Source: Paenibacillus polymyxa (GTDB lineage: Bacteria; Bacillota; Bacilli; Paenibacillales; Paenibacillaceae). Taken from it: a DNA stretch of 64,000 nucleotides. The notes beneath the pieces were generated by a model that was not told the origin of the DNA, did no database searches, and worked only from the letters and a program-made list of their open reading frames with translations. The stretch is from NCBI RefSeq assembly GCF_018614975.1, contig NZ_JAGGNR010000003.1, forward strand, positions 62,001 to 126,000, written 5' to 3'. The position numbers and the translations under genes are program-made. This document shows positions 1 through 64,000 of the stretch, piece by piece. The stretch's first letter is position 1, and each line of letters opens with the position of its first letter.

Positions 1-407
1 CTTCCATTTGCCACTGATTCATCAACGGTGCATGAATATATTGCAGATGCGGTGCATTCGTATTGCCACTGCGCAAAATTTCGATATTAATATTCACTAC
101 AATATAACCGTCCCTCAGAAATACCGTTGCCTTCTCATCCAACCGGTTTTGTCTGGCAAGCGACTCGAGATCGGTTCCTTTGGAATCCTTGTCCTACAAG
201 CTGGCTAACCGCCGCTTCAGACCAATGTCCCTTGAGATCAGCAAAGGGATTCTGGCCCTCTACCCTCTCCAGTCCAGTCGCACGGGCAAGTATGGTTGCA
301 TATTCCCCACGCGTGATTTTGCCATTTTGACGAAACGTTCCGTCCTGGTAACCTGAGATCAAGTTTTTTTTATACGCTTTGGCAATCGTTGCTTGAGCCC
401 AGTTTTA
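1..407 (-). pseudogene. Decayed S-layer homology (SLH) domain gene remnant
   Basis: Right after the stop codon of the downstream-reading lipoprotein gene, the minus strand reads without a start codon through a typical SLH module: a WAQATIAKAYKKN stretch, then ISGYQDGTFR, ITRGEYATILARATG and FADLKGHWSE. Around position 190 this frame loses SLH similarity and stops at about 135. A different frame (roughly 190 down to 1, open at the window edge, with NINIEILRSG and APHLQYIHAP) then looks protein-like but is preceded by a stop. SLH modules attach proteins to cell-wall polysaccharide. The missing start and the frame change indicate a broken or rearranged gene. The rest lies outside the window, so a real gene in the second frame that begins elsewhere cannot be excluded. 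Confidence 0.6.
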
Positions 408-1916
408 TTTTCCGTTCAGTTCCTCATAGGATGCTTCCAATTCCGTGATCAATTGATCACCACCGGCTTTCCTCCAGCTTGCGATTTCCTGCTCCCAACC
501 AGCATCATCGATTTTACCCATAATGTACTTGGTCTGCGCATCCCAGATCATCTGATCCAGTTCCTGACCACGCTCGGTATAGATCGCCGAAGACAAGGTG
601 AGTGCCGGATTAGCAATGGCATACTGCTCATTCTCACGCGCCATTTTTGTACCTTTCATACCAATGGGAACATCGACCAGTTCAGGCACGTTATAACCTT
701 CAATGCTTAACAAATTATCCCGATATGGCTTCACTTCACGCTGATAAGCATCAAAATCTTTGAGTTCGGTTTTGCCATCAGCAGTCTTGGTGTAGTGCAC
801 ATCGAGCAATCCACGGAGCTGCAACGTGCTTAATTCCTCATCCATTAACTGATCCAGGAACGTAAGGACCTTCTTCAGTTGTTCCTCATCCGTAACGGAT
901 GCCTTCGGAATGACCAGCATTCCGTAGTTTCCTGGCTCCCCGGCGATACGAATACCATCAGTTCCCTGGAATGGAGCCACATCAATCTCTCCATCCGGAG
1001 CATTAGGCGTAAGCCGTTGCTGAGAGGACTTTCCGTTCTGAGCCACACCATTCAGCTTCATGCCAACCAGGCCGGAATCCATTTTTTTGTCCGCATCAGA
1101 AGGGTCCAGGGCAGGGAAGTCACTATTAATTAATCCCTCGTTGAACAGTCGCTTGAAGAGTTTCATCGTATCCACATATTCGGTGGTCAAGAACTCCGGG
1201 GTCAGTTTCCCATCATCATCCACACCCCATTTGTTGACACCGCCAATACTTACAGCGATCCGCGTCAGTGGGGAAGAGACACCCTCATTATACTTTTTAA
1301 AGAGCAGTGCACCGTACGTATCCTCCTTACCATTCCCGTCCGGATCGTCCTTTCGCATGGAGCGCATCACTTCATACCAGTCATCCAGCGTTTTGGGTAT
1401 ATCCAGCTTCAAGGTATCAAACCAGTCTTTGCGATATACGATCGCAGTCCGTCCAATATCCCGGAAGTTCGGAATACCGTAGACCTTGCCTTCAATTTTG
1501 ATATTGTTAAAATAAGCCTCGGATTGGGCAGACAGGTTTTTATAATCCTTCAAGTATGGCCCCAGTTCCCAGAACAATCCCGTTTTGGCGGCATTAAACG
1601 TTGTCGGTACATAATTGACACGCATAATGGTCGGCATCTCGCCTGAAGCAACCATCACGTTCACCTTATCATCAAAAGCAGACTGCGGAATCCACTGTAC
1701 ATTAACATCTGTATTCGTGTATTCCTCAATCTTCTGTTCAATCCCGTTCTCCTTGGCCGGTATATCACCTACCTGCATTAAAGAGATGGAAATGGGAAGT
1801 TTACCTTCCCCTGCAGCAGGTGCTTTTTCTCCCCCGCAACCTGCAAGCAATCCAGCGGACATAGCACCAATTACAACGATTCCGCCTAAACGGGACATTG
1901 GACCTTTTGGACTCAT
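405..1916 (-). CDS. Extracellular solute-binding lipoprotein of a carbohydrate ABC importer (YtcQ/LplA type)
   Basis: Predicted 503-residue secreted lipoprotein. The N terminus has a short signal peptide with lipobox LLAGC, so Cys27 would be lipidated. The rest is a family 1 solute-binding fold of the usual length for LplA/YtcQ proteins. It is closely related along its whole length to the second binding protein at 3273-4775 (shared blocks include VKPYRDNL, EGYNVP and TKYIMGKID). The start is the ATG behind AAAAGGAGAGATGGTTC. It is the last gene of the importer locus, separated from the GH105 gene by a repeat element at about 1944-2145, and may have its own expression level. The likely ligand is a pectin-derived oligosaccharide, inferred from the adjacent hydrolase. 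Confidence 0.9.
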   Translation of the reverse strand: MSPKGPMSRLGGIVVIGAMSAGLLAGCGGEKAPAAGEGKLPISISLMQVGDIPAKENGIEQKIEEYTNTDVNVQWIPQSAFDDKVNVMVASGEMPTIMRVNYVPTTFNAAKTGLFWELGPYLKDYKNLSAQSEAYFNNIKIEGKVYGIPNFRDIGRTAIVYRKDWFDTLKLDIPKTLDDWYEVMRSMRKDDPDGNGKEDTYGALLFKKYNEGVSSPLTRIAVSIGGVNKWGVDDDGKLTPEFLTTEYVDTMKLFKRLFNEGLINSDFPALDPSDADKKMDSGLVGMKLNGVAQNGKSSQQRLTPNAPDGEIDVAPFQGTDGIRIAGEPGNYGMLVIPKASVTDEEQLKKVLTFLDQLMDEELSTLQLRGLLDVHYTKTADGKTELKDFDAYQREVKPYRDNLLSIEGYNVPELVDVPIGMKGTKMARENEQYAIANPALTLSSAIYTERGQELDQMIWDAQTKYIMGKIDDAGWEQEIASWRKAGGDQLITELEASYEELNGK

Positions 1917-1943
1917 GAACCATCTCTCCTTTTGATAAGGTTA

Positions 1944-2145
1944 TGTACACAGACCACTCCGATGACAGAACAACCTTCAGATCGCTGTTATCCCCAGATT
2001 TTTTGATTCCCTTCTAAACAAAGGGGAAAATCCGGGGATAGCCTATGCTTCCGATGTAGCTTTCCTTCAGAAAGCTTTTAGGCGAACGCTTCGCTTCCTC
2101 AGATTATTTCTGCCCTCTTCGTTCTCATGTACATGTTAATTGGAC
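1944..2145. repeat. Palindromic intergenic repeat, copy A
   Basis: This segment matches 40099-40292 over most of its length. Shared blocks include GACCACTCCGATGACAGAAC, GATCGCTGTTATCC and GGCGAACNCT, and both copies keep a long hairpin with arms TATCCCCAGATTTT and AAAATCCGGGGATA (here 1990-2040). Copy A carries an extra internal hairpin of about 38 bp (GCCTA 2041-2045 to TAGGC 2079-2083, with AGCTTTC/GAAAGCT inside) that copy B lacks. It overlaps the 3' end of the GH105 gene by a few codons. It looks like a non-coding mobile or REP-like element. Confidence 0.7.
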
Positions 2146-3248
2146 TTGTAAAGTTCAATCTCCACTCCCGCCAAAATGAACGGAGCGACCGACTTCGGAT
2201 CATTGATCCGAATGGACTCGGTCACATAATACTCATAGGACCCGTCACGATACGGGCTTCCTCCGAGACCGGCTCCGCCGTTACACTGCGTCAAGGACAA
2301 CACGCCTTCACGGTCCGTTTGCAACAGATGCTGTAGCAGACCCTGATAACCTTTTTCCGCAATCGCTTTGAACTTGCCACTCAGATATCCTTTACGCACA
2401 CCTTTGGCCAATGCATAGACAAACATGGAGGTCCCGGAAGCCTCCAGATAGTTCCGCTCTCGTCCCGGTTGATCCAACAGATGTGGCCATAGTCCGGTCT
2501 GCTGATCCTGCACATGCACAAGTGCGTTTGCTACCCGTTCGAAGATACCCACAATCTGCCCGCGCTGCGGATGATCTACCGGCAGATGGTCCAATGTATC
2601 CACAACCGCCATCACATACCAGCCCATTGCCCGACTCCAGACATGTGGAGAACATCCCGTTGCCCCCGAACTCCAGCGCTGCTCTTTGCTCTCATCCCAG
2701 GCATGGTACAAGAGACCACTACGCGGATCACGTGTACGTTGCTCCACCAGCAAGAGCTGCAGAGCCGCCTTGTCAAACCACTTCTCTTCACCCGTCACTG
2801 CGCCATATTGGGTCAGATACGGAGTAGCCATGTACAATCCATCCAGCCACATCTGGAAAGGGTATATCTTTTTGTGCCAGAACCCGCCTTCACTCGTATG
2901 TGGCTGTCCTTTAAGCTGAGTCATCAGCAAATCCGCAGCTTTGCGGTACTTCTCCTCTCCCGTTTTCTCCGATAACAGGAACAGCGATTTGCCCTGATTG
3001 ATCTGATCCAGGTTATATTCCTCGACTGTATAGGAGCGAATCGAGCCATCTTCCTGAACGAAATGATCCATCAGCTCACGGATGTAGTCAAAATACTTTT
3101 GCTCCCCCGTGTGCGTGTACAGCTCCTCCAGTGCTTTCAGCAAGCAGCCGTTCTCATAATGCCAAGTGGAGTACAGCTCATGGTTACGATAACTTTCCAT
3201 GAACTGCTGTGCCATGCGCACCGATGTGAATTGCAATGTTTCCTTCAT
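2136..3248 (-). CDS. GH105 unsaturated rhamnogalacturonyl/glucuronyl hydrolase (YteR-like)
   Basis: Cytoplasmic enzyme of about 370 residues with no signal peptide. It is expected to remove the terminal unsaturated galacturonic acid from lyase-generated pectin disaccharides. The (alpha/alpha)6-barrel family pattern is clear: YNLDQINQGK and PFQMWLDGLYM place two Asp residues 55 apart (Asp81 and Asp136), the same spacing as the catalytic pair of B. subtilis YteR, followed by YHAWDES and SRAMGWY. The start is set at the ATG at 3248 because GGAGG lies 7 bases upstream; a TTG two codons earlier is poorly placed. It sits between two solute-binding protein genes, so imported oligosaccharides are probably processed directly. 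GH88 is a less likely family assignment. Confidence 0.9.
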   Translation of the reverse strand: MKETLQFTSVRMAQQFMESYRNHELYSTWHYENGCLLKALEELYTHTGEQKYFDYIRELMDHFVQEDGSIRSYTVEEYNLDQINQGKSLFLLSEKTGEEKYRKAADLLMTQLKGQPHTSEGGFWHKKIYPFQMWLDGLYMATPYLTQYGAVTGEEKWFDKAALQLLLVEQRTRDPRSGLLYHAWDESKEQRWSSGATGCSPHVWSRAMGWYVMAVVDTLDHLPVDHPQRGQIVGIFERVANALVHVQDQQTGLWPHLLDQPGRERNYLEASGTSMFVYALAKGVRKGYLSGKFKAIAEKGYQGLLQHLLQTDREGVLSLTQCNGGAGLGGSPYRDGSYEYYVTESIRINDPKSVAPFILAGVEIELYKSN

Positions 3249-3272
3249 GATCAAGCCTCCGCTTCCGGCTCT

Positions 3273-4775
3273 TTATTGAGCCTGTTTTTTGTAATCTTCG
3301 GCATATTCCTCACGAATCTTGTTTCCACCTGCATTACCCCAATTCTCGATTTCCTTTTCCCAGCCACTTTGATCGATCTTGCCCATAATGTATTTGGTCT
3401 GTGCATCGGCAATCACCTGATCCAGATCTGCCCCACGGTCACCATACGTTGGAGAATATAACGTCAGCGCAGGGTTTGGCACAGCATGCTCCGCCAGTTC
3501 CTTGGCAAGTGCCGTACCTTTTTCACCCAGCTCGGTATCCTTCAATTTCGGTACGTTATATCCTTCAACATAAGGAAGATTGTCACGGTAAGGTTTCACT
3601 TCACGCTGGAATGCATCGAAGTCACTCATCTCCACCTGATCTTCGCCCACTTTGGTGTAATGTTTGTCTTCCATACCACGCATCAGCAGGGTAGCCATCT
3701 CAGGGTCCATCAGTTTATCCAGGAAGGAGAGCAGACTCTTCAGTTCCTCTTCCGATTTCACCGTCGATTTAGGGAATGCCAGAATTCCCGAGTTACCCGT
3801 CTGTCCTGCAACACGATCTCCGTTCGCTCCAAGCAAACCAGCGATGTCTACCACACCATCCGGATTGTTTTTGGACAGACGCTCTTGCTGACTTTTTCCG
3901 TTCTGCGCAACACCAACACGGATACCCACAACACCGGAATCATACTTTTTCTCCGCTTCCGTAGAGTCGAATACGGCAAAATCTTGATTTAGCAGTTTCT
4001 CATCGTACAAACGTTTCAGCAGATCCAGCACCTGCATATATTCTGGTGTCATGAATTCCGGTGTGAAGCTGCCATCGTCCTCAACCTTCCACTTGTTAGG
4101 TGCACCAAAACTTACGCCAAGGCGCGTCGTGAAGGAATATTGGTCCTCATTATATTTTTTGAAAAGCATCAGCCCAAACGTATTATCCTGACCATCTCCA
4201 TCCGGATCGGAGGTTGCCAGTGTCTTGATCGTTTCGTACCATTCATCCGGTGTCGTTGGCACCTTAAGATTCAGCTTCTCGAACCAGTCCTTGCGATAGA
4301 TCACTGTAGCCCGCGCAATATCCGAGAATACTGGAACCCCATAGATTTTGCCCTCTACCTTGATGTTGTCAAAGAAACGCTCGTTCTGTGCCGACAGATT
4401 TTTGTAATTTTTCAGCAAAGGTCCCACTTCCCAGAACACGTCATTACGCATCGCGCTCGTCACCGTTGGGTTATATTGTACTTTCACAATTTTTGGCATA
4501 TCGCTTGAGGCGATCATCACGTTAATTTTGTCATTGTAGGCTGAAGCCGGAATCCACTGGATATCCAGTTTGGTATTGGTGTACGCTTCAATCTTTTGCT
4601 GAACCTCATTGCCTTTGCTTGGCACATCACCCACCTGTGCAATGGCTATGGACACATTCTGTACGCCGCCCTCGGCAGCCTGACCCTCGTCTGATCCGCA
4701 TCCTGCCAGCAAACCTGTCACCAGTGCCAGTGTGCTCAAGACAGCTACGGCTTTCTTTTTTGTTGCTTTCATCAC
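3273..4775 (-). CDS. Extracellular solute-binding lipoprotein of a carbohydrate ABC importer (YtcQ type), second paralog
   Basis: 500-residue lipoprotein with signal peptide and lipobox LLAGC (Cys26). The mature part is a type 1 sugar-binding fold very similar to the product of 405-1916. It probably delivers pectin-derived oligosaccharides to the permease pair encoded directly upstream (4834-6705). The start is GTG or the next ATG: AGGGAGG lies 7 bases before the GTG at 4775 and 10 before the ATG at 4772. A small hairpin (GGCTC/GAGCC, about 3267-3282) overlaps the stop codon and could protect the 3' end or lower expression of the following GH105 gene. That is an inference. Confidence 0.9.
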   Translation of the reverse strand: MMKATKKKAVAVLSTLALVTGLLAGCGSDEGQAAEGGVQNVSIAIAQVGDVPSKGNEVQQKIEAYTNTKLDIQWIPASAYNDKINVMIASSDMPKIVKVQYNPTVTSAMRNDVFWEVGPLLKNYKNLSAQNERFFDNIKVEGKIYGVPVFSDIARATVIYRKDWFEKLNLKVPTTPDEWYETIKTLATSDPDGDGQDNTFGLMLFKKYNEDQYSFTTRLGVSFGAPNKWKVEDDGSFTPEFMTPEYMQVLDLLKRLYDEKLLNQDFAVFDSTEAEKKYDSGVVGIRVGVAQNGKSQQERLSKNNPDGVVDIAGLLGANGDRVAGQTGNSGILAFPKSTVKSEEELKSLLSFLDKLMDPEMATLLMRGMEDKHYTKVGEDQVEMSDFDAFQREVKPYRDNLPYVEGYNVPKLKDTELGEKGTALAKELAEHAVPNPALTLYSPTYGDRGADLDQVIADAQTKYIMGKIDQSGWEKEIENWGNAGGNKIREEYAEDYKKQAQ

Positions 4776-4833
4776 ATGAAAACCTCCCTTTTTTATGCAG
4801 TCATACTGAACTGACTATGAACCATCTGCCGAC

Positions 4834-5706
4834 TCAACCTTTCACCGAACCCAGCATCACTCCTTTAGCAAAGTGCTTTTGCAGGAATGGATATACCAGC
4901 ATAATCGGAATTGTGGAGAACACGATAACGGCCATGCGAATGGTAAGCGGCTGGATCTCGGTCTCTTCGATACTTGTGTCTCCGATTCGGCTCTGTGCCA
5001 GAATGACAATCTCACGTAGCCAGACTTGGACAGGCCACTTCTCACTATCGTTGATATAGATAACAGCGCTGAAGAAACTGTTCCAGTGGGCCACCGCATA
5101 AAAGAGTGAAAATGTCGCCATGGCTGGCATGGACAATGGCAGTACAATCCGGAACAATACGCTGACATCGTTACATCCATCAATTTTGGCTGCATCCTCC
5201 AGTTCGTCGGGAATGGCCTGGAAGAAGTTTTTGAGTACGATCAAGTTAAATGCACTAATAGCGGTAGGTAACATCAGCGACCATAACGTATCCGTCAGGT
5301 GCAAAGATTTCACGACAAAGTATGTTGGAATCATCCCGCCACTGAAGAGCATTGTGAACAATACACCGAGCAAAATGGGCTGGCGTCCACGCAAATATCT
5401 TCTGGAGAGCGGATACGCCATAAGTGACGTAAACAACAGATTAATGAAGGTACCGATCACCGTAATATAGACCGATACGCCCAGACTGCGAATCAAGGTA
5501 TCTGTAGAGAAAATGTAACGGTACGCAGCCAGAGAGAACTCTTTTGGAAAAAGAATGAATCCTCCCTTAGCCACTTCATGTGGACTGGTAAATGAGACGG
5601 CCAAAATATAAATGAACGGGATGACCGTCACAATTCCAATCAACAGCAGCAAGCCGTGATTCACAAAATCAAAGATCCGGTTGCCCCACGTTTTATCCTG
5701 TTGCAT
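4834..5706 (-). CDS. ytcP: Carbohydrate ABC transporter permease (YtcP/LplC type)
   Basis: Integral membrane permease of about 290 residues with six hydrophobic segments, the first around LLLLIGIVTVIPFIYILAV. The cytoplasmic EAA-like loop ELEDAAKIDGCNDVSVLF, which docks the ATPase, is present, and the C terminus ends in AKGVMLGSVKG as in LplC/YtcP relatives. The start is the ATG at 5706 with GGAGTG about 9 bases upstream. An in-frame TTG at 5748 lacks a good site. It pairs with the permease at 5752-6705. No ATPase gene is in the operon, as is usual for this class, which shares an MsmX-like ATPase encoded elsewhere. Confidence 0.92.
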   Translation of the reverse strand: MQQDKTWGNRIFDFVNHGLLLLIGIVTVIPFIYILAVSFTSPHEVAKGGFILFPKEFSLAAYRYIFSTDTLIRSLGVSVYITVIGTFINLLFTSLMAYPLSRRYLRGRQPILLGVLFTMLFSGGMIPTYFVVKSLHLTDTLWSLMLPTAISAFNLIVLKNFFQAIPDELEDAAKIDGCNDVSVLFRIVLPLSMPAMATFSLFYAVAHWNSFFSAVIYINDSEKWPVQVWLREIVILAQSRIGDTSIEETEIQPLTIRMAVIVFSTIPIMLVYPFLQKHFAKGVMLGSVKG

Positions 5707-5751
5707 CTTAATGTTCACTCCTGTCTGGTGAAGAACGTCTGCCCCCAAAGG

Positions 5752-6705
5752 TTAGTAGACGCCTTCCTCCCCGAATTTTTTGGCCAGCGTATTGGCACCA
5801 AGGACAAGCGCCAGCCCGACAACCGATTTGAACAACCCGACAGCAGCACTATAACTGTACTGTGCCTGGGTAAGCCCCTTCGTGTACACGTAGGTATCGA
5901 ATACCTCGCCCACATCCCGGTTTGTCGGAGTCAGCATCAGGAAGATCTGTTCAAAGCCTGTATCCAGAAAATTGCCCAGACGCAGAATGAGCAAAATGAC
6001 GATTGTACTGCGAATGGCCGGCAGCGTAATGTGCCAGGTTTGGCGCCAGCGATTGGCACCATCAATCCGTGCAGCTTCATAGAGCTGTGTATCCACACCG
6101 GAAAGCGCCGCCAGGAAGATAATTGTGCCCCAACCAACCTCTTTCCAGATGGATTGTCCGACAATCATCGTTCGGAACCATCCCGGTTCAAGCAGGAAAG
6201 CCACCTTTTGCCCCGTCAGGTTGTAGAGCAATTCGTTTATGGCACCGCCCTCTGTTGTGAACAGCATGTAGAACACACCGACAACAACAACCCAGGAAAC
6301 AAAGTGTGGAACGTAGACTAGCGTTTGTACAAATCGTTTGAACCGTTCACGGCGTATTTCATTCATCATGAGTGCCAGTACAATCGGCAGTGGGAAAAAG
6401 AACACAATGTTATAAATGGCAAGTAAAAACGTATTCCGAAATAATGTCCAGAACTGCGGTTCACTGAAGAAACGCTGAAAATGTTTGAATCCTACCCAGT
6501 CACTCCCCAAGATGCCCTTGTAAGGGGTGTAATCCTGAAAAGCCATTGTGATGCCATACATGGGTATGTATTTGAAAATAACAAAGTAAAGCACACCGGG
6601 TATTAACATGATATACAGCCACCGGTTTTTGATAATGTCTCTCCACAGCAGGTTTTTGTCACTGCGGGTAGCGGGCCGTGTTCGAGCCGCCGTTTCGGCT
6701 TTCAT
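5752..6705 (-). CDS. yteP: Carbohydrate ABC transporter permease (YteP/LplB type)
   Basis: Permease of about 317 residues and first gene of the importer operon. It has a basic N terminus, six membrane spans beginning at WLYIMLIPGVLYFVIF, a KYIPMYG motif typical of LplB/YteP, and an EAA-type loop YEAARIDGANRWRQTW. The ATG at 6705 is chosen because GGGGAGGA lies just upstream. A longer reading from 6747 would run through the cre-like box and has no ribosome site. It forms the heterodimeric channel with the YtcP-type partner; the two coding regions are 45 bases apart. Confidence 0.92.
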   Translation of the reverse strand: MKAETAARTRPATRSDKNLLWRDIIKNRWLYIMLIPGVLYFVIFKYIPMYGITMAFQDYTPYKGILGSDWVGFKHFQRFFSEPQFWTLFRNTFLLAIYNIVFFFPLPIVLALMMNEIRRERFKRFVQTLVYVPHFVSWVVVVGVFYMLFTTEGGAINELLYNLTGQKVAFLLEPGWFRTMIVGQSIWKEVGWGTIIFLAALSGVDTQLYEAARIDGANRWRQTWHITLPAIRSTIVILLILRLGNFLDTGFEQIFLMLTPTNRDVGEVFDTYVYTKGLTQAQYSYSAAVGLFKSVVGLALVLGANTLAKKFGEEGVY

Positions 6706-6724
6706 ATTGTCTTCCTCCCCACAT

Positions 6725-6738
6725 TGGAAACGATTACA
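6725..6738. promoter_or_regulatory. cre-like box (CcpA) before the pectin-oligosaccharide importer operon
   Basis: TGGAAACGATTACA matches the catabolite-responsive-element consensus TGWAANCGNTNWCA at 13 of 14 positions. It lies 20 bases before the start codon of the first permease gene, so CcpA binding would block transcription when preferred sugars are present. The match is seen in the sequence; binding is inferred. Confidence 0.65.
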
Positions 6739-6948
6739 AAATATCACTTCCTGAATTCATGTCTTCATTGTGGCGGATAAACGAATGACTGGCTATCGTC
6801 TCGTTTTAGCCTTTTGTTTTTCCTTATGTAGCAAGGGTTTAGCTCATTTCCCTCACAGAATCTAACGGCGCAATGAACTGCTTTCAACCTCCATATTCCT
6901 GTCTTAACTTCATGGAGAAAAGCAGTTTTCTCCCTACACCTGGACATG

Positions 6949-6985
6949 AAAAAGCCTGCCTGCCATGGCAGGCAGAGCAGGTTTG
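6949..6985 (-). terminator. Intrinsic terminator of the AraC regulator gene
   Basis: On the minus strand a GC-rich hairpin with arms CTGCCTGC and GCAGGCAG is followed by GCTTTTTC, immediately after the stop codon of the AraC-type regulator. The rest of 6706-6948 holds the importer promoter region and no supported gene. Confidence 0.8.
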
Positions 6986-6987
6986 TT

Positions 6988-9324
6988 TTATCGCTGCTGC
7001 TCCCGGTACTTGCCAGGAGTTGTTCCTGTGATTTTGCGAAACGTACGGATAAATGCGGTTGGATTGGTATAGTTTAATTTCTCGGCAATCTCCGATATTT
7101 TCAGATTTGTTGTTTGCAGCCAGGTCTTTGCTTTTTCCATACGGTACTCTGCCAGATATTCCGTAAAATTGACACCCGCTTCCTTCTTGAATACCCGACT
7201 TAGATATACAGGATGAAAATTAAGCTCAGCGGCACAGGCTTCCAGCGACAATTCACGATCATAACGTTCCTCGATCAAGCGAATCATGCGTCTCGCAATG
7301 TTCATGTATTGGGATTCTTCCTGCTCTCGCCAGAAACGGATAACAGGCTGGAACAGCCGCTTGCGGAACCAATTGGTCATTTCGTCCAATGTGGACAACT
7401 TCAGCAAATGTGACATGGATGCTTTTTCACCCAGCACTTCAGCCACATCTCCACCTTGCTCCTGCACAAGCTGATATACACGAGACAATAACTGAACCAT
7501 AATGACGGGGTATTCACTGAAATGAAGCTTTTTATCGGCAAGCAGCCCCAAATATTGCGTAAAATACGCGTCAGTCTTTTCTTCATCTCCCTGCTTGAGC
7601 GCAGAGGCCAGTTGATCTTCAATCATGCGTAACTGGGTATACAATGCGGCCTCCACCTGACCACGTGGCTGAATATCCTCGTAATGCAAAATAATACGGC
7701 TGCCCAGACTTACCCGGCCCTTCAGAGCCTCTCGGCTCTCTTGAACCGCTCTTGGCGTATCTCCGATACAAGTGTAGAAACGACTGATGCCGATACTTAC
7801 GGGCAGATTCAGATAGGTCACGACACGTTCGCGAATCCAGTCTGCCTGGGTATGCATCCATTCCTTCAGCTTCACCTCATCCGTCAGTTCGGAGGCAAGT
7901 ACGGTGACCTGAGCATCATCCAGCATGACAGGGGTGAACCGAACTGCCGAAGGAAGGAGCTCACCTACCATATTGTTGACGGCAAACAGCAGCAGATCGC
8001 GATCCTGTTCCTCATATCGGGTCCCTTCCAAGGTATCGATCTGGAGCATGAGTACGCCAAGACTCGCCCACCCTGTCGGGAAATCGTACAATTCTCCCTG
8101 ATATCTGAAATCTTCTTCCGAGATTTTACCTGTCAGCAGTTTGGTCATAAAAAACTCCTGGAGGTGCACATGCTGCCCCTTCATCTGCTCACGCATCGTT
8201 TTCTCCGAGCTGAACAAGGTTGACAATTGCTCCTCAATATAGATAAATTCATCCTGACGGCGTCCTGACGGAACAACTGGGGAATCCAAACCCTTCGTAA
8301 ATTGCAGCAGTCTGGAGATCGGTGAGTACATCCGCCGACTGCCGTATATGGCGACCAATCCCGTTCCACATAACATGACCAGTGTAGCGACACCGGTAAC
8401 CAATGCAATTTTCTGTGACTGGGCCGTGATCTGTCCAAGAGATACAACGGACACGTATAACCAGCCGTTGAGCGGAGATTGCCTATAACTAACCGCTACT
8501 TGGTTATCTTCCACCTCCGCACTGAAGAAACCCTCTGACTGGCCCGTCGTTTGCACCATTTCCTGAATTTCCTTATTCAGCGTGTCATATTTCCCACCCT
8601 GCTGCATATCGTTCAGAAAATACTTCTGTTCCCGATCCAGAACGTACATATCTCCAGAATTCGTATTTCGACTCAAGTAGGTACTCAGTTCCGTATCGGC
8701 GATATCAATCACAAGAAATCCCTTTGGTTTCACATTGGTTGGTATCATCGGAATTTTGAATACCATACTGACCACATTATCCGATGATATAAGAGCAGGT
8801 GCCTGTTCGGGTGTTAGTTCACCCATACCTGCTGACACAGGTACACTTTCTTTCGCTGAACTGGCATTCTGAGTGACCCAGAACAGGCTGTTGGTATAAC
8901 TTAGGTAGGAGCCAATTCGGTCTCGAATGCTGAAATCATCCAATTTGCCAAAAGAACGCATCGAAACAACCCAATCTTCATCCAGATTAACCAGATAGGC
9001 TTGGTCAATATTCGTAACCGCTTGCAAGTTGTTAAAACCGGAGGTCAGATCACGAATCTCCTGAAATTCGCTGCTGTCCAACGGTTTCTTCATCGCTTGG
9101 AGTACCAGAGGCGAATTGACATACTGGATGGATGATAATTGCAGGCTGCGCAGAACTTGTTCTACCCGCATTTGGGTCTGATGCAATATCTGAAGATTGC
9201 TCTCACGCACTTTCTGTTCAATGTCACGTGATGCAATCGTATACGAGACCGAACCAATAACAATGACCGGAAGGGCTCCGAGGATCAGGGTAAAGCAGAG
9301 CAAACGCAGTAAATACTTCGGCAA
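6988..9324 (-). CDS. Membrane-bound AraC-family transcriptional regulator (YtdP/YesS type)
   Basis: Protein of about 778 residues with a transmembrane segment near the N terminus (LLCFTLILGALPVIVIG), an extracytoplasmic Cache-like sensor region of about 270 residues, a second membrane segment near residues 305-327 (VATLVMLCGTGLVAIYG), a cytoplasmic linker and a C-terminal AraC double helix-turn-helix (LSLEACAAELNFHPVYLSRVFKKE, then EIAEKLNYTNPTAFIRTFRK). Such proteins sense sugars outside the cell and activate the neighbouring importer. The start is probably the TTG at 9324: AAGGAGG directly abuts the ATG at 9333, leaving no spacer, while the TTG lies 9 bases downstream. It is upstream of and codirectional with the importer and is the likely regulator of 405-6705. 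Confidence 0.9.
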   Translation of the reverse strand: MPKYLLRLLCFTLILGALPVIVIGSVSYTIASRDIEQKVRESNLQILHQTQMRVEQVLRSLQLSSIQYVNSPLVLQAMKKPLDSSEFQEIRDLTSGFNNLQAVTNIDQAYLVNLDEDWVVSMRSFGKLDDFSIRDRIGSYLSYTNSLFWVTQNASSAKESVPVSAGMGELTPEQAPALISSDNVVSMVFKIPMIPTNVKPKGFLVIDIADTELSTYLSRNTNSGDMYVLDREQKYFLNDMQQGGKYDTLNKEIQEMVQTTGQSEGFFSAEVEDNQVAVSYRQSPLNGWLYVSVVSLGQITAQSQKIALVTGVATLVMLCGTGLVAIYGSRRMYSPISRLLQFTKGLDSPVVPSGRRQDEFIYIEEQLSTLFSSEKTMREQMKGQHVHLQEFFMTKLLTGKISEEDFRYQGELYDFPTGWASLGVLMLQIDTLEGTRYEEQDRDLLLFAVNNMVGELLPSAVRFTPVMLDDAQVTVLASELTDEVKLKEWMHTQADWIRERVVTYLNLPVSIGISRFYTCIGDTPRAVQESREALKGRVSLGSRIILHYEDIQPRGQVEAALYTQLRMIEDQLASALKQGDEEKTDAYFTQYLGLLADKKLHFSEYPVIMVQLLSRVYQLVQEQGGDVAEVLGEKASMSHLLKLSTLDEMTNWFRKRLFQPVIRFWREQEESQYMNIARRMIRLIEERYDRELSLEACAAELNFHPVYLSRVFKKEAGVNFTEYLAEYRMEKAKTWLQTTNLKISEIAEKLNYTNPTAFIRTFRKITGTTPGKYREQQR

Positions 9325-9440
9325 GAAGAGCATCCTCCTTTATACGTATGTTTATTAAAATAAATCGCTTTCATTGGATTATTTTACTATTGTTATTTTA
9401 AAACCCATTCTTATTCAAGTCCACTCATTTATTCTAAAGG

Positions 9441-9470
9441 TTGACTTCAAACCAATTTCCAGTTTATATT
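9441..9470 (+). promoter_or_regulatory. Sigma-A promoter of the leader-peptide/mutS2-like unit
   Basis: TTGACT at 9441-9446 and TATATT at 9465-9470 are 18 bases apart (17 if TTATAT is used). The predicted start near 9477 gives a leader beginning about 29 bases before the small leader ORF. Confidence 0.65.
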
Positions 9471-9505
9471 GATTGCATATTCCTCAATCAAAGGAGAGAT
9501 TTTTA

Positions 9506-9529
9506 ATGTCGGTGAATGTTCTTAACTAA
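9506..9529 (+). CDS. Leader peptide MSVNVLN (7 codons)
   Basis: ATG TCG GTG AAT GTT CTT AAC TAA, preceded by AAAGGAGAG with a 7-base spacer, as good a ribosome site as that of the downstream gene. The peptide is too short to have a function of its own. Its last four codons form the first arm of a long-range inverted repeat, so translation of this ORF must affect folding of the leader RNA. This is the main evidence that it is a regulatory uORF. Confidence 0.65.
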   Translation: MSVNVLN

Positions 9530-9678
9530 CCAAGTTTCATATTCAGGAGTTTGGCCTTTCATTGCGCTTGTGCCCATATGGCATACGTGTATTTCATGAT
9601 GCGCCAGATCCCTGTACTTAGTTAAGAACAGCGGATATCATAAATCGCCTCTGGGATTGTCATTGTCCGGGTCTATTT

Positions 9679-9706
9679 CCGCGCTGAGTTCAGCGCGGAT
9701 TTTTTA
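9679..9706 (+). terminator. First leader terminator before the mutS2-like gene
   Basis: Hairpin CCGCGCTGA/TCAGCGCGG followed by ATTTTTTAA. Outer arms GTCTAT (9671-9676) and ATAGAC (9709-9714) flank it. It lies between the leader peptide and the structural gene, so it would cut transcription unless disrupted. Confidence 0.8.
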
Positions 9707-9745
9707 ATATAGACCTGTAGTGGACTATGCTTTCCCATACGTTTA

Positions 9746-9784
9746 GGGCGGAGAATGACGTTTGTTCATTCTCCGCCCTTTTTG
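9746..9784 (+). terminator. Second leader terminator before the mutS2-like gene
   Basis: Very strong 13-bp hairpin GGGCGGAGAATGA/TCATTCTCCGCCC with a run of T directly behind it, ending about 70 bases before the ATG at 9852. No other coding sequence lies between the promoter and this hairpin except the leader peptide. Confidence 0.85.
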
Positions 9785-9851
9785 CGTTTTCCAGGAATAT
9801 GTTTCAGCGCATCAACTGAAATCCCAATTCCAATTCAAGGAGAGATTACGC

Positions 9852-11855
9852 ATGAATGAAAACACGTTAAACAGTTTGGGCTATCCACAAATTCAAAAAA
9901 ATGTTGCAGACTGCGCCCTGTCTTATCTGGGCAAACGTTATGCGAGAGAACTAAAACCGATGGCAGATGCTCACCTTATTCAGATTCGCCTGGAAGAAAC
10001 AGCAGAAGCGGCTGCGTTGATTCGCTTCGGGGCCAGTATCCCCCTCCCGTCACTCGACGGAATGGAAACCATTATGGATCTGCTTGGCACCGGTTATCTA
10101 TTCAGTGAACGTGACTTCAGTCATCTCGCTCAGTTCCTGCGGAGCTGTGCACAACTCATGAAATACATGGAGGGCAAGTCCGGGGTTGCTCCCACCGTCA
10201 GTCGTTATGCAGCATCCATGATTCTGATCGAACCTTTGCTGAATGAGATCGAGCGCTGTATCCATAGTGGACGAATTCAGGATCAGGCGAGCAAGGAACT
10301 GATTCGAATTCGCAAAAAAATGACGGTCAATGAGGAACGTATGAAACGAAAGCTCGATTCTCTGGTGAGTAAACATCGTTCCATTATGCAGGAGCATGTC
10401 GTCAGTCAACGCGGAGGAAGAACGGTTCTGCCCATTAAGAAAGGGTTCCGTAAACAGGTGAAAGGCAGTGTACTGGATGAATCCGGGAGCGGGCAAACCG
10501 TATATATCGAACCTGTTGAATTAGTAAGTTTACAGATGGAATTGGCCGCTCTACAAGCGGAGGAGTCCCGAGAGGAGATGAGAATTCTCGGTGATTTAAC
10601 CTCCCTGGCCGAATCGTATAATCGTGAAATCGCACTGAACACCGAAACGGTAGGTGTGCTGGATTTTCTGTTTGCCAAAGCCAAATATGCGGCCACCATG
10701 GACGGACGTACCGTTCGAGTCAATACGCAGGGCCACATTAACCTTCAACGTGCACGTCATCCGTTCATGGGTTCTTCCATGGTTCCCCTTGATTTTGCAA
10801 TCGGCAGAACGTACTCGTCGCTCATTATAACGGGCCCGAATACAGGGGGTAAAACGGTCGCACTCAAAACACTTGGTTTGTTAACCCTGATGATGCAATC
10901 CGGTCTGCTTATTCCGGTGGAGGAAGGTGGCGAGATGGCTGTTTATAACGAAGTAGCTGTTGATATTGGTGACGGACAGAGTATGGAACAAGCACTCAGT
11001 ACATTCTCAGCACATATTCGCAATATGATTGGCATACTGGAACAGGCCAATACGTCAACTTTGGTGCTCATTGATGAGATGGCTTCCGGCACAGATCCCG
11101 GTGAAGGCGTCGGACTTTCCATCGCTATGCTGGAGGAACTGCACAGCCGCGGAGCAACCGTTGTGGCGACAACGCATTTTGGTGAGATCAAACATTTTGC
11201 TGCTGCCACGCCAGGATTCGAAAATGCCCGTATGGAATTTGACACCGTTTCTCTCCAGCCACTTTATCGATTGCGTATCGGGGAAGCTGGTGAGAGCTAT
11301 GCTTATTCCATCGCATTAAAGCTGGGCATGCCACAGCGAATTATTGAGCGTTCCAAGTCCCTATCGGATCAAAGTAACTCGAAAGATCGTACATTCGTGT
11401 TCACGTCTCCTCCTTTGGAAACTCCGGTCCTAAAGTCTGATCGTTCCGTTACAGAATCAGTGAGCCCAGCAGAGTTATCCATGCGGAATAAGTGTAAGCA
11501 GTCAAAGGATTCAGTCGGTCTCCACAAAAAGACAACAACCAGAGAGTCGGATTCCCCTGCTCCTGCCAAAACTTTTCGCAAAGGGGATCGGGTGTACGCA
11601 GCCTATCTTAATCAGTCGGGCATCGTCTGTGATGTGGAGGATAGCCGGGGAAATATCGGGGTCATGCTGCGAGGACGCAAAGTCAAAATCCATAAGAAAC
11701 GCCTGACCCTGCATATATCTGCCAATGAGCTTTATCCGGGTGACGATTATGACTTGGACATTGTGCTAGAAACAAAGGAAAATCGTAAGAAACGTAAATT
11801 GATGGGACGCAAACATGTGGAAGGCCTACAGATCGAATTACCGCCTGAAGAATAG
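9852..11855 (+). CDS. MutS2-family ATPase without Smr domain
   Basis: 667-residue protein of the MutS2 branch. It has a helical core and clamp region, then a Walker A motif GPNTGGKT (residues 328-335), a signature region and Walker B LVLIDEMASGTDPGEG (Asp408-Glu409), then a KOW-like segment (GDRVYAAYLNQSGIV) and a basic tail ending VEGLQIELPPEE. Canonical MutS2 is near 785 residues and ends in an Smr nuclease domain; here that domain is absent. B. subtilis MutS2 (RqcU) has been reported to recognise collided ribosomes, so a ribosome-directed role is plausible, supported by the attenuator leader. The ATG at 9852 follows AAGGAGAG; a longer reading from 9762 would start inside the terminator. 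A second, full-length MutS2 probably exists elsewhere. Confidence 0.85.
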   Translation: MNENTLNSLGYPQIQKNVADCALSYLGKRYARELKPMADAHLIQIRLEETAEAAALIRFGASIPLPSLDGMETIMDLLGTGYLFSERDFSHLAQFLRSCAQLMKYMEGKSGVAPTVSRYAASMILIEPLLNEIERCIHSGRIQDQASKELIRIRKKMTVNEERMKRKLDSLVSKHRSIMQEHVVSQRGGRTVLPIKKGFRKQVKGSVLDESGSGQTVYIEPVELVSLQMELAALQAEESREEMRILGDLTSLAESYNREIALNTETVGVLDFLFAKAKYAATMDGRTVRVNTQGHINLQRARHPFMGSSMVPLDFAIGRTYSSLIITGPNTGGKTVALKTLGLLTLMMQSGLLIPVEEGGEMAVYNEVAVDIGDGQSMEQALSTFSAHIRNMIGILEQANTSTLVLIDEMASGTDPGEGVGLSIAMLEELHSRGATVVATTHFGEIKHFAAATPGFENARMEFDTVSLQPLYRLRIGEAGESYAYSIALKLGMPQRIIERSKSLSDQSNSKDRTFVFTSPPLETPVLKSDRSVTESVSPAELSMRNKCKQSKDSVGLHKKTTTRESDSPAPAKTFRKGDRVYAAYLNQSGIVCDVEDSRGNIGVMLRGRKVKIHKKRLTLHISANELYPGDDYDLDIVLETKENRKKRKLMGRKHVEGLQIELPPEE

Positions 11856-11994
11856 CCGATGGGAGAAACAGATGTGGTGAAATGGAAGTCATATATACAC
11901 AGTGAAATCCATAATCACCGGCGTATTTCTGTTATACTGGGACCAGTATGTTCAACTTCAGCTCGTAGCTATTCCACAGGGAGGGAAGAACTGT

Positions 11995-12246
11995 ATGTCT
12001 GCAGAACAAGACGATCAAGAGCACATCCATATAGATGTTCTTGTCTGCCCGTTATGCGGGGAAGCTAATCGCTGTTCGTATGCCGCAGGACATCCTCATT
12101 CGGAATGCTGGTGTAACCGGGCTACTTTCCCCGAAGGTGTATTTGACCGCATTCCGGCAGAGCAGCGCCGAAAATCGTGCATATGTCAACGCTGTTTGGA
12201 CGACTATGCTGATAAACGTCAACCAAAAGAAGAGCCACACAGTTAA
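11995..12246 (+). CDS. Cysteine-rich CWC family small protein
   Basis: 83-residue soluble protein with eight cysteines: CPLC (18, 21), C27, the diagnostic CWC at 38-40, and CICQRC (62, 64, 67). The pattern suggests binding of zinc or another metal. The family is widespread but of unknown function. The ATG at 11995 follows GGGAGGG; an upstream in-frame ATG at 11902 has no ribosome site. It is 139 bases downstream of the MutS2-like gene with no terminator between, so it may be cotranscribed, although a weak -10-like TATACT lies at 11933-11938. Confidence 0.8.
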   Translation: MSAEQDDQEHIHIDVLVCPLCGEANRCSYAAGHPHSECWCNRATFPEGVFDRIPAEQRRKSCICQRCLDDYADKRQPKEEPHS

Positions 12247-12266
12247 CAAACTGTATGGCTCTTCTT
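12227..12266. terminator. Bidirectional terminator between the CWC gene and mtlD
   Basis: Long hairpin with arms AAGAAGAGCCA-ACAGTT and AACTGT-TGGCTCTTCTT, overlapping the last codons of the CWC gene. It serves both convergent transcription units. Confidence 0.8.
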
Positions 12267-12308
12267 CTACTATGCATCATCTATACTATTAACTTACAGC
12301 CATTGCTC

Positions 12309-13454
12309 TTACATTTGGTTATACTGGGCAACAGCCTGTTCAAGCACCGGATGATGCTCATCCATGGACGTATAATGGTGGAGGGTTGCTGTAATTCCCT
12401 TCTCGCGGATCATGTTCTGCAGTTCAACTGCTTCCGGATCATCGGAGACATCAAACTTGCAGGCAGCTGCCATACCCATAGCCAGATAAATCGTATCAGT
12501 TCCATCCGCATATGCCTGAAGGGCCGGGCGAACCAGACGATCATTCGGAGACAACTTGCGCAGCGGGGAACGACCAACACGAGTAACCTCATCGGTAAGA
12601 TACGGGTTGACGAACCGTCCCAATATTTTGACAATATACTGCTCATGCTCGTCAGGATTAAATCCAAAGCGCTTCACCAGAACTTTTCCAGTTTCCTGCA
12701 AAGCACCGTAGACAATCGATTTCACCTTCTCGTCGGCAATAGCCTTCTGAATCGTGTCATACCCGTGCACATTACCGATATATGCTGCAACGCAGTGTCC
12801 TGTATTAACCGTGAACAGCTTCCGTTCGATATACGGCTCCAGATCATCGACATATACAATGCCCTCAACCGGTTTGAATGCAGGAGCCATCTGGGAACGA
12901 TCCACCACCCACTCGTAAAAAGGCTCCACCTGTACATGCAACGGGTCTTCATGATGCTGAATAGGCACAATCCGGTCTACGGCCGAGTCTGGAAAATAGA
13001 CATACTGATCAGCAAGTGAACGTAACTTTTCATCAAGCAGAGCATATACATGCTCTTTCAATTGCGTACTGGCTCCAATTGCGTTCTCGCAAGCAATTAT
13101 GTGAAGAGGGTTTTGAGCAGGACCGGAATTCAGTCTTTTCTCAAGTCCCTTCGCAATACCTGGTGCAATATGTTTTAGCACGCCTACGCCCACCGCGGTT
13201 GTAATCAGATCAGCTTCCACAACGGTTTGGGCAACCGTCTCCAGCTGGGTTCCATCGATAGCATTTACACCTGTCACGGTCTCCTGATCCTGGCTCTCGT
13301 TAGCCAGCTCCACCGTATACTGCCCCCGTTGCTGGAGAGCCGTTACCAAGGTCTGATTCACGTCGGAAAAAATCACCTCATACCCTGCCCGGGAGAGGAT
13401 CAATCCGATAAACCCGCGTCCAATGTTACCTGCGCCAAAGTGGAGGGCCTTCAT
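12309..13454 (-). CDS. mtlD: Mannitol-1-phosphate 5-dehydrogenase
   Basis: 381-residue NAD-dependent enzyme converting mannitol 1-phosphate, made by the PTS, to fructose 6-phosphate. The N-terminal Rossmann motif FGAGNIGRGFIG (residues 6-17) and the family block VNTGHCVAAYIG in the C-terminal domain are intact, and the length is normal. It is the last gene of the mtl operon. Its start codon overlaps the mtlF stop by 4 bases, indicating translational coupling. Confidence 0.97.
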   Translation of the reverse strand: MKALHFGAGNIGRGFIGLILSRAGYEVIFSDVNQTLVTALQQRGQYTVELANESQDQETVTGVNAIDGTQLETVAQTVVEADLITTAVGVGVLKHIAPGIAKGLEKRLNSGPAQNPLHIIACENAIGASTQLKEHVYALLDEKLRSLADQYVYFPDSAVDRIVPIQHHEDPLHVQVEPFYEWVVDRSQMAPAFKPVEGIVYVDDLEPYIERKLFTVNTGHCVAAYIGNVHGYDTIQKAIADEKVKSIVYGALQETGKVLVKRFGFNPDEHEQYIVKILGRFVNPYLTDEVTRVGRSPLRKLSPNDRLVRPALQAYADGTDTIYLAMGMAAACKFDVSDDPEAVELQNMIREKGITATLHHYTSMDEHHPVLEQAVAQYNQM

Positions 13455-13885
13455 AGCTCCATTTCACTTTCCAGAATAGCGATAACTTCTTCGGCTGTTT
13501 TCGCCAGACGCAGGGCCTCCATATTTTCATCCTCAGCACAGATCACCGCGATGCTAGTCAGGATCTCCATATGTTCCCCGCCTTGAGCCGCGATACCAAT
13601 CACCATATAGGCTTTTTCTTCCCCAAAATCAACACCCTGTGGATACTGAATGACAGAGATGCCTGTGGATAAAATGAAAGCTTTGGATTCCTTCGTACCA
13701 TGCGGAATAGCCAGGCCGTTCCCTACGTAGGTCGAGACAATCTCTTCACGTTCAATCATCTTCTCAATGTAATCAGCGGTAATATGTCCCGCATCCTTCA
13801 GAATCTGTCCTGCCATACGAATCGCTTCGTATTTGTCCTGAGCCGTCGCATTCATGATGACTTTATCTGTTGTTAACATACTCAT
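13451..13885 (-). CDS. mtlF: Mannitol-specific PTS enzyme IIA
   Basis: 144-residue cytoplasmic phosphocarrier of the mannitol/fructose IIA family. It receives phosphate from HPr at the active histidine in NGLAIPHGT (His62) and passes it to the IIB domain of MtlA. The start has GGAGG 9 bases upstream. It overlaps both neighbours by 4 bases (mtlR stop side and mtlD start side), which supports one mtlA-mtlR-mtlF-mtlD transcript. Confidence 0.96.
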   Translation of the reverse strand: MSMLTTDKVIMNATAQDKYEAIRMAGQILKDAGHITADYIEKMIEREEIVSTYVGNGLAIPHGTKESKAFILSTGISVIQYPQGVDFGEEKAYMVIGIAAQGGEHMEILTSIAVICAEDENMEALRLAKTAEEVIAILESEMEL

Positions 13886-15984
13886 AATGGTTGACCTCCA
13901 ATTTCGGTTTTACTGCGATAAAATCCAACCAGTTCCTGGGACAGGTAATGAATGAGTTCATCCCTGTTTCCCTTTTCCAGCAATGTAATCATTTCTTCCT
14001 GCAATAACAGTGCGCTAATCTCACTGAGAACCTCCAGGCTTTCCTTGGATAATTCTCGAGGGCCCAGCATCAAAAGAACATGGGTAACTCCTGCCGGATC
14101 ATCCGGCGTACGAAGGAGTGGCTCCGTGAGCTGAAACAGACTGATAGACGGCCTGTATATCCCCTCACTGCGTGTATGAAACAGTGCAAGTCTTGTGCCG
14201 GGAATCTTCTGACTCCCCACTGCCTCACGTGCCTCCAACCGTTTCGCGACCTCCTCCGGTTCCTTCAACACACCAGATCCATGGAGTACGTTGCACATCG
14301 CATACACCGTTTTATAGAATCCGATATCTTGGTTATCCAGCGGATACACCTGAAACTTGCCAATAATTCGGACGATTTCAACTAAAATAGCTTCCATTCC
14401 GTCAGGGTCCAAGTAACGACTTGAGGTCTGAACCTCTGTCTCAAGCGGCTTGTGATGCTGTCGTTGTAACGTTGTTGTCCTAATAAAATGACGCAGACGT
14501 TCGCTCTCTTCTGCCGTAAGCAGTGGACTCACTTTGTAATACTGATGCTCATCCATCGGCAGATCAACAGTGGATAACACCAGATCATATTGATCTGTAG
14601 GTATCCGGGCAGCTTCATACCAGGACACGCTATCCATGATTCGAATCTCGGGAATCTCTTTGGACAATCGGCTGGATAGCATGCGTGATGATCCAATTCC
14701 GCTTGTACACACGATGATCGCCCTGATCTCCCGTTTCAATGTACGTAACCTCTCGATGGAAGCCCCAAAGTGCATCACCAGGAAACCGATTTCCTCATCC
14801 GGAACGTCTGTGCCTGGCCAAGCTTGCCGCACAGATTGTTTGACCTCTTCGAAGAGGGAGTCATAATCCTTGCGAATCTGCTGCAGTAGCGGATTACGAA
14901 TGATCTGTTGCCCTTCAATTCGCTCCATTACAGGTTGCATATGACCAAGCAGACCTTCACGAAGCAAACGATCCTCATGAAAGGTGTAATGCGTTCTTGC
15001 CTGCATCTGATCAATCAGTGAATGTACCCTGTCCAGTAAAATCAAGTCGTCGATTGGCAACAGCCGCGAAGAGTGAATCCGCTGCTCTGTCTCAACTAAT
15101 AGTCTGTGAAAATAAGTTTGCTCCTCTTGGGAGAATGTCAGCCCCAGTTGAGTGGATAACACACCGCATAAGCGGGAAGCCATATAAGGTGGAACCTTCA
15201 TCTCATCCTGCTCTGCAGCAGCATCTTCCGTGTTCTCTCGCGGAGAACTACGGCCAATGCCAAAGCCTTTACGAATACGTACAACCGCTACGGATAATTG
15301 AATCAGCAGCTTCATGTATTGGCGTTCAGGGATGTTCTCCAGCCATTCGATATCTGGTTGCCATAACGCATTTTCGACCGTAAGTACATCACCGTGTCCA
15401 ATCATATCCAGCAATTTTTGATTTACGATGGAGCCCCCTTGTTCAGGCTGTCTTCCGAACAGGTCCGACTCATCCAGAAATTCGAGAGTAAGTGCAGCTA
15501 TGGCTGTGCGATAAATCGTCTCACTTCCGTTAATCTTGACGCCATATCCACGTCTGCGAACAAGCTTTAGTCCCGCCTGACGAATTCGTGACTCCAGATC
15601 ATCCAGATCAGTGGTTACGGTGGATACGGTCACTTTCAGATCCGAAGCCAGTGCGAGCAACTTTACAGGCTCCGGTTCATCCAGAAGGATGCAAAGCATG
15701 AAGAGCTTACGCTCTTCTGGCGTAAACTCTACATATTCTTTCCCCTCTAGCTGCTGGCGCAATACAGCCAGATCATCGGAACTGGCATCGATTCGGATAC
15801 CGGTTCCTGATTTTTTTTCCAGCCTCATGCCCAAAGGTTCAAGCCATTGTTCAATCATTTGCAGCTCCCGGTGAACCGTTCGGGTACTGACCTTTACTTC
15901 AAGGGCGATTTCGCCGGCAGTGACTTCATGTGGATGCTCCAGCAGAAACTCCACGATTTCACGTTGTCTTTTGGTAATACTCAT
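13882..15984 (-). CDS. mtlR: Mannitol operon activator, PRD-containing
   Basis: 700-residue regulator with N-terminal DNA-binding helix-turn-helix domains (residues 1-130), two PTS regulation domains, a Gat-type IIB-like domain with Cys426 (IIVCTSGIGSS) and a C-terminal IIA-like domain with His603 (LALFHTRSEGI). PRD2 keeps phosphorylatable histidines near 348 and 405. In relatives, HPr phosphorylation of PRD2 activates, while phosphorylation of the IIB/IIA-like domains by the mannitol system restrains activity, so the protein reports both glucose and mannitol. The ATG has GGAGG 7 bases upstream. It lies 38 bases after mtlA. Confidence 0.95.
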   Translation of the reverse strand: MSITKRQREIVEFLLEHPHEVTAGEIALEVKVSTRTVHRELQMIEQWLEPLGMRLEKKSGTGIRIDASSDDLAVLRQQLEGKEYVEFTPEERKLFMLCILLDEPEPVKLLALASDLKVTVSTVTTDLDDLESRIRQAGLKLVRRRGYGVKINGSETIYRTAIAALTLEFLDESDLFGRQPEQGGSIVNQKLLDMIGHGDVLTVENALWQPDIEWLENIPERQYMKLLIQLSVAVVRIRKGFGIGRSSPRENTEDAAAEQDEMKVPPYMASRLCGVLSTQLGLTFSQEEQTYFHRLLVETEQRIHSSRLLPIDDLILLDRVHSLIDQMQARTHYTFHEDRLLREGLLGHMQPVMERIEGQQIIRNPLLQQIRKDYDSLFEEVKQSVRQAWPGTDVPDEEIGFLVMHFGASIERLRTLKREIRAIIVCTSGIGSSRMLSSRLSKEIPEIRIMDSVSWYEAARIPTDQYDLVLSTVDLPMDEHQYYKVSPLLTAEESERLRHFIRTTTLQRQHHKPLETEVQTSSRYLDPDGMEAILVEIVRIIGKFQVYPLDNQDIGFYKTVYAMCNVLHGSGVLKEPEEVAKRLEAREAVGSQKIPGTRLALFHTRSEGIYRPSISLFQLTEPLLRTPDDPAGVTHVLLMLGPRELSKESLEVLSEISALLLQEEMITLLEKGNRDELIHYLSQELVGFYRSKTEIGGQPL

Positions 15985-16022
15985 ATCTCAGCCTCCGGCT
16001 CAGGGAAAACGAATGCGTGCAA

Positions 16023-17477
16023 TTACTTTAGACGTTCAACGAGCGCATCGTATTCCGGGCTTTTTAGGAAGTTGTCGATGGATATATGTTCTGCGTTCGG
16101 CGCAACGGAGCGAGCACGATCGGTTAATATTTGTTGTGTAATGACCACATCTGCATCCGGCGGGATATCACTGATGGCCGTATTGGTCACCGTAACGTCA
16201 ATCCCCTCTGCCTTCATCTTCTTGCGTAGAATGGAAGCGCCCATGGCACTTGACCCCATGCCTGCATCACAGGAGAAAACAATCTTTTTCACATCTGTTT
16301 TCACTGTAGAAGAAGTCATATCTGCGGCTCTGTCTGCTTCACGATGATTAGCCGTAATGCCAGCGTTTGGCACGGTTCCTTGACTCTTCATGTCTTTCAT
16401 CCGACTGGATGCGGACTCCAGATCTTCGTCCTTTTGTTTACCCGTTTTCAGCAACACAGCTGCAATCAGGAAAGAAACGACGGCTGCCACAAGTACCCCT
16501 GCGAGCATCGGCAGGTATCCACCTTTTGGTGTTAAGAGGAAATACGCGATAATACTACCCGGTGATGGTGCCGAAACAAGTCCGGCTCCGGTGAGCATGA
16601 ATGTTAATGTACCTGCGACGCCACCCGCAATTGCGGCAAGAATCAGAATTGGTCTCATCAGAATGTAAGGGAAGTAGATCTCATGAATTCCCCCGAAGAA
16701 ATGAATGATAACGGCACCTGGTGCAGAAGATTTGGCCATTCCGCGTCCGAAGAAGCAGTAAGCAAGCAAGATACCAAGTCCCGGACCCGGGTTCGATTCA
16801 AGCATGTATAATACGGATTGCCCTAATTCTCTTGCTTGATCCGTTGCAATCGGTGTCAGAATCCCGTGGTTGATTGCATTGTTCAGGAACAATACTTTAC
16901 CTGGTTCAATGATTAGGTTGACCAGCGGTAACAAGCCCAGATTCATTAAGCCTTGTACCCCGGCAGACAATACTTTGCTAATCGCTTCTACAGCAGGCCC
17001 GATGCCCAGTAGCGCAATAATTCCCAAGATCCCGCCAATAATACCAGCTGAGAAGTTGTTAACCAGCATTTCAAATCCGGCTCTAATTTTGCCTTCAATG
17101 GATTTATCGAACTTTTTGATGATCCATGCTGCCAGTGGTCCGGCAATCATGGCACCGAGGAACATCGGAATATCACTACCCACGATGACCCCGATGGTCA
17201 TAATGGCACCTACGACACCACCACGCTGACCATGCACCATTGTACCCCCGGTGTAACCAATTAACAGTGGCAGCAAATATTTGATCATCGGATCAACTAG
17301 CTGTGCTAGTGTTTCGTTAGGGAACCAGCCTGTTGGAATAAACATGGCCGTAATTAATCCCCAGGCGATGAACGCTCCCATATTCGGCATGACCATACCA
17401 CTCAGGAATCGGCCAAAACGCTGCACACCTACCCGTAGCCCACCTTTGGAATTGGACGATTGGTCCAAATTACTCAT
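16023..17477 (-). CDS. mtlA: Mannitol-specific PTS permease, enzyme IICB
   Basis: 484-residue membrane permease that imports and phosphorylates mannitol. The IIC domain covers roughly residues 1-340 with many hydrophobic segments and the family block GGIHEIYFPYILM. A charged linker follows, and then a IIB domain with the phosphocysteine in VFSCDAGMGSSAMGAS. The IIA activity is on a separate protein (MtlF), the usual Bacillales arrangement. First gene of the mtl operon, with AAGGAGGATAATACA before the ATG. Confidence 0.96.
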   Translation of the reverse strand: MSNLDQSSNSKGGLRVGVQRFGRFLSGMVMPNMGAFIAWGLITAMFIPTGWFPNETLAQLVDPMIKYLLPLLIGYTGGTMVHGQRGGVVGAIMTIGVIVGSDIPMFLGAMIAGPLAAWIIKKFDKSIEGKIRAGFEMLVNNFSAGIIGGILGIIALLGIGPAVEAISKVLSAGVQGLMNLGLLPLVNLIIEPGKVLFLNNAINHGILTPIATDQARELGQSVLYMLESNPGPGLGILLAYCFFGRGMAKSSAPGAVIIHFFGGIHEIYFPYILMRPILILAAIAGGVAGTLTFMLTGAGLVSAPSPGSIIAYFLLTPKGGYLPMLAGVLVAAVVSFLIAAVLLKTGKQKDEDLESASSRMKDMKSQGTVPNAGITANHREADRAADMTSSTVKTDVKKIVFSCDAGMGSSAMGASILRKKMKAEGIDVTVTNTAISDIPPDADVVITQQILTDRARSVAPNAEHISIDNFLKSPEYDALVERLK

Positions 17478-17543
17478 TGTATTATCCTCCTTGGATCAAG
17501 TGATTATGATTTATGAAAGGGGTATCATTTCTCCCCTGCTGTA

Positions 17544-17636
17544 ATCCTAAGCGAGAATGGTCTCCTGTTCAATGAAATGAAAGCGTACTTTCGTCATGAA
17601 CAATGATGACAACATTAGGTTATGTAATCGTTTTAA
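17544..17636 (-). promoter_or_regulatory. mtlA promoter with upstream palindrome and cre-like box
   Basis: Reading on the minus strand, TTGAAC (17567-17572) and TAGGAT (17544-17549) are 17 bases apart. Just upstream of the -35 is an inverted repeat GAAAG-N4-CTTTC (17579-17592), well placed for an activator such as MtlR. Further upstream TGTAATCGTTTTAA (17623-17636) fits the cre consensus at 13 of 14 positions. The remaining 17478-17897 interval holds only this region and the gcvH terminator. Confidence 0.55.
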
Positions 17637-17794
17637 TCGATGCATAATGGCTGAACCCCTTGGTACACAAGGATTTTCTTGCCTATGACTTTTATCATTT
17701 CCAGAATCATTTTCTAACCTATAGCTTGGTCCAATCAGGTGATTTACATCCACAATCTGCTTCAATCCACATTCAAAACTATTCTTGGAAAGCA

Positions 17795-17830
17795 CAAAAA
17801 AACCTGTGTAAGCATCCGGCTCACACAGGT
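17795..17830 (-). terminator. Intrinsic terminator of gcvH
   Basis: Minus-strand hairpin ACCTGTGTGA/TACACAGGT followed by TTTTTTTG, about 70 bases after the gcvH stop codon. Confidence 0.85.
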
Positions 17831-17897
17831 CGAAACAATATGAAGCTCATATCATTTAATTATAAAATATATGTTAATAAGTACAAGTTCGTTGATA

Positions 17898-18290
17898 CTA
17901 TTCTTCCGTATGTTTCCGATACGCGTCTGCATTCATCAATGTAGACAATGCTGCCGTCAGATCTCCCTCAACACGAATCTCAATCATCCAACCTTCCTCG
18001 TAAGGAGAGCTGTTCACAAGTTCAGGGGAGTCCTGCAACGAATCATTGACTGCAATAATTGAACCTGTGACGGGAGAGAACAAGTCCGAAACTGTTTTGA
18101 CCGATTCGATCGTTCCAATGCTGTCTTCTGCTTTTACATTGGTTTCAAGGTCAGGCAATTCCACAAACACAATGTCACCCAGCTGATGCTGCGCGAACTC
18201 GGTAATGCCAATACGTACAGTATCCTCCCCTACGGTTTGCACCCATTCGTGCTCTTCACTGTACAGGAAATCACTTTTCAATTCGCTCAT
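17898..18290 (-). CDS. gcvH: Glycine cleavage system H protein
   Basis: 130-residue carrier protein that shuttles the aminomethyl group between the P, T and L proteins. The lipoyl attachment motif GTIESVKTVSDL places the modified lysine at residue 65, and the N-terminal EHEWV block is typical. Besides glycine cleavage, H protein acts in lipoate metabolism of Bacillales. It is monocistronic and divergent from gcvT-gcvPA-gcvPB, and so lies outside control of the glycine riboswitch. Confidence 0.97.
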   Translation of the reverse strand: MSELKSDFLYSEEHEWVQTVGEDTVRIGITEFAQHQLGDIVFVELPDLETNVKAEDSIGTIESVKTVSDLFSPVTGSIIAVNDSLQDSPELVNSSPYEEGWMIEIRVEGDLTAALSTLMNADAYRKHTEE

Positions 18291-18359
18291 CGATATCCGC
18301 CTCGCTTTTCATTAAATGAGTGCATGCGTTCTTTGACCTTAACCTTTTTCCCAGAACAT

Positions 18360-18389
18360 AGCGTATGATATTTTTGATTCAAATGTCAA
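18360..18389 (-). promoter_or_regulatory. Candidate gcvH promoter
   Basis: TTGACA (18384-18389) with a weak -10 TACGCT (18360-18365), 18-base spacer, about 70 bases before the gcvH start. The -35 is perfect; the -10 is poor. Confidence 0.4.
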
Positions 18390-18562
18390 GATACCTCACA
18401 ATTTTTTTGATCATCCTGTGCCAAACCCGTAACCTGAATACACTCTTTCTACATATACTGGTGAATATTAGAATAGTAAGCGTAATCTTTTTAAATACAC
18501 GAACAATAAGATTAAAATTATATTAAACATTCGGTTTTTAATCATTTTCTATGATATCGTTC

Positions 18563-18592
18563 TTGACATCGGCAGTGGATTCACGTTTTAAT
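18563..18592 (+). promoter_or_regulatory. Promoter of the glycine riboswitch-gcvT-gcvPA-gcvPB transcript
   Basis: TTGACA at 18563-18568 and TTTAAT at 18587-18592, 18-base spacer (17 for TTTTAA). It lies about 50 bases before the first glycine aptamer. Confidence 0.65.
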
Positions 18593-18644
18593 GAGAGGAG
18601 TAAATGTGTTTATTGGACTATGTTATACCCGCGGATGAATGTAA

Positions 18645-18862
18645 AGGGAGAGATTACCCATGACACCCGATTCGGGATGTACATGAGGTAACGCCGAAGG
18701 AGTAAACCACCGATAAGCGGGGGTGAATCTCTCAGGCAAAAGGACTTTTACGGGACGCAACTCTGGAGAGCATCTATTCGCCCTGTACGGGCGTTATGAT
18801 CACCCAAGGGGAAACCTGCTGCACAATGCCGCGGGGTAACTCTCAGGTACAAGGGACAGAGC
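18645..18862 (+). ncRNA. Tandem glycine riboswitch
   Basis: Two glycine aptamers in series. The first has GGGAGAGATTACCC, the core CGCCGAAGGAGTAAACC and CTCTCAGGCAAAAGGAC. The second starts at CTGGAGAGCATC and has the core CACCCAAGGGGAAACC and ACTCTCAGGTACAAGGGAC. These are the conserved gcvT-motif blocks in the right order and spacing. It precedes gcvT, so glycine would turn on its own degradation. Confidence 0.95.
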
Positions 18863-18915
18863 CTTAGAATACAGCGTGCTACTTGGCATGCCGATTCTTT
18901 GGCCTGTCCTTTTCC
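18851..18915 (+). terminator. Riboswitch expression-platform terminator
   Basis: The end of the second aptamer (AAGGGACAG, 18851-18859) can pair with CTGTCCTTTT (18904-18913), giving a stem followed by T-rich sequence. Use of the aptamer 3' strand in the terminator is how glycine binding would prevent termination. The stretch 18916-19077 is leader with no further gene. Confidence 0.75.
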
Positions 18916-19077
18916 TTTTTCCCAAAAAACGAAAAACAGGATGTAGAACGACGCTGCCATAGCTGCCTTACCATAATTATGTGATGAAATTATCTAGCTG
19001 GAAATTTAAAAATACCCTGGTTCATTGATCCACGATTGTATATCCGGCCGGCTGACGGCCCATGACGAGGTGATTTG

Positions 19078-20214
19078 ATGTCCGATTTGCTTAGAACACC
19101 ACTCTTCCCACTATATCAGCAATATGAAGGCGTACGGTGCATTGATTTTGGAGGCTGGGAGCTCCCGGTACAATTTAGCGGAATCCAGAAAGAACATGAA
19201 GCGGTGCGTGAGCGTGCCGGACTGTTCGATGTATCCCATATGGGCGAATTCACAGTACAGGGTGAACAGGCTGAAGTTTTTTTGCAACAAATGACGACAA
19301 ATGATGTGACCACGCTGGTTCCCGGTCAAGCCCAGTATACCCTGATGTGTTATCCAGATGGCGGTGTGGTGGATGATCTGCTCGTGTATAAGCTGGAAGA
19401 TCAGCATTATATGCTTGTTGTTAACGCCTCGAATATCGACAAGGATTGGGCATGGCTGCAAGAGCACTTGATCCCTGGCGTAAGCATGACCAACGATTCG
19501 GAGCAGACAGCGCTGCTCGCCTTGCAAGGTCCACTGGCTGTAGACATTATCGGGAAAGTTACAGATGCGGATGTAAGCTCGATTGAACCGTTTCGTTTTG
19601 TGCAGGATGCTGAAGTCTGTGGAGTAAAATTACTGTTGTCCCGTACCGGTTATACCGGTGAAGATGGCTTTGAGCTATATGTTCCTGCAGATCAGGCCGC
19701 TGTGGTCTGGAATGGGTTAATGCAAGCCGGTGAAGGTCACGGACTTGTACCCACAGGCCTCGGTGCTCGGGATACACTGCGCTTTGAAGCAAAGCTCCCT
19801 CTGTATGGACAGGAATTGTCGGCAACTATCTCTCCACTCGAAGCTGGCGTAGGTATGTTTGTGAAGCTGAATGCCGGACCTTTTATCGGACACGAAGCCT
19901 TGTTACAGCAAAAAACTGACGGGCCCGCCCGCAAATTGGTCGGCATCGAAGTGCTGGAGCGCGGTATTCCCCGCCCCCACTATCCCATTTATGCCGAAGG
20001 TGTACAGATCGGTGAAGTGACAACAGGCACACAATCACCTACTTTGAAGCGTAATCTGGGGCTTGCCCTCATCGACAGCAAATACGCTGCGCTGGGTACC
20101 CAGCTTGAGATTGAAATCCGGGGCAAGAAACTGAAAGCCGAGGTCGTGAAGACCCCTTTCCATAAACGGACACGTACGTCAAAGACACCTACTCAAGGAG
20201 CTGATCAAGCATGA
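19078..20214 (+). CDS. gcvT: Glycine cleavage system T protein (aminomethyltransferase)
   Basis: 378-residue tetrahydrofolate-dependent aminomethyltransferase that releases ammonia and forms 5,10-methylene-THF from the H-protein-bound intermediate. It carries the folate-binding fold blocks GLFDVSHMGEF near the N terminus and RTGYTGEDGFE in the middle, and normal length. The ATG at 19078 follows GAGGTG; the preceding in-frame TTG is too close to that site. The stop overlaps the gcvPA start by 4 bases. First gene after the glycine riboswitch. Confidence 0.97.
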   Translation: MSDLLRTPLFPLYQQYEGVRCIDFGGWELPVQFSGIQKEHEAVRERAGLFDVSHMGEFTVQGEQAEVFLQQMTTNDVTTLVPGQAQYTLMCYPDGGVVDDLLVYKLEDQHYMLVVNASNIDKDWAWLQEHLIPGVSMTNDSEQTALLALQGPLAVDIIGKVTDADVSSIEPFRFVQDAEVCGVKLLLSRTGYTGEDGFELYVPADQAAVVWNGLMQAGEGHGLVPTGLGARDTLRFEAKLPLYGQELSATISPLEAGVGMFVKLNAGPFIGHEALLQQKTDGPARKLVGIEVLERGIPRPHYPIYAEGVQIGEVTTGTQSPTLKRNLGLALIDSKYAALGTQLEIEIRGKKLKAEVVKTPFHKRTRTSKTPTQGADQA

Positions 20215-21566
20215 GCAAGCACCGTTACATTCCCATGACTGAGCAAGATCAGAGCGCCATGCTCGCAACCATCGGTGTAGATACGCTGGAGGATCTGTTC
20301 CAGGACATTCCGCAGGAGATTCGTTATCAGGGTGAACTGCCCGTTTCCTCCAAACTCGATGAATATGCGCTGACACGTCACATGTCGAAACAAGCTGGCG
20401 CCAACGCCAATTTTGAAACACACGCCAGCTTCCTCGGCGCAGGTATATACGATCATCATGTTCCTTCCGTCATTAATCATGTCATTTCCCGTTCCGAGTT
20501 CTACACTGCCTACACACCTTATCAGCCGGAGATCAGCCAAGGTGAACTGCAGGCCATTTTCGAATTCCAGTCCTACATCTGTGAATTAACAGGCATGGCC
20601 GTAGCCAATGCCAGTATGTATGATGGCGCAACTGCCTTTGCAGAAGCCGGTAATCTGGCCGCAGCGGCAACTCGTCGCAAACAACTCATCGTATCCCGTA
20701 CCGTTCATCCGGAAGCCCGTCAGGTATTGCAGGCATATGCGCACGGACTCCGTCTGGAGATTATCGAGATTGGTTATAAGGATGGCCTCACTGACTGGGA
20801 TGCCCTGCAAGCCGCCATATCGGACGATACCGCTGCTGTCATGATCCAGAGTCCGAACTTCTTTGGTGCTGTGGAAAATGTGAAGCAGGCTGCCGACCTC
20901 GTGCATGCACACAAGGGCCTGCTCGTTGTAAGTGCTAACCCGCTATCGCTGGGTCTGCTGGAAGCCCCAGGCAAGCTGGGTGCCGACATCGTTGTTGGTG
21001 ATGCGCAGCCCCTTGGGATCGCCGCTTCACTCGGCGGCCCGACATGCGGATATTTCGCCGTATCCCAGCCTCATATGCGCCGAATTCCTGGCCGAATTGT
21101 AGGCCAGACAACCGACCGCAACGGCAAGCGCGGTTTTGTACTGACATTGCAAGCACGTGAACAGCATATCCGCCGCGAAAAGGCGACATCCAATATCTGC
21201 TCCAACCAGGCTTTGCTTGCGCTCAGCGCATCTGTATATATGTCCATCATGGGGAAACAAGGAATGATCGACGTAGCCGATCTGAATCTGCAAAAGAGTC
21301 ATTACACCCTGAATACATTAACTGCCATTCCTGGAGTTAGCCTTACTTTTGATGCACCAACATTTAATGAGTTTGTGATTAAGCTTCCTGATGGAACAGA
21401 TGTGGATGCCCTTCAGTTAAAACTGCTGGATGCGGGATTTATTGGTGGCTACGAACTCGGACGTGATTATCCGGAGCTTGCCGGACATATGCTGATTGCT
21501 GTTACCGAACGACGCAGTAAGGAAGAGATTGACGAATTCGCACGAGCATTGGAGGAATCGCTGTGA
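20211..21566 (+). CDS. gcvPA: Glycine decarboxylase P protein, subunit 1
   Basis: 451-residue alpha subunit of the two-chain P protein that, with GcvPB, decarboxylates glycine and loads the aminomethyl group on lipoyl-GcvH. The blocks [16 protein letters not shown] and [14 protein letters not shown] near the N terminus and GGPTCGYFA around residue 280 are family markers. This chain lacks the PLP lysine, as expected. It overlaps gcvT and gcvPB by 4 bases on each side, a tightly coupled operon. Confidence 0.97.
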
Positions 21567-23152
21567 CTCAGGAAACAACGACGACAACGACGACAACGAC
21601 AACATCGGTACAAGGACAATCGGAAACAGGTACCTCTGTCTCCACTTCGGTTCAACCTGAGACGTATACAACATTCAGTGCACAGACCCTATCTCCTGCT
21701 CCGGAACAATCATTGATTTTTGAACTCAGCAGCCCTGGGCGTGTCGCTTATTCCCTGCCAGAATGTGACGTTCCTCGTCAGGCTGCCGATACGTTGATTC
21801 CCCGGGAAATGCTGCGTTCGGAAGCTGCGGCACTGCCGGAAGTGTTCGAGGTAGATGTTATCAGGCACTATACTGCGCTGTCCCGTCGCAACTTCGGCGT
21901 AGATAACGGCTTTTATCCACTGGGCTCTTGTACAATGAAATACAACCCAAAGATTAATGAGGATGTAGCCCGTTATAACGGTTTCGCCAAAATCCATCCG
22001 TACCAGCATGAATCCAGCATTCAAGGTGCACTTGAACTGTTATATACGCTGCAAAACGACCTTGCAGGTCTGACAGGTATGGACGCTGTGACTCTGCAAC
22101 CAGCCGCTGGTGCCCATGGAGAATGGACTGGACTCATGATGATTCGTGCCTACCACGAAGGTCGTGGCGAACAACGCACCAAAGTCATCGTGCCTGATTC
22201 CTCTCACGGAACCAACCCGGCGAGTGCTACCGTTGCAGGATTTGAAACTGTGACGATTCCATCCCGCGCAGACGGACTGGTCGATCTGGACGCACTCCGT
22301 TCAGCCGTTGGTTCCGATACGGCAGCATTGATGCTGACGAACCCGAATACACTTGGTTTGTTCGAGAAAGACATTCAGGAGATTGCATCCATCGTACATC
22401 AGGCTGGTGGCTTATTATATTACGATGGCGCGAACTCCAATGCCATTATGGGCATTGCACGTCCGGGTGATATGGGCTTTGACGTGGTGCATCTGAACTT
22501 GCACAAAACAATGAGTACGCCTCATGGCGGCGGTGGACCAGGTGCCGGACCCGTCGGCGTGAAAAGCCGTTTGATTCCGTTCCTGCCTAAACCGATGGTG
22601 ATCAAAAATGATGCTGGTATGTATGTATTCGATCGTGAAGGCGATCAATCCATTGGTCGAGTGAAAGCCTACTACGGCAACTTCGGTATTTTGGTACGTG
22701 CCTATGCCTACATTCGCACCTATGGACCAGAAGGCTTGCGCCGTGTATCTGAGTGTGCGGTACTCAATGCTAACTATATGATGGCCCGTCTCGCACCTTA
22801 CTTCGAGATTCCGTATCCGGGCGTATGCAAACATGAATTCGTTATGTCTGGTCGAGGGCTGAAGCAGTACGGTGTGCGCACACTTGACGTTGCCAAACGA
22901 TTACTTGATTTTGGATATCACCCGCCTACGGTGTACTTCCCGCTCAACGTGGAGGAATGCATCATGATCGAGCCAACGGAAACCGAAAGCAAAGAAACAC
23001 TGGATGGGTTTATTGATACGATGATACGGATTGCCAAAGAAGCGGAAGAGACACCAGAATTGGTACTCAACGCACCTTACGGAACACCGGTTACCCGTCT
23101 CGATGAGACAACCGCGGCCCGCAAACCTGTACTGAACTGCGCGTGCAGTTAA
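21563..23152 (+). CDS. gcvPB: Glycine decarboxylase P protein, subunit 2
   Basis: 529-residue PLP-bearing subunit of glycine decarboxylase. The PLP lysine lies in [20 protein letters not shown]. Family members begin near LIFELSRPGR; here this block starts only at about residue 50, after a low-complexity extension with a run of ten threonines encoded by ACG/ACA repeats. The GTG at 21563 overlaps the gcvPA stop, which supports translation of the extension. The C terminus ends LNCACS. A strong terminator follows. Confidence 0.95.
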
Positions 23153-23180
23153 CACTAATTGAATTTCTAATCCATGCTTT

Positions 23181-23217
23181 TGCTGGTGTTAACTACACCA
23201 GCAAGAGCATTTTTTTG
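23181..23217 (+). terminator. Terminator of the gcv operon
   Basis: Hairpin TGCTGGTGT/ACACCAGCA followed by AGAGCATTTTTTT, just after gcvPB. Confidence 0.85.
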
Positions 23218-23273
23218 GCTAGACCTACAGGACCTTTCTCCCCGTACTCCCCTTTATTGCCTATACATTCGCA

Positions 23274-23313
23274 CAAAAAAAAGCCGATATCCACATGATT
23301 CACGGATACCGGC
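23274..23313 (-). terminator. Terminator of the ptsGHI operon
   Basis: Minus-strand hairpin GCCGGTATCC/GGATATCGGC with eight T residues behind it, about 75 bases after the ptsI stop. Confidence 0.85.
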
Positions 23314-23385
23314 AAAATCGCTGCATGAACGCAGCTCATTATCGGAAAAAGAAAAACCTCAAATCCGGAGGATACCCCGGCAAAA

Positions 23386-25098
23386 TTACACTTGAATGCT
23401 TTGAACCAATTCAATGACTTGTTCAGCCGTTTGCATATCCAGAGCTTTAGCAGCCAGTTCCTGCATATCCGCACGGGACAGCTTGGTGATCTGGCTACGA
23501 GCTGGCAGAATGGATGTTGCGCTCATGCTGAACTCATCCAATCCAAGGCCAAGCAGCAATGGAATTGCTGTTTCGTCTCCTGCCATCTCACCGCACATGC
23601 CAACCCATTTGCCTTCACGATGCGCTGCATCGATAACCATTTTAACCAAACGCAAAATGGCCGGGTTGTAAGGCTGGTACAGATACGCTACACGTTCATT
23701 CATACGGTCTGCAGCCATTGTGTATTGAATCAGATCGTTCGTTCCGATACTGAAGAAATCCACTTCTTTGGCAAACTGATCCGCCAGAACTGCAGTCGAA
23801 GGAATTTCGACCATGATTCCGAGTTGAATGCTGTCCGAAACAGCAATACCTTCAGCAACCAGCTTTTCTTTCTCTTCGAGCAAGACAGCTTTTGCTTCAC
23901 GGAATTCACCGAGTGTTGCGATCATTGGGAACATGACACGCAAGTTTCCATGTACGCTTGCACGCAGCAATGCACGCAATTGTGTACGGAAGATATCCAG
24001 ACGGTCCAGACACAGACGAACTGCACGGAAGCCGAGGAATGGATTCATTTCCTTTGGCAGATCCAGGTATGGAAGCTCTTTGTCTCCACCGATGTCGAGT
24101 GTACGAACAACGACAGGTTTGCCTTCCATTTTTTCCAGTACGGCTTTGTAAGCATTATACTGAATGTCCTCGGAAGGAAGCTTGTCTCTGCCCATGTACA
24201 GGAACTCGGTACGGTACAAGCCTACAGCCTCGCCGCCGTTCTCCAGAACACCCGTTACATCATTCGGTGTACCAATGTTGGCTGCAAGTTCAACATGAAC
24301 GTTGTCCACCGTTACCGTTGGCTCATCACGCAGTTTTCTCCACTCTGCACGTTGTGCATCATACTGTTCCTGTTTGGCACGGTATTCAGCAATAACTTCA
24401 TCAGTAGGGTTAACCAGTACGTGACCATCCAGACCGTCAACAATAATCATATCGCCTTGTTTCGCTTGAGCCAAAATGTCCTTGGTTCCAACGACAGCCG
24501 GAATTTCAAGAGAGCGAGCCATAATCGCCGAGTGAGAAGTACGACCACCAATGTTGGTTGCAAAACCTTTAACAAATTGACGGTTCAGTTGAGCCGTGTC
24601 GGAAGGCGTCAGATCCTCCGCAAGCACGATCACTTCTTCATTGATCTCAGCCGGACTCATGAAGTCGATACCAAGCAAGTGATTTAGCACTCGTTTGGTA
24701 ACGTCACGCATGTCTGCTGCACGTTCCTGCAGGTATGCACTCTTCATGTTCTCGAACATGGAGATGAATTGAGAAGCCGTTTCGTTCAAAGCAAATTCTG
24801 CATTGATCATTTCATCAGTAATTTTTGCTTTTACCGGATCAATCAGTTCCGGGTCATTCAGAATGAGCAAATGCGAAGCAAAAATCTCAGCTTTTTTCTC
24901 GCCAAGCTCTTGTAAAGTACGCTCTTTGATCGCCTCAAGCTCAGCCTGGGACTTGCCCAGAGCTGAGTCGAGTTTTGCGATCTCTGCGTCAACGTCGTTG
25001 ATTTGGCGTTTTTCTACAGAGTAATCAGGATGCTCCAAGATAAACGCCTTGGCGATAGCAATACCCGCCGAAGCCGCGATCCCGGAGACATTAAGCAT
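23386..25098 (-). CDS. ptsI: Phosphoenolpyruvate-protein phosphotransferase (PTS enzyme I)
   Basis: 570-residue cytoplasmic enzyme that takes phosphate from PEP and passes it to HPr, driving all PTS sugars in this window (mannitol, glucose). The active histidine is His189 in [12 protein letters not shown], and the PEP-binding C-terminal barrel contains the [14 protein letters not shown] block. Normal length. Its start lies inside the end of ptsH (8-base overlap), so the two are translationally coupled. Confidence 0.97.
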
Positions 25099-25366
25099 TA
25101 ATTTCGCCCAACCCTTCGTTAACCATAACGTCAGTCAAAGCTTGAAGAGCTTCCGCTTCGCCTTCACCTTCAACGATGATGCTGATGGTGTCGCCTTGTT
25201 CCAATCCGAGGGAAAGAACACCCAGAATGGATTTCAACGTTACTTTTTTACCGTTAGCTTCTGCAAAGGATTCTGCACCTTTGAATTTGTTTGCTGTATT
25301 AACCAGGGCTGTTGCCGGACGTGCGTGGATACCATCTTCGTCTGTAATTCTGAATGTTTGTTGCAT
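25091..25366 (-). CDS. ptsH: Phosphocarrier protein HPr
   Basis: 91-residue phosphocarrier. His14 in GIHARPA is the PTS phosphorylation site and Ser46 in [11 protein letters not shown] is the HPr kinase site used for CcpA-dependent catabolite control, so both functions are retained. The ATG at 25366 begins the family-typical MQQTF. A reading from 25429 would add 21 residues unlike HPr and is rejected. It lies between ptsG and ptsI. Confidence 0.96.
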
Positions 25367-25443
25367 TACAATCATCTCACTTTCAGTAGTTTGGTTTAGG
25401 CATTGCATATATTTACACTTGCTTGCCATCGTCGTAACACTTC

Positions 25444-27498
25444 TTATTTTATCTCAATGATTGGCTGATCGCCAACTTTCAGCACTCCACTCTTCTTCAG
25501 GGTTACCGTGGAGCCCTCTGGCAGGTTCGTGAAAATAACTGGTGAAATGATGGATGGAGCGTTTGCTTTGACATACTCCAGATCCACTTCCATAATCGGC
25601 TGACCAGCCGATACCAGATCACCTTCCTGTACCAGTACGTTGAAACCTTGACCTTTCAGTTTCACCGTATTAACACCTATATGAACAAGTACTTCCTTAC
25701 CTCCATCGGACATGATGCCCACGGCATGTTTGCTTGGAAATACATTAAACACTTTACCATACACAGGGGATGTTATCGTCCCGTCATGTGGCAAAATTGC
25801 GAATCCGTCACCTGTCATTTTCTCGGCAAAGACCGGATCAGGTACGTTTGTGATGTCCAGCAATTCACCATTGACTGGCATTACGATATCCTCTGCAACA
25901 ATACGCTCCCCTTGCTCACCTTGTGCCTTCTCCTCTTCAGGAGCTGGTTTGGCATCGGCAGCCGGGGTTGGTACAGGTGTGCGACCCGCAATGATATCCT
26001 GCATCTGGGATTTAATCGTATCGGAACGTGTTCCGAAGATGGCCTGAACATTATTACCCACTTCAAGCACGCCAGATGCACCCAATTGTTTCAACCGATC
26101 TTTTTTAACATTGGATTTCTCATTAACTTCAATCCGCAGACGAGTAATACAAGCATCCAGATGTTTGATATTCTCCTTGCCGCCGAAAGCTTCAAGAATA
26201 TTGTGTGGCAGATCATCCGTTGATCCGGAACTGCCACCAGACTCTGTTTCAGGCGTTGCGTCTTCGCGACCTGGTGTTTTGAGATTGAATTTGCGAATGA
26301 TGAACCGGAATCCGAAGTAGTAGATCACCGCAAGAATCAAGCCGACAATAATAACGTCCCACCATGGTGTACGGTTCGGAATAATTCCGAAGATCAGGAA
26401 GTCAATGAACCCGCCGGAGAAGGTCATACCGATCTTGACACCAAGAATTTGCATAGTCATGAAAGACAAACCTGCAAAGATACAGTGCACTGCGAACAGA
26501 AGTGGAGCTACAAACAGGAACGTGAATTCAAGTGGTTCTGTGATCCCTGTCAAGAACGAGGTCAATGCAGCTGAACCCATGATGCCTGCAACATACTTTT
26601 TGTGCTCTGGTCTTGCTTCATGGTACATCGCAAGTGCCGCAGCTGGCAAACCAAACATCATGAACGGGAATTTACCAACCTGGAACGTCCCCGCTGTGAG
26701 CTCTACACCATCACGCAATTGATTGAAGAAGATTTGCTGGTCACCACGAATGACATCTCCAGCTTTGTTCACATACTCACCGAACTCAAACCAGAATGGG
26801 GAGTAGAAAATGTGGTGAAGACCAAACGGAATCAATGACCGTTCTACAACTCCGAAGATGAATGCCGACAATGTCGGGCTTGTATCTACCATGAAGTGAG
26901 ATACAGTATTCAATCCATTTTGAATCGGTGGCCAGATAATGACCAGAAGCAGCCCGAGTATGAGGGATACAACCGAGGTGACAATCGGAACAAAGCGTTT
27001 ACCTGCAAAGAAACCGAGGTAAGACGGCAGTTCGATTTTAAAGAATCGATTGTAACACAGTGCGGCGGCAATACCAATGATGATACCTCCAAACACACCT
27101 GTGCTCAATGTTGGGATGCCCAGGATGCTGGCATAACCCGGTACTTCACCGATCATTGCCGGAGTAACCCCTACTGCGGTACCCAGTGTGACGTTCATGA
27201 CCAGATAACCGATGATCGCTGCGAGACCTGCAACCCCTTCGCCACCGGCCAATCCAACGGCTACACCGACGGCGAACAGCAATGCCAGATTATCAAATAC
27301 GATCTGACCTGCGTTCATCATAATTGTTGCGATCGAGTTCACCCAAGGGGTGTCGAGCACCGTTACATATTGCAAGAAATCTGGATTAACCAGCATGTTA
27401 CCGATTCCGAGCAGCAAACCTGCCGCAGGTAGAATGGCTACAGGCAACATGAGAGCTTTACCTACTCTTTGCAATACACCAAAAAGCTTTTTGAACAT
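25444..27498 (-). CDS. ptsG: Glucose-specific PTS permease, enzyme IICBA
   Basis: 684-residue three-domain glucose transporter. The IIC membrane domain spans roughly residues 1-410, the IIB domain has the phosphocysteine in DACITRLRIEV, and the C-terminal IIA domain has active histidines in VHIGVNTVKL and near GFAILPHDG. Domain order C-B-A and length match B. subtilis PtsG. It leads the ptsG-ptsH-ptsI operon; only about 77 bases separate it from the ptsH start. Expression is expected to depend on GlcT acting on the leader RNA. Confidence 0.95.
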   Translation of the reverse strand: MFKKLFGVLQRVGKALMLPVAILPAAGLLLGIGNMLVNPDFLQYVTVLDTPWVNSIATIMMNAGQIVFDNLALLFAVGVAVGLAGGEGVAGLAAIIGYLVMNVTLGTAVGVTPAMIGEVPGYASILGIPTLSTGVFGGIIIGIAAALCYNRFFKIELPSYLGFFAGKRFVPIVTSVVSLILGLLLVIIWPPIQNGLNTVSHFMVDTSPTLSAFIFGVVERSLIPFGLHHIFYSPFWFEFGEYVNKAGDVIRGDQQIFFNQLRDGVELTAGTFQVGKFPFMMFGLPAAALAMYHEARPEHKKYVAGIMGSAALTSFLTGITEPLEFTFLFVAPLLFAVHCIFAGLSFMTMQILGVKIGMTFSGGFIDFLIFGIIPNRTPWWDVIIVGLILAVIYYFGFRFIIRKFNLKTPGREDATPETESGGSSGSTDDLPHNILEAFGGKENIKHLDACITRLRIEVNEKSNVKKDRLKQLGASGVLEVGNNVQAIFGTRSDTIKSQMQDIIAGRTPVPTPAADAKPAPEEEKAQGEQGERIVAEDIVMPVNGELLDITNVPDPVFAEKMTGDGFAILPHDGTITSPVYGKVFNVFPSKHAVGIMSDGGKEVLVHIGVNTVKLKGQGFNVLVQEGDLVSAGQPIMEVDLEYVKANAPSIISPVIFTNLPEGSTVTLKKSGVLKVGDQPIIEIK

Positions 27499-27552
27499 CG
27501 CGTCGTATCTCCCTTTCGTCTAATTTATATGTTGTGATTCAAGCAAGGGAAC

Positions 27553-27655
27553 ACAAAAAAGGCATGAATTAATAAAGTAAACTGTGCCTACCTTGGGGTA
27601 TAGCATACCCTTAATAAGGTAAGAACAATCACACTCTAAATAACTCATGCCTGAT
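27553..27655 (-). promoter_or_regulatory. ptsG leader with GlcT-type antiterminator and terminator
   Basis: On the minus strand the leader contains GGCATGAGTTATTTAG..., an internal extended hairpin (TACCTT-GGTAT/ATACC-AAGGTA, about 27590-27621), and a distal TCATGCC (27561-27567 on the reverse) followed by TTTTTTG. The outer pairing GGCATGA/TCATGCC forms the terminator, and the alternative structure is the likely RNA antiterminator bound by GlcT. The arrangement next to glcT is the same as in B. subtilis. Exact RAT boundaries are not certain. Confidence 0.7.
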
Positions 27656-27707
27656 CGAGTCAGTAACACGTCGCTTATGTTTATTCAGTTGCTTGATTAC
27701 GGAAATC

Positions 27708-27736
27708 ATTGTAGCACCACTTCAAATTCATTGCAA
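27708..27736 (-). promoter_or_regulatory. ptsG promoter
   Basis: TTGCAA (27731-27736) and TACAAT (27708-27713), spaced 17 bases, about 50 bases before the leader hairpins. Confidence 0.65.
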
Positions 27737-27747
27737 GCCTTTACACC

Positions 27748-27782
27748 AAAAAAATAAAATCCGCATTCCATCACTGGAATGA
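27748..27782 (-). terminator. Terminator of glcT
   Basis: Minus-strand hairpin CATTCCA/TGGAATG followed by CGGATTTTATTTTTTT, directly after the glcT stop. Confidence 0.8.
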
Positions 27783-27784
27783 TC

Positions 27785-28639
27785 TCACTTATTCTCTTCT
27801 TCCTTCCGCTGATTCAGCCTTTGCAGATGAATGGTCAGATAACCTACCTCCGCAGGATAAACCGGCAGTTTCAGTCTTTTTTCCATTACTTTGGTCAGTT
27901 TCCATGCAAGCGAGTACATTTCGGGATACTCCAACTTAAGCAGGGAATCTAACTTATGAAGCTCTTCCACTTTATCTCCACGGCGAACACGCTCAAGAGC
28001 GAAACGAAGATGAGTCAGCAAACGAGAGTAATCGAGCGATTCCGTTTCAAACGAATAATCGAGTTGATCGGACACCAGGTTCACCAAATCAGTGATCAAT
28101 TGTGAATGTTCACGTACCTGGGATATATTTTGATTGGTCATTGCACTATAGATATGGAGGGCAACAAAACCAATCTCGTCCATTCCCAGATCTACACCCA
28201 TTTTCTCTTTGATCAGACGAACAGCGTATTCTCCCATTCGATATTCTTCTGGATAAATCTCGCGAGTCTCATATAAAAATGGATTTTGTATGACAATACC
28301 CTGCTCTTTGCGTTTTAACGCGAAAGAAATGTGATCAGTTAATGCAATATGGATATGTTCATTCAGAGGAACGTCCGTACGCTCTGCAATATACGTAATA
28401 ACTTCGTTAATAATCTCGATCAGTGCTTCATCCACCTGTGGAAGAAGCTGTTTGTACTGCTCTTGCTCCTGCTGATTTCTCAAGATGAACATCTTTTCCA
28501 CAGCCATCAGTGGAATCATGTCATTGGTTTTCCGGTTGAAGCCGATGCCTTTACCAATCACGACGACTTCCCCATGTTCAGGATGCTGTGCAATGATTAC
28601 ATTATTATTTAGCGCTTTGTCCACATGCAGGCTACTCAA
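27785..28639 (-). CDS. glcT: PtsGHI operon transcription antiterminator
   Basis: BglG/SacY-family RNA-binding antiterminator of about 284 residues: a CAT RNA-binding domain at the N terminus (ALNNNVIIA, GKGIGF) followed by two PRDs with HIHIALTDH and FVALHIYSA histidine blocks. In relatives, phosphorylation by glucose IIB inactivates it and glucose releases it to bind the ptsG leader. The TTG at 28639 is preferred because GAGGTG is 6 bases upstream and it gives the usual short N terminus. A GTG at 28660 is possible. It lies immediately upstream of ptsG. Confidence 0.93.
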   Translation of the reverse strand: MSSLHVDKALNNNVIIAQHPEHGEVVVIGKGIGFNRKTNDMIPLMAVEKMFILRNQQEQEQYKQLLPQVDEALIEIINEVITYIAERTDVPLNEHIHIALTDHISFALKRKEQGIVIQNPFLYETREIYPEEYRMGEYAVRLIKEKMGVDLGMDEIGFVALHIYSAMTNQNISQVREHSQLITDLVNLVSDQLDYSFETESLDYSRLLTHLRFALERVRRGDKVEELHKLDSLLKLEYPEMYSLAWKLTKVMEKRLKLPVYPAEVGYLTIHLQRLNQRKEEENK

Positions 28640-28699
28640 TGTTTGCACCTCTTTTTTCACGCCATCTTAGGTATGATTAAGTCACACCCTGTTACGAAC

Positions 28700-28738
28700 G
28701 AAAAGACATCCGAAGCGGGCAAACCGCGCCGGACGTCT
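28700..28738 (-). terminator. Terminator of the flotillin gene
   Basis: Minus-strand hairpin AGACGTCCG/CGGATGTCT with an inner GCGG/CCGC pairing and TTTTCG behind it, about 65 bases after the flotillin stop. Confidence 0.75.
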
Positions 28739-28804
28739 CGCTTAAAAAGTAACAAAATTTCACCCTAAGGTCAATAGAGCAAAGTGCAACAACTGTTGTG
28801 GCTC

Positions 28805-30358
28805 TTACTCGTCAACTCTGGATCTTTCCACAATCTTGTCTATTATGGACGGAGTTGTGACAGATTCACTCGGTTGAACAGCAATCGGTGCAGTTGTTTT
28901 GGACTTGGTTAGACCTTTAATTAACTGCTCCACATCGATGCCGGATACGCTCTTGAGCATCTCTGGAGCGGTGGCCATAAGTTCGGTAACATAGTTACTA
29001 ACCCGGGTGGCACCTTCACCTTTACCCGTATCCACCACAGTCAGTTTATCGATGGACGCGATCGGCTCGGCAATCTTGCCAGCTAACTCAGGCAGCATTT
29101 TGACAATGATATCGAGTACAGCTGCTTCGCCAAATTTTTGGAACGCCTCTGCCAGCTTTTCCTTCGCTTCAGCTTCTGCAAGACCACGTAGACGAATGAC
29201 TTCTGCATCTGCTGTACCTTTGGCAAGTTCCGCATCAGCCATAGCCTGACCTTCAAGTCGCTTCTGTTCAGCCGTTGCCTTCGCATGCGTTTCAATGGAA
29301 TATTGTACCGCATCCGCCTCACGCATTCTTTTCGCTTTATCCGCTTCGGCAGCCTGCTCCACTGCATAACGATCCGCTTCTGCCTTTTTCTTCACTTCGG
29401 CATCGTATTGCTTCTCACGTACAACGATTTCTTTTTCCTGGAGGTCAATCTCACGTTCTTTACGAACGAGTTCAACCTTCATTTCTTCTTCTACCACGGT
29501 CTGTCTCGCACGCGCTTCATGGATATGGTATGCCTGATCGGCTTCCGCTTTCGCTGTATCCTGATCCCGCTTAAACGTGGCTACTTTCAGTTCCTTCTCT
29601 TTGGCTGCCTCGGCAATATTGGTATCCCGGAGCAACTCTGCTTTTTGGCCCTGTTCTTCCGCATTGGCCTTCTGAATACGCGCATCACGCATCGCTTCCG
29701 CTTCAGCAATCTCCGCATCACGCTTTACTGCCGCAATTCTCGGTTTACCGAGTGCATCCAGGTAGCCCTGTTTGTCACGAACATCCTTAATGGTAAATGA
29801 GACAATTTGCAGACCCATTTTTTTCAGATCTCTCGCTGCTACTCCCTGAACCTCTTGGGCAAATCGATCCCGGTTCCGATATACTTCTTCCACCGTCATC
29901 GTACCGAGGATGGCCCGCAAATGCCCCTCCAGTACCTCCTGTGCTTCGCTTCTCAGCGCTTCTACAGGTTTACCGATGAATTGCTCAGCTGCGGTAGCAA
30001 CGTCCTCTACAGCGCCCCCAACCTTGATAATAGCGACACCGTCAGCAATAACCGGAACACCTTGCTCCGTGTACACTTCAGGTGTGGAGACATCCAGCTT
30101 GTGAGACAACAAAGAGATAAACTCGGATTGCTGGAACACTGGCAGGATAAATGCACCGCCACCACGAACAATTTTAATTTTTCGACCAGAGTCATCATCG
30201 GAAATATTCTTGCTACCTAGGAATGACCCCGTAACGATCATCGCTTCATCCGGACCAACCGTTTTGTATCTCGCCCAGAAAGCCAAACCCAGAATCAGAA
30301 TGACCCCAACCACAACTATAGGAATCAACAACACATCCCAATCTAAATTTTCAATCAT
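28805..30358 (-). CDS. floT: Flotillin-like SPFH membrane scaffold protein
   Basis: 517-residue flotillin. It has a short N-terminal membrane anchor (VLLIPIVVVGVILILGLAF), an SPFH domain to about residue 190, then a long Ala/Glu/Lys-rich coiled coil (EAEAMRDARIQ, AEQKRLEGQAMADAE) and a C-terminal tail. Such proteins organise fluid membrane microdomains and affect cell-wall synthesis and signalling. GGGGAGAGGTG precedes the ATG. It follows an NfeD gene by 63 bases; that pairing, and a sigma-W-type promoter ahead of both, resembles B. subtilis yuaF-floT. Confidence 0.95.
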   Translation of the reverse strand: MIENLDWDVLLIPIVVVGVILILGLAFWARYKTVGPDEAMIVTGSFLGSKNISDDDSGRKIKIVRGGGAFILPVFQQSEFISLLSHKLDVSTPEVYTEQGVPVIADGVAIIKVGGAVEDVATAAEQFIGKPVEALRSEAQEVLEGHLRAILGTMTVEEVYRNRDRFAQEVQGVAARDLKKMGLQIVSFTIKDVRDKQGYLDALGKPRIAAVKRDAEIAEAEAMRDARIQKANAEEQGQKAELLRDTNIAEAAKEKELKVATFKRDQDTAKAEADQAYHIHEARARQTVVEEEMKVELVRKEREIDLQEKEIVVREKQYDAEVKKKAEADRYAVEQAAEADKAKRMREADAVQYSIETHAKATAEQKRLEGQAMADAELAKGTADAEVIRLRGLAEAEAKEKLAEAFQKFGEAAVLDIIVKMLPELAGKIAEPIASIDKLTVVDTGKGEGATRVSNYVTELMATAPEMLKSVSGIDVEQLIKGLTKSKTTAPIAVQPSESVTTPSIIDKIVERSRVDE

Positions 30359-30421
30359 GCTACACCTCTCCCCTTAATCATTCATGATGAGTGCTTAAAC
30401 TACTTAGGTAATTAGAATACT

Positions 30422-30958
30422 TTATAAATCTTTAAGTACATTTTCATCCCATTCGGACACACGCAGTACACCATCTACGACATCCACTACGACAACACGC
30501 GCTCCCGCCGCAATGGGGAGGTGTTCAAAGCTGGATGCAGTCTGAATCGTACTACCGGATGCAAAGCGGATCATCACTTCGCCAAAACCTTTTTCCGGCA
30601 CCGGAATGGTAATTTCCCCAATTTTCCCTGATAACTCTTTCATTGAAAATGCAATAGAGACATCGCTGTTACGCATCGGTTTGATATATGCGAAGAATAC
30701 CAGCATAGCTGCAGCAATACCTATAAGCAGGGATAATATTAGACCCGACATCGCACTTAATGAACTATAACGTGTCAGCATGATGCCTGCCCCACCGAAG
30801 GTTGTAATGGAACCAGCTAACACAACGGGTTTGAAAAAATCAAGACCTGGCATTTCGAAGGCTCCGTCCAGCAAGCCGTCAATCAAGTCACCCAGCACTA
30901 GGCTAATAACCGCAAATATGGCTCCTCCGATCAGACACCCCCAATAAATTGTCTCCAT
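30422..30958 (-). CDS. NfeD-like membrane protein (YuaF type)
   Basis: 178-residue protein with about four hydrophobic segments in the first 100 residues and a soluble beta-barrel (OB-like) domain at the C terminus (GKIGEITIPVPEKGFGEVMIRF...). This is the short NfeD form without protease domain that partners flotillin. The start has GGAGGAACAGGGG upstream. First gene of the two-gene flotillin operon. Confidence 0.9.
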   Translation of the reverse strand: METIYWGCLIGGAIFAVISLVLGDLIDGLLDGAFEMPGLDFFKPVVLAGSITTFGGAGIMLTRYSSLSAMSGLILSLLIGIAAAMLVFFAYIKPMRNSDVSIAFSMKELSGKIGEITIPVPEKGFGEVMIRFASGSTIQTASSFEHLPIAAGARVVVVDVVDGVLRVSEWDENVLKDL

Positions 30959-31021
30959 CCCCTGTTCCTCCTCTCCTCTGCCGCAAATTCATCCTAACTG
31001 AGCATTCCACATGTAAATAAA

Positions 31022-31047
31022 TACGTAGCTAACATCAAAATGTTTCA
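31022..31047 (-). promoter_or_regulatory. Sigma-W-type (ECF) promoter of nfeD-floT
   Basis: TGAAAC (31042-31047) and CGTA (31022-31025) separated by exactly 16 bases on the minus strand, the B. subtilis sigma-W consensus, 64 bases before the NfeD start. The same promoter class drives yuaF-floT in B. subtilis, so control by envelope stress is likely. Confidence 0.75.
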
Positions 31048-31156
31048 AAATCTTTCCTCAAATGTATTCTGGAACCGATATTGGGTATTATCACGACATT
31101 CTCTTCTTCTTGCTTCATGTTCCTCCATCATTCACGTGTACAGCCCGAATACATGG

Positions 31157-31195
31157 AAAAACCGCAAGCCCCCATAAAGGAGACTTGCGGTTTTT
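31157..31195. terminator. Terminator downstream of the iron alcohol dehydrogenase gene
   Basis: Hairpin AAAACCGCAAG/CTTGCGGTTTT with A and T tracts on both sides, so it can work in either direction. It serves the minus-strand dehydrogenase gene. Confidence 0.8.
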
Positions 31196-31240
31196 GGACA
31201 ACAGAATGTGTACGTTCACTTGTCAGTGATTATAAAAGAA

Positions 31241-32404
31241 TTATAGAGAAGCCTTGTAGATGGATACAACATCTTCCCGTTGCAGTTTCTTGAAGTTACC
31301 GAATGGGCCAAACAGCATCGCTTTGTCAGCCATTACGTCGATCTGGCTGTCATCGATATCGTAATCTGCCAAACGATTAGGAGCACCAATGGATGTCCAG
31401 AATTTGCTGAGCGCATCGATACCTTCTTCAGCAACCTGTCTATCCGACTTGCCTTCTGGATTCACTTCGAACACATTGATCGCCAGACGTTTGAATCGAT
31501 CCACATTGACATCCAGGTTATGTTTCATCCAGTGTGGGAACAAGATCGCGAGTCCACCGCCATGTGGGATATCATATACTGCGGATACCGCGTGTTCGAT
31601 ATTATGTGTTGCCCAGTCTCCTGCGAGACCCATATTCAGCACGCCATTCAATGCCATCGTTCCGCAATACAGAATGGTTTCGCGCAGCTCATAGTTCTCC
31701 AGATCTTCAATCAGACGAGGTGCTGCTTCCATTACGGTACGCAGAATCGTCTCACAGAAGCCGAGTTGAACCGGTGTGTTGGCATCCAGATGGAAGTAAT
31801 GCTCCAATACGTGAGACATCATATCCACCATGCCGTATACTGTCTGGTCCAGTGGTACAGTGTATGTATTCACCGGATCCAGGATAGAGAATGCAGGGAA
31901 TGAGTATGAACTGCCCCAACCCAGTTTTTCTTGGGTATCCTGATTCGTAATAACCGAACCGGAGTTCATCTCCGAACCAGTTGCTGCCATGGTCAATACT
32001 GTACCGAGTGGAAGAGCGTCTTGTGCAACGGCTTTGCGCTGAGCAAAATCCCACATATCGCCATCATACTTGGCACCTACAGCAATCGCTTTGGAACAAT
32101 CCAGCACACTACCGCCACCTACAGCGAGGATCAGGTCGATGTTATTTGTTTTGCAGAGGTCTACCCCTTTATGCACCGTAGAAAGACGCGGGTTAGGTTC
32201 CACGCCAGCCAGTTCAGTCACTTCTGCTCCAGCTTCCTTAAGCAAACCGATCACTTGTTCATACAGCCCACTGCGTTTGATACTGCCGCCACCATATACA
32301 AGCAGAACCCGTTTACCGTATTTCGGCACTTCTGTTTTCAATGTTTCCAGTTGTCCTTTGCCAAAAATCAGCCGGGTTGGATTATAGAATTGGAAAGATC
32401 TCAT
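31241..32404 (-). CDS. Iron-containing alcohol dehydrogenase (butanol dehydrogenase/YqhD-like)
   Basis: 387-residue group III alcohol dehydrogenase. The cofactor region [16 protein letters not shown] is in the first half and the metal-binding region [25 protein letters not shown] in the second. The N terminus [18 protein letters not shown] is that of NADPH-dependent YqhD/YugJ-type aldehyde reductases. The ATG at 32404 follows GGAGGCGACAATAGAT; the upstream TTG at 32422 overlaps that site. Probably reduces aldehydes; the physiological substrate is unknown. Monocistronic. Confidence 0.92.
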
Positions 32405-32496
32405 ATCTATTGTCGCCTCCAATGGAGTTTAGAATTTTAGTGCAACTCCAATTATAGTACCCTGTTTATAGAAAAACAAATCGATAGTCACTCACT

Positions 32497-33084
32497 TTAT
32501 AACAACCCGTTAATTTCCAAATGGGCTCTAAACATCTCGCTCGTTGAAGGTAAATCCTCAGCGTCCACCCATGTTTCATAGGCCCATAACCCAGCCTGTT
32601 TGAATGCCCGCGGACAATGGATAAAGCACTCTTCCACATCCACAATGACAGCCGCACCTATGGTTTTACCACTCCAGCCCATGCTGGCGATGAATTCCTC
32701 ATCCTTGGTAATGGATGCTGTACCATTAATACGCAGCACCTCATTCAGACCCGGAATTAAAAAGAGCATACCGATACCAGGGTTAGACAACATGTTCAAC
32801 AACGAGTCTATCCGCCGATTGCCCGGGCGCTCGGGATAAACGAGCCGATATGGTTCATAGACTTTCACAAATCCCGCTCCATCGCCCCGTGGGGATACAT
32901 CACTTTTTCCATCCCGATCGGACGTGGAGAGAAAAAATAATGGTGACATGGATAGAAAGTTCTGAACATGTGAATCCACAAATGAGATTGCCTTGTTACG
33001 CACATGTTCATGCGGTTCACCCACCATGCCTTGCAGTTCCTCAGCATCTGTAATCAACGAAATATTCAATGCCTGCTTTTCCAA
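32497..33084 (-). CDS. PPOX-class FMN-dependent protein (pyridoxamine 5'-phosphate oxidase family)
   Basis: 195-residue split-barrel flavoprotein. It shows HVQNFLSMSPLFFLSTSD, the block RGDGAGFVKV, NRRIDSLLNMLSNPGIGMLFLIPG and LRINGTASI, the pattern of the DR_2398-type PPOX subgroup. The likely cofactor is FMN and the substrate is unknown; the name does not imply vitamin B6 synthesis. The start is TTG with GGGAG 8 bases upstream. It stands alone between the dehydrogenase and the gal operon. Confidence 0.85.
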   Translation of the reverse strand: MEKQALNISLITDAEELQGMVGEPHEHVRNKAISFVDSHVQNFLSMSPLFFLSTSDRDGKSDVSPRGDGAGFVKVYEPYRLVYPERPGNRRIDSLLNMLSNPGIGMLFLIPGLNEVLRINGTASITKDEEFIASMGWSGKTIGAAVIVDVEECFIHCPRAFKQAGLWAYETWVDAEDLPSTSEMFRAHLEINGLL

Positions 33085-33184
33085 TGGTCCGTCTCCCGTT
33101 TCTTCATTTTATTGCGATTCCATACACTTCTTCCCATTATACATGCACCGGAAGGTCCGGTCATTCCAATGTGCGGACGATATC

Positions 33185-33222
33185 ACAAACACACCCGCAC
33201 ATGGTTGCGCGGGTGTGTTTGT
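33185..33222. terminator. Hairpin downstream of galT
   Basis: 14-bp arms ACAAACACACCCGC and GCGGGTGTGTTTGT. It is very stable and lies about 35 bases after the galT stop, but the following sequence on the minus strand is only weakly T-rich (GATATCG). It probably ends the gal transcript or shields its 3' end. Confidence 0.6.
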
Positions 33223-33256
33223 AGTCCAATGTTTTCTCTGAATCTGAATGATATAT

Positions 33257-34855
33257 CTATTCCGTATATCCCATGCTGCTTACAAAACGACGGAAAGCCT
33301 GGCGTCCTGCTTCATCATATTTGTAGACACCTGCATGCTCCAGAATCTCGGCAAATTTCAAGCCGACTTCCTGCTGTACAATGGCAACGGCTTGTTCTTT
33401 ATTCAGGTTGGAACCAAAGCGTTCAATCAATTCTTCCGCCCAGCCCAGATGTTTGTTCAACACATGATCAGAAGCTTTGGCGGCTTCAGCAAGTTTGGCA
33501 TCTCCAGCGAGGATATCCGCGATACTGTCCAGTTCTTCTTTCAAACGACCTGGCAGGATGGCAAGCCCCATCACTTCGATCAGACCAATGTTTTCTTTCT
33601 TCAGATGGTGCATTTCACGATGAGGATGGAAAATCCCTTCAGGGTGCACATCATTCGTGCGATTGTTACGCAAGACGAGATCCATCTCATAACCACCATC
33701 TGCACTACGACGAACGATTGGTGTTACCGTATTGTGTGGTACTTGTTCCCCGTCCACTTCACTGAATGCTTCAATATCCACAGCAGAATCACTGTAGACC
33801 TTCCACGCCTCATATACTGCGTTACCTGCTTCAAGCAGTTCTGCAGGATCGTGTGAAGCCAGACGCATCACAGACATCGGCCATTTTACGAGACTCAGTG
33901 TGAGTCCAGGTGCATCCGCATGGCGGAAGACAGCCTCAGGCTGTGCATTTTGAATCGCGAACGTATGACGTCCGCCCTGGAAATGGTCATGTGTCAGAAT
34001 CGATCCGCCTACGATCGGCAGGTCCGCGTTAGATCCGATAAAGTAATGCGGATATTCCCCTACAAAGGCAAGCAGTCTGCGCAGTGTATCTTTGGTCAGT
34101 TTCATCGGCACATGATCATGATGGAAAATAATGCAGTGCTCGTTGTAGTACACATACGGCGAGTATTGGAACAACCAAGGCTCGTTGTTAAGCTCCAACG
34201 GAATGACTCTCAGATTCTGGCGAGCCGGGTGATTCACCCGACCAGCGTATCCTACATTTTCACGACACAGCTGGCATTTTGGATATATCGGAGGCGGAAG
34301 CAATTTGGCCATGGCAATTTCCTTTGGACTTTTCTCCGGTTTTGACAGGTTGATGGTAATCTCCATGTCTCCATAGGGCGTGTCCTGCGTCCAGTAAACG
34401 TTCTTCGCGATCCGATCCATCCGAATGTAGTTGGAGTTAATCGACAAGTCATAGAATTGAGATGTGGCCGCCTCAATACCCTCCGTCTGCTCTGTGTGAC
34501 GGAATGCGCGTACCACTTCGGATGGGCGTGCCATTAAATGACCCATGATTTTGGCATCCAGCAAATCACGGAACGTATCACTATTTTCAGGAATGAGTCC
34601 AATGGAAAATCCATAATCAATCAACGTATCCAGCATAGCCTGTGGGCCATCGGGCACAGTCGTGTCCAACTCGCCGGCATAAGGCTCTGAGAATCCGAAT
34701 TGTTCCAGCAGGAGGTTGCGGCTATAATCCCAATCCGCTTCCTCGATTAATTGTTTCTGCAAGGCAAATGCAACCAGACGTTCAATGGCATGCAGTGCTT
34801 CCTGCTGCTCCGGTGTCCGCTCTGTGGCACCTGCTGCAAGTTGAGTCTGTGACAT
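33257..34855 (-). CDS. galT: Galactose-1-phosphate uridylyltransferase (GalT class 2)
   Basis: 532-residue Firmicute-type GalT that exchanges UDP-glucose and galactose 1-phosphate. Blocks include CQLCRENVGYAGR, FHHDHVPMKL and GGSILTHDHFQGGRH, the active-site region. It lacks the HPH form of class 1 enzymes, as expected. Last gene of galK-galE-galT, 14 bases after galE. GGAGGCGAACACCTT precedes the ATG. Length is slightly above the usual 490-510. Confidence 0.96.
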   Translation of the reverse strand: MSQTQLAAGATERTPEQQEALHAIERLVAFALQKQLIEEADWDYSRNLLLEQFGFSEPYAGELDTTVPDGPQAMLDTLIDYGFSIGLIPENSDTFRDLLDAKIMGHLMARPSEVVRAFRHTEQTEGIEAATSQFYDLSINSNYIRMDRIAKNVYWTQDTPYGDMEITINLSKPEKSPKEIAMAKLLPPPIYPKCQLCRENVGYAGRVNHPARQNLRVIPLELNNEPWLFQYSPYVYYNEHCIIFHHDHVPMKLTKDTLRRLLAFVGEYPHYFIGSNADLPIVGGSILTHDHFQGGRHTFAIQNAQPEAVFRHADAPGLTLSLVKWPMSVMRLASHDPAELLEAGNAVYEAWKVYSDSAVDIEAFSEVDGEQVPHNTVTPIVRRSADGGYEMDLVLRNNRTNDVHPEGIFHPHREMHHLKKENIGLIEVMGLAILPGRLKEELDSIADILAGDAKLAEAAKASDHVLNKHLGWAEELIERFGSNLNKEQAVAIVQQEVGLKFAEILEHAGVYKYDEAGRQAFRRFVSSMGYTE

Positions 34856-34869
34856 AAGGTGTTCGCCTC

Positions 34870-35859
34870 CTAGTTTTTTCCGTAGCCGTCAGGACGTGAT
34901 TGGTGCCAGCTCCAAGCGCTTTGAATGACATCTTCCAGATTGGTCCATTTCGGATTCCAGCCCAGGACGGATCTCGCTTTTGCAGATGAAGCTACCAGCA
35001 CAGCCGGGTCACCTGCGCGACGTGGTTCCTGTACAACCGGAATATCGAGGCCAGTCACTTTTTTAGCTGTTTCGATCACTTGTTTTACAGAGAATCCTGT
35101 GCCGTTACCCAGGTTGAACACGTTACTATTCTCACCTTTGCGTAGATAATCTACTGCACGCAGATGCGCATCAGCCAAGTCGCTCACGTGGATATAGTCA
35201 CGGATACATGTTCCATCTTCTGTTGCATAGTCGTCACCAAACACGGCGATGTGCGGGCGTTGTTTTAATGCTGTTTGCAGTACAAGTGGAATCAGGTGAC
35301 TCTCTGGTTGGTGATCTTCACCGATTTTGCCACTATCATGAGCACCGGCTGCATTGAAGTAACGCAGGGAAACGTATTTGATATCCTGAACTTTATCGAA
35401 CCATGACATCATGCGCTCCATCATCAGCTTTGTTTCGCCGTATACGTTGGTTGGCTCTGTACGATCGCTCTCTTCGATTGGCACTTTCTCAGGCTCGCCG
35501 TAGGTAGCTGCTGTAGAGGAGAAGACGATGCGGCGTACGTTCGCTGCATTCATTGCTTCCAGCAGACAGAGTGTACCAAATACGTTGTTGTCATAATATT
35601 TAACCGGGTCTTTCATACTCTCGCCTACGAGCGAGTTGGCTGCAAAGTGAATCACCGCATCGATTGAATTTTCAGCGAACAGCTTCGCCAGAATTTCTTT
35701 GTCACGCAGATCCCCTTCATACAACTTGCCGCCGAGCAGCGCCTCACGATGCCCTGTCTGCAAGTTATCCAGTACGACAACCTCTTCCCCGCGTTCCAAC
35801 AATGCTGCTACCGTATGAGATCCAATATACCCTGCTCCACCTGTCACCAAAATTGCCAT
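34870..35859 (-). CDS. galE: UDP-glucose 4-epimerase
   Basis: 329-residue short-chain dehydrogenase-type epimerase interconverting UDP-galactose and UDP-glucose. It has the N-terminal NAD motif TGGAGYIGSH, the Ser in FSSTAATYG and the catalytic Tyr-Lys pair in NVYGETKLMME. Its ribosome site lies within the end of galK, with no gap between the coding regions. It completes the Leloir pathway with its neighbours and also supplies UDP-galactose for envelope polymers. Confidence 0.97.
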   Translation of the reverse strand: MAILVTGGAGYIGSHTVAALLERGEEVVVLDNLQTGHREALLGGKLYEGDLRDKEILAKLFAENSIDAVIHFAANSLVGESMKDPVKYYDNNVFGTLCLLEAMNAANVRRIVFSSTAATYGEPEKVPIEESDRTEPTNVYGETKLMMERMMSWFDKVQDIKYVSLRYFNAAGAHDSGKIGEDHQPESHLIPLVLQTALKQRPHIAVFGDDYATEDGTCIRDYIHVSDLADAHLRAVDYLRKGENSNVFNLGNGTGFSVKQVIETAKKVTGLDIPVVQEPRRAGDPAVLVASSAKARSVLGWNPKWTNLEDVIQSAWSWHQSRPDGYGKN

Positions 35860-35860
35860 T

Positions 35861-37042
35861 TTACTTCGCCTCCTTCAATTCTTTAACACCGTCACCTACG
35901 CCGCACACATAAAAATCACCTTTGAGACCGGTACGCGCTTCATATGCAGCGCCAACTTCACTTACAAAACGCTCAACATCGTCTTCATGCACAAGTGATA
36001 CGGTACAACCGCCAAATCCTGCACCAGTCATCCGAGCACCGAGCGTGCCTGGAATCCGCTGAGCCTCTTCAACCATAACGTCCAGCTCATCACAGCTTAC
36101 TTCGTACAAGTCGCGAAGCGATTCGTGTGAAGCATTCATCAGCTTGCCGAAGGATTCCAGATCATTGATCCGCAATGCCTCCACCGAAGCGAGAACACGT
36201 GCGTTCTCTTCCACAACATGTTGTGCACGATGTCTTACTTTCTCAACGTTGATCTGATCCTGTAGTGTTACGAACTGCTCTGGCGTCAATTGAGCCAGGT
36301 AATTCAGTGCAGGCAGCTGTTCCTTCAAGATGGCAAGTGCCTGCTCGCATTGGGAGCGACGTTCATTGTAAGCCGAATCCACCAGACCGCGGCGTTTGTT
36401 CGTGTTCCCGATGACCAATTTGTAGGAGCCTGTACGGAAAGGAACCTTTTCGTACTCCAGTGTGTCACACATTAGCAGGATCGCGTGATCCTGAGCACCG
36501 TTTGCTACAGCGAACTGATCCATGATTCCACAGTTGACGCCGACGAACTCATTCTCTGCCTTTTGGGAAAGAAGTGCCAATTGAACCGTATCAATATCCG
36601 ATACACCCTCCAGAGACTGAATCGCGAATCCGGTGAGTACCTCCAGAGATGCAGACGATGAAAGTCCTGCCCCATTTGGAATCTCCCCGTGGTACAGGAA
36701 GTCGTACCCTTTCGTTACTTTCACGCCTTTGCCTTGCAGTTCAACCATGACGCCAACTGGATAGTCAGTCCATTCTCCGGTCTTCTCCTTACCTATTGTG
36801 GAGGTATCCAGTGCCCCTTCATAGGACATGTTCGTGGAAGCCAGTTGCAATTGGTTGTCTTGACGCTCACGAATAATCAATGTTGTCCCGAATTCCAGTG
36901 CTGCCGGAAGCACGTATCCACCGTTATAGTCAATGTGCTCACCGATCAGATTCACACGCCCTGGGGCATGAAATACACGGATGTCCGCTCTACTCTCTCC
37001 GTACTTCTCAATAAACTTTTGTTTCAATTCAGTTACGTTCAC
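35861..37042 (-). CDS. galK: Galactokinase
   Basis: 393-residue GHMP kinase. The N-terminal signature GRVNLIGEHIDYNGG, the ATP loop GAGLSSSASLEV and the C-terminal GARMTGAGFGGC motif are all present. It phosphorylates galactose at C1 as the first Leloir step. The start codon is GTG, with GAGGTG 8 bases upstream. First gene of the gal operon, divergent from an AraC-type regulator that probably controls it. Confidence 0.97.
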   Translation of the reverse strand: MNVTELKQKFIEKYGESRADIRVFHAPGRVNLIGEHIDYNGGYVLPAALEFGTTLIIRERQDNQLQLASTNMSYEGALDTSTIGKEKTGEWTDYPVGVMVELQGKGVKVTKGYDFLYHGEIPNGAGLSSSASLEVLTGFAIQSLEGVSDIDTVQLALLSQKAENEFVGVNCGIMDQFAVANGAQDHAILLMCDTLEYEKVPFRTGSYKLVIGNTNKRRGLVDSAYNERRSQCEQALAILKEQLPALNYLAQLTPEQFVTLQDQINVEKVRHRAQHVVEENARVLASVEALRINDLESFGKLMNASHESLRDLYEVSCDELDVMVEEAQRIPGTLGARMTGAGFGGCTVSLVHEDDVERFVSEVGAAYEARTGLKGDFYVCGVGDGVKELKEAK

Positions 37043-37084
37043 TGCTGCTGCACCTCGCCTCGTTGTTGTGGTTTCCTTAATGTT

Positions 37085-37113
37085 ATTATATAAGAAAGCG
37101 ATCCCTCTTGTAA
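37085..37113 (-). promoter_or_regulatory. galK operon promoter
   Basis: Perfect -10 TATAAT (37085-37090) with a poor -35 TTACAA (37108-37113), spacer 17. A weak -35 with a good -10 fits activation by the divergent AraC regulator. Confidence 0.6.
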
Positions 37114-37157
37114 TGCAACCATGTGTGTTTCATATGGATAAATGTGACCTTAAGGCG

Positions 37158-37163
37158 TATAAT
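37158..37163 (+). promoter_or_regulatory. -10 of the AraC regulator gene facing galK
   Basis: TATAAT 33 bases before the ATG at 37196, with a poor -35 TGGATA at 37135-37140. The two divergent promoters are within about 80 bases, so one bound protein could affect both. Confidence 0.45.
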
Positions 37164-37195
37164 GATCGAAGCATCCCGGAAAGAAGGAAACAAGT

Positions 37196-38170
37196 ATGAC
37201 AGACCCATTCAACGCCAAGAAAGAATCCCTTGCATCTTCTACAGAAAAAATACAGGAGCTGCCTTCCGGTAAAAGCGGAGCACTCAGTTATTCGGTTGCC
37301 TCCAATCCTGTCTATTATGAGCAAGGCGCACTGCATGTCCTGTTTGCCGGGGCAAGCCAGACCCTTCCGGGTCACTCCCTCGGCCCCAAACTGTTCGATT
37401 ATTATCTGCTGCATTATGTAGAAAAAGGAGCGGGTACGTTCCGTACCGAACTACACACCTACGAGTTATCCGCAGGTGATTGTTTTCTCATTCATCCCGG
37501 GCAGCTGGTAAGCTACCAGTCTCACGCCCGCAATCCATGGCAATACCGCTGGATCGCCTTCACAGGCAGCCAGGCTAGCCAACATACCGAGGAAGCCGGA
37601 TTCCGCCTGGAGAAGTCCGTTTTTCATGCCGGACCCTCCTGTGGAATATCCAATTGGCTATCCGTGATGCAGGATGCTTTTGCCGAGCGCAAAGAAAGCT
37701 CCCATTTCACATCACTGGGTACGTTATATATGATTCTAGCCGAAGCACAGAATCACCTTTCGCAGGGGCAAACCTTAATTCCAGGTGAATCCTCCATCCG
37801 ACGTACGGTGAAACAGATGATTCAATATATGTCCACCCAATATGCCTATCCTGTCTCCATTGAACAAATGTCCGCGAGTCTCGGGTACAACCGGGCCTAT
37901 CTATCCCGTATTTTCAAACAGGAAACTGGTCTTTCCCCAGTCACTTATTTGCTAAAACTGCGGATCGACAAGTCGCGCCAACTCCTGAGAGAACGACCGG
38001 ATCTGTCCATTGAACAGGTATCTGCATCGGTTGGACTGCCAGACGCGTTGTATTTCTCCAAACAGTTCAAACGATTTCATGGTGAAGCGCCCAGCTTGTA
38101 TCGAGACAAAATACTGTCCCGCCCACTACATCAGGGGTTACAGCAGAATGCTCAACAAATCAAACGGTGA
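37196..38170 (+). CDS. AraC-family transcriptional regulator, probable galactoside regulator
   Basis: 324-residue soluble regulator. The N-terminal cupin-like sensor has FDYYLLHYVEKGAG and GDCFLIHPGQLVSY, and the C-terminal double helix-turn-helix has IEQMSASLGYNRAYLSRIFKQETG and IEQVSASVGLPDALYFSKQFKR. Sensor-HTH proteins of this shape usually activate sugar genes on ligand binding. Position divergent from galK suggests it controls galKET; the true ligand (galactose, melibiose or other) cannot be told. AGAAGGAAACAAGT precedes the ATG. Confidence 0.9.
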   Translation: MTDPFNAKKESLASSTEKIQELPSGKSGALSYSVASNPVYYEQGALHVLFAGASQTLPGHSLGPKLFDYYLLHYVEKGAGTFRTELHTYELSAGDCFLIHPGQLVSYQSHARNPWQYRWIAFTGSQASQHTEEAGFRLEKSVFHAGPSCGISNWLSVMQDAFAERKESSHFTSLGTLYMILAEAQNHLSQGQTLIPGESSIRRTVKQMIQYMSTQYAYPVSIEQMSASLGYNRAYLSRIFKQETGLSPVTYLLKLRIDKSRQLLRERPDLSIEQVSASVGLPDALYFSKQFKRFHGEAPSLYRDKILSRPLHQGLQQNAQQIKR

Positions 38171-38201
38171 GCAACATAACGGACGGAACCACATACGACA
38201 A

Positions 38202-38243
38202 AAAAAGGTGCATTCCGCCATTATGGCTAAGATGCACCTTTTG
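38202..38243. terminator. Bidirectional terminator between the AraC gene and the aldo/keto reductase gene
   Basis: AAAAGGTGCAT/ATGCACCTTTT with A and T tracts at both ends, between two convergent genes. Confidence 0.85.
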
Positions 38244-38251
38244 CACTTTAT

Positions 38252-39259
38252 TTATTTGTCATCAGGCTCCGGAGACAGGATGGATTCAATCCGTTCCAAT
38301 TCCTCTGTAGAGAAATCCAGCTGACTGAGCGCAGCCACATTCTCTTCAATCTGGGAAGGACGACTTGCGCCAATCAGCGCAGAAGTTACCCTGCCATTAC
38401 GCAGCACCCATGAGAGTGAAAATTGGGCCAAACTCTGACCACGGGCTGCTGCAATCTGGTTCAGCGCACGCACTTTGCGGAGCGTCTCTGGAGAGATGTT
38501 GTTCTCATTCAGGAATACCGATGGTCCTTTGGCACGTGAGTCTTCCGGGATACCATTCAAGTATTTGTTCGTAAGCACGCCTTGTGCCAATGGACAGAAT
38601 GCAATACTGCCTGTTCCATACTCATCCAGTACGTCCTGCAAACCATCTTCAATCCAGCGCTCCAGCAGCGAGTATTTCGGTTGATGGATTAACAGAGGCG
38701 TACCCAGACCTTTCAGAATTTCGGCAGCCTGTCTTGTCTGCTCTGCGGGATAATTGGAGATCCCTACATATAGGGCTTTGCCCGAGCGAACAATATGATC
38801 CAGTGCCATCATCGTTTCTTCCAAAGGTGTTTCGGGATCATAACGATGTGAATAGAAAATATCTACATAATCCAGGCCCATACGCTTCAAGCTCTGATTC
38901 AGACTGGATACCAGATTTTTGCGCGAACCCCACTCGCCATACGGCCCGGGCCACATATAATATCCCGCTTTGGTGGAGATCACAAGTTCATCCCGATAAG
39001 GTTTCAGATCCTGGGCCAGTACCTGTCCAAATAGCTGCTCTGCAGAACCTGCCGGTGGGCCATAATTGTTGGCAAGGTCAAAATGGGTAATGCCCAGATC
39101 AAATGATCGGGTAATCATATTACGGCCGTTCTCAGCGTTATTAATACCGCCAAAATTATGCCACAGCCCCAGTGAAATCGCTGGCAGTTTCAAACCTGAA
39201 CGTCCAACGCGGTTGTATTTCATCGTTTCATAGCGAGTATCGCTTGCTACGTAGACCAT
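38252..39259 (-). CDS. Aldo/keto reductase (YghZ/GPR type)
   Basis: 335-residue NADPH-dependent reductase with the TIM-barrel aldo/keto signature. YNRVGRSGLKLPAISLGLWHNFG at the N terminus, HFDLANNYGPPAGSAE with the catalytic Asp/Tyr, and ISTKAGYYMWPGPYGEWGSRKNL are marks of the L-glyceraldehyde-3-phosphate reductase (YghZ) subgroup. Probably detoxifies small aldehydes such as methylglyoxal or reduces L-glyceraldehyde 3-phosphate. AGAAGGGATTCATA precedes the ATG. It has its own transcript, convergent with the AraC gene. Confidence 0.92.
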   Translation of the reverse strand: MVYVASDTRYETMKYNRVGRSGLKLPAISLGLWHNFGGINNAENGRNMITRSFDLGITHFDLANNYGPPAGSAEQLFGQVLAQDLKPYRDELVISTKAGYYMWPGPYGEWGSRKNLVSSLNQSLKRMGLDYVDIFYSHRYDPETPLEETMMALDHIVRSGKALYVGISNYPAEQTRQAAEILKGLGTPLLIHQPKYSLLERWIEDGLQDVLDEYGTGSIAFCPLAQGVLTNKYLNGIPEDSRAKGPSVFLNENNISPETLRKVRALNQIAAARGQSLAQFSLSWVLRNGRVTSALIGASRPSQIEENVAALSQLDFSTEELERIESILSPEPDDK

Positions 39260-39337
39260 TATGAATCCCTTCTTTCCCCAGGTTCCGCCTCTTGCATCCG
39301 GTCTATACCGGAGAATGCGGTTATTCAGTACATACGT

Positions 39338-40078
39338 TCAACCAAGAAGCTGGTCCACACTATTCATTACCTCGCCAATCGGCTCTGTAATCAGCAAATC
39401 AGCCCTGCGGTCGTAAGCGGTAGGTGTAGCGTTGAGCAGAACGGTATGTTTTCCCTGAAAATACGTAATTAACTGGGCCGCCGGATATACCGTCAGTGAC
39501 GTGCCTCCCACCAGTAACAGATCTGCAGAAGACAGTGCATCAATGGAACGATACAATGTTGTCTGATCCAGCTCTTCCTCGTACAGCACTACATCCGGCT
39601 TGATCACACCACCACATGTGGTACAGCGAGGTACGGTATCTTGGGATTGTATAATATCATTCAGCGCATAAAACTGCTTGCAATCCATGCAGGCATTACG
39701 ATGAATTGAGCCGTGAAGCTCAAAAACATTGCTGTTGCCTGCCTTCTGATGCAGTCCGTCGATATTTTGCGTGATCACTGCCTGAAGTTTTCCTTCCTGC
39801 TCCATACGGGCTAACAGTCGATGGCACCCATTCGGTTCAGCATCTGGATGAAGCATTTTACCTCGATAAAAATCATAAAAAATATCGGCATGTTGATCAA
39901 AAAAATGTCGACTTAACAACTCTTCCGGTGGATAAGGCGAATGCTGCTCCGTCTGATACAGACCCGCAGCCGAACGGAAATCGGGAATCCCGCTTTCCGT
40001 TGAAGTCCCGGCCCCTCCGAAAAAAACAATCCGGGAGCTTTCCTGAATCCAGGCAGCCAGTTGTTCTATTGCGTTCAT
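39338..40078 (-). CDS. cobB: NAD-dependent protein deacylase, sirtuin family
   Basis: 246-residue Sir2-type enzyme. The NAD-binding motif GAGTSTESGIPDFRS is near the N terminus, the catalytic TQNIDGLH and HGS are in the centre, and two CxxC pairs (CMDC, CTTC) hold structural zinc. It removes acetyl or longer acyl groups from lysines using NAD and is known for control of acetyl-CoA synthetase. A strong AGGAGGAGAGAGG site abuts the ATG. A palindromic repeat element occupies its upstream region and may carry its promoter. Confidence 0.93.
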   Translation of the reverse strand: MNAIEQLAAWIQESSRIVFFGGAGTSTESGIPDFRSAAGLYQTEQHSPYPPEELLSRHFFDQHADIFYDFYRGKMLHPDAEPNGCHRLLARMEQEGKLQAVITQNIDGLHQKAGNSNVFELHGSIHRNACMDCKQFYALNDIIQSQDTVPRCTTCGGVIKPDVVLYEEELDQTTLYRSIDALSSADLLLVGGTSLTVYPAAQLITYFQGKHTVLLNATPTAYDRRADLLITEPIGEVMNSVDQLLG

Positions 40079-40098
40079 CCTCTCTCCTCCTTTTATTT

Positions 40099-40292
40099 AC
40101 TATATAAATTGAACTAAAGAATATTTACACTGACCACTCCGATGACAGAACAACCTTCCGATCGCTGTTATCCACAGATTTTTTTGATTCCTTTCCTAAG
40201 GGGAAAATCCGAGGATAAAGGCGAACACTCCGTTTCTTCAGGTTATTTCTGTCCTCTCCATTTCGTGTAAATGGTAGTTCAATTTATATAGT
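40099..40292. mobile_element. MITE-like element with 18-bp perfect terminal inverted repeats (copy B)
   Basis: A 194-bp non-coding unit bounded by ACTATATAAATTGAACTA (40099-40116) and its exact reverse complement (40275-40292). A second inner pair, TTTACAC (40124-40130) and GTGTAAA (40265-40271), extends the symmetry. The interior matches copy A at about 1944-2145, including the central hairpin. There is no coding capacity and no clear target-site duplication. The shape fits a miniature inverted-repeat element mobilised in trans, but a conserved RNA hairpin family is possible. Confidence 0.7.
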
Positions 40293-40311
40293 CCAATCAG
40301 GTCAGGGTGAC

Positions 40312-41072
40312 TTATAAAATAACGCTTATCTCATTATAATGACGAATAATGGCATGGGCATCAACCAGATGTGATCCTTGATCTGACTGTTGACAGTAAC
40401 CGAGCGTATAGGATACGCCTGCGTGCCGCCCCATCTGCATATCTCCATTGCTATCTCCAATTACAACGGCCTCCGCAGGATCGATATGTAATTCACGGCA
40501 AGCCAGGAGTGCTGCTTCTCCATCTGGTTTGCCCTGTGTCACCCGATCACAGCCCACAATAGAGGTGAAAAAGGAACGAATTCCCATCCAATCCAGATGT
40601 GTTTCTGCTGCCGCTGTACTGTCTGAAGTGACGACCGCCAGAGGTATGTCTGCTGCTCTGCAACTTTGTAAGAAAGCAAGTAATCCTGGAATCGGTTCAG
40701 CCGATTTGCGCTCTCTTACCGATCTCATGGCTACACTTGAAAATTGGCGTATCGTTGTGATCGCTTCATTCCATGGTATGCCTGCTGCATATAGCTGCCC
40801 GGCAAGCAATCCCGTGCACTCATCCACAGTCGCAATGGCCAGCGGGCCTTGCGGATCATATCCAACAATATGACCTTCTGCATTATGAATGGTGCCCAGG
40901 ACGTGCTCCCGTTCAACTGTAAATGAAGCTCCGAGTTCATTCATACGTGATTGCAACTGATCCAGTAATGCCACGGCCCCCATAGCTGGAGAAATTCCAA
41001 CAGTGTTCCATCTTTATCAAACAGGATACCTTTACATGGGATCTGCGCTCCACTCACTTGAAGCATGGTCAT
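40312..41072 (-). pseudogene. HAD-superfamily phosphatase gene interrupted by a frameshift
   Basis: The main frame (40983-40312, 223 codons) has HAD motif II (LAVVTSDS), the motif III lysine region (KPDGEAALLACREL) and motif IV (VVIGDSNGDMQMG), but no nucleophile motif. That motif, GILFDKDGTLLE (Asp19 and Asp21), is found upstream in a different frame starting at an ATG at 41072 with GGAGG 8 bases before it. That frame runs into a stop at 40941. The two frames join near 40971 by a single-base shift inside CTATGGGGGCCGTGG, giving a protein of about 253 residues, normal for phosphoglycolate phosphatase-like enzymes. Sequencing error, a real mutation or programmed frameshifting are all possible. 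Confidence 0.75.
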
Positions 41073-41142
41073 CCATATCACCTCCATCAAGTTATGCTAT
41101 AAATGTGAATGCATACAGTCCTTAATGCAGAATAATTAAAAT

Positions 41143-41907
41143 CTATTTGATCGTACTTAACCAAGCCAATACTGTCTTGACCGTCTGATTAAGTTGTTCT
41201 TCTCCACTCACTTCAGCCTCGCCATCCCCTTTTTGATGACCATAATCACCGAACTGTGCGTGGTTTCCACCTTCAATGGTGTAATATACCGTGTCTTCTG
41301 GAAGATACATCCGTCCACTCTGATACTTTGTGGCATTCACGACCTCATCTTTAGTTCCCAGAATAGATAAAGCAGGTATTCCAAGTGACTTTACGCTTCC
41401 TTTTTCATCCGGGTAGGATGCCAGAAAGAAGATGCCTTTTAGTGCATCAGGATGCGATGCTACATAACGTGCAGCCATGGACCCACCGAGAGAGTGTCCA
41501 CCCATAACGAATTGTTCGTCTGGATATGCAGCCAGAATCTCATCCGCCAAGTTTGGCTTGAGCACTGCCAGATTAACTGGCATTTTGGCAATAATCGTGT
41601 GATGACCGGCAGCAGCCAGCTCATGGGCAAGTGGTGCGTAACTTTCCGGTTTTACCAGTCCACCAGGGTAGAAAAGCACACTTTTCCCCGTCCGTTTGTC
41701 TGGCACAAAATCAATCCAGTTCTCTTGTTCGCTCACGGTCACCTTATTGGCTGTTTCCATGGCCGTTTGAGCTCTTTCCTGTGGACCGTATGGTGTGAAT
41801 AATTTCCACGCAACAAATCCACACCCAATGACAATGAGCGCCAGAAGTACGAGCAGGAATTTCCCGATGCCCCTCTTCTTGCGCCCCGTATTATACCGAT
41901 TTCTCAA
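41143..41907 (-). CDS. Membrane-anchored alpha/beta hydrolase
   Basis: 254-residue protein with a basic N terminus and one membrane segment (FLLVLLALIVIGCGFVAW), then an extracytoplasmic alpha/beta hydrolase domain. The nucleophile elbow is GHSLGG, a later Asp is in GTKDEVV and the likely catalytic His is in EGGNHAQFG, so the triad looks complete. The substrate is unknown (esterase or lipase-like). TTG start with AAGGTG upstream. Gene-free gaps on both sides suggest its own transcript. Confidence 0.85.
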   Translation of the reverse strand: MRNRYNTGRKKRGIGKFLLVLLALIVIGCGFVAWKLFTPYGPQERAQTAMETANKVTVSEQENWIDFVPDKRTGKSVLFYPGGLVKPESYAPLAHELAAAGHHTIIAKMPVNLAVLKPNLADEILAAYPDEQFVMGGHSLGGSMAARYVASHPDALKGIFFLASYPDEKGSVKSLGIPALSILGTKDEVVNATKYQSGRMYLPEDTVYYTIEGGNHAQFGDYGHQKGDGEAEVSGEEQLNQTVKTVLAWLSTIK

Positions 41908-41955
41908 CGTTAATCACCTTTCTTCACTTCCGCAGGTGCCGCGGCTCACAGAATT

Positions 41956-41980
41956 GGGAGCCTTCCTTCATCAGGCTCCC
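41956..41980 (-). terminator. Hairpin after kdgA
   Basis: GGGAGCCT/AGGCTCCC, 23 bases after the kdgA stop, without a clear T run on the minus strand. A weak terminator or 3' end stabiliser. Confidence 0.45.
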
Positions 41981-42002
41981 CTTCTCCGAAATTGAACAAA
42001 TA

Positions 42003-42668
42003 TTATTCAGCCTTGGCCTTGCGGTAAGCATCCATATATTGTTCCGCTTTGCGACGGACATGACTCAGGTCACCCGTCTTCACAGCTTCCGATGTCAAGT
42101 CGGAGCCGATACCTACCGCCACTGCTCCACCCTTGATCCAATCCCCCAGATTAGACAAGGATACCCCGCCAGTTGGCATAAAATTCGCCTGCGGCATAGG
42201 GCCCTTCATCGTTTTGATAATCGAAGGATCATACAGATTACCCGGGAACAACTTCACAATGTCCACACCGAGTTCCAATGCGCGTTGAACATCAGCAATC
42301 GTCATCACACCAGGCAGAATCGGAATTCGATACAGATTGCAGATCTGAACGGTATCCGGGTTCAGGGAAGGTCCAACGACAAACTCGGCACCCGACATAA
42401 TAGCTGCTCTCGCAGTTTGCGGTTCAAGCACTGTTCCCGCACCAATAATAGCGAATTTCTCTGGATCTTGTGTGTTCCAATGGTATACACGGCTTAATTT
42501 TTCAATGGCTTTGAGGGCACTGGGTACTGTCATCGTAATCTCGATAACTTTAATGCCACCCGCAATCGCTTGCTCGGCCATGGCAATGACTTGATCAGCA
42601 GAATCTGCACGCAGAACTGCCACAACCCCATTGTCCGTAATCTTTTGCAACAGCTGAAGTTTCTTCAT
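42003..42668 (-). CDS. kdgA: 2-keto-3-deoxy-6-phosphogluconate aldolase
   Basis: 221-residue class I aldolase splitting KDPG into pyruvate and glyceraldehyde 3-phosphate (often also 4-hydroxy-2-oxoglutarate). GVVAVLRADS with the catalytic Glu-equivalent region nearby, IGAGTVL and the Schiff-base lysine in VDIVKLFPGNLYD are all present. It follows kdgK in the same direction and completes 2-keto-3-deoxygluconate breakdown, the expected endpoint for uronates released by the GH105 system at the start of the window. Confidence 0.95.
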   Translation of the reverse strand: MKKLQLLQKITDNGVVAVLRADSADQVIAMAEQAIAGGIKVIEITMTVPSALKAIEKLSRVYHWNTQDPEKFAIIGAGTVLEPQTARAAIMSGAEFVVGPSLNPDTVQICNLYRIPILPGVMTIADVQRALELGVDIVKLFPGNLYDPSIIKTMKGPMPQANFMPTGGVSLSNLGDWIKGGAVAVGIGSDLTSEAVKTGDLSHVRRKAEQYMDAYRKAKAE

Positions 42669-42756
42669 TTCATTCTCTCCCTTGTCAATGTGGTGGTTGT
42701 GTATACAAGCCTTACATTTAAGAACGAAGATGAGCCATATATGATGTCAGCAGCGA

Positions 42757-43722
42757 CTAGCGCTCAACATGGGCAACGTTGTTCAGCTTGGCCTCGACCT
42801 GCCCCCACGTCGGGAGCGCCTCCCAATCGCCAACAGCCTGTATAACCATGGAACCGGTCAAATTGCCGAGACGGGTTGCTTCCTGCGGGGAGTATCCTTT
42901 TAACAAACCCGATAAAAATCCCGCGCAGAATCCATCTCCTGCTCCTACCGTATCCAGAACATAATCCGCCTTAAAGTACGGAACTTCCGTTAGGGTACCA
43001 TTCGCCAATACGTAGGTCAAATCAGGGCCACCCTTCACGATGCACACAGCATTCATGGCAGATAAACGCTCAAGCACTTTTTGATCATTTTCTTCGTTAT
43101 ATAGAAGTTTCATCTCGTCCAGACCCGGTAAAAAGTAGTCCGCCAGTTCAGCTAAACGCAGTAAAACTGGACGTGCCTCATCCGCTGACCATAGTTTGAG
43201 ACGCAGATTTGGATCAAAGCTTACTTTCACACCTGCCTGTTTGGCAATATGTATGGCAGCCTCTACCGTAGCAAGTCCGGACGGGCTTATCGCTGCCGTT
43301 ATACCCGTAACATGTAATATCTTCGCCCCGGCAATATAGTCGGGATCCAGATCATCAGGTGTAATCGCACTTGCAGCAGATAACTTCCTATAATAATGCA
43401 CCGAGACTTTCCCGGAAGCGTTCTCACGAATCATCAAACCAGTGGGCTCGTGATCACTTAACCGTACTCGGGATACATCTACGCCTTCACCGCGAATGGC
43501 TTTCAGAATCATACTGCCGATCGGATCATTGCCCAAACGTCCAAACCAACCACTGGTATGCCCTAGCCGGGATACGCCAATAGCCAGATTGCTCTCAGCA
43601 CCCCCGAAAGACTTGTCCAGTGTCGCTGCATATTCCAGCCCTCGTGTATCCTTGGCAGTCAGCAAACCCATACTTTCCCCAAATGTAATAATTTCCGGGC
43701 TTGGATAGGGAGTCGTTGACAT
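42757..43722 (-). CDS. kdgK: 2-keto-3-deoxygluconate kinase
   Basis: 321-residue PfkB-family sugar kinase. The N-terminal glycine-rich block FGGAESNLAIGVSRLG and the C-terminal signature DTVGAGDGFCAGFLSGLL with the catalytic Asp are intact. Together with KdgA downstream it converts KDG to central metabolites. The start has GGAGGGAAGG upstream. PfkB kinases can be promiscuous, but the adjacent kdgA makes KDG the most likely substrate. Confidence 0.93.
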   Translation of the reverse strand: MSTTPYPSPEIITFGESMGLLTAKDTRGLEYAATLDKSFGGAESNLAIGVSRLGHTSGWFGRLGNDPIGSMILKAIRGEGVDVSRVRLSDHEPTGLMIRENASGKVSVHYYRKLSAASAITPDDLDPDYIAGAKILHVTGITAAISPSGLATVEAAIHIAKQAGVKVSFDPNLRLKLWSADEARPVLLRLAELADYFLPGLDEMKLLYNEENDQKVLERLSAMNAVCIVKGGPDLTYVLANGTLTEVPYFKADYVLDTVGAGDGFCAGFLSGLLKGYSPQEATRLGNLTGSMVIQAVGDWEALPTWGQVEAKLNNVAHVER

Positions 43723-43834
43723 GATTCCTTCCCTCCTTATATTTACATTTCCTCATCTTCTGTTACTATTGTCATCCTCTATGCAACCGTTGTCAATCCC
43801 GGAGCGTTCATTTTGTTGTCACAGCTTTGAGAAA

Positions 43835-43848
43835 AGATAACGCTTACC
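43835..43848. promoter_or_regulatory. Degenerate cre-like box upstream of kdgK
   Basis: AGATAACGCTTACC matches the cre consensus at 11 of 14 positions, about 110 bases before kdgK, in the gap shared with the divergent acyltransferase gene. Low certainty. Confidence 0.3.
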
Positions 43849-43944
43849 AATGTGAATTAAATCACAATAGATAATGCGCATCCATATTACCCTTATTACA
43901 GATGCAAATGACCTTGCAACCAGGGTCTATAAGGGGGCTGCAAC

Positions 43945-44985
43945 ATGAAAAATCAGACACTGATCCGGGATGATCAGGAATCTTTCTTTTATAATCTGCG
44001 CTTTATGCTTATCGTCTGTGTCCTTGCTGGTAATGCACTTGAACCACTCATCACACGCTTTGCAGGAGCGGAAGCTCTGTTCCTGTGGATATATACGTTT
44101 CACATGCCACTCTTTGTATGGGTAACCGGGTATTTTGCGACACACTCACTTCAAGGTGCATCTGGACGAAACGTCCTGAAGCAGATTGCCTTACAGTATG
44201 TACTGTTTCAGTCCTTATACGCATTGATGGACTTTACCGTATTCCACACACCCCATATGCGGCTATCCTTCTTTGCACCTTACTTGCTGTTATGGTTTCT
44301 CGCGAGTCACTTCTGTTGGCGACTGTTGCTTCGTCTGACGATCTCATGGAAACCGATACATCGGCTGATTGGATCGATTACGCTCGGCGTAATTGCTGGG
44401 TATTTGCCTATCGACGGATTCTGGCTCAGCTTCAGCCGTACGTTTGTGTTCTTGCCGTTCTTTGTCATCGGTTATGACTATGGAGCAACCATACGTTCTT
44501 GTTTATTATCCGGTTGGGGGCGAAAAACCGCAGCCATCCTCTCCGCTGCACTGTTGGTATGGATCGGGTATGGCGGTTTGAATATTTCATCCGGATGGTT
44601 ACTCGGCAGCATGACGTACGCCGAACTGGGTCACCACGAATGGTATGCCGGTATCTTTCGACTTGGTGTCTACCTATTGGAGGTCACATCTGCAGCACTG
44701 TTCTTGGCCTGGGTACCTTTCTTGACTTCCAGACTGACGGACCTTGGACGACGCACACTCTATGTGTTCCTGCTGCATGGTTTTCTCGTTCGTCTCGCGA
44801 TCTGGTCTGGAGTCTACAGTTATATGGGAAGTTCGGCATATATTCCAGTCATACTTGTCATCGCCGTACTCTTCGCAGTCACACTTGCTCTGCCGGCTGT
44901 ACGTTACACGTTCAAACCCTTAATTGAACCGGATATATCCCGCTTTTCTTTCACTCGACATGAGGTGTTCAAACGGTCGGCCTAA
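43945..44985 (+). CDS. Membrane acyltransferase, acyltransferase 3 / fucose 4-O-acetylase-like
   Basis: 346-residue polytopic protein with about ten hydrophobic segments. The start RDDQESFFYNLRFMLIVCVLAGNALEPLI, followed by FLWIYTFHMPLFVWVTGYFATHS, is the usual acyltransferase 3 opening with the conserved His-Met-Pro segment. Such proteins O-acetylate sugars or wall polymers. GGGGG lies a few bases before the ATG. No neighbouring polysaccharide genes identify the substrate, and no terminator is evident after it. Confidence 0.85.
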   Translation: MKNQTLIRDDQESFFYNLRFMLIVCVLAGNALEPLITRFAGAEALFLWIYTFHMPLFVWVTGYFATHSLQGASGRNVLKQIALQYVLFQSLYALMDFTVFHTPHMRLSFFAPYLLLWFLASHFCWRLLLRLTISWKPIHRLIGSITLGVIAGYLPIDGFWLSFSRTFVFLPFFVIGYDYGATIRSCLLSGWGRKTAAILSAALLVWIGYGGLNISSGWLLGSMTYAELGHHEWYAGIFRLGVYLLEVTSAALFLAWVPFLTSRLTDLGRRTLYVFLLHGFLVRLAIWSGVYSYMGSSAYIPVILVIAVLFAVTLALPAVRYTFKPLIEPDISRFSFTRHEVFKRSA

Positions 44986-45107
44986 CGCTCTGACAGACTC
45001 TTCACCACCGATTCTATCCGGGTACGTTGTTTCAGGCTGGAAATAAGGTGGTAAATTAGGGATACGCGCTACAAAAAACAACTTATCGTTGTAGGGAGTG
45101 ATTTGTA

Positions 45108-45359
45108 ATGGCACGTCAACCGACGTCAGAACGCAAGATGAGCCGTGAGGAAGCTGGCAGATTAGGTGGCAAAGCGACTTCCAAGAACCATGATCGAAGC
45201 TTCTATCAGAAGATTGGAAAAAAGGGTGGAGAAGCAACTTCAGATGCCCATGACACTGACTTTTACAAGCAGATTGGCCGCAAGGGCGGCGAAGCAACCT
45301 CCGAAACTCATAATAAGGAATTCTATCGTGAGATTGGACGCAAAGGTGGAAGCAACTAA
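45108..45359 (+). CDS. KGG-repeat stress protein (GsiB-like)
   Basis: 83-residue hydrophilic protein made of about three repeats of the pattern GGEATSxxHDxxFYxxIGRKGG, the plant group 1 LEA/GsiB-type motif seen in Bacillus stress proteins. Likely disordered and protective under drying or glucose starvation. GTAGGGAGTGATTTGT gives the ribosome site. No sigma-B-type promoter could be recognised upstream, so its control is unknown. Confidence 0.9.
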   Translation: MARQPTSERKMSREEAGRLGGKATSKNHDRSFYQKIGKKGGEATSDAHDTDFYKQIGRKGGEATSETHNKEFYREIGRKGGSN

Positions 45360-45409
45360 TGAATTCCGCTCGCCACATCGAAACATGATCATAGCTTTCC
45401 CGCAAACCA

Positions 45410-45448
45410 AGAAGTCTAATTCCATGAAAATGGTTTGAGGCTTCTTTC
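45410..45448 (+). terminator. Terminator of the KGG-repeat gene
   Basis: Nested hairpin AGAAG...CCATgaaaATGG...CTTCT followed by TTCTATT, about 50 bases after the stop codon. Confidence 0.65.
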
Positions 45449-45667
45449 TATTGATTGTAGAAATATGACGACGGTTGTGATAGACTCAATAGAAAAACCG
45501 GGTGTTCACGGGTTTAAAGCAGCAAAGAATTTCACAAACTACGGGGAGCTCGGCACCGGCATGCCGGTCCTTTTTTTTAGAGTACGGATGAAATTAAACG
45601 ACAGATGCACTGCCATTTACTTTTCCATTCATGTTGCTCAATATTATATATTTGGGGGGAATACACC
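45449..45667 (+). promoter_or_regulatory. ilvD upstream leader of unknown type
   Basis: About 220 bases between the preceding terminator and ilvD. They contain a possible AAACC/GGTTT hairpin (near 45495-45520), a GGGGAGCTC block and then a strong terminator (45552-45578) about 90 bases before the ATG. No T-box or other riboswitch consensus is visible. A possible promoter (TTTCCA-17-TATATA) lies between the terminator and ilvD, so the upstream part could be a leader or an independent small RNA. Confidence 0.4.
45552..45578 (+). terminator. Terminator upstream of ilvD
   Basis: Perfect palindrome ACCGGCATGCCGGT (45555-45568) flanked by GG/CC and followed by eight T. Confidence 0.85.
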
Positions 45668-47353
45668 ATGTCAGCCAAGAAGATGCGTTCCGATATGATC
45701 AAAAAAGGTTTTGACCGTGCACCACACCGGAGTTTGCTCCGCGCAGCGGGCGTTAAAGAAGAGGATTTCGGCAAGCCGTTTATTGCCGTATGTAACTCAT
45801 ACATCGATATCGTGCCCGGCCACGTCCACCTTCAGGAATTCGGTAAAATTGTAAAGGATGCTATTCGTGAAGCGGGTGGCGTTCCATTCGAATTCAACAC
45901 CATCGGAGTAGATGATGGAATTGCCATGGGACACATTGGTATGCGTTACTCGCTGCCAAGCCGTGACATTATCGCGGATTCCGTGGAAACCGTTGTATCT
46001 GCACACTGGTTCGACGGCATGGTATGTATCCCGAACTGTGACAAAATCACACCAGGCATGATGATGGGTGCACTCCGCTGTAATATCCCTACCGTGTTTG
46101 TCAGCGGTGGACCGATGAAAGCCGGTCGTGACAGCAATGGTAAAGCTCTGTCCTTGACCTCTGTATTTGAAGGCGTAGGCGCTTATCAAGCAGGTAAAAT
46201 CGATGATAAGAGCTTGCTTGAGCTTGAACAGTTTGGCTGTCCAACCTGTGGATCATGCTCCGGTATGTTTACTGCAAACTCCATGAACTGTCTGGCTGAA
46301 GCGATGGGACTGGCTATGCCAGGTAACGGAACCATCCTGGCTGTTGCTCCTGAGCGTCGTGAGTTTGTTAAACAATCCGCTACCCAATTGATGGAACTCA
46401 TCAAAATGGACTTGAAACCACGTGATATCGTAACTGTAGAAGCGATCGATAATGCGTTTGCACTGGATATGGCGATGGGCGGATCTACGAATACAGTACT
46501 GCACACGCTGGCACTGGCTCATGAAGCAGGTATCGAGTATCCAATCGAACGTATTAATGAAGTAGCGAACCGCGTTCCACATCTGGCGAAACTTGCACCT
46601 GCTTCCGATCTTCACATCGAAGACGTTCACAATGCAGGGGGCGTAAGCGCAGTGCTGAACGAATTGCTCAAGAAACCAGGCGCGATTCATGGTGACTGCA
46701 TTACGGTTACTGGTAAAACAATCCGTGAGAACGTTGAAGGAAAAGAAATTCAGGATACCAATGTCATTCACCACTTGGATAACCCGCATTCCGAAAAAGG
46801 CGGTCTGGCTGTATTGTTTGGTAACCTTGCACCACAAGGCGCTATCATCAAAGTTGGTGCGGTTGATGCTTCGGTTGGCGGATACCACAAAGGTCCTGCC
46901 ATCTGCTTTGACTCCCAAGAGCAAGCGCTCGAAGGTATTGCTAACGGCAAAGTGAAAGAAGGACATGTTGTTGTTATCCGTTATGAAGGACCAAAAGGCG
47001 GACCAGGTATGCCTGAGATGCTGGCTCCTACTTCCCAGATCGTAGGTATGGGGTTGGGTGCCAAAGTGGGTCTGATTACCGATGGACGCTTCTCTGGCGC
47101 ATCCCGCGGAATCAGTATCGGACATATCTCTCCGGAAGCAGCTGAAGGTGGTCCAATCGCCTTTGTTGAAGAAGGAGACATCATCGAGCTGGATCTGAAC
47201 AACCGTATCATTGAATTACACATCAGTGACGAAGAGTTTGAACGTCGTCGCGCAGGTTGGAAAGGTTTTGAACCAAAAGTAAAAACCGGTTACCTGGCTC
47301 GTTATTCCAAACTGGTTACCAATGCAAGCAACGGTGGCGTACTGAGTATCTAA
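45668..47353 (+). CDS. ilvD: Dihydroxy-acid dehydratase
   Basis: 561-residue iron-sulfur dehydratase of branched-chain amino acid and pantothenate synthesis. Cluster-ligand regions [12 protein letters not shown] and [19 protein letters not shown] are intact, and the C-terminal block [16 protein letters not shown] is typical. The ATG at 45668 follows GGGGGGAA; the longer reading from 45605 lacks a site. It stands alone rather than in an ilv-leu operon. A terminator-containing leader precedes it. Confidence 0.96.
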
Positions 47354-47366
47354 TTCACTAATAAAT

Positions 47367-47413
47367 AAAGGGTTGCTCTTCTGCCAAATCTGGCGAAGGG
47401 CAACCCTTTTCTT
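47367..47413. terminator. Bidirectional terminator between ilvD and the deacetylase gene
   Basis: AAAGGGTTGC/GCAACCCTTT with T-rich sequence beyond on the plus strand, between two convergent genes. Confidence 0.85.
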
Positions 47414-47438
47414 TTACTGGTTGGTGTGATCAGTCCGT

Positions 47439-48842
47439 TTAGTTCCGCTCTGGCAGTATCTCTTGTTCAATTAACAACGATTCATCTCTGGATTCTTCTA
47501 CCGTTGCTGCCACCTGCATCGTATGTTGACCGTAACGTTCCAGCAGTACATCCAGCGGCATGGCAATCATCTTGGGTACCAATTGCTCTGTACGCTGTTT
47601 CAAACGTTTGCTTCCTGCCGGGTGGATTACACTTAACAGCAGTTTCAGGTATACTTTGGATGCAGTACTGAACGGTCCAGGGGGCAATTCTTGTATGGTA
47701 AATCCAAATTTTTCTGGACCTCTGTTAATCATACTCACACCGTATATGGCTTTGGCGGAGCGTAACTCAGGTTCGAGTACCACCATGCGTGCCAAATCCG
47801 GCAATTGCTGTTCCATCGTCCGAATCATGCGAATAGCCAAATGCATACTGGAACGCGAAGTCACCCCAAGTTCGAACAACTTCTGATTGTCAAAATGCAG
47901 TTCAATGACCGGATCTCCGTTTTGAATGACATGACCATCACTCATCTCCATTCGTGCTCCGTGATATACACGGGATCGAAAGTGCAACATTGGATCTTCT
48001 GGGGAAGCCGTCCGCAGATGATATACCCAGTGAAACAATTTCTCCCAACCCAGCCACAAGGCCACAACGATTCGCTTCCATAACTTCAACGTTGTCTGTG
48101 GTTGATTCTTGTTCTGAGATTCGCTCAATGTGATACCTCCCATCAACGTATCGACACGTACGCTTTGCAAGCCTAGCCGTTCAGCTTCCTGTAATACGAC
48201 TTCCAGCGCCTGAAGCATCTGCTCCGGCGCGTGTGCATCAGCACCAAGGGTCGTTCCTCGATCATGCAGCAGCATGACCTCTCCGCCTCTCAGTTCCTTC
48301 AGCATCCGTTCAGTCAATCTCTGGGCACCTATTCGGCTTCTCCAGTCTTCAAACATAGAAGACCACAGTACAATCTTACGTTCTTTCTTGCTGAAAAAAT
48401 CAAACAGATTCATAATCCCCCACGGTGGACGATAATAACAAGTCTTCACGCCGGTTACTTCATGAATAATCTGACCTGTTCGCTGAATCTGATCACGAAC
48501 GGTACGCGGCCGCATGAGCCAGTTCGTCTTGTGAATATAATTATGGATGCCAATAAGATGTCCTTCGTCATGTATGCGCTGAATGAGTTCCGGATGACTT
48601 GCAGCATGTTCTCCAACGACAAAAAATGTTGCTTTTGCTTGATGCTGACGAAGCAGATCGAGCAGTCTCGGCGTATAATGTGGATCTGGCCCATCGTCAA
48701 ACGTTAATGCAAATTGTGTATCACTTCTTCCCCGTCGAAATACACGAAAACCAAAAAACCTGCTAATCAAACTTGGAATAAAGGCATAAAAAGATGAAAG
48801 ATACAATAACCACAGTAAAATACTCTGAAGCATCGTTGTCAT
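47439..48842 (-). CDS. Polysaccharide deacetylase fused to a YkoP-like domain
   Basis: 467-residue protein. An N-terminal membrane segment (LLWLLYLSSFYAFIPSLI) is followed by a NodB deacetylase domain (residues about 40-250) with the metal triad blocks ALTFDDGPD and GIHNYIHKTNW, the YYRPPWG motif and LLHDRG, so activity is likely. After a linker, a domain of about 180 residues (IVVALWLGWEKLFHWVYHL to ERYG) resembles B. subtilis YkoP, of unknown function, here on the same chain. The substrate could be peptidoglycan or another N-acetylated glycan. GGGGAG lies 8 bases before the ATG. Confidence 0.85.
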   Translation of the reverse strand: MTTMLQSILLWLLYLSSFYAFIPSLISRFFGFRVFRRGRSDTQFALTFDDGPDPHYTPRLLDLLRQHQAKATFFVVGEHAASHPELIQRIHDEGHLIGIHNYIHKTNWLMRPRTVRDQIQRTGQIIHEVTGVKTCYYRPPWGIMNLFDFFSKKERKIVLWSSMFEDWRSRIGAQRLTERMLKELRGGEVMLLHDRGTTLGADAHAPEQMLQALEVVLQEAERLGLQSVRVDTLMGGITLSESQNKNQPQTTLKLWKRIVVALWLGWEKLFHWVYHLRTASPEDPMLHFRSRVYHGARMEMSDGHVIQNGDPVIELHFDNQKLFELGVTSRSSMHLAIRMIRTMEQQLPDLARMVVLEPELRSAKAIYGVSMINRGPEKFGFTIQELPPGPFSTASKVYLKLLLSVIHPAGSKRLKQRTEQLVPKMIAMPLDVLLERYGQHTMQVAATVEESRDESLLIEQEILPERN

Positions 48843-49017
48843 GATGCAAGCTCCCCACTTCTCCCTGCTGAATTACGGTACACTATGGCACTATCTAAAA
48901 TAAACCACCTTTAATTGTATCATAGTTCAGACTTTTCTTAAATCCTGTTTTCCCAAAAAGATAGCTATCGTGTACAATAAATACAATCTAATTATTGCCA
49001 TCAAAGGAGCCATGTCC

Positions 49018-50214
49018 ATGCTACCGCTTTACAAAAAATACGGGCGAACTGTCTTTGACATCGCGTTGCTCGTATTAACCGTGTATGTGATCATGTACGG
49101 TTTCAGTCAATTATACCATGTGGCTGCACCCGTCTTTCTATCATTCATTGTATATTGGATGATTGAACCGCTGGCCAAATTTTTACATCGCAAAGGATTG
49201 CCCAAGACACTTGGGGCCGCCATCTCCGTCTTGTTGTTTCTTGCATTAATTGTCGCTGCCTTTTTTGGGGTAGGCTTGATTATCATTTCACAAATTTCCA
49301 ATCTTCAAGATAATTTCCCTGTATACATTGAAATGATACAGCGTGAATTCACCAATCTGGTGTTATTCATTCAGAACAAGTCAGACGCTCTCCCTGATGG
49401 AGTTATGGAAAAAGCGAATGATTATTTTGCAACACTGACCGGGTTTCTGTCCAAATGGGTAACGAGCGGAGCACAATTCGTCGTAGGTTTCCTCAGTTCG
49501 TTCTCATCGTTTATTACGAACTTCGGAATTGCGATTATTCTGGCCTTCTTTCTCAGTATCGAGATTGAATCCTGGCGCAAGTTCGCCGGTGCGAAGACGC
49601 CCAAAACATTAAAGTTAGCTATTGAATTCATGCGTAATCACGTCTTCAAGACAATCCGCTCGTATTTGAAGGCACAGATGATCATGATGCTCATTACGTT
49701 TGTATTGATTTATGCAGGTTTGTTGATTTTGGGAACCTCTAATGCCTTTACCATTGCAGCAGTCTGTGCGGTTTTTGATCTGGTACCATTGCTTGGCGTT
49801 CCTGTTGTGTTTATTCCATGGATCGTCTACTTATTCATTATTGGCAATAGTAGCCTGGCAATCGGCCTGATTGTGATTCTGGCAGTGACAATGCTGACAC
49901 GACAATTGCTGGAACCCAAAATATCGGGTAACTCGATTGGTGTATCTTCGGCGTACTTGATGCTTTCGTTTATGCTGATCTCCCTTTCGATCTTTGGCCT
50001 GGCTGGTGTAGTGTTATCTCCAGTGCTTCTCATCCTTCTGAAAGAACTGTTACAACAAGGGTATCTGCAAAAGTGGATTCACCTGCCAAAAGATGAATTT
50101 GAATCCTCTCCATTGGTCATGGACCCACCCGTTAACAAAGCCTCAGCGAGTTCTGCCGAGTCTATAATTCATACGCCTGTTCCTGCGAAGGATCACGAAG
50201 ACCCAGCCAAATAG
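49018..50214 (+). CDS. AI-2E family membrane transporter
   Basis: 398-residue polytopic protein of the AI-2E/UPF0118 family: two hydrophobic segments at the N terminus, a periplasmic-type central loop, then a cluster of five to six segments containing FDLVPLLGVPVVFIPW and LLEPKISGNSIGVSSAYLMLSF. Family members export small molecules or ions; the name from quorum signalling is often not applicable. The ATG at 49018 is 8 bases from AAAGGAG; the ATG at 49012 is only 2 bases away. It overlaps the convergent PBP gene by 22 bases. Confidence 0.88.
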   Translation: MLPLYKKYGRTVFDIALLVLTVYVIMYGFSQLYHVAAPVFLSFIVYWMIEPLAKFLHRKGLPKTLGAAISVLLFLALIVAAFFGVGLIIISQISNLQDNFPVYIEMIQREFTNLVLFIQNKSDALPDGVMEKANDYFATLTGFLSKWVTSGAQFVVGFLSSFSSFITNFGIAIILAFFLSIEIESWRKFAGAKTPKTLKLAIEFMRNHVFKTIRSYLKAQMIMMLITFVLIYAGLLILGTSNAFTIAAVCAVFDLVPLLGVPVVFIPWIVYLFIIGNSSLAIGLIVILAVTMLTRQLLEPKISGNSIGVSSAYLMLSFMLISLSIFGLAGVVLSPVLLILLKELLQQGYLQKWIHLPKDEFESSPLVMDPPVNKASASSAESIIHTPVPAKDHEDPAK

Positions 50215-52004
50215 TCCATCACCTTCCTGAAGAGAGCCGTCGCCTGATGATGGCTGTCAGGAGAGACATTTTGGACAAGAACAGCTACAGCATATTGGGG
50301 TTGTTCTACCGGTCCATAACCAATGAACCATTGATTGTTGCGCTTCTCTCCATGTTTCTGTACCTGAGCTGTACCTGATTTTCCTGCAACATGCCACTGC
50401 GCACGCTGCAGGGATTTTCCTGTTCCCTCACGAACTACCTTATTCATCCAGGATAACAGTTTATGCGCTGTTGCGGGAGCAATCTGTCCTGCTGCTGAAG
50501 GTGAATCATGCAAGGGCATCTCCAGCATGACGCCACTATCCGCATACCGGATGCGCTCTACGAGACGTGGGGCACTAACCTTCCCGTCATGCAAAAGTGT
50601 CACGATCAAATTGGCGGCTTGCAGCGGTGTAACCAAGACATCTCGCTGACCGATAGCTGTCTGTATTTTCGCACCTTCATCAGCAGAAGAAACAGCCTCT
50701 GTTCTGACTCGCCCGTGATCCTCATGATCAAAGTGTCGTAACACGGGCATTCCTGCCATCTGCTTCCCCTCCCAGCCAATCGGACGGGCAAGTCCCAGAC
50801 GATCAGCCGTGTTCTCCAGTTGCTCCATACTAAGCCTGCGCGCCGTTTCCGCGAATACGGTGTTGCAAGACTCAGCGAATCCTTGCTCCAAATTCAGGTC
50901 TCCATGCCCATGCTCCTTCCAGCAGGACAGCCCATATCTTCCGTACTCACCACCACAACGGATTTCTTCTCCGTTAGAAACCGCATGATACTCCAAAGCG
51001 GCAGCAGCAGTGACAATTTTGAAAATGGAACCCGGTATGGCTCCCTGTACTGCACGATTCCCCCAGGCCGATTGCTTGGGGTCCACATGTTGTGGCTGAT
51101 AGAAAGGGCGGGAGATCATGGCGCGAACATCTGCGTTAGTGGCATCTAACACAACAACGGCCCCTTCTTGTAATCCAGATTCTTCCGTCAACTGCTCCAG
51201 CCCACGCTGCAACCGGGCATCCACAGTGGTTTCTACACGTAACGGATAATGGCTATTGGCCGGTGCAATGACGTGCGGCTGAATATCCGGGATAATCTCT
51301 CCACCACCCGAGACCATGCGTGATACGAGCGTAGGGCCTATTCCCCTTAACAGGGGTTCAAGTGTCCTCTCCAGTCCTGCTGCTCCTGATTTCATGGCAA
51401 ATGGCTGTTTAACTTCATCCTGATGCCCAGTTAGAACTTTGGAGGACTCAGGCTGTTCAGCCAGATAACCCATCCACTGCATTCCCGTCTGCCCCTGAAG
51501 ATATCTTGTCATCATCGGATAGATGCCAGCTCCTTGCAGGTGCAAACTACGTAAGCGCTCAATCTGATCCTCAGACAAATGAACAGGCTGATGTGTACCT
51601 GCTGTCCAAAAATGAGGTATACTTTCCTGATTCCATTCCTTCTTCAATTGATCCAGATCGGTATGTAATATAGCTGCCAACTGTATCATCTCTGAGCCTT
51701 CTAATGCCCCTTGCTTGCGTAACTTCTCTAATGGACTTGCCTGTGGAAAAAGAACCAGTCCCCATTGCAGCTTGCCGGTCAAGGCCTCACCCTTGTAATC
51801 CGTAAATTGTCCCCGCCCCGGGTCAAGCATCACCCCGCGTTCACGTTGCAATACAGACATTTCACGTACCGTTCGGTGAAATCCAGGCATCGTCTGATTC
51901 ACCTGAACGATCTGGACCCATCCCAATCGTAATATAAGCAATCCAAAGACAATAGTTAGAAGAATACAAGATATATAGATTCGCCGTTTCGCAAGGAGGT
52001 GCAT
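50193..52004 (-). CDS. Class B penicillin-binding protein (transpeptidase)
   Basis: 603-residue membrane-anchored D,D-transpeptidase. One N-terminal transmembrane helix (ISCILLTIVFGLLILRLGWV), a PBP dimerisation region, then a transpeptidase domain with SIFK (Ser326-Lys329), SCN (379-381) and KSGT (from Lys542), all three active-site motifs. No PASTA domains are seen. It resembles PBP2/SpoVD-type enzymes; which one (elongation, division or sporulation) cannot be decided from sequence, and no rodA/spoVE-like partner is near. It ends within the convergent AI-2E gene. Confidence 0.9.
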   Translation of the reverse strand: MHLLAKRRIYISCILLTIVFGLLILRLGWVQIVQVNQTMPGFHRTVREMSVLQRERGVMLDPGRGQFTDYKGEALTGKLQWGLVLFPQASPLEKLRKQGALEGSEMIQLAAILHTDLDQLKKEWNQESIPHFWTAGTHQPVHLSEDQIERLRSLHLQGAGIYPMMTRYLQGQTGMQWMGYLAEQPESSKVLTGHQDEVKQPFAMKSGAAGLERTLEPLLRGIGPTLVSRMVSGGGEIIPDIQPHVIAPANSHYPLRVETTVDARLQRGLEQLTEESGLQEGAVVVLDATNADVRAMISRPFYQPQHVDPKQSAWGNRAVQGAIPGSIFKIVTAAAALEYHAVSNGEEIRCGGEYGRYGLSCWKEHGHGDLNLEQGFAESCNTVFAETARRLSMEQLENTADRLGLARPIGWEGKQMAGMPVLRHFDHEDHGRVRTEAVSSADEGAKIQTAIGQRDVLVTPLQAANLIVTLLHDGKVSAPRLVERIRYADSGVMLEMPLHDSPSAAGQIAPATAHKLLSWMNKVVREGTGKSLQRAQWHVAGKSGTAQVQKHGEKRNNQWFIGYGPVEQPQYAVAVLVQNVSPDSHHQATALFRKVMDYLAGSS

Positions 52005-52069
52005 CCCAATCTCACCTTTTGTCGTTTTGACATATTATTGCTGATAAGGCTTGGAATTATCCGGTAAAC

Positions 52070-52101
52070 CAAAGAAAACCTGTCCCATGTGTGGGACAGG
52101 T
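52070..52101 (-). terminator. Terminator of the chemoreceptor gene
   Basis: Minus-strand hairpin ACCTGTCCCA/TGGGACAGGT followed by TTTTCTTT, about 25 bases after the MCP stop. Confidence 0.85.
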
Positions 52102-52125
52102 TCTCCTCATTTCAACCTTGGTTTG

Positions 52126-54414
52126 TTACACCGTAAAGCGTGACAAGGTTTCTTTCAGTTCAGTGGACACATTCTCCAGCTTGCCGGACAGATTGACCAG
52201 CTGGTTACTGATATTTTGCTGTTCACTGCTCAAGGAAGCTACCTCCTGGGACGTTGCAGAAGATTGTTCAGCTACAGCGCTGACATTGCTCATGGCTTCA
52301 GACAACGTACCTTGAGATTGGTTTAATTCTCCAATAGAACCTGTCACCATGCCCAGACGTTCCACAAATGCACCCATCTGCTCCTGTACGGAAGCAAAGA
52401 TGATGTTGGTGTCTTTAACCGCATCCATCTGTTCCTTGAATAACGGATAGGCTGCAGACAAAGCATCCACAGTCTCATTCATTTCGGTCATGATTTTGTC
52501 TGTAATCTCTCCAACCATCTCAATGGATTGTCTGGATTGAGCCGCAAGCTGACGTACCTCATCTGCCACCACCATGAATCCGCGTCCGGCTGCACCAGCA
52601 CGTGCTGCTTCAATGGTTGCATTCAGGGAAAGGATATTTGTCTGTTTCGTTATATTTTGCAGCACTTCAAGCACTTTCAGCACAGAGGACGTACTTTCTT
52701 TCAGCGAATCAACCTTATTCACCAGTGCACCAATCATTTCTTCTGTTTTCTGCGTTTTGGTCATCAACTGATTCAGATGTTGTGTTCCTGTCTGACTGGA
52801 CTTCTCTACATGACGAGCAGAATCACCCATCTGTTCATTAGCAGCGATTACACTCTGCATCTGACGAGAGATATTGTCAGTTAATTCATTACCACGTTCC
52901 GCTTCCGTTGCCAAACTGCCTGCACCGCCTGCGATCTCTTCTGTAGCTACGGCAATCTCCGAAGCAGACACAGCCGTTTTCTTGGATGCACTGCTCAGCT
53001 CAGAGGCTGTATCTAGTACTTCCTGCGCAGAACGATTCGTTTGTTCAACCAGCTTAGTGATCTGTTCCATCATCAGATTGAAGGCGGTCGAGAGCTGACC
53101 GATTTCATCTTGGGAGCTGTATGGTGTACGAACTTTAAGATTACCTTTAGAACCTTCCTGCATCAGGTCTTTCAATTTGCCGAGTGGACGAGCGATCATA
53201 CGCACCATCCAGACCCCGATCAATACTGCAATGCCCGCATCAATCAGCGCCATCCACAAGGTCAGGGTCAGAATACCTTTTGCATCCTGAACCAAAACAG
53301 AGGTAGGTATCATCCCAACCAGTTTCCAATTGGATGTATCCATCGTACTGTATACAGCCAGCATTTCCGTAGATTTGCCATCTACCACATACTCTGTATT
53401 CGTGCTACCTGCTGGTTCGGTCAACTCTTTGACAAATGCAAGCTCTGTATCTTGACCTGTACGATCCGAGATGGAGGATGCAACCACTTTATTATCCGGA
53501 GCAATCAGTTGAAGAACAGCTCCTGGCCCCAGATCAAGCGATTTCAATTGTTCCTCCAAAACTTCCAGTTTCAGTTCAATAACCAGAACATACGACTGAG
53601 TAGTCCCCTGCAAGTTTTTCATGGAACGTGCAATTTTGAACGTTGGCGTTGATCCATCTTCTTTGACCTCTGTTGGAAGCCAACGATAACCACCCGCCTC
53701 AATCAACTCACTGTACCATGCTTCCTGGCGAATGCTGCCCATGGATGAACTGTTGCTGCCGGTACCCATAATGGACTTTGTATCGTCCGTAGGTACCAAA
53801 TAAATCGCTTCCATAGATTTATTTGTAAATGCAACATTGGACAGTTGCTTGTTGATGGAACTTGAGTTCACGAATGTATCATACGCAGTCAAATTCGTAT
53901 CTGACATTTTTTGTAGCAAGGACTGCATTTCCGGATCAAAGAAAATCTGTGTGGATGTATCCACAAATCTCTCCAAAATAATGTCCATTTTTTGTTTGGT
54001 CTGATCAATGGTCTCCTGATTGGCACGTGAGGCATTTTTCTCTATCGTACCCTTTGCTTTTGAATAGGATAATAGACCTAAACTCACTACAAAAATCATA
54101 ATCCCCGCAAAAAAGATCAAGAACAGTTTAACCCCTACGGATTTAACCGGATTTGCCTTCCTCATTTGTTTGAAAGAAGCTCCCCCAAGGTTTTTCCAAT
54201 CCCGGTTTTTTAATTGTTTCTTTACCCAACCGGTCTTGATCCAACCCAGCTTCAGTTTACTACGGTCAAACTTAAGTAATTTTTTTCCATTCCCTGTAAT
54301 TTTACTTTTACCTACTTTTTCTTTCTTCACTTTCTGAACCTGCTCAGGATTAACCTGCTCGTCTTTTGTCACTTGCTCTCCACTGTCTTTCTGCTTCTTT
54401 TGAACCAATCCCAT
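52126..54414 (-). CDS. Methyl-accepting chemotaxis protein with dCache sensor and long basic N-terminal tail
   Basis: 762-residue chemoreceptor. Residues 1-94 are a very lysine-rich cytoplasmic extension, unusual for the family. The first membrane helix follows (VKLFLIFFAGIMIFVVSLGLLSY), then an extracellular dCache-like sensor to about 385, the second helix, a HAMP domain (RMIARPLGKLKDLMQEGSKGNL) and a signalling coiled coil whose tip NILSLNATIEAARAGAAGRG is intact. It should bind CheA/CheW and sense small ligands such as amino or organic acids. Monocistronic. Confidence 0.93.
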   Translation of the reverse strand: MGLVQKKQKDSGEQVTKDEQVNPEQVQKVKKEKVGKSKITGNGKKLLKFDRSKLKLGWIKTGWVKKQLKNRDWKNLGGASFKQMRKANPVKSVGVKLFLIFFAGIMIFVVSLGLLSYSKAKGTIEKNASRANQETIDQTKQKMDIILERFVDTSTQIFFDPEMQSLLQKMSDTNLTAYDTFVNSSSINKQLSNVAFTNKSMEAIYLVPTDDTKSIMGTGSNSSSMGSIRQEAWYSELIEAGGYRWLPTEVKEDGSTPTFKIARSMKNLQGTTQSYVLVIELKLEVLEEQLKSLDLGPGAVLQLIAPDNKVVASSISDRTGQDTELAFVKELTEPAGSTNTEYVVDGKSTEMLAVYSTMDTSNWKLVGMIPTSVLVQDAKGILTLTLWMALIDAGIAVLIGVWMVRMIARPLGKLKDLMQEGSKGNLKVRTPYSSQDEIGQLSTAFNLMMEQITKLVEQTNRSAQEVLDTASELSSASKKTAVSASEIAVATEEIAGGAGSLATEAERGNELTDNISRQMQSVIAANEQMGDSARHVEKSSQTGTQHLNQLMTKTQKTEEMIGALVNKVDSLKESTSSVLKVLEVLQNITKQTNILSLNATIEAARAGAAGRGFMVVADEVRQLAAQSRQSIEMVGEITDKIMTEMNETVDALSAAYPLFKEQMDAVKDTNIIFASVQEQMGAFVERLGMVTGSIGELNQSQGTLSEAMSNVSAVAEQSSATSQEVASLSSEQQNISNQLVNLSGKLENVSTELKETLSRFTV

Positions 54415-54542
54415 TCACCTGCCAGTTATTTACTTGTTGGATTTTTCTTTCTCTCCCCTATAAATATGTAGTATTCGACAGTTTTCTTCGTTCCCCTTTC
54501 ATTTCCCAGAAATATTTTACAACTTTATTCCTATTTTTCTAT

Positions 54543-54579
54543 AAAAAAAAGACCCCCATCTGCCGATAAACGGAGGTCC
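54543..54579 (-). terminator. Terminator of the alaS-region operon end (after the U32 peptidase gene)
   Basis: Minus-strand hairpin GACCTCCG/TGGGGGTC followed by eight T residues, about 70 bases after the U32 gene stop. Confidence 0.85.
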
Positions 54580-54649
54580 TCCATGTTGATTTCATAACAC
54601 TATTTTGTTAAATCATAATACAATATTGGCACATTGTAGGTATTTGAGC

Positions 54650-55978
54650 CTACTTCTTTTTTCTCATCATATCGAAGTACGAAACCGGTTGATCTACCTT
54701 CATTTTAATCAGTTGCAACGGGTGACGAGCAGCATCTAGAACATTACCTTCTTCATCCTGTATTTCACCGACGACCTGTTTGAAAAAGTGACCGCCCGGA
54801 CCGAAAAATTCGATTTCCTGTCCTGGTTTGAAGTGATTGCGCTGTTGAATGGTTGCCATTCCTGTTTCGGCATCATATCCCATGACCAAGCCAGCGAAAT
54901 CAAAAGGTACGGCCTTTTCTTCCGGTTCATAAATATGATCTTCATGGTCTGGTGTATCATAGAAAAAACCGGTATTCAGCGGACGATTCGCCGCTTTGTT
55001 CATTTCTTCAACCCATTCAGGCTTCAGAACATAATTTTCCGGGTCTGCCATATAGGCGTCAATGGCTTGACGGTAGACGTTAACCACAGTTGCCACGTAG
55101 TGGATCGATTTCATACGTCCTTCGATCTTGAAACTGTCCACGCCCACATCAATCAACTCTGGGATATGACCAATCATGCACAGATCCTTAGATCCCATGG
55201 AGAATGAATTATCCTGTTCCTGGAACAGGGGAAGCTGATTCTCACCCAGTTTGAAAGGCGCAGGTGCCTTCATCTGCATGTCCTCTTCGCTGACCCACAC
55301 CGTATCTTCTCTCGCATCCTCGAACAGATCATACTTCCAGCGACAAGACTGGCAACAGCCGCCCCGGTTGGAGTCCCGATCCGTAAAGTGATTGGAGAGC
55401 ACGCAACGTCCGGAATACGAGGAACACATCGCCCCGTGAATAAAGGCTTCAATTTCGATATCCACATTGGCCTTGATCTCTTCAATCTCTTCAAAGCTGG
55501 TCTCACGTCCGAGAACAACCCGTGGAAGTCCTTCATCTTTCCAGAACTTCACGGCTTGCCAGTTGAGTGTGGATTGTTGGGTACTTAGATGTACCTCAAG
55601 GCCTGGCACAGCACGAAGAGCTACCTCAATAATAGCCGGATCAGCTACGATGATCGCAGAGATCCCCGCATTGTACAGGTTTTGCAGGTACGTTTCGATA
55701 CCCTCAACATCCTCATTATGTGCATAGATGTTCGTCGCTACGAACACTTTGGCTCCATACTTTTTGGCAAACTCCACACCTTCACGCATCTCTTCAAAGC
55801 TGAAGTTATCCGCGTTGGAACGCAGTCCATAGGCCTGTCCACCGATATATACGGCATCTGCACCGTAATGGATCGCAAATTTCAGTTTTTCCAGATTACC
55901 CGCGGGAGCTAGCAGCTCCGGTTTGTCCAGACGGTTACGTTTACCCGAGAACTTCCGCTGTACCGCCACTGTTTCCAT
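54650..55978 (-). CDS. yrrO: U32 family protein, YrrO type (tRNA hydroxylation protein TrhP-like)
   Basis: 442-residue U32 family protein. The motif EAFIHGAMCSSYSGRC and later Cys residues (GGCCQSCRW) match the Cys-rich core of RlhA/TrhP-type proteins, now linked to prephenate-dependent tRNA U34 hydroxylation rather than proteolysis. The ATG at 55978 has GAGGTG 6 bases upstream; a GTG three codons earlier has no site. It follows yrrN by 17 bases, the Bacillales gene order yrrN-yrrO. Confidence 0.92.
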   Translation of the reverse strand: METVAVQRKFSGKRNRLDKPELLAPAGNLEKLKFAIHYGADAVYIGGQAYGLRSNADNFSFEEMREGVEFAKKYGAKVFVATNIYAHNEDVEGIETYLQNLYNAGISAIIVADPAIIEVALRAVPGLEVHLSTQQSTLNWQAVKFWKDEGLPRVVLGRETSFEEIEEIKANVDIEIEAFIHGAMCSSYSGRCVLSNHFTDRDSNRGGCCQSCRWKYDLFEDAREDTVWVSEEDMQMKAPAPFKLGENQLPLFQEQDNSFSMGSKDLCMIGHIPELIDVGVDSFKIEGRMKSIHYVATVVNVYRQAIDAYMADPENYVLKPEWVEEMNKAANRPLNTGFFYDTPDHEDHIYEPEEKAVPFDFAGLVMGYDAETGMATIQQRNHFKPGQEIEFFGPGGHFFKQVVGEIQDEEGNVLDAARHPLQLIKMKVDQPVSYFDMMRKKK

Positions 55979-55995
55979 TCTGTTCACCTCATCTA

Positions 55996-56925
55996 TTAAT
56001 ACACTTGTTCTTTATAGAAAAATCCAAACGACAATTCACGTTCAGGGTCCTGCAATTTCCGCACCTCAGCGAGCCACTCTTCAGAGAACGCATATGCATC
56101 GGCATCAGCTACATAGCTGTCAATCGCTGTCCGGTATGCACGTACAACCGCTTCATTGTAGGCAAGTGATTTTAACATGCCTTCAATTTTGAAGCTGTGC
56201 ACACCCGCCTCCATCAACAGATGAAGATCTTCAAGGATACATATATCCTCAGAGCTCATAATATGTGTGCCGTTGATATCCTCATAGATCGGGAACTTCT
56301 CATCCCGGCGTTCAGCCTCGATCAGGAACAATCCCCGTTCTTTGCCCAGATGTCCCTCAACCGGCCGCCCTTGATGAGCCATATAACTTTGTACCAGACT
56401 GCGCTTGGAATGATATATATTCGTCATGCCATGCACCTGAACCTGAGCTTCCACCTTCAGAAAAGGAACCATCTCCGTCAACTCGTCCATATTCAACTCT
56501 CGGGCAAGCACAACGCGACTCGCTCCTTTGGTTCCCCAATAGTTGGCCGTCGCATAGTTCGTTGAAGTCATCTCCGCATTCCAGTGCAGCTTCACATGTG
56601 GAGCGTATTCCTTCATGGTAGCCAGCACGGATGGATCATTAAATTCCACACCGTCAATACCGATTCTGCCAATTGCCTGAACATATTCAGGTAATTCTTT
56701 CAATAGCTCGTTGGACATCAGATTCGTCATGGATACATACACACGCGCCTGATGTTTGGCTGCAATGGCAACCACCTCTGCTGTCTCTTCCACGCTAAAG
56801 CTGCCTGGAAGACGCATGCCGAATCGATCATCTCCAATAACCAAAGCATCTGCTCCCGCCTGGAGTAGCACTTCTGCCTCTTTCACATTCGCTGCTGTAA
56901 CGAGCAGTTCATGTTTCTTACTCAT
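55996..56925 (-). CDS. yrrN: U32 family protein, YrrN type
   Basis: 309-residue partner of YrrO with the N-terminal half of the U32 fold (KEAEVLLQAGADALVIGDDRFG) and VQVHGMTNIYHSKRSLVQSY, where most cysteines of the YrrO core are replaced, as is usual for this shorter paralog. Likely acts with YrrO in tRNA wobble-uridine hydroxylation (TrhP1/TrhP2 pair in B. subtilis). GGAGGGGATTAT precedes the ATG. It follows mltG by 14 bases; the yrrM methyltransferase gene found here in B. subtilis is absent. Confidence 0.92.
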   Translation of the reverse strand: MSKKHELLVTAANVKEAEVLLQAGADALVIGDDRFGMRLPGSFSVEETAEVVAIAAKHQARVYVSMTNLMSNELLKELPEYVQAIGRIGIDGVEFNDPSVLATMKEYAPHVKLHWNAEMTSTNYATANYWGTKGASRVVLARELNMDELTEMVPFLKVEAQVQVHGMTNIYHSKRSLVQSYMAHQGRPVEGHLGKERGLFLIEAERRDEKFPIYEDINGTHIMSSEDICILEDLHLLMEAGVHSFKIEGMLKSLAYNEAVVRAYRTAIDSYVADADAYAFSEEWLAEVRKLQDPERELSFGFFYKEQVY

Positions 56926-56939
56926 ATAATCCCCTCCGC

Positions 56940-57980
56940 TTATTGCGCAGCCTTACTTTTGGCTATATTTTGCTCGTGTTCCTTATACGTTTTGGCAAAT
57001 AGATGTCCAGACGAGCCATCCTTTTTTGTCACATAGAACAGATACTCCGAAGCTTCCGGATTTAGCGCTGCCTCAATGGACGGAAGACTTGGACTGGCAA
57101 TTGGACCTGGTGGCAAGCCTTTGTTCAGATACGTATTATAAGGACTTTTCACCTTCAGATCCTTGTAGAACAATCGCTCCTTTGGCCTGTCGAGCAGATA
57201 TTGCACGGTAGCATCGATTTCCAGCTTCATATCCTGCTTGATCCGATTGTAGATTACACCTGCAACCAGTGCACGTTCCTCATCGACTACAACTTCTTTC
57301 TCCACCAGTGACGCAATGGTCAGCAGCTCGTGCAGTGAAAGATTCTTCTCTTGGAGCTTGGCTTCCAAATCCGGGATAGAATTGATCTTGTTCTGGAATT
57401 CTTCCAGCATCCGTTGCATCACATCATGAGTGGAACTTCCCTTTTTCAGCTCGTAGGTCTCCGGGAAGAGATACCCTTCCAATACGTAGCGAAGTTCTTC
57501 ATCCACTGGAATATCTTTGAGGATATCTACATCAAAGGCCGAAGGATCATTGGCTAGCTTGATGAATTCATCCCGATCGAGAACATGCTCATAAGAAAGT
57601 TTACCCGCCATTTGCAGAACAGTATAACCCTCCGGAATCGTAAATTTCACCATTTCCTCTGGTACTACTTCACCAATACTCAGCTTGCTAACAATCTCAT
57701 CATATGTCACGCCAGGATTCATAGAATATGTACCCGCCATGAAATTAGACCCTAGTTTTTTCCACTTTAAATACCCTTTGAAGGTTAACCCGCTTCGGAT
57801 GAGGCCTTCTTCTTGAAGCTGATCCGCGATTTTCGAAGTTCCCGATCCGCTCTTAATCTCGAATACGACTGGTTCTGTTGAAGCTTCCACCGGACGCATC
57901 ATACTCCATACGTAACCGCCTGCGCCTCCGGCAAGAACTACAATGATAAGCAGTATGACTATTATGGCTTTCCCTTTCAA
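56940..57980 (-). CDS. mltG: Endolytic peptidoglycan transglycosylase
   Basis: 346-residue membrane-anchored enzyme that cuts nascent glycan strands. It has an N-terminal signal anchor (AIIVILLIIVVLAGGAGGYVWS), a LysM-like region with IPEGYTVLQMA, and the YceG catalytic region with the essential Glu in ASLVEKEV and VAGVIYNRIKQDMKLEIDATVQYLL. TTG start with AAGGAG about 11 bases upstream. Located between the DUF1292 pair and yrrN, as in relatives. Confidence 0.94.
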   Translation of the reverse strand: MKGKAIIVILLIIVVLAGGAGGYVWSMMRPVEASTEPVVFEIKSGSGTSKIADQLQEEGLIRSGLTFKGYLKWKKLGSNFMAGTYSMNPGVTYDEIVSKLSIGEVVPEEMVKFTIPEGYTVLQMAGKLSYEHVLDRDEFIKLANDPSAFDVDILKDIPVDEELRYVLEGYLFPETYELKKGSSTHDVMQRMLEEFQNKINSIPDLEAKLQEKNLSLHELLTIASLVEKEVVVDEERALVAGVIYNRIKQDMKLEIDATVQYLLDRPKERLFYKDLKVKSPYNTYLNKGLPPGPIASPSLPSIEAALNPEASEYLFYVTKKDGSSGHLFAKTYKEHEQNIAKSKAAQ

Positions 57981-58055
57981 AAAAGAAACAACTCCTTTTC
58001 ACAACCAAAAAGAGCGGACTTCTCCGCCCTCCCGGTTTCTTCAATTTGAAGCTGA

Positions 58056-58370
58056 TTAATCTTCGTCAATGGGGAGTGTACATTCATCATACAATTCCGA
58101 GATGTTCTCCCACTCATCATCATCGTCGATCGTAACTAACTCTGGCATGATCTGGTCTTCACTTCCAGGTGATACCCGCAGAAGTTCAACCTCGTCATAA
58201 GGTCGCAACGAACTGCGGAGCACCGCGTACTGCTGACCGTTCACTTCGAACTCAGCCAACAAGTCATACGGTTGTGATTTACCGTTCTCTTCCTCGAGCT
58301 CAACATGAGCACCGAATGCCAGACGCAGTGAATCTGTCCATTTCAGGTCTTTGCGGCTATATTCCGTCAT
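58056..58370 (-). CDS. DUF1292 protein (second of a tandem pair)
   Basis: 104-residue soluble acidic protein of the YrzB/DUF1292 family of unknown function (LLAEFEVNGQQYAVLRSS core, acidic DDDDEWENISELYDE end). Its ATG lies directly against the stop codon of the first DUF1292 gene, so it is translationally coupled. Bacillus has one such gene at this place; here there are two. Confidence 0.85.
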   Translation of the reverse strand: MTEYSRKDLKWTDSLRLAFGAHVELEEENGKSQPYDLLAEFEVNGQQYAVLRSSLRPYDEVELLRVSPGSEDQIMPELVTIDDDDEWENISELYDECTLPIDED

Positions 58371-58670
58371 TTAGTTCGCTTCCTCTTCATCTTCAGCAAG
58401 GAATGTATTAAACGTCTCCTCGACGATATCCCACTCGGCATCATCTTGGATAACGAAAAGTTTGATATCGTCGCCCTCTTCTTCATAACGGAATGCATAT
58501 ACATCCGTTTCGCCATCTTCAGGTTCAACCGGAGCAACCATCATATACTTGGCCTCCGAACCATCTACTTCAAACTTCATGATGACTTCAAATTCCTCTT
58601 CATTACCCTCGTCATCCGCAATGTAAATAATTTCTGCTTCTTCTTCCATACCCAGTTGATCTTCAGCCAT
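58371..58670 (-). CDS. DUF1292 protein (first of a tandem pair)
   Basis: 99-residue very acidic protein with the YIADDEGNEEEFEVIMKFEVDG start and NTFLAEDEEEAN end typical of YrzB-like proteins. GGTGAGGGGG precedes the ATG. Function unknown; conserved position between ruvX and mltG. It and its neighbour share the same fold pattern and probably arose by duplication. Confidence 0.87.
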   Translation of the reverse strand: MAEDQLGMEEEAEIIYIADDEGNEEEFEVIMKFEVDGSEAKYMMVAPVEPEDGETDVYAFRYEEEGDDIKLFVIQDDAEWDIVEETFNTFLAEDEEEAN

Positions 58671-58682
58671 TGTTGATCCCCC

Positions 58683-59099
58683 TCACCTTCTACTATTGGC
58701 ATCCAAATAATTTTGCAAAATCAAGCTTGCGGCCATTTTGTCCACAACCTGTTTGCGTTTTTTTCGACTGACATCCGCTTCAATCAGCGTACGTTCTGCT
58801 GCCATGGTTGTCAGCCGTTCATCCCAAAGGTGAACAGGTAAATTCAGTTCATCCCGCAGGCGTTCGGCAAAAGCAATACATATCTCACCGCGCGGTCCTA
58901 CGGTGCCGTTCATGTTTTTGGGAAGTCCGACTACGATCTCGCTAATCTCGTGCTCACGCACAAGATCGGCAATCCGAGCGAACTCGCCTTCATCACGGCG
59001 GCGTTCAAGCACTTCCAATCCCTGGGCAGTCCAACCGAAGGGGTCACTCGCGGCAACCCCGATTCTTCGGTCCCCATAGTCCAAACCTAATATTTTCAT
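58683..59099 (-). CDS. ruvX: Putative pre-16S rRNA nuclease (RuvX/YqgF family)
   Basis: 138-residue RNase H-fold protein. The N-terminal LGLDYGDRRIGVA with the catalytic Asp, VVGLPKNMNGTVG and WDERLTTMAAE near the C terminus are family hallmarks. Implicated in 16S rRNA 5' maturation; the Holliday junction resolvase name is historical. The ATG at 59099 follows GGGAGAG; the longer reading from 59153 is not supported. It lies between ireB and the DUF1292 genes. Confidence 0.94.
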   Translation of the reverse strand: MKILGLDYGDRRIGVAASDPFGWTAQGLEVLERRRDEGEFARIADLVREHEISEIVVGLPKNMNGTVGPRGEICIAFAERLRDELNLPVHLWDERLTTMAAERTLIEADVSRKKRKQVVDKMAASLILQNYLDANSRR

Positions 59100-59224
59100 C
59101 CATGCTCTCCCATCCTGGGGCCTGCTCAGGTCGATGAATAATCGCCTTCTCAAGCTTCAGGCTGTCTTCTGTCGGTTCATTTCCCGCTGCCTGCATAGCT
59201 GCAATACAGCGGAAGCGGCGTACA

Positions 59225-59485
59225 TTACCGGTGATTGGCCAGATAGGAACGTACAAGCTCTTCAATCAGCTCATCGCGCTCCTTTTTACGGACCAGACTA
59301 CGTGCGTTGTTGTGACGAGGAATGTATGCCGGGTCTCCGGAAATCAAATACCCGACAATCTGGTTGATCGGATTATAATCCTTATCGACCAATGCATCAT
59401 AAACCGTGAGAAGAATCTCTTTGGATGATGCTTCCTGTTCGTCACCTTTCACATTAAATTTAACCGTCTTATCCATGGAGTCCAT
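59225..59485 (-). CDS. ireB: IreB family regulatory phosphoprotein
   Basis: 86-residue protein (YrzL/UPF0297) with the core [41 protein letters not shown]. In Enterococcus, IreB is phosphorylated on threonines by the PASTA kinase IreK and affects cephalosporin tolerance. The ATG at 59485 has GAGGTG 6 bases upstream; a reading from 59572 has no site. Follows alaS in the conserved order. Confidence 0.94.
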
Positions 59486-59614
59486 TGATGACACCTCGCT
59501 CCTGCATGAACATGGGGACCATGTCCTGCCGAATTGATTTCTGTTTATATAATAACATATTCTGACTGCCACAAGTAAACAAAGGATAAGGCAATTGTGT
59601 TTTTTGCTTGTCCT

Positions 59615-62236
59615 TTACTGGCTAACCAGCGAAACCGCCAGTTTCAGCGCTTCATCCAGCTTGGTAGCATCCTTACCTCCGGCTTGCGCCATATCTGGAC
59701 GTCCACCGCCGCCGCCGCCGCATACTGCTGCGACTTCTTTGACGATTTTGCCCGCGTGTAATCCTTGTTTTACTTGTTCAGCAGGTACAGCTACAACAAA
59801 ATTCACTTTGCCGTCCGCTGGAGCACCCAATACGAGTACCGCGTTAGGCAATTTTACTTTCAGCTCATCTGCCACTGTACGCAGCGCATCCATGTTCGGA
59901 GCATCTACGCGTGCTGCCAGCAATTGTGTATTTCCTGCTTGTACCACTTGATCGGTCAATTGACCAGCTTCCATGGCACTCAGCTTGCTTTGCAGGGATT
60001 CAGTCTCTCTGGCTGCTTCTTTCAGTTGTTGGTTCAGACCTTCAATCCGTTTAGGTACATCAGCCACATTGGCTTTGAGCAGTGCTGCTGATTGTTTGAG
60101 CAGTTCCAACTGGCTTTCCACATACAGATATCCGCCGCGGCCAGTTACAGCTTCGATCCGGCGAACGCCGGAGCCAATTCCGCTCTCGCTCACCAGTTTG
60201 AAGATTCCGATCTCTGAAGTATTATTTACGTGACAGCCGCCACAAAGTTCCAAACTGTAGTCTCCAACTTGAACAACACGCACAATATCTCCATATTTTT
60301 CGCCAAACAGGGCCATCGCACCCATTTCTTTGGCTTCATCAATAGCTTTCAGCTGAATGTTCACGTTCAGACGATTCCAGATCTGTTCGTTCACCTGACG
60401 CTCAATTTCTGTCAACTCTTCCGGCGTGATGCTGCCAAAGTGAGAGAAGTCAAACCGCAGACGCTGTGGCTCTACGAGCGATCCTGCCTGGTTTACGTGT
60501 GTTCCGAGCACATCTTTGAGTGCCTTGTGCAACAAGTGGGTAGCCGTATGGTTTTTGATAATGTCGCCACGTTTCGCTGAGTCTACTTCGGCGTTGATCA
60601 CATCACCTACACGCAGTTCACCAGACTCCACAGTCACCAGATGTACATGTTGTCCAAGTGGAGCTTTGAACAAACCTTGTACTTTCGCTGTTACACCCGC
60701 ACCTCGCAGCAAGCCCTGATCACTCACTTGACCGCCACTTTCCGCGTAGAACGGCGTCTTGTCCAGAACAACCTGACACGTTTGTCCTTCGCCTACAGAT
60801 TCAACAAGGGCGTCACCAGCTACGATGGCTACCACTTTTGCTTCCGTCAACAGGTCAGTATAACCAACAAACTCGCTTTTAACCTTCAGGTCAGCAAGTG
60901 GTCCACCTTGAACTTTCATGCTCTCGTTCTCTTGACGCCCAGCACGTCCAAGCTCACGTTGTTTCTGCATGGAAGCATCAAAACCTTCACGGTCCACAGT
61001 CAGACCATGCTCTGCGGCATAATCTTCTGTCAGGTCAAATGGGAAACCGTACGTATCATACAGCTTGAAAGCTTCAGGTCCGCTAATAACGGTGCGTCCT
61101 TCGGATTTGGCTGTGCCGCTGATATCAGCCAGAATAGCCAGACCATCTGTGAGTGTTTCGTGGAAACGCTCTTCCTCGGTTTTGATTACTTTTGCGATGA
61201 ACTCCTGTTTGTCTACTACCTCAGGGTAGTACATGCCCATCACTTCACCAACCGTAGTTGTCAGTTCATACAGGAATGGACGGTCAAGTCCAAGCACTTT
61301 TCCGTAACGAACTGCACGACGAAGCAAGCGGCGGATAACATATCCACGTCCTTCATTACTTGGCAGAACGCCATCACCTACTGCAAAAGCAACCGTACGG
61401 ATATGATCGGCAATGACTTTCAGTGCAACATCGATCTCGACACTGTCGTTATATTTCACACCCGCAAGAGCAGCTGTTCTCTGAATCATCGGTTGGAACA
61501 GATCTGTGTCAAAGTTGGAATCCACATTTTGCAGAATGGAAGCAAATCGCTCCAAGCCTGCACCTGTATCAATATTTTTGTTCGGAAGCGGTGTGTAGCT
61601 GCCGTCCTTGTTATGGTTGAACTGGGAGAATACCAGATTCCATACTTCCAGATAACGTTCGTTTTCCCCACCCGGATACATCTCTGGATCACTCATGTCG
61701 TTTCCGTAAGCTTCGCCGCGGTCATAGAAGATCTCGGTACAAGGTCCACATGGGCCTTCGCCGATATCCCAGAAGTTTTCATCCAATTTAATGATACGCT
61801 CCGCAGGCAGTCCCACTTTTTCGTTCCACAGTTTGAATGCTTCTTCATCTTCCGGATATACCGTTACGGACAGACGCTCCGGATCGAATCCGATCCACTC
61901 TTTGCTGGTCAGGAACTCCCACGCCCATGTTACGGTCTCTTCTTTGAAATAATCTCCAATGGAGAAGTTGCCGAGCATTTCGAAGAACGTATGGTGACGA
62001 CGTGTTTTGCCGACATTCTCGATATCATTGGTACGAATACACTTTTGAGAGTTCGCAAGACGCGGATTCTCCGGTTTCTCACGTCCGTCAAAATAAGGTT
62101 TAAGCGGTGCCATACCCGCATTGATCCACAGAAGAGAAGGATCGTTGTGAGGGACGAGCGATGCGCTCGGCTCAATTTTGTGACCTTTACTTGCAAAAAA
62201 CTCTATCCATTTGGACCGGATTTCACTGGCTTTCAT
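59615..62236 (-). CDS. alaS: Alanyl-tRNA synthetase
   Basis: 873-residue class II synthetase charging tRNA-Ala. Catalytic domain with the RIHH-region equivalents ([26 protein letters not shown]), an editing domain with the zinc-binding [11 protein letters not shown] and CGGCH motifs, and the C-terminal DHHA1 domain with [14 protein letters not shown]. The ATG at 62236 begins the usual MKASEIR; GGGGGC lies upstream. An earlier ATG at 62251 has no site. A T-box leader controls it. Confidence 0.97.
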
Positions 62237-62316
62237 ACTGGATGCCCCCATTAAATTATAATAGTCCGTTGCGTATTCGCTCCGGTTGGTCAACATTGCT
62301 TTTGTAAAAATAAACA

Positions 62317-62345
62317 CAAAAAACGTCCCTGAATAATCAGGGACG
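62317..62345 (-). terminator. T-box terminator of alaS
   Basis: Minus-strand hairpin CGTCCCTGA/TCAGGGACG followed by TTTTTTG, directly downstream of the T-box antiterminator sequence. Confidence 0.9.
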
Positions 62346-62605
62346 ATGTTATCGCGGTACCACCCTGGTTATTGCTGTTTATCCCTTGCTGCCCGGACAA
62401 ACAAACAATCTCCTCGTTCATGCGAAATAACGGTCGCTCCCGGCAGGGTTGTCCTGCACTCCGAAATTAGCTTTCCGCCGCTTCATCTTTCAAGACTCTT
62501 CCAGCCATCAGTTCAGGCTCACCCTGATCCGAAGAAGTCTATTCTCTGAGGAAAGGAACCCTCGGCGTACTTTATTTCATCATCGATTTCATGTTCTAGA
62601 CACAC
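62346..62605 (-). ncRNA. T-box riboswitch (alanine) upstream of alaS
   Basis: On the minus strand the hallmark T-box AGGGTGGTACCGCG lies at 62353-62366, just before the terminator. Stem I region elements such as GAGAATAGACTTC and GGAAGAGTC are seen upstream, with a GCT alanine codon at 62503-62505 as a candidate specifier (position tentative). Uncharged tRNA-Ala would stabilise the antiterminator and allow alaS transcription. Confidence 0.93.
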
Positions 62606-62611
62606 ACATTC

Positions 62612-62640
62612 ATTATATCGGTAGCACAAGAGGGTGTCAA
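62612..62640 (-). promoter_or_regulatory. alaS promoter
   Basis: Consensus TTGACA (62635-62640) and TATAAT (62612-62617) with an ideal 17-base spacer, between the upstream AI-2E gene and the T-box. Confidence 0.9.
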
Positions 62641-62671
62641 TGCGGCCACGTTGATGTTTTAACCCTGTTAT

Positions 62672-63745
62672 TTAGTCGGTCCTTCGTTTGATGTAATAGG
62701 CGAAAAAGTGTTGCACAATCACCTTCAGCACGGCAAAAACAGGTACTGCCAGAATTAAACCTACAATGCCTGCCAGTTCACCTCCAACGAGCAGTGCAAA
62801 TATAATTGACAGTGGATGCAGATGCAGCGTACGTCCCACCACCTGAGGAGAAATAACGTTGCTCTCTAACACCTGGCACAGTGTGTTCACAATGACAACA
62901 AGCAGCACCATTTTGAACGATACGGTTGATGCCATGACCACAGCAGGCGCAGCTCCTAGGAACGGACCCAGGTAGGGCACAATGTTAAACACAGCTACAA
63001 TGCTTGCAAGCAGGAGGGCATACGGCATATCAATGATGATATAACCAATGTAGGCAAAGATACCAACAATGACACAGACAATAAACTGTCCCCGAATGTA
63101 GTTCCCCAGTGCAGTATCGATCTCTTTCATTACCGAGACGATGGCTTTACGACGTGAACGCGGAAGATACGCCACAATGGTGCGTTCAAACACCTCAAAG
63201 TCTTTTAACATATAAAATATCAGAAATGGTACGATAAACACATTGAATAACACATTAATGGTCGCCCCGATATTATCCATGAGCACGGTAATTCCCTGAG
63301 TTAGTCGATCCTCCATCTGAAAGAACCAGCTGTTCATGCCTGTTCGCACACTCGGCGGCATTAATTTGTGATCCATATTGTTCATCAGGCTCTGGGCACG
63401 CATGGACAGCTCTGGCATATGCTCGTTGAGTTCCCCCAGCTGTTCAATCAAAACCGGAATGACATTCATCAGAATGACACCGAGGCAGGTCAGGAAAAAG
63501 GCATATATGAGTAGTACCGCAATCGTACGCGGCACCTTGCGCCCTCCCAGCATGCTGACAATCGGATTAAGTACATAGGATATGATAAGGGCTACGATAA
63601 AGGGTGCCAGCACTGTTTTCAGGAACGCATATATGTGAAGCAGTAAAGGCCGCAGCAGCCAGATAAAATATAAAATGATCAATCCGAGCAGCAGCCAGAT
63701 CGCGTAACGAAACAGCTTGTTTTTGGTTAATTGCTCCACTTGCAT
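62672..63745 (-). CDS. AI-2E family transporter (YrrI type)
   Basis: 357-residue polytopic membrane protein of the AI-2E/UPF0118 family, related to but clearly different from the one at 49018. Segments include LLLGLIILYFIWLLRPLLLHIY and the conserved core FNIVPYLGPFLGAAPAVV followed by VLESNVISPQVVGRTLHLHPLSIIFALLVGG. Same position before alaS as B. subtilis yrrI. AAAGGAGAG is almost in contact with the ATG at 63745; a GTG two codons later (63739) may be the real start. Transported substrate unknown. Confidence 0.9.
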   Translation of the reverse strand: MQVEQLTKNKLFRYAIWLLLGLIILYFIWLLRPLLLHIYAFLKTVLAPFIVALIISYVLNPIVSMLGGRKVPRTIAVLLIYAFFLTCLGVILMNVIPVLIEQLGELNEHMPELSMRAQSLMNNMDHKLMPPSVRTGMNSWFFQMEDRLTQGITVLMDNIGATINVLFNVFIVPFLIFYMLKDFEVFERTIVAYLPRSRRKAIVSVMKEIDTALGNYIRGQFIVCVIVGIFAYIGYIIIDMPYALLLASIVAVFNIVPYLGPFLGAAPAVVMASTVSFKMVLLVVIVNTLCQVLESNVISPQVVGRTLHLHPLSIIFALLVGGELAGIVGLILAVPVFAVLKVIVQHFFAYYIKRRTD

Positions 63746-63849
63746 CTCTCCTTTTGGACTGGCTCTGAGAGTCAGTATATGTAGGAAAGGTAATATTTAT
63801 TAACACAGCGCAGAAGTGGAAGGAGCAATCGGAACTTTTTTTCTTAAAC

Positions 63850-63885
63850 CAAAAAAAACGCCTCCTTCATCAGAGAAGGAAGCGC
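63850..63885 (-). terminator. Terminator of a minus-strand gene beyond the window
   Basis: Minus-strand hairpin CGCTTCCTTC/GAAGGAGGCG followed by eight T. The remaining sequence from 63746 to 64000 holds no supported gene. Confidence 0.7.
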
Positions 63886-64000
63886 ATTTTGCAGCACGGG
63901 TTAGCATATAATCATACATACACCAGCCGAACCATTATGTAACCGCATCTATATACATCTGCCAACATATAACGACAGCATCCCATGACATACACTGTCA

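Follow-up and report, generated by a model that had tools for sequence, protein, structure and literature searches.

What controls a gene for a MutS2-like ATPase that lies behind a minute open reading frame, an inverted repeat and two transcription terminators, and against which stress might its product act? The question is raised by a locus of Paenibacillus polymyxa within the window analysed here, a stretch of 64,000 nucleotides (contig NZ_JAGGNR010000003.1; coordinates below are those of the window, and all features lie on the + strand). A first-pass annotation had suggested a ribosome-stress-induced rescue or resistance system. The leader, its conservation and its alternative pairings, described below, make it fairly probable that a ribosome-mediated transcription attenuator is at work, which would respond to translation inhibitors and control a ribosome-rescue factor, a MutS2 paralog devoid of the Smr domain.

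Organization of the leader

Every element listed in the first-pass annotation is there. A sigma-A-type promoter (hexamers TTGACT and TATATT, 18-nt spacer; 9441..9470) precedes a Shine-Dalgarno sequence, AAGGAGAG (9491..9498), and a seven-codon upstream open reading frame (uORF) encoding MSVNVLN* (ATG TCG GTG AAT GTT CTT AAC TAA; 9506..9529), whose codons 5-8 are exactly the first arm, GTTCTTAACTAA (9518..9529), of a hairpin detected by folding, the repeat partner of this 12-nt arm being arm 2, TTAGTTAAGAAC (9618..9629). Two intrinsic terminators follow, T1 (9678..9705, with a stem at 9678-9699 plus a T tract) and T2 (9745..9784, with a stem at 9745-9779 plus a T tract), then the ribosome binding site of the structural gene (9837..9844) and the gene itself (9852..11855). 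Two features had escaped the earlier description: between the arms, folding and alignment reveal an inner hairpin (GTGCC/GGCAT) followed by the T-rich stretch TGTATTT (9570..9594), and pairing computations single out a candidate antiterminator strand, TAAGAACAGCGGA (9622..9634), complementary to the 5' half of T1.

The leader fold in the window is much stronger than that of shuffled sequences (z -9.57, 0/100). Promoter-like sites between 8500 and 12500 are not above chance (6 observed versus 6.5 expected); across the genus, a promoter-like pair lies just 5' of the uORF in 71/71 orthologs, versus 0/71 in a control window. No Rfam family matches the leader at gathering score, and two microRNA matches at E<=1 were dismissed as chance level.

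Conservation of the leader across Bacilli

Could the hairpins be ordinary terminators, and the uORF an accident? The leader occupies an intergenic region with a divergent gene upstream, and such terminators are common, but the uORF, the arms and the order of the elements are conserved in the loci fetched across the class, and the whole leader also stands before unrelated genes. This explanation is given virtually no credence, and is regarded as refuted by the conservation. In 75 genomes of the genus, all 71 orthologs are preceded by the uORF and both repeat arms (uORF pattern MS[VG][NSIY][VI]LN*, 71/71; arm 2, 71/71) with at least one terminator conserved, so that the conservation proposed earlier as a check on the attenuator is borne out, and the leader Shine-Dalgarno sequence is kept in an alignment of 24 representative leaders. 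The uORF and arms also precede the 30 best-scoring orthologs that lie outside the genus but within its family and order, with a ribosome site in 30/30, and outside the order, elsewhere in Bacilli, the leader is found before 39/40 fetched orthologs. T1 is recognised in 171/181 leaders examined, and at least one intrinsic terminator precedes the gene in 166/167 loci, two or more being recognised in 103/167 under a strict T-run rule.

At the end of the uORF, V5-L6-N7 lies at a constant distance from the start in 247/268 distinct leaders, a set collected in part with the pattern itself. Among the 247 VLN leaders, the codons GTT (246/247) and AAC (247/247) are near-invariant, for which RNA pairing rather than the peptide could be the cause. 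A general sensor of translation status, in which any slowing on a short uORF (starvation included) would give read-through with no peptide-specific stall, is in line with the high variability of codons 2-4, with the quite different uORF ends of the outer groups (e.g., VVSA or VGSN), and with the three-codon uORF of the Bacillus subtilis vmlR leader, two of three tested variants of which work as well (PMC9226507). However, the fixed position of V5-L6-N7, even if partly a product of pattern selection, speaks for the peptide, as does the synonymous replacement of CTT by CTG in six leaders, which preserves the peptide despite altered pairing; the general sensor is thus considered unlikely, although well above negligible. 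Attenuation by amino-acid starvation was set aside, the uORF containing no run of one codon.

Alternative pairings and proposed mechanism

Arms 1 and 2 pair at 12/12 positions in 157/247 VLN leaders, versus 1/247 with shuffled downstream sequence, in a set gathered in part using an arm pattern. Codon 8 covaries with its pairing partner in the 247 leaders, and in the outermost groups, which were collected by protein, both arms are swapped for other complementary pairs. With arm 1 masked, pairing of arm 2 to the T1 5' half is predicted in 165/171 leaders, versus 1/171 with arm 1 accessible, and 83/171 when the T1 5' half is shuffled; the corresponding counts in 89 non-redundant leaders are 84, 0 and 29. 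As judged from these pairings, the repeat is predicted to act as an anti-antiterminator. The arm 2:T1 duplex of the window (-10.3 kcal/mol, z -1.0) is no better than shuffles, and the mean z is -0.94 in leaders of other genera. At equilibrium, a fully made T1 beats the arm 2 pairing, hence antitermination must be kinetic or helped. A search by eye for an antiterminator of T2 in a few sequences identified none, the single candidate having been dropped because it was not conserved.

In unstressed cells, a ribosome would translate the seven-codon uORF and depart, arm 1 would then pair with arm 2, T1 would form, and transcription would end before the gene. In the presence of a translation inhibitor, the ribosome would stall near codon 7 (Asn) and cover arm 1, so that arm 2 could pair with the emerging 5' half of T1, and RNA polymerase would continue into the Smr-less MutS2 gene. 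The inner hairpin and its T-rich stretch may possibly be an RNA polymerase pause site. Where present, the T-rich motif lies about 32-37 nt upstream of arm 2. Among vmlR- and hflXr-type attenuators, the NusG-dependent pause motif TTNTTT is a feature of vmlR and tlrB only. In its strict form, it is enriched in leaders of other MutS2 genes (16/29 versus 7.5 expected; 33/54 versus 14.2 expected) and in those of a second gene class, bpsA (21/27 versus 6.8 expected), while its rate in the genus (24/71 versus 22.8 expected, not enriched) does not support it as a universal part of the leader.

The layout had been likened to antibiotic-responsive attenuators, and it does match two experimentally tested ones. 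The vmlR leader shares a uORF within an anti-antiterminator hairpin and an intrinsic terminator, and has a pause hairpin with TTATTT, a stalled ribosome causing antitermination; it differs by its three-codon uORF (MIN), arrest at initiation, a single terminator and an ABC-F gene (PMC9226507), in contrast to the seven-codon uORF with conserved VLN, two terminators and Smr-less MutS2 gene of the window. The hflXr (lmo0762)/rli80 locus of Listeria monocytogenes likewise has a uORF attenuator before a paralog of a ribosome-splitting factor, but its uORF has 14 codons with an RLR motif, and the product belongs to the HflX family, not MutS2 (PMC6310831). Among the matches listed from the open-licence literature, nothing concerned a MutS2 gene with such a leader.

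A MutS2 paralog without the Smr domain

The identification of the gene as a MutS2 paralog was correct, with one addition: profile and structure comparisons of the 667-aa product indicate that the Smr nuclease domain is lacking. The protein scores 582 bits against TIGR01069, and its Walker motifs are conserved (GPNTGGKT being invariant), whereas the C-terminal Smr domain was matched by 0/25 and 0/24 proteins in two sets that both include it. In the structure model, a five-stranded barrel spanning roughly residues 580-620 is probably KOW-like, but a curated SH3 model is matched by only 1/25 and 0/24 proteins. Among experimentally determined structures, the top match is MutS2 on collided disomes; with the housekeeping B. 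subtilis MutS2 (7qv3, 8qpp), the protein shares the core and the ATPase fold, and differs by the missing Smr domain, a conserved basic tail (majority sequence ENRKKRKLM.RKHVEGL) and its leader control. Anti-phage defence models gave no match for the protein. By analogy with its family, it probably splits or rescues stalled ribosomes. Loss of MutS2 makes B. subtilis hypersensitive to chloramphenicol, tetracycline and erythromycin (PMC10897456), and Smr mutants show only modest erythromycin sensitivity and an intermediate phenotype in a reporter assay.

Other genes behind the same or similar leaders

The first-pass annotation had also overlooked that the same leader precedes other genes. In 26/27 loci examined, it stands before homologs of the branched-polyamine synthase BpsA, a family whose catalytic domain is that of N4-bis(aminopropyl)spermidine synthase (PDB 5xnc, 6j27; PF01861), and whose activity is here predicted; in Virgibacillus salexigens, BpsA, AdoMet decarboxylase and RsgA follow the leader. 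Does the end of the uORF sense polyamines, or another metabolite of the BpsA pathway, by stalling, with the short MutS2 co-regulated? Besides the two observations just given, this would agree with the polyamine-sensing uORFs that exist in eukaryotes. It offers no explanation for the tetA(P) leaders described below, however, and since no match to BpsA is present in the genome to which the window belongs, the leader is kept there without the pathway; moreover, codon 8 is Ser in 10/247 leaders and Phe in 1/247, with which a sensor acting at termination only fits less well. Polyamine sensing is consequently rated as improbable.

Further genes related to translation, or resembling resistance genes, also stand behind leaders. 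The tetracycline efflux pump gene tetA(P) of a Paraclostridium bifermentans plasmid is preceded by a leader of the same layout, with an eight-codon uORF (MRKEVVFN*, thus ending in VVFN*), arms, GGTTTATTT and two terminators corresponding to T1 and T2, and the uORF and general layout recur before tetA(P) on a P. sordellii plasmid, TTTATTT lying downstream of the tetA(P) uORF. By eye, arm 2 of the P. sordellii leader is degenerate, and its T1 richer in A/T. A hidden Markov model (HMM) built without the tetA(P) leaders matches both inside the uORF, at marginal values (E 0.027 and 0.17; best of 270 shuffled decoys, 1.7). Expression of tet(P) is reportedly controlled by attenuation. In one metagenome-assembled genome from Clostridiales, the genes behind the leader encode a methyltransferase and an MFS protein of TetA(P)/Tet(40)-like type, the latter falling short of the curated thresholds (440 of 750 and 345 of 800 bits).

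Is the leader then specific for tetracycline-class drugs, the short MutS2 and BpsA forming an intrinsic tetracycline response? The two plasmid leaders, their HMM matches and the Clostridiales locus argue for this, but the sequence similarity is only marginal, arm 2 looks degenerate in P. sordellii, the MFS protein misses its cut-offs, and a tet(40) copy on a Monoglobus plasmid lacks a leader of this kind, although this says little because the gene is sited directly behind another tet gene. Strict tetracycline specificity is a possibility that is taken seriously, yet doubted. Under the favoured attenuator responding to translation inhibitors, tetracycline would be the leading candidate for the main inducer. 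As for the rescue or resistance system initially suggested, its regulatory side is upheld by conservation and layout, while for a response to drugs or translation stress the support comes from the marginally similar tetA(P) leader and from the leaders in front of the other translation-related or resistance-like genes. An acetyltransferase of the GNAT family, seen at one locus, was left as an equivocal further class because T1 looks decayed there and the gene, which has a ribosome site to itself, begins some 400 nt further downstream.

Taken together, one leader-peptide attenuator family in Bacilli and some Clostridia may, at somewhat less than even confidence, run a drug-induced ribosome-rescue regulon: a Smr-less MutS2 splitting drug-stalled ribosomes without mRNA cutting, BpsA (accompanied in one species by AdoMet decarboxylase and an RsgA-like GTPase) and tetA(P). 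The short MutS2 would then join ABC-F and HflXr as a new factor of intrinsic resistance, and in many Bacilli the splitting of ribosomes by a MutS2 paralog would be drug-inducible through a dedicated leader switch, comparable to HflXr in Listeria. Drug-induced branched polyamines would likewise represent a novel reaction to ribosome inhibitors, tying these compounds to translation stress. The Bacilli carrying leader-controlled BpsA homologs are presumably not thermophiles, the organisms from which branched polyamines are predominantly known. The leader system offers a ready test of the role of the Smr-less MutS2, and its conserved peptide xxxVLN material for studies of context-specific stalling. 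An exact-pattern search of viral contigs found no such leader, and with the leader as DNA query against plasmids, one Paenibacillus plasmid was matched.

The leader and its conservation

The leader at window 9441–9852 contains, where the first-pass annotation had placed them, a sigma-A promoter, a ribosome site, a seven-codon open reading frame (uORF, MSVNVLN*), a perfect 12-bp repeat beginning within that frame, and two terminators (T1 and T2). The first arm of the repeat (arm 1, 9518–9529) coincides with codons 5–8 of the uORF and the second (arm 2) lies at 9618–9629; in the predicted fold of the leader RNA they form the outer helix of a single large hairpin. The folded leader RNA has an energy of -126.1 kcal/mol versus a mean of -77.3 kcal/mol for shuffled sequences (z -9.57; equalled by none of 100 shuffles).

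The gene behind the leader (9852–11855) encodes a 667-aa Smr-less MutS2-like ATPase (MutS2-short), with an ortholog in 71 of 75 genomes of the genus; the ortholog appears split in two in G005 and G037. Conservation of the leader among orthologs, the check that the annotation had proposed, is borne out: a uORF of the form MS[VG][NSIY][VI]LN*, together with arm 2, stands upstream of 71/71 of them, and in the genus alignment further bases are conserved behind the stop codon of the uORF and 3' of arm 2. The uORF pattern itself occurs in 72/75 genomes, the additional one being G006, whose leader (L128, reverse strand) is intact except for Val5 to Ala. By eye, most of the middle of the MutS2-like gene behind it is gone, and the leader in this genome seems to outlive its gene. 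At another locus (L134, in G485) an insertion-sequence-like stretch, recognised by eye, immediately follows T1.

Across the genus, family and order, 62 genomes were chosen, and all of the 30 best-scoring orthologs in them have a uORF with a ribosome site in front. The peptide varies at this level, with MLVLVLN, MTGYVLN, MFVGVLNS and MSVMVLNF as examples, and in L164 it ends in Ile. Of 398 genomes searched across the class, 97 (62 outside the order) have a match at E<=1e-112, counted by match score irrespective of the Smr domain. Forty of these 62 were fetched, and a seven- or eight-codon uORF, chosen by eye among candidates having a ribosome site, is present in 39 (for example MLGVVLN, MSAVVVLN, MSEVVSA or MSAVGSN); L244 retains only a three-codon remnant. 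The arms of class leaders also pair, outer groups using other complementary sequences: in a set of 40 (39 class leaders and one named plasmid locus), pairing relative to shuffled arm 1 has a mean z of -2.5 and falls below -2 in 22. The uORF has a promoter-like pair upstream of it in 71/71 genus, 26/30 order, 24/40 class and 23/26 BpsA leaders (BpsA being branched-polyamine synthase homologs, see below) and in none of the control windows, and at least one terminator follows the uORF in 166 of 167 loci, two or more in 103 under a strict T-run rule. MutS2-short and its leader are also carried on plasmids in two named records, Paenibacillus pHD01 (L261) and Cytobacillus spongiae (L260).

Other genes behind the same leader

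In a family search of 65 chosen genomes, partly selected for having two leaders, 32 places exceeded the cut-off for BpsA; a uORF lies ahead of the homolog in 26 of the 27 loci examined and is absent from the 27th (L205). This search found no BpsA match in the window's own genome. In a class-wide pattern search, 30 loci fetched from among the matches listed have 21 MutS2-like and 9 BpsA-like genes behind the leader, and four further fetched places comprise three BpsA genes and one decayed leader. Scanning named genomes gave at least 117 leader stretches; the 80 loci classified among the matches listed include 54 MutS2-like and 10 BpsA-like genes, 12 that end too early, 2 without a recognisable uORF, and 2 with other genes. 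These last two come from metagenome-assembled genomes of Clostridia. One leader stands before a GNAT acetyltransferase (L333), the other before a methyltransferase gene and, behind that, a TetA(P)/Tet(40)-like transporter with scores below curated cut-offs (L357).

Several leaders precede multi-gene arrays, whose strand and spacing suggest operons: MutS2-short and, 75 nt on, BpsA in Brevibacillus panacihumi; BpsA in Virgibacillus salexigens (L360), with genes for AdoMet decarboxylase and an RsgA-like GTPase behind it on the same strand; BpsA, an FkbH-like gene, a carrier protein and a MutS2-like gene in G119 (L125). FkbH-like genes also occur behind BpsA-class leaders at L115 (G162) and L126 (G122).

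Is it the peptide or the RNA that is conserved?

The 303 leaders gathered reduce to 268 distinct ones, 247 of them with V-L-N at codons 5–7. This number is biased, as many leaders were collected with a pattern that includes V-L-N and, in some cases, the arms; no such bias affects the sets collected by protein, namely those of the genus, order and class and the 27 BpsA loci. Among the 247, the codons are nearly fixed (GTT in 246, CTT in 241, AAC in 247), so RNA pairing must contribute; the remaining six have CTG, which preserves Leu. At codon 8, 236 leaders have a stop, 10 have Ser and 1 has Phe; TCN at this codon is accompanied by a matching change of its partner base in arm 2. The arms pair at 12/12 positions (G-U allowed) in 157/247 leaders, versus 1/247 for the best matches in shuffled downstream sequence.

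A candidate switching mechanism

The leader matches the layout of the Bacillus subtilis vmlR leader, whose uORF-dependent mechanism, including a TTATTT pause hairpin, was shown experimentally (PMC9226507). By the mechanism we propose, which covers T1, a ribosome stalled at codon 7 would hide arm 1, and arm 2 would then pair cotranscriptionally with the 5' half of T1, to which arm 2 and the following bases (AAGAACAGCGGA) are complementary. Folding the span from the edge of the stalled ribosome to the middle of T1, with at least four expected pairs as criterion, predicts this pairing in 165/171 leaders, versus 1/171 with arm 1 free and 83/171 with the T1 half shuffled (84, 0 and 29 of 89 non-redundant leaders); the 171 exclude 10 of 181 in which T1 was not recognised, three of these ten having been read on the wrong strand. 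When complete T1 is present, the terminator wins in folding whether arm 1 is hidden or free, and therefore the switch must act during transcription. In the window itself the arm 2:T1 duplex does not stand out from shuffles (z -1.0); averaged by group, z comes to -2.0 for leaders of the genus, -0.9 for those of the other genera, -2.2 for BpsA leaders and -1.8 across the MutS2 leaders that remain. Where leaders have a T-rich stretch after the inner hairpin, it lies about 32–37 nt before arm 2; the strict, vmlR-type pause motif is over-represented among BpsA leaders and the other MutS2 leaders, but shows no enrichment within the window's genus.

The upper stem of T2 (window 9745–9784, and relatives) carries a motif, AYGRAC..GTTCA, picked post hoc with the data already seen: 51/58 distinct genus leaders, 25/27 BpsA leaders, 0/29 from other genera, 17/52 and 6/39 in further MutS2 sets, and 6/9 and 14/54 in the remaining sets.

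Taken together, the attenuator reading is very probably correct, and as good as comparative evidence permits. Searches of an open-licence library turned up no description of this leader, and one may exist elsewhere.

What might the signal be?

The signal is likely a ribosome-targeting drug, with tetracycline as a tentative best single guess. Expression of tet(P) is reportedly controlled by transcriptional attenuation. On a Paraclostridium bifermentans plasmid, a uORF (MRKEVVFN*) lies upstream of tetA(P), and by eye its leader has arms GTTTTTAAC/GTTAAAAAT, with GGTTTATTT in between, and two terminators of similar type, the first being CCGTG..CACGG; the P. sordellii copy has an identical uORF, but its arm 2 is degenerate and its first terminator richer in A/T. 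An HMM of 127 leaders without tetA(P), drawn from a pool of 221 that still included three wrong-strand rows, matched both (E 0.17 and 0.027, starting within the uORF), the best of 270 shuffled decoys reaching E 1.7. This is suggestive, rather than proof, of a link between the tetA(P) leader and the family.

The MutS2-like protein

The assignment of the gene to MutS2 holds: the NCBIfam MutS2 model matches with 582 bits, confined to residues 2–510 (core and ATPase). The Smr domain was matched in 0/25 and 0/24 aligned relatives, both sets including the window protein. The AlphaFold2 model (mean pLDDT 79.2) has the MutS2 core and ATPase up to about residue 510, followed by a linker of low confidence; near residues 580–620 it folds into a five-stranded KOW/SH3-like barrel. 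A curated SH3 model matches only 1/25 relatives. Its best experimentally determined structural match is 7qv3, B. subtilis MutS2 on collided disomes (TM-score 0.78, target length), ranked below 9a5o, an integrative YabR-MutS2 model.

The source genome also encodes a separate housekeeping MutS2, with an Smr end and 36% identity to the window protein. From 38 named loci tried, a full ORF was obtained for 36, and all 36 proteins (636–709 aa) are nearer the window protein than the housekeeping one; these proteins have in common a basic tail resembling ENRKKRKLMGRKHVEGL.

Could such a protein still split ribosomes? In B. subtilis, the Walker motifs of MutS2 are essential to splitting, while KOW or Smr mutants show only modest erythromycin sensitivity and are intermediate in a reporter assay (PMC10897456); for this reason splitting by a Smr-less MutS2 could still be feasible. 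A role of the window protein in ribosome rescue or resistance, as the annotation suggested, is plausible.

Directly 3' of the gene, at window 11995–12246 (+), lies a small, cysteine-rich CWC protein (PF14375), and by eye a similar reading frame also follows the MutS2-like gene in G006. Elsewhere in the window, tandem glycine riboswitch aptamers (Rfam RF00504) occur at 18635–18861 (+).
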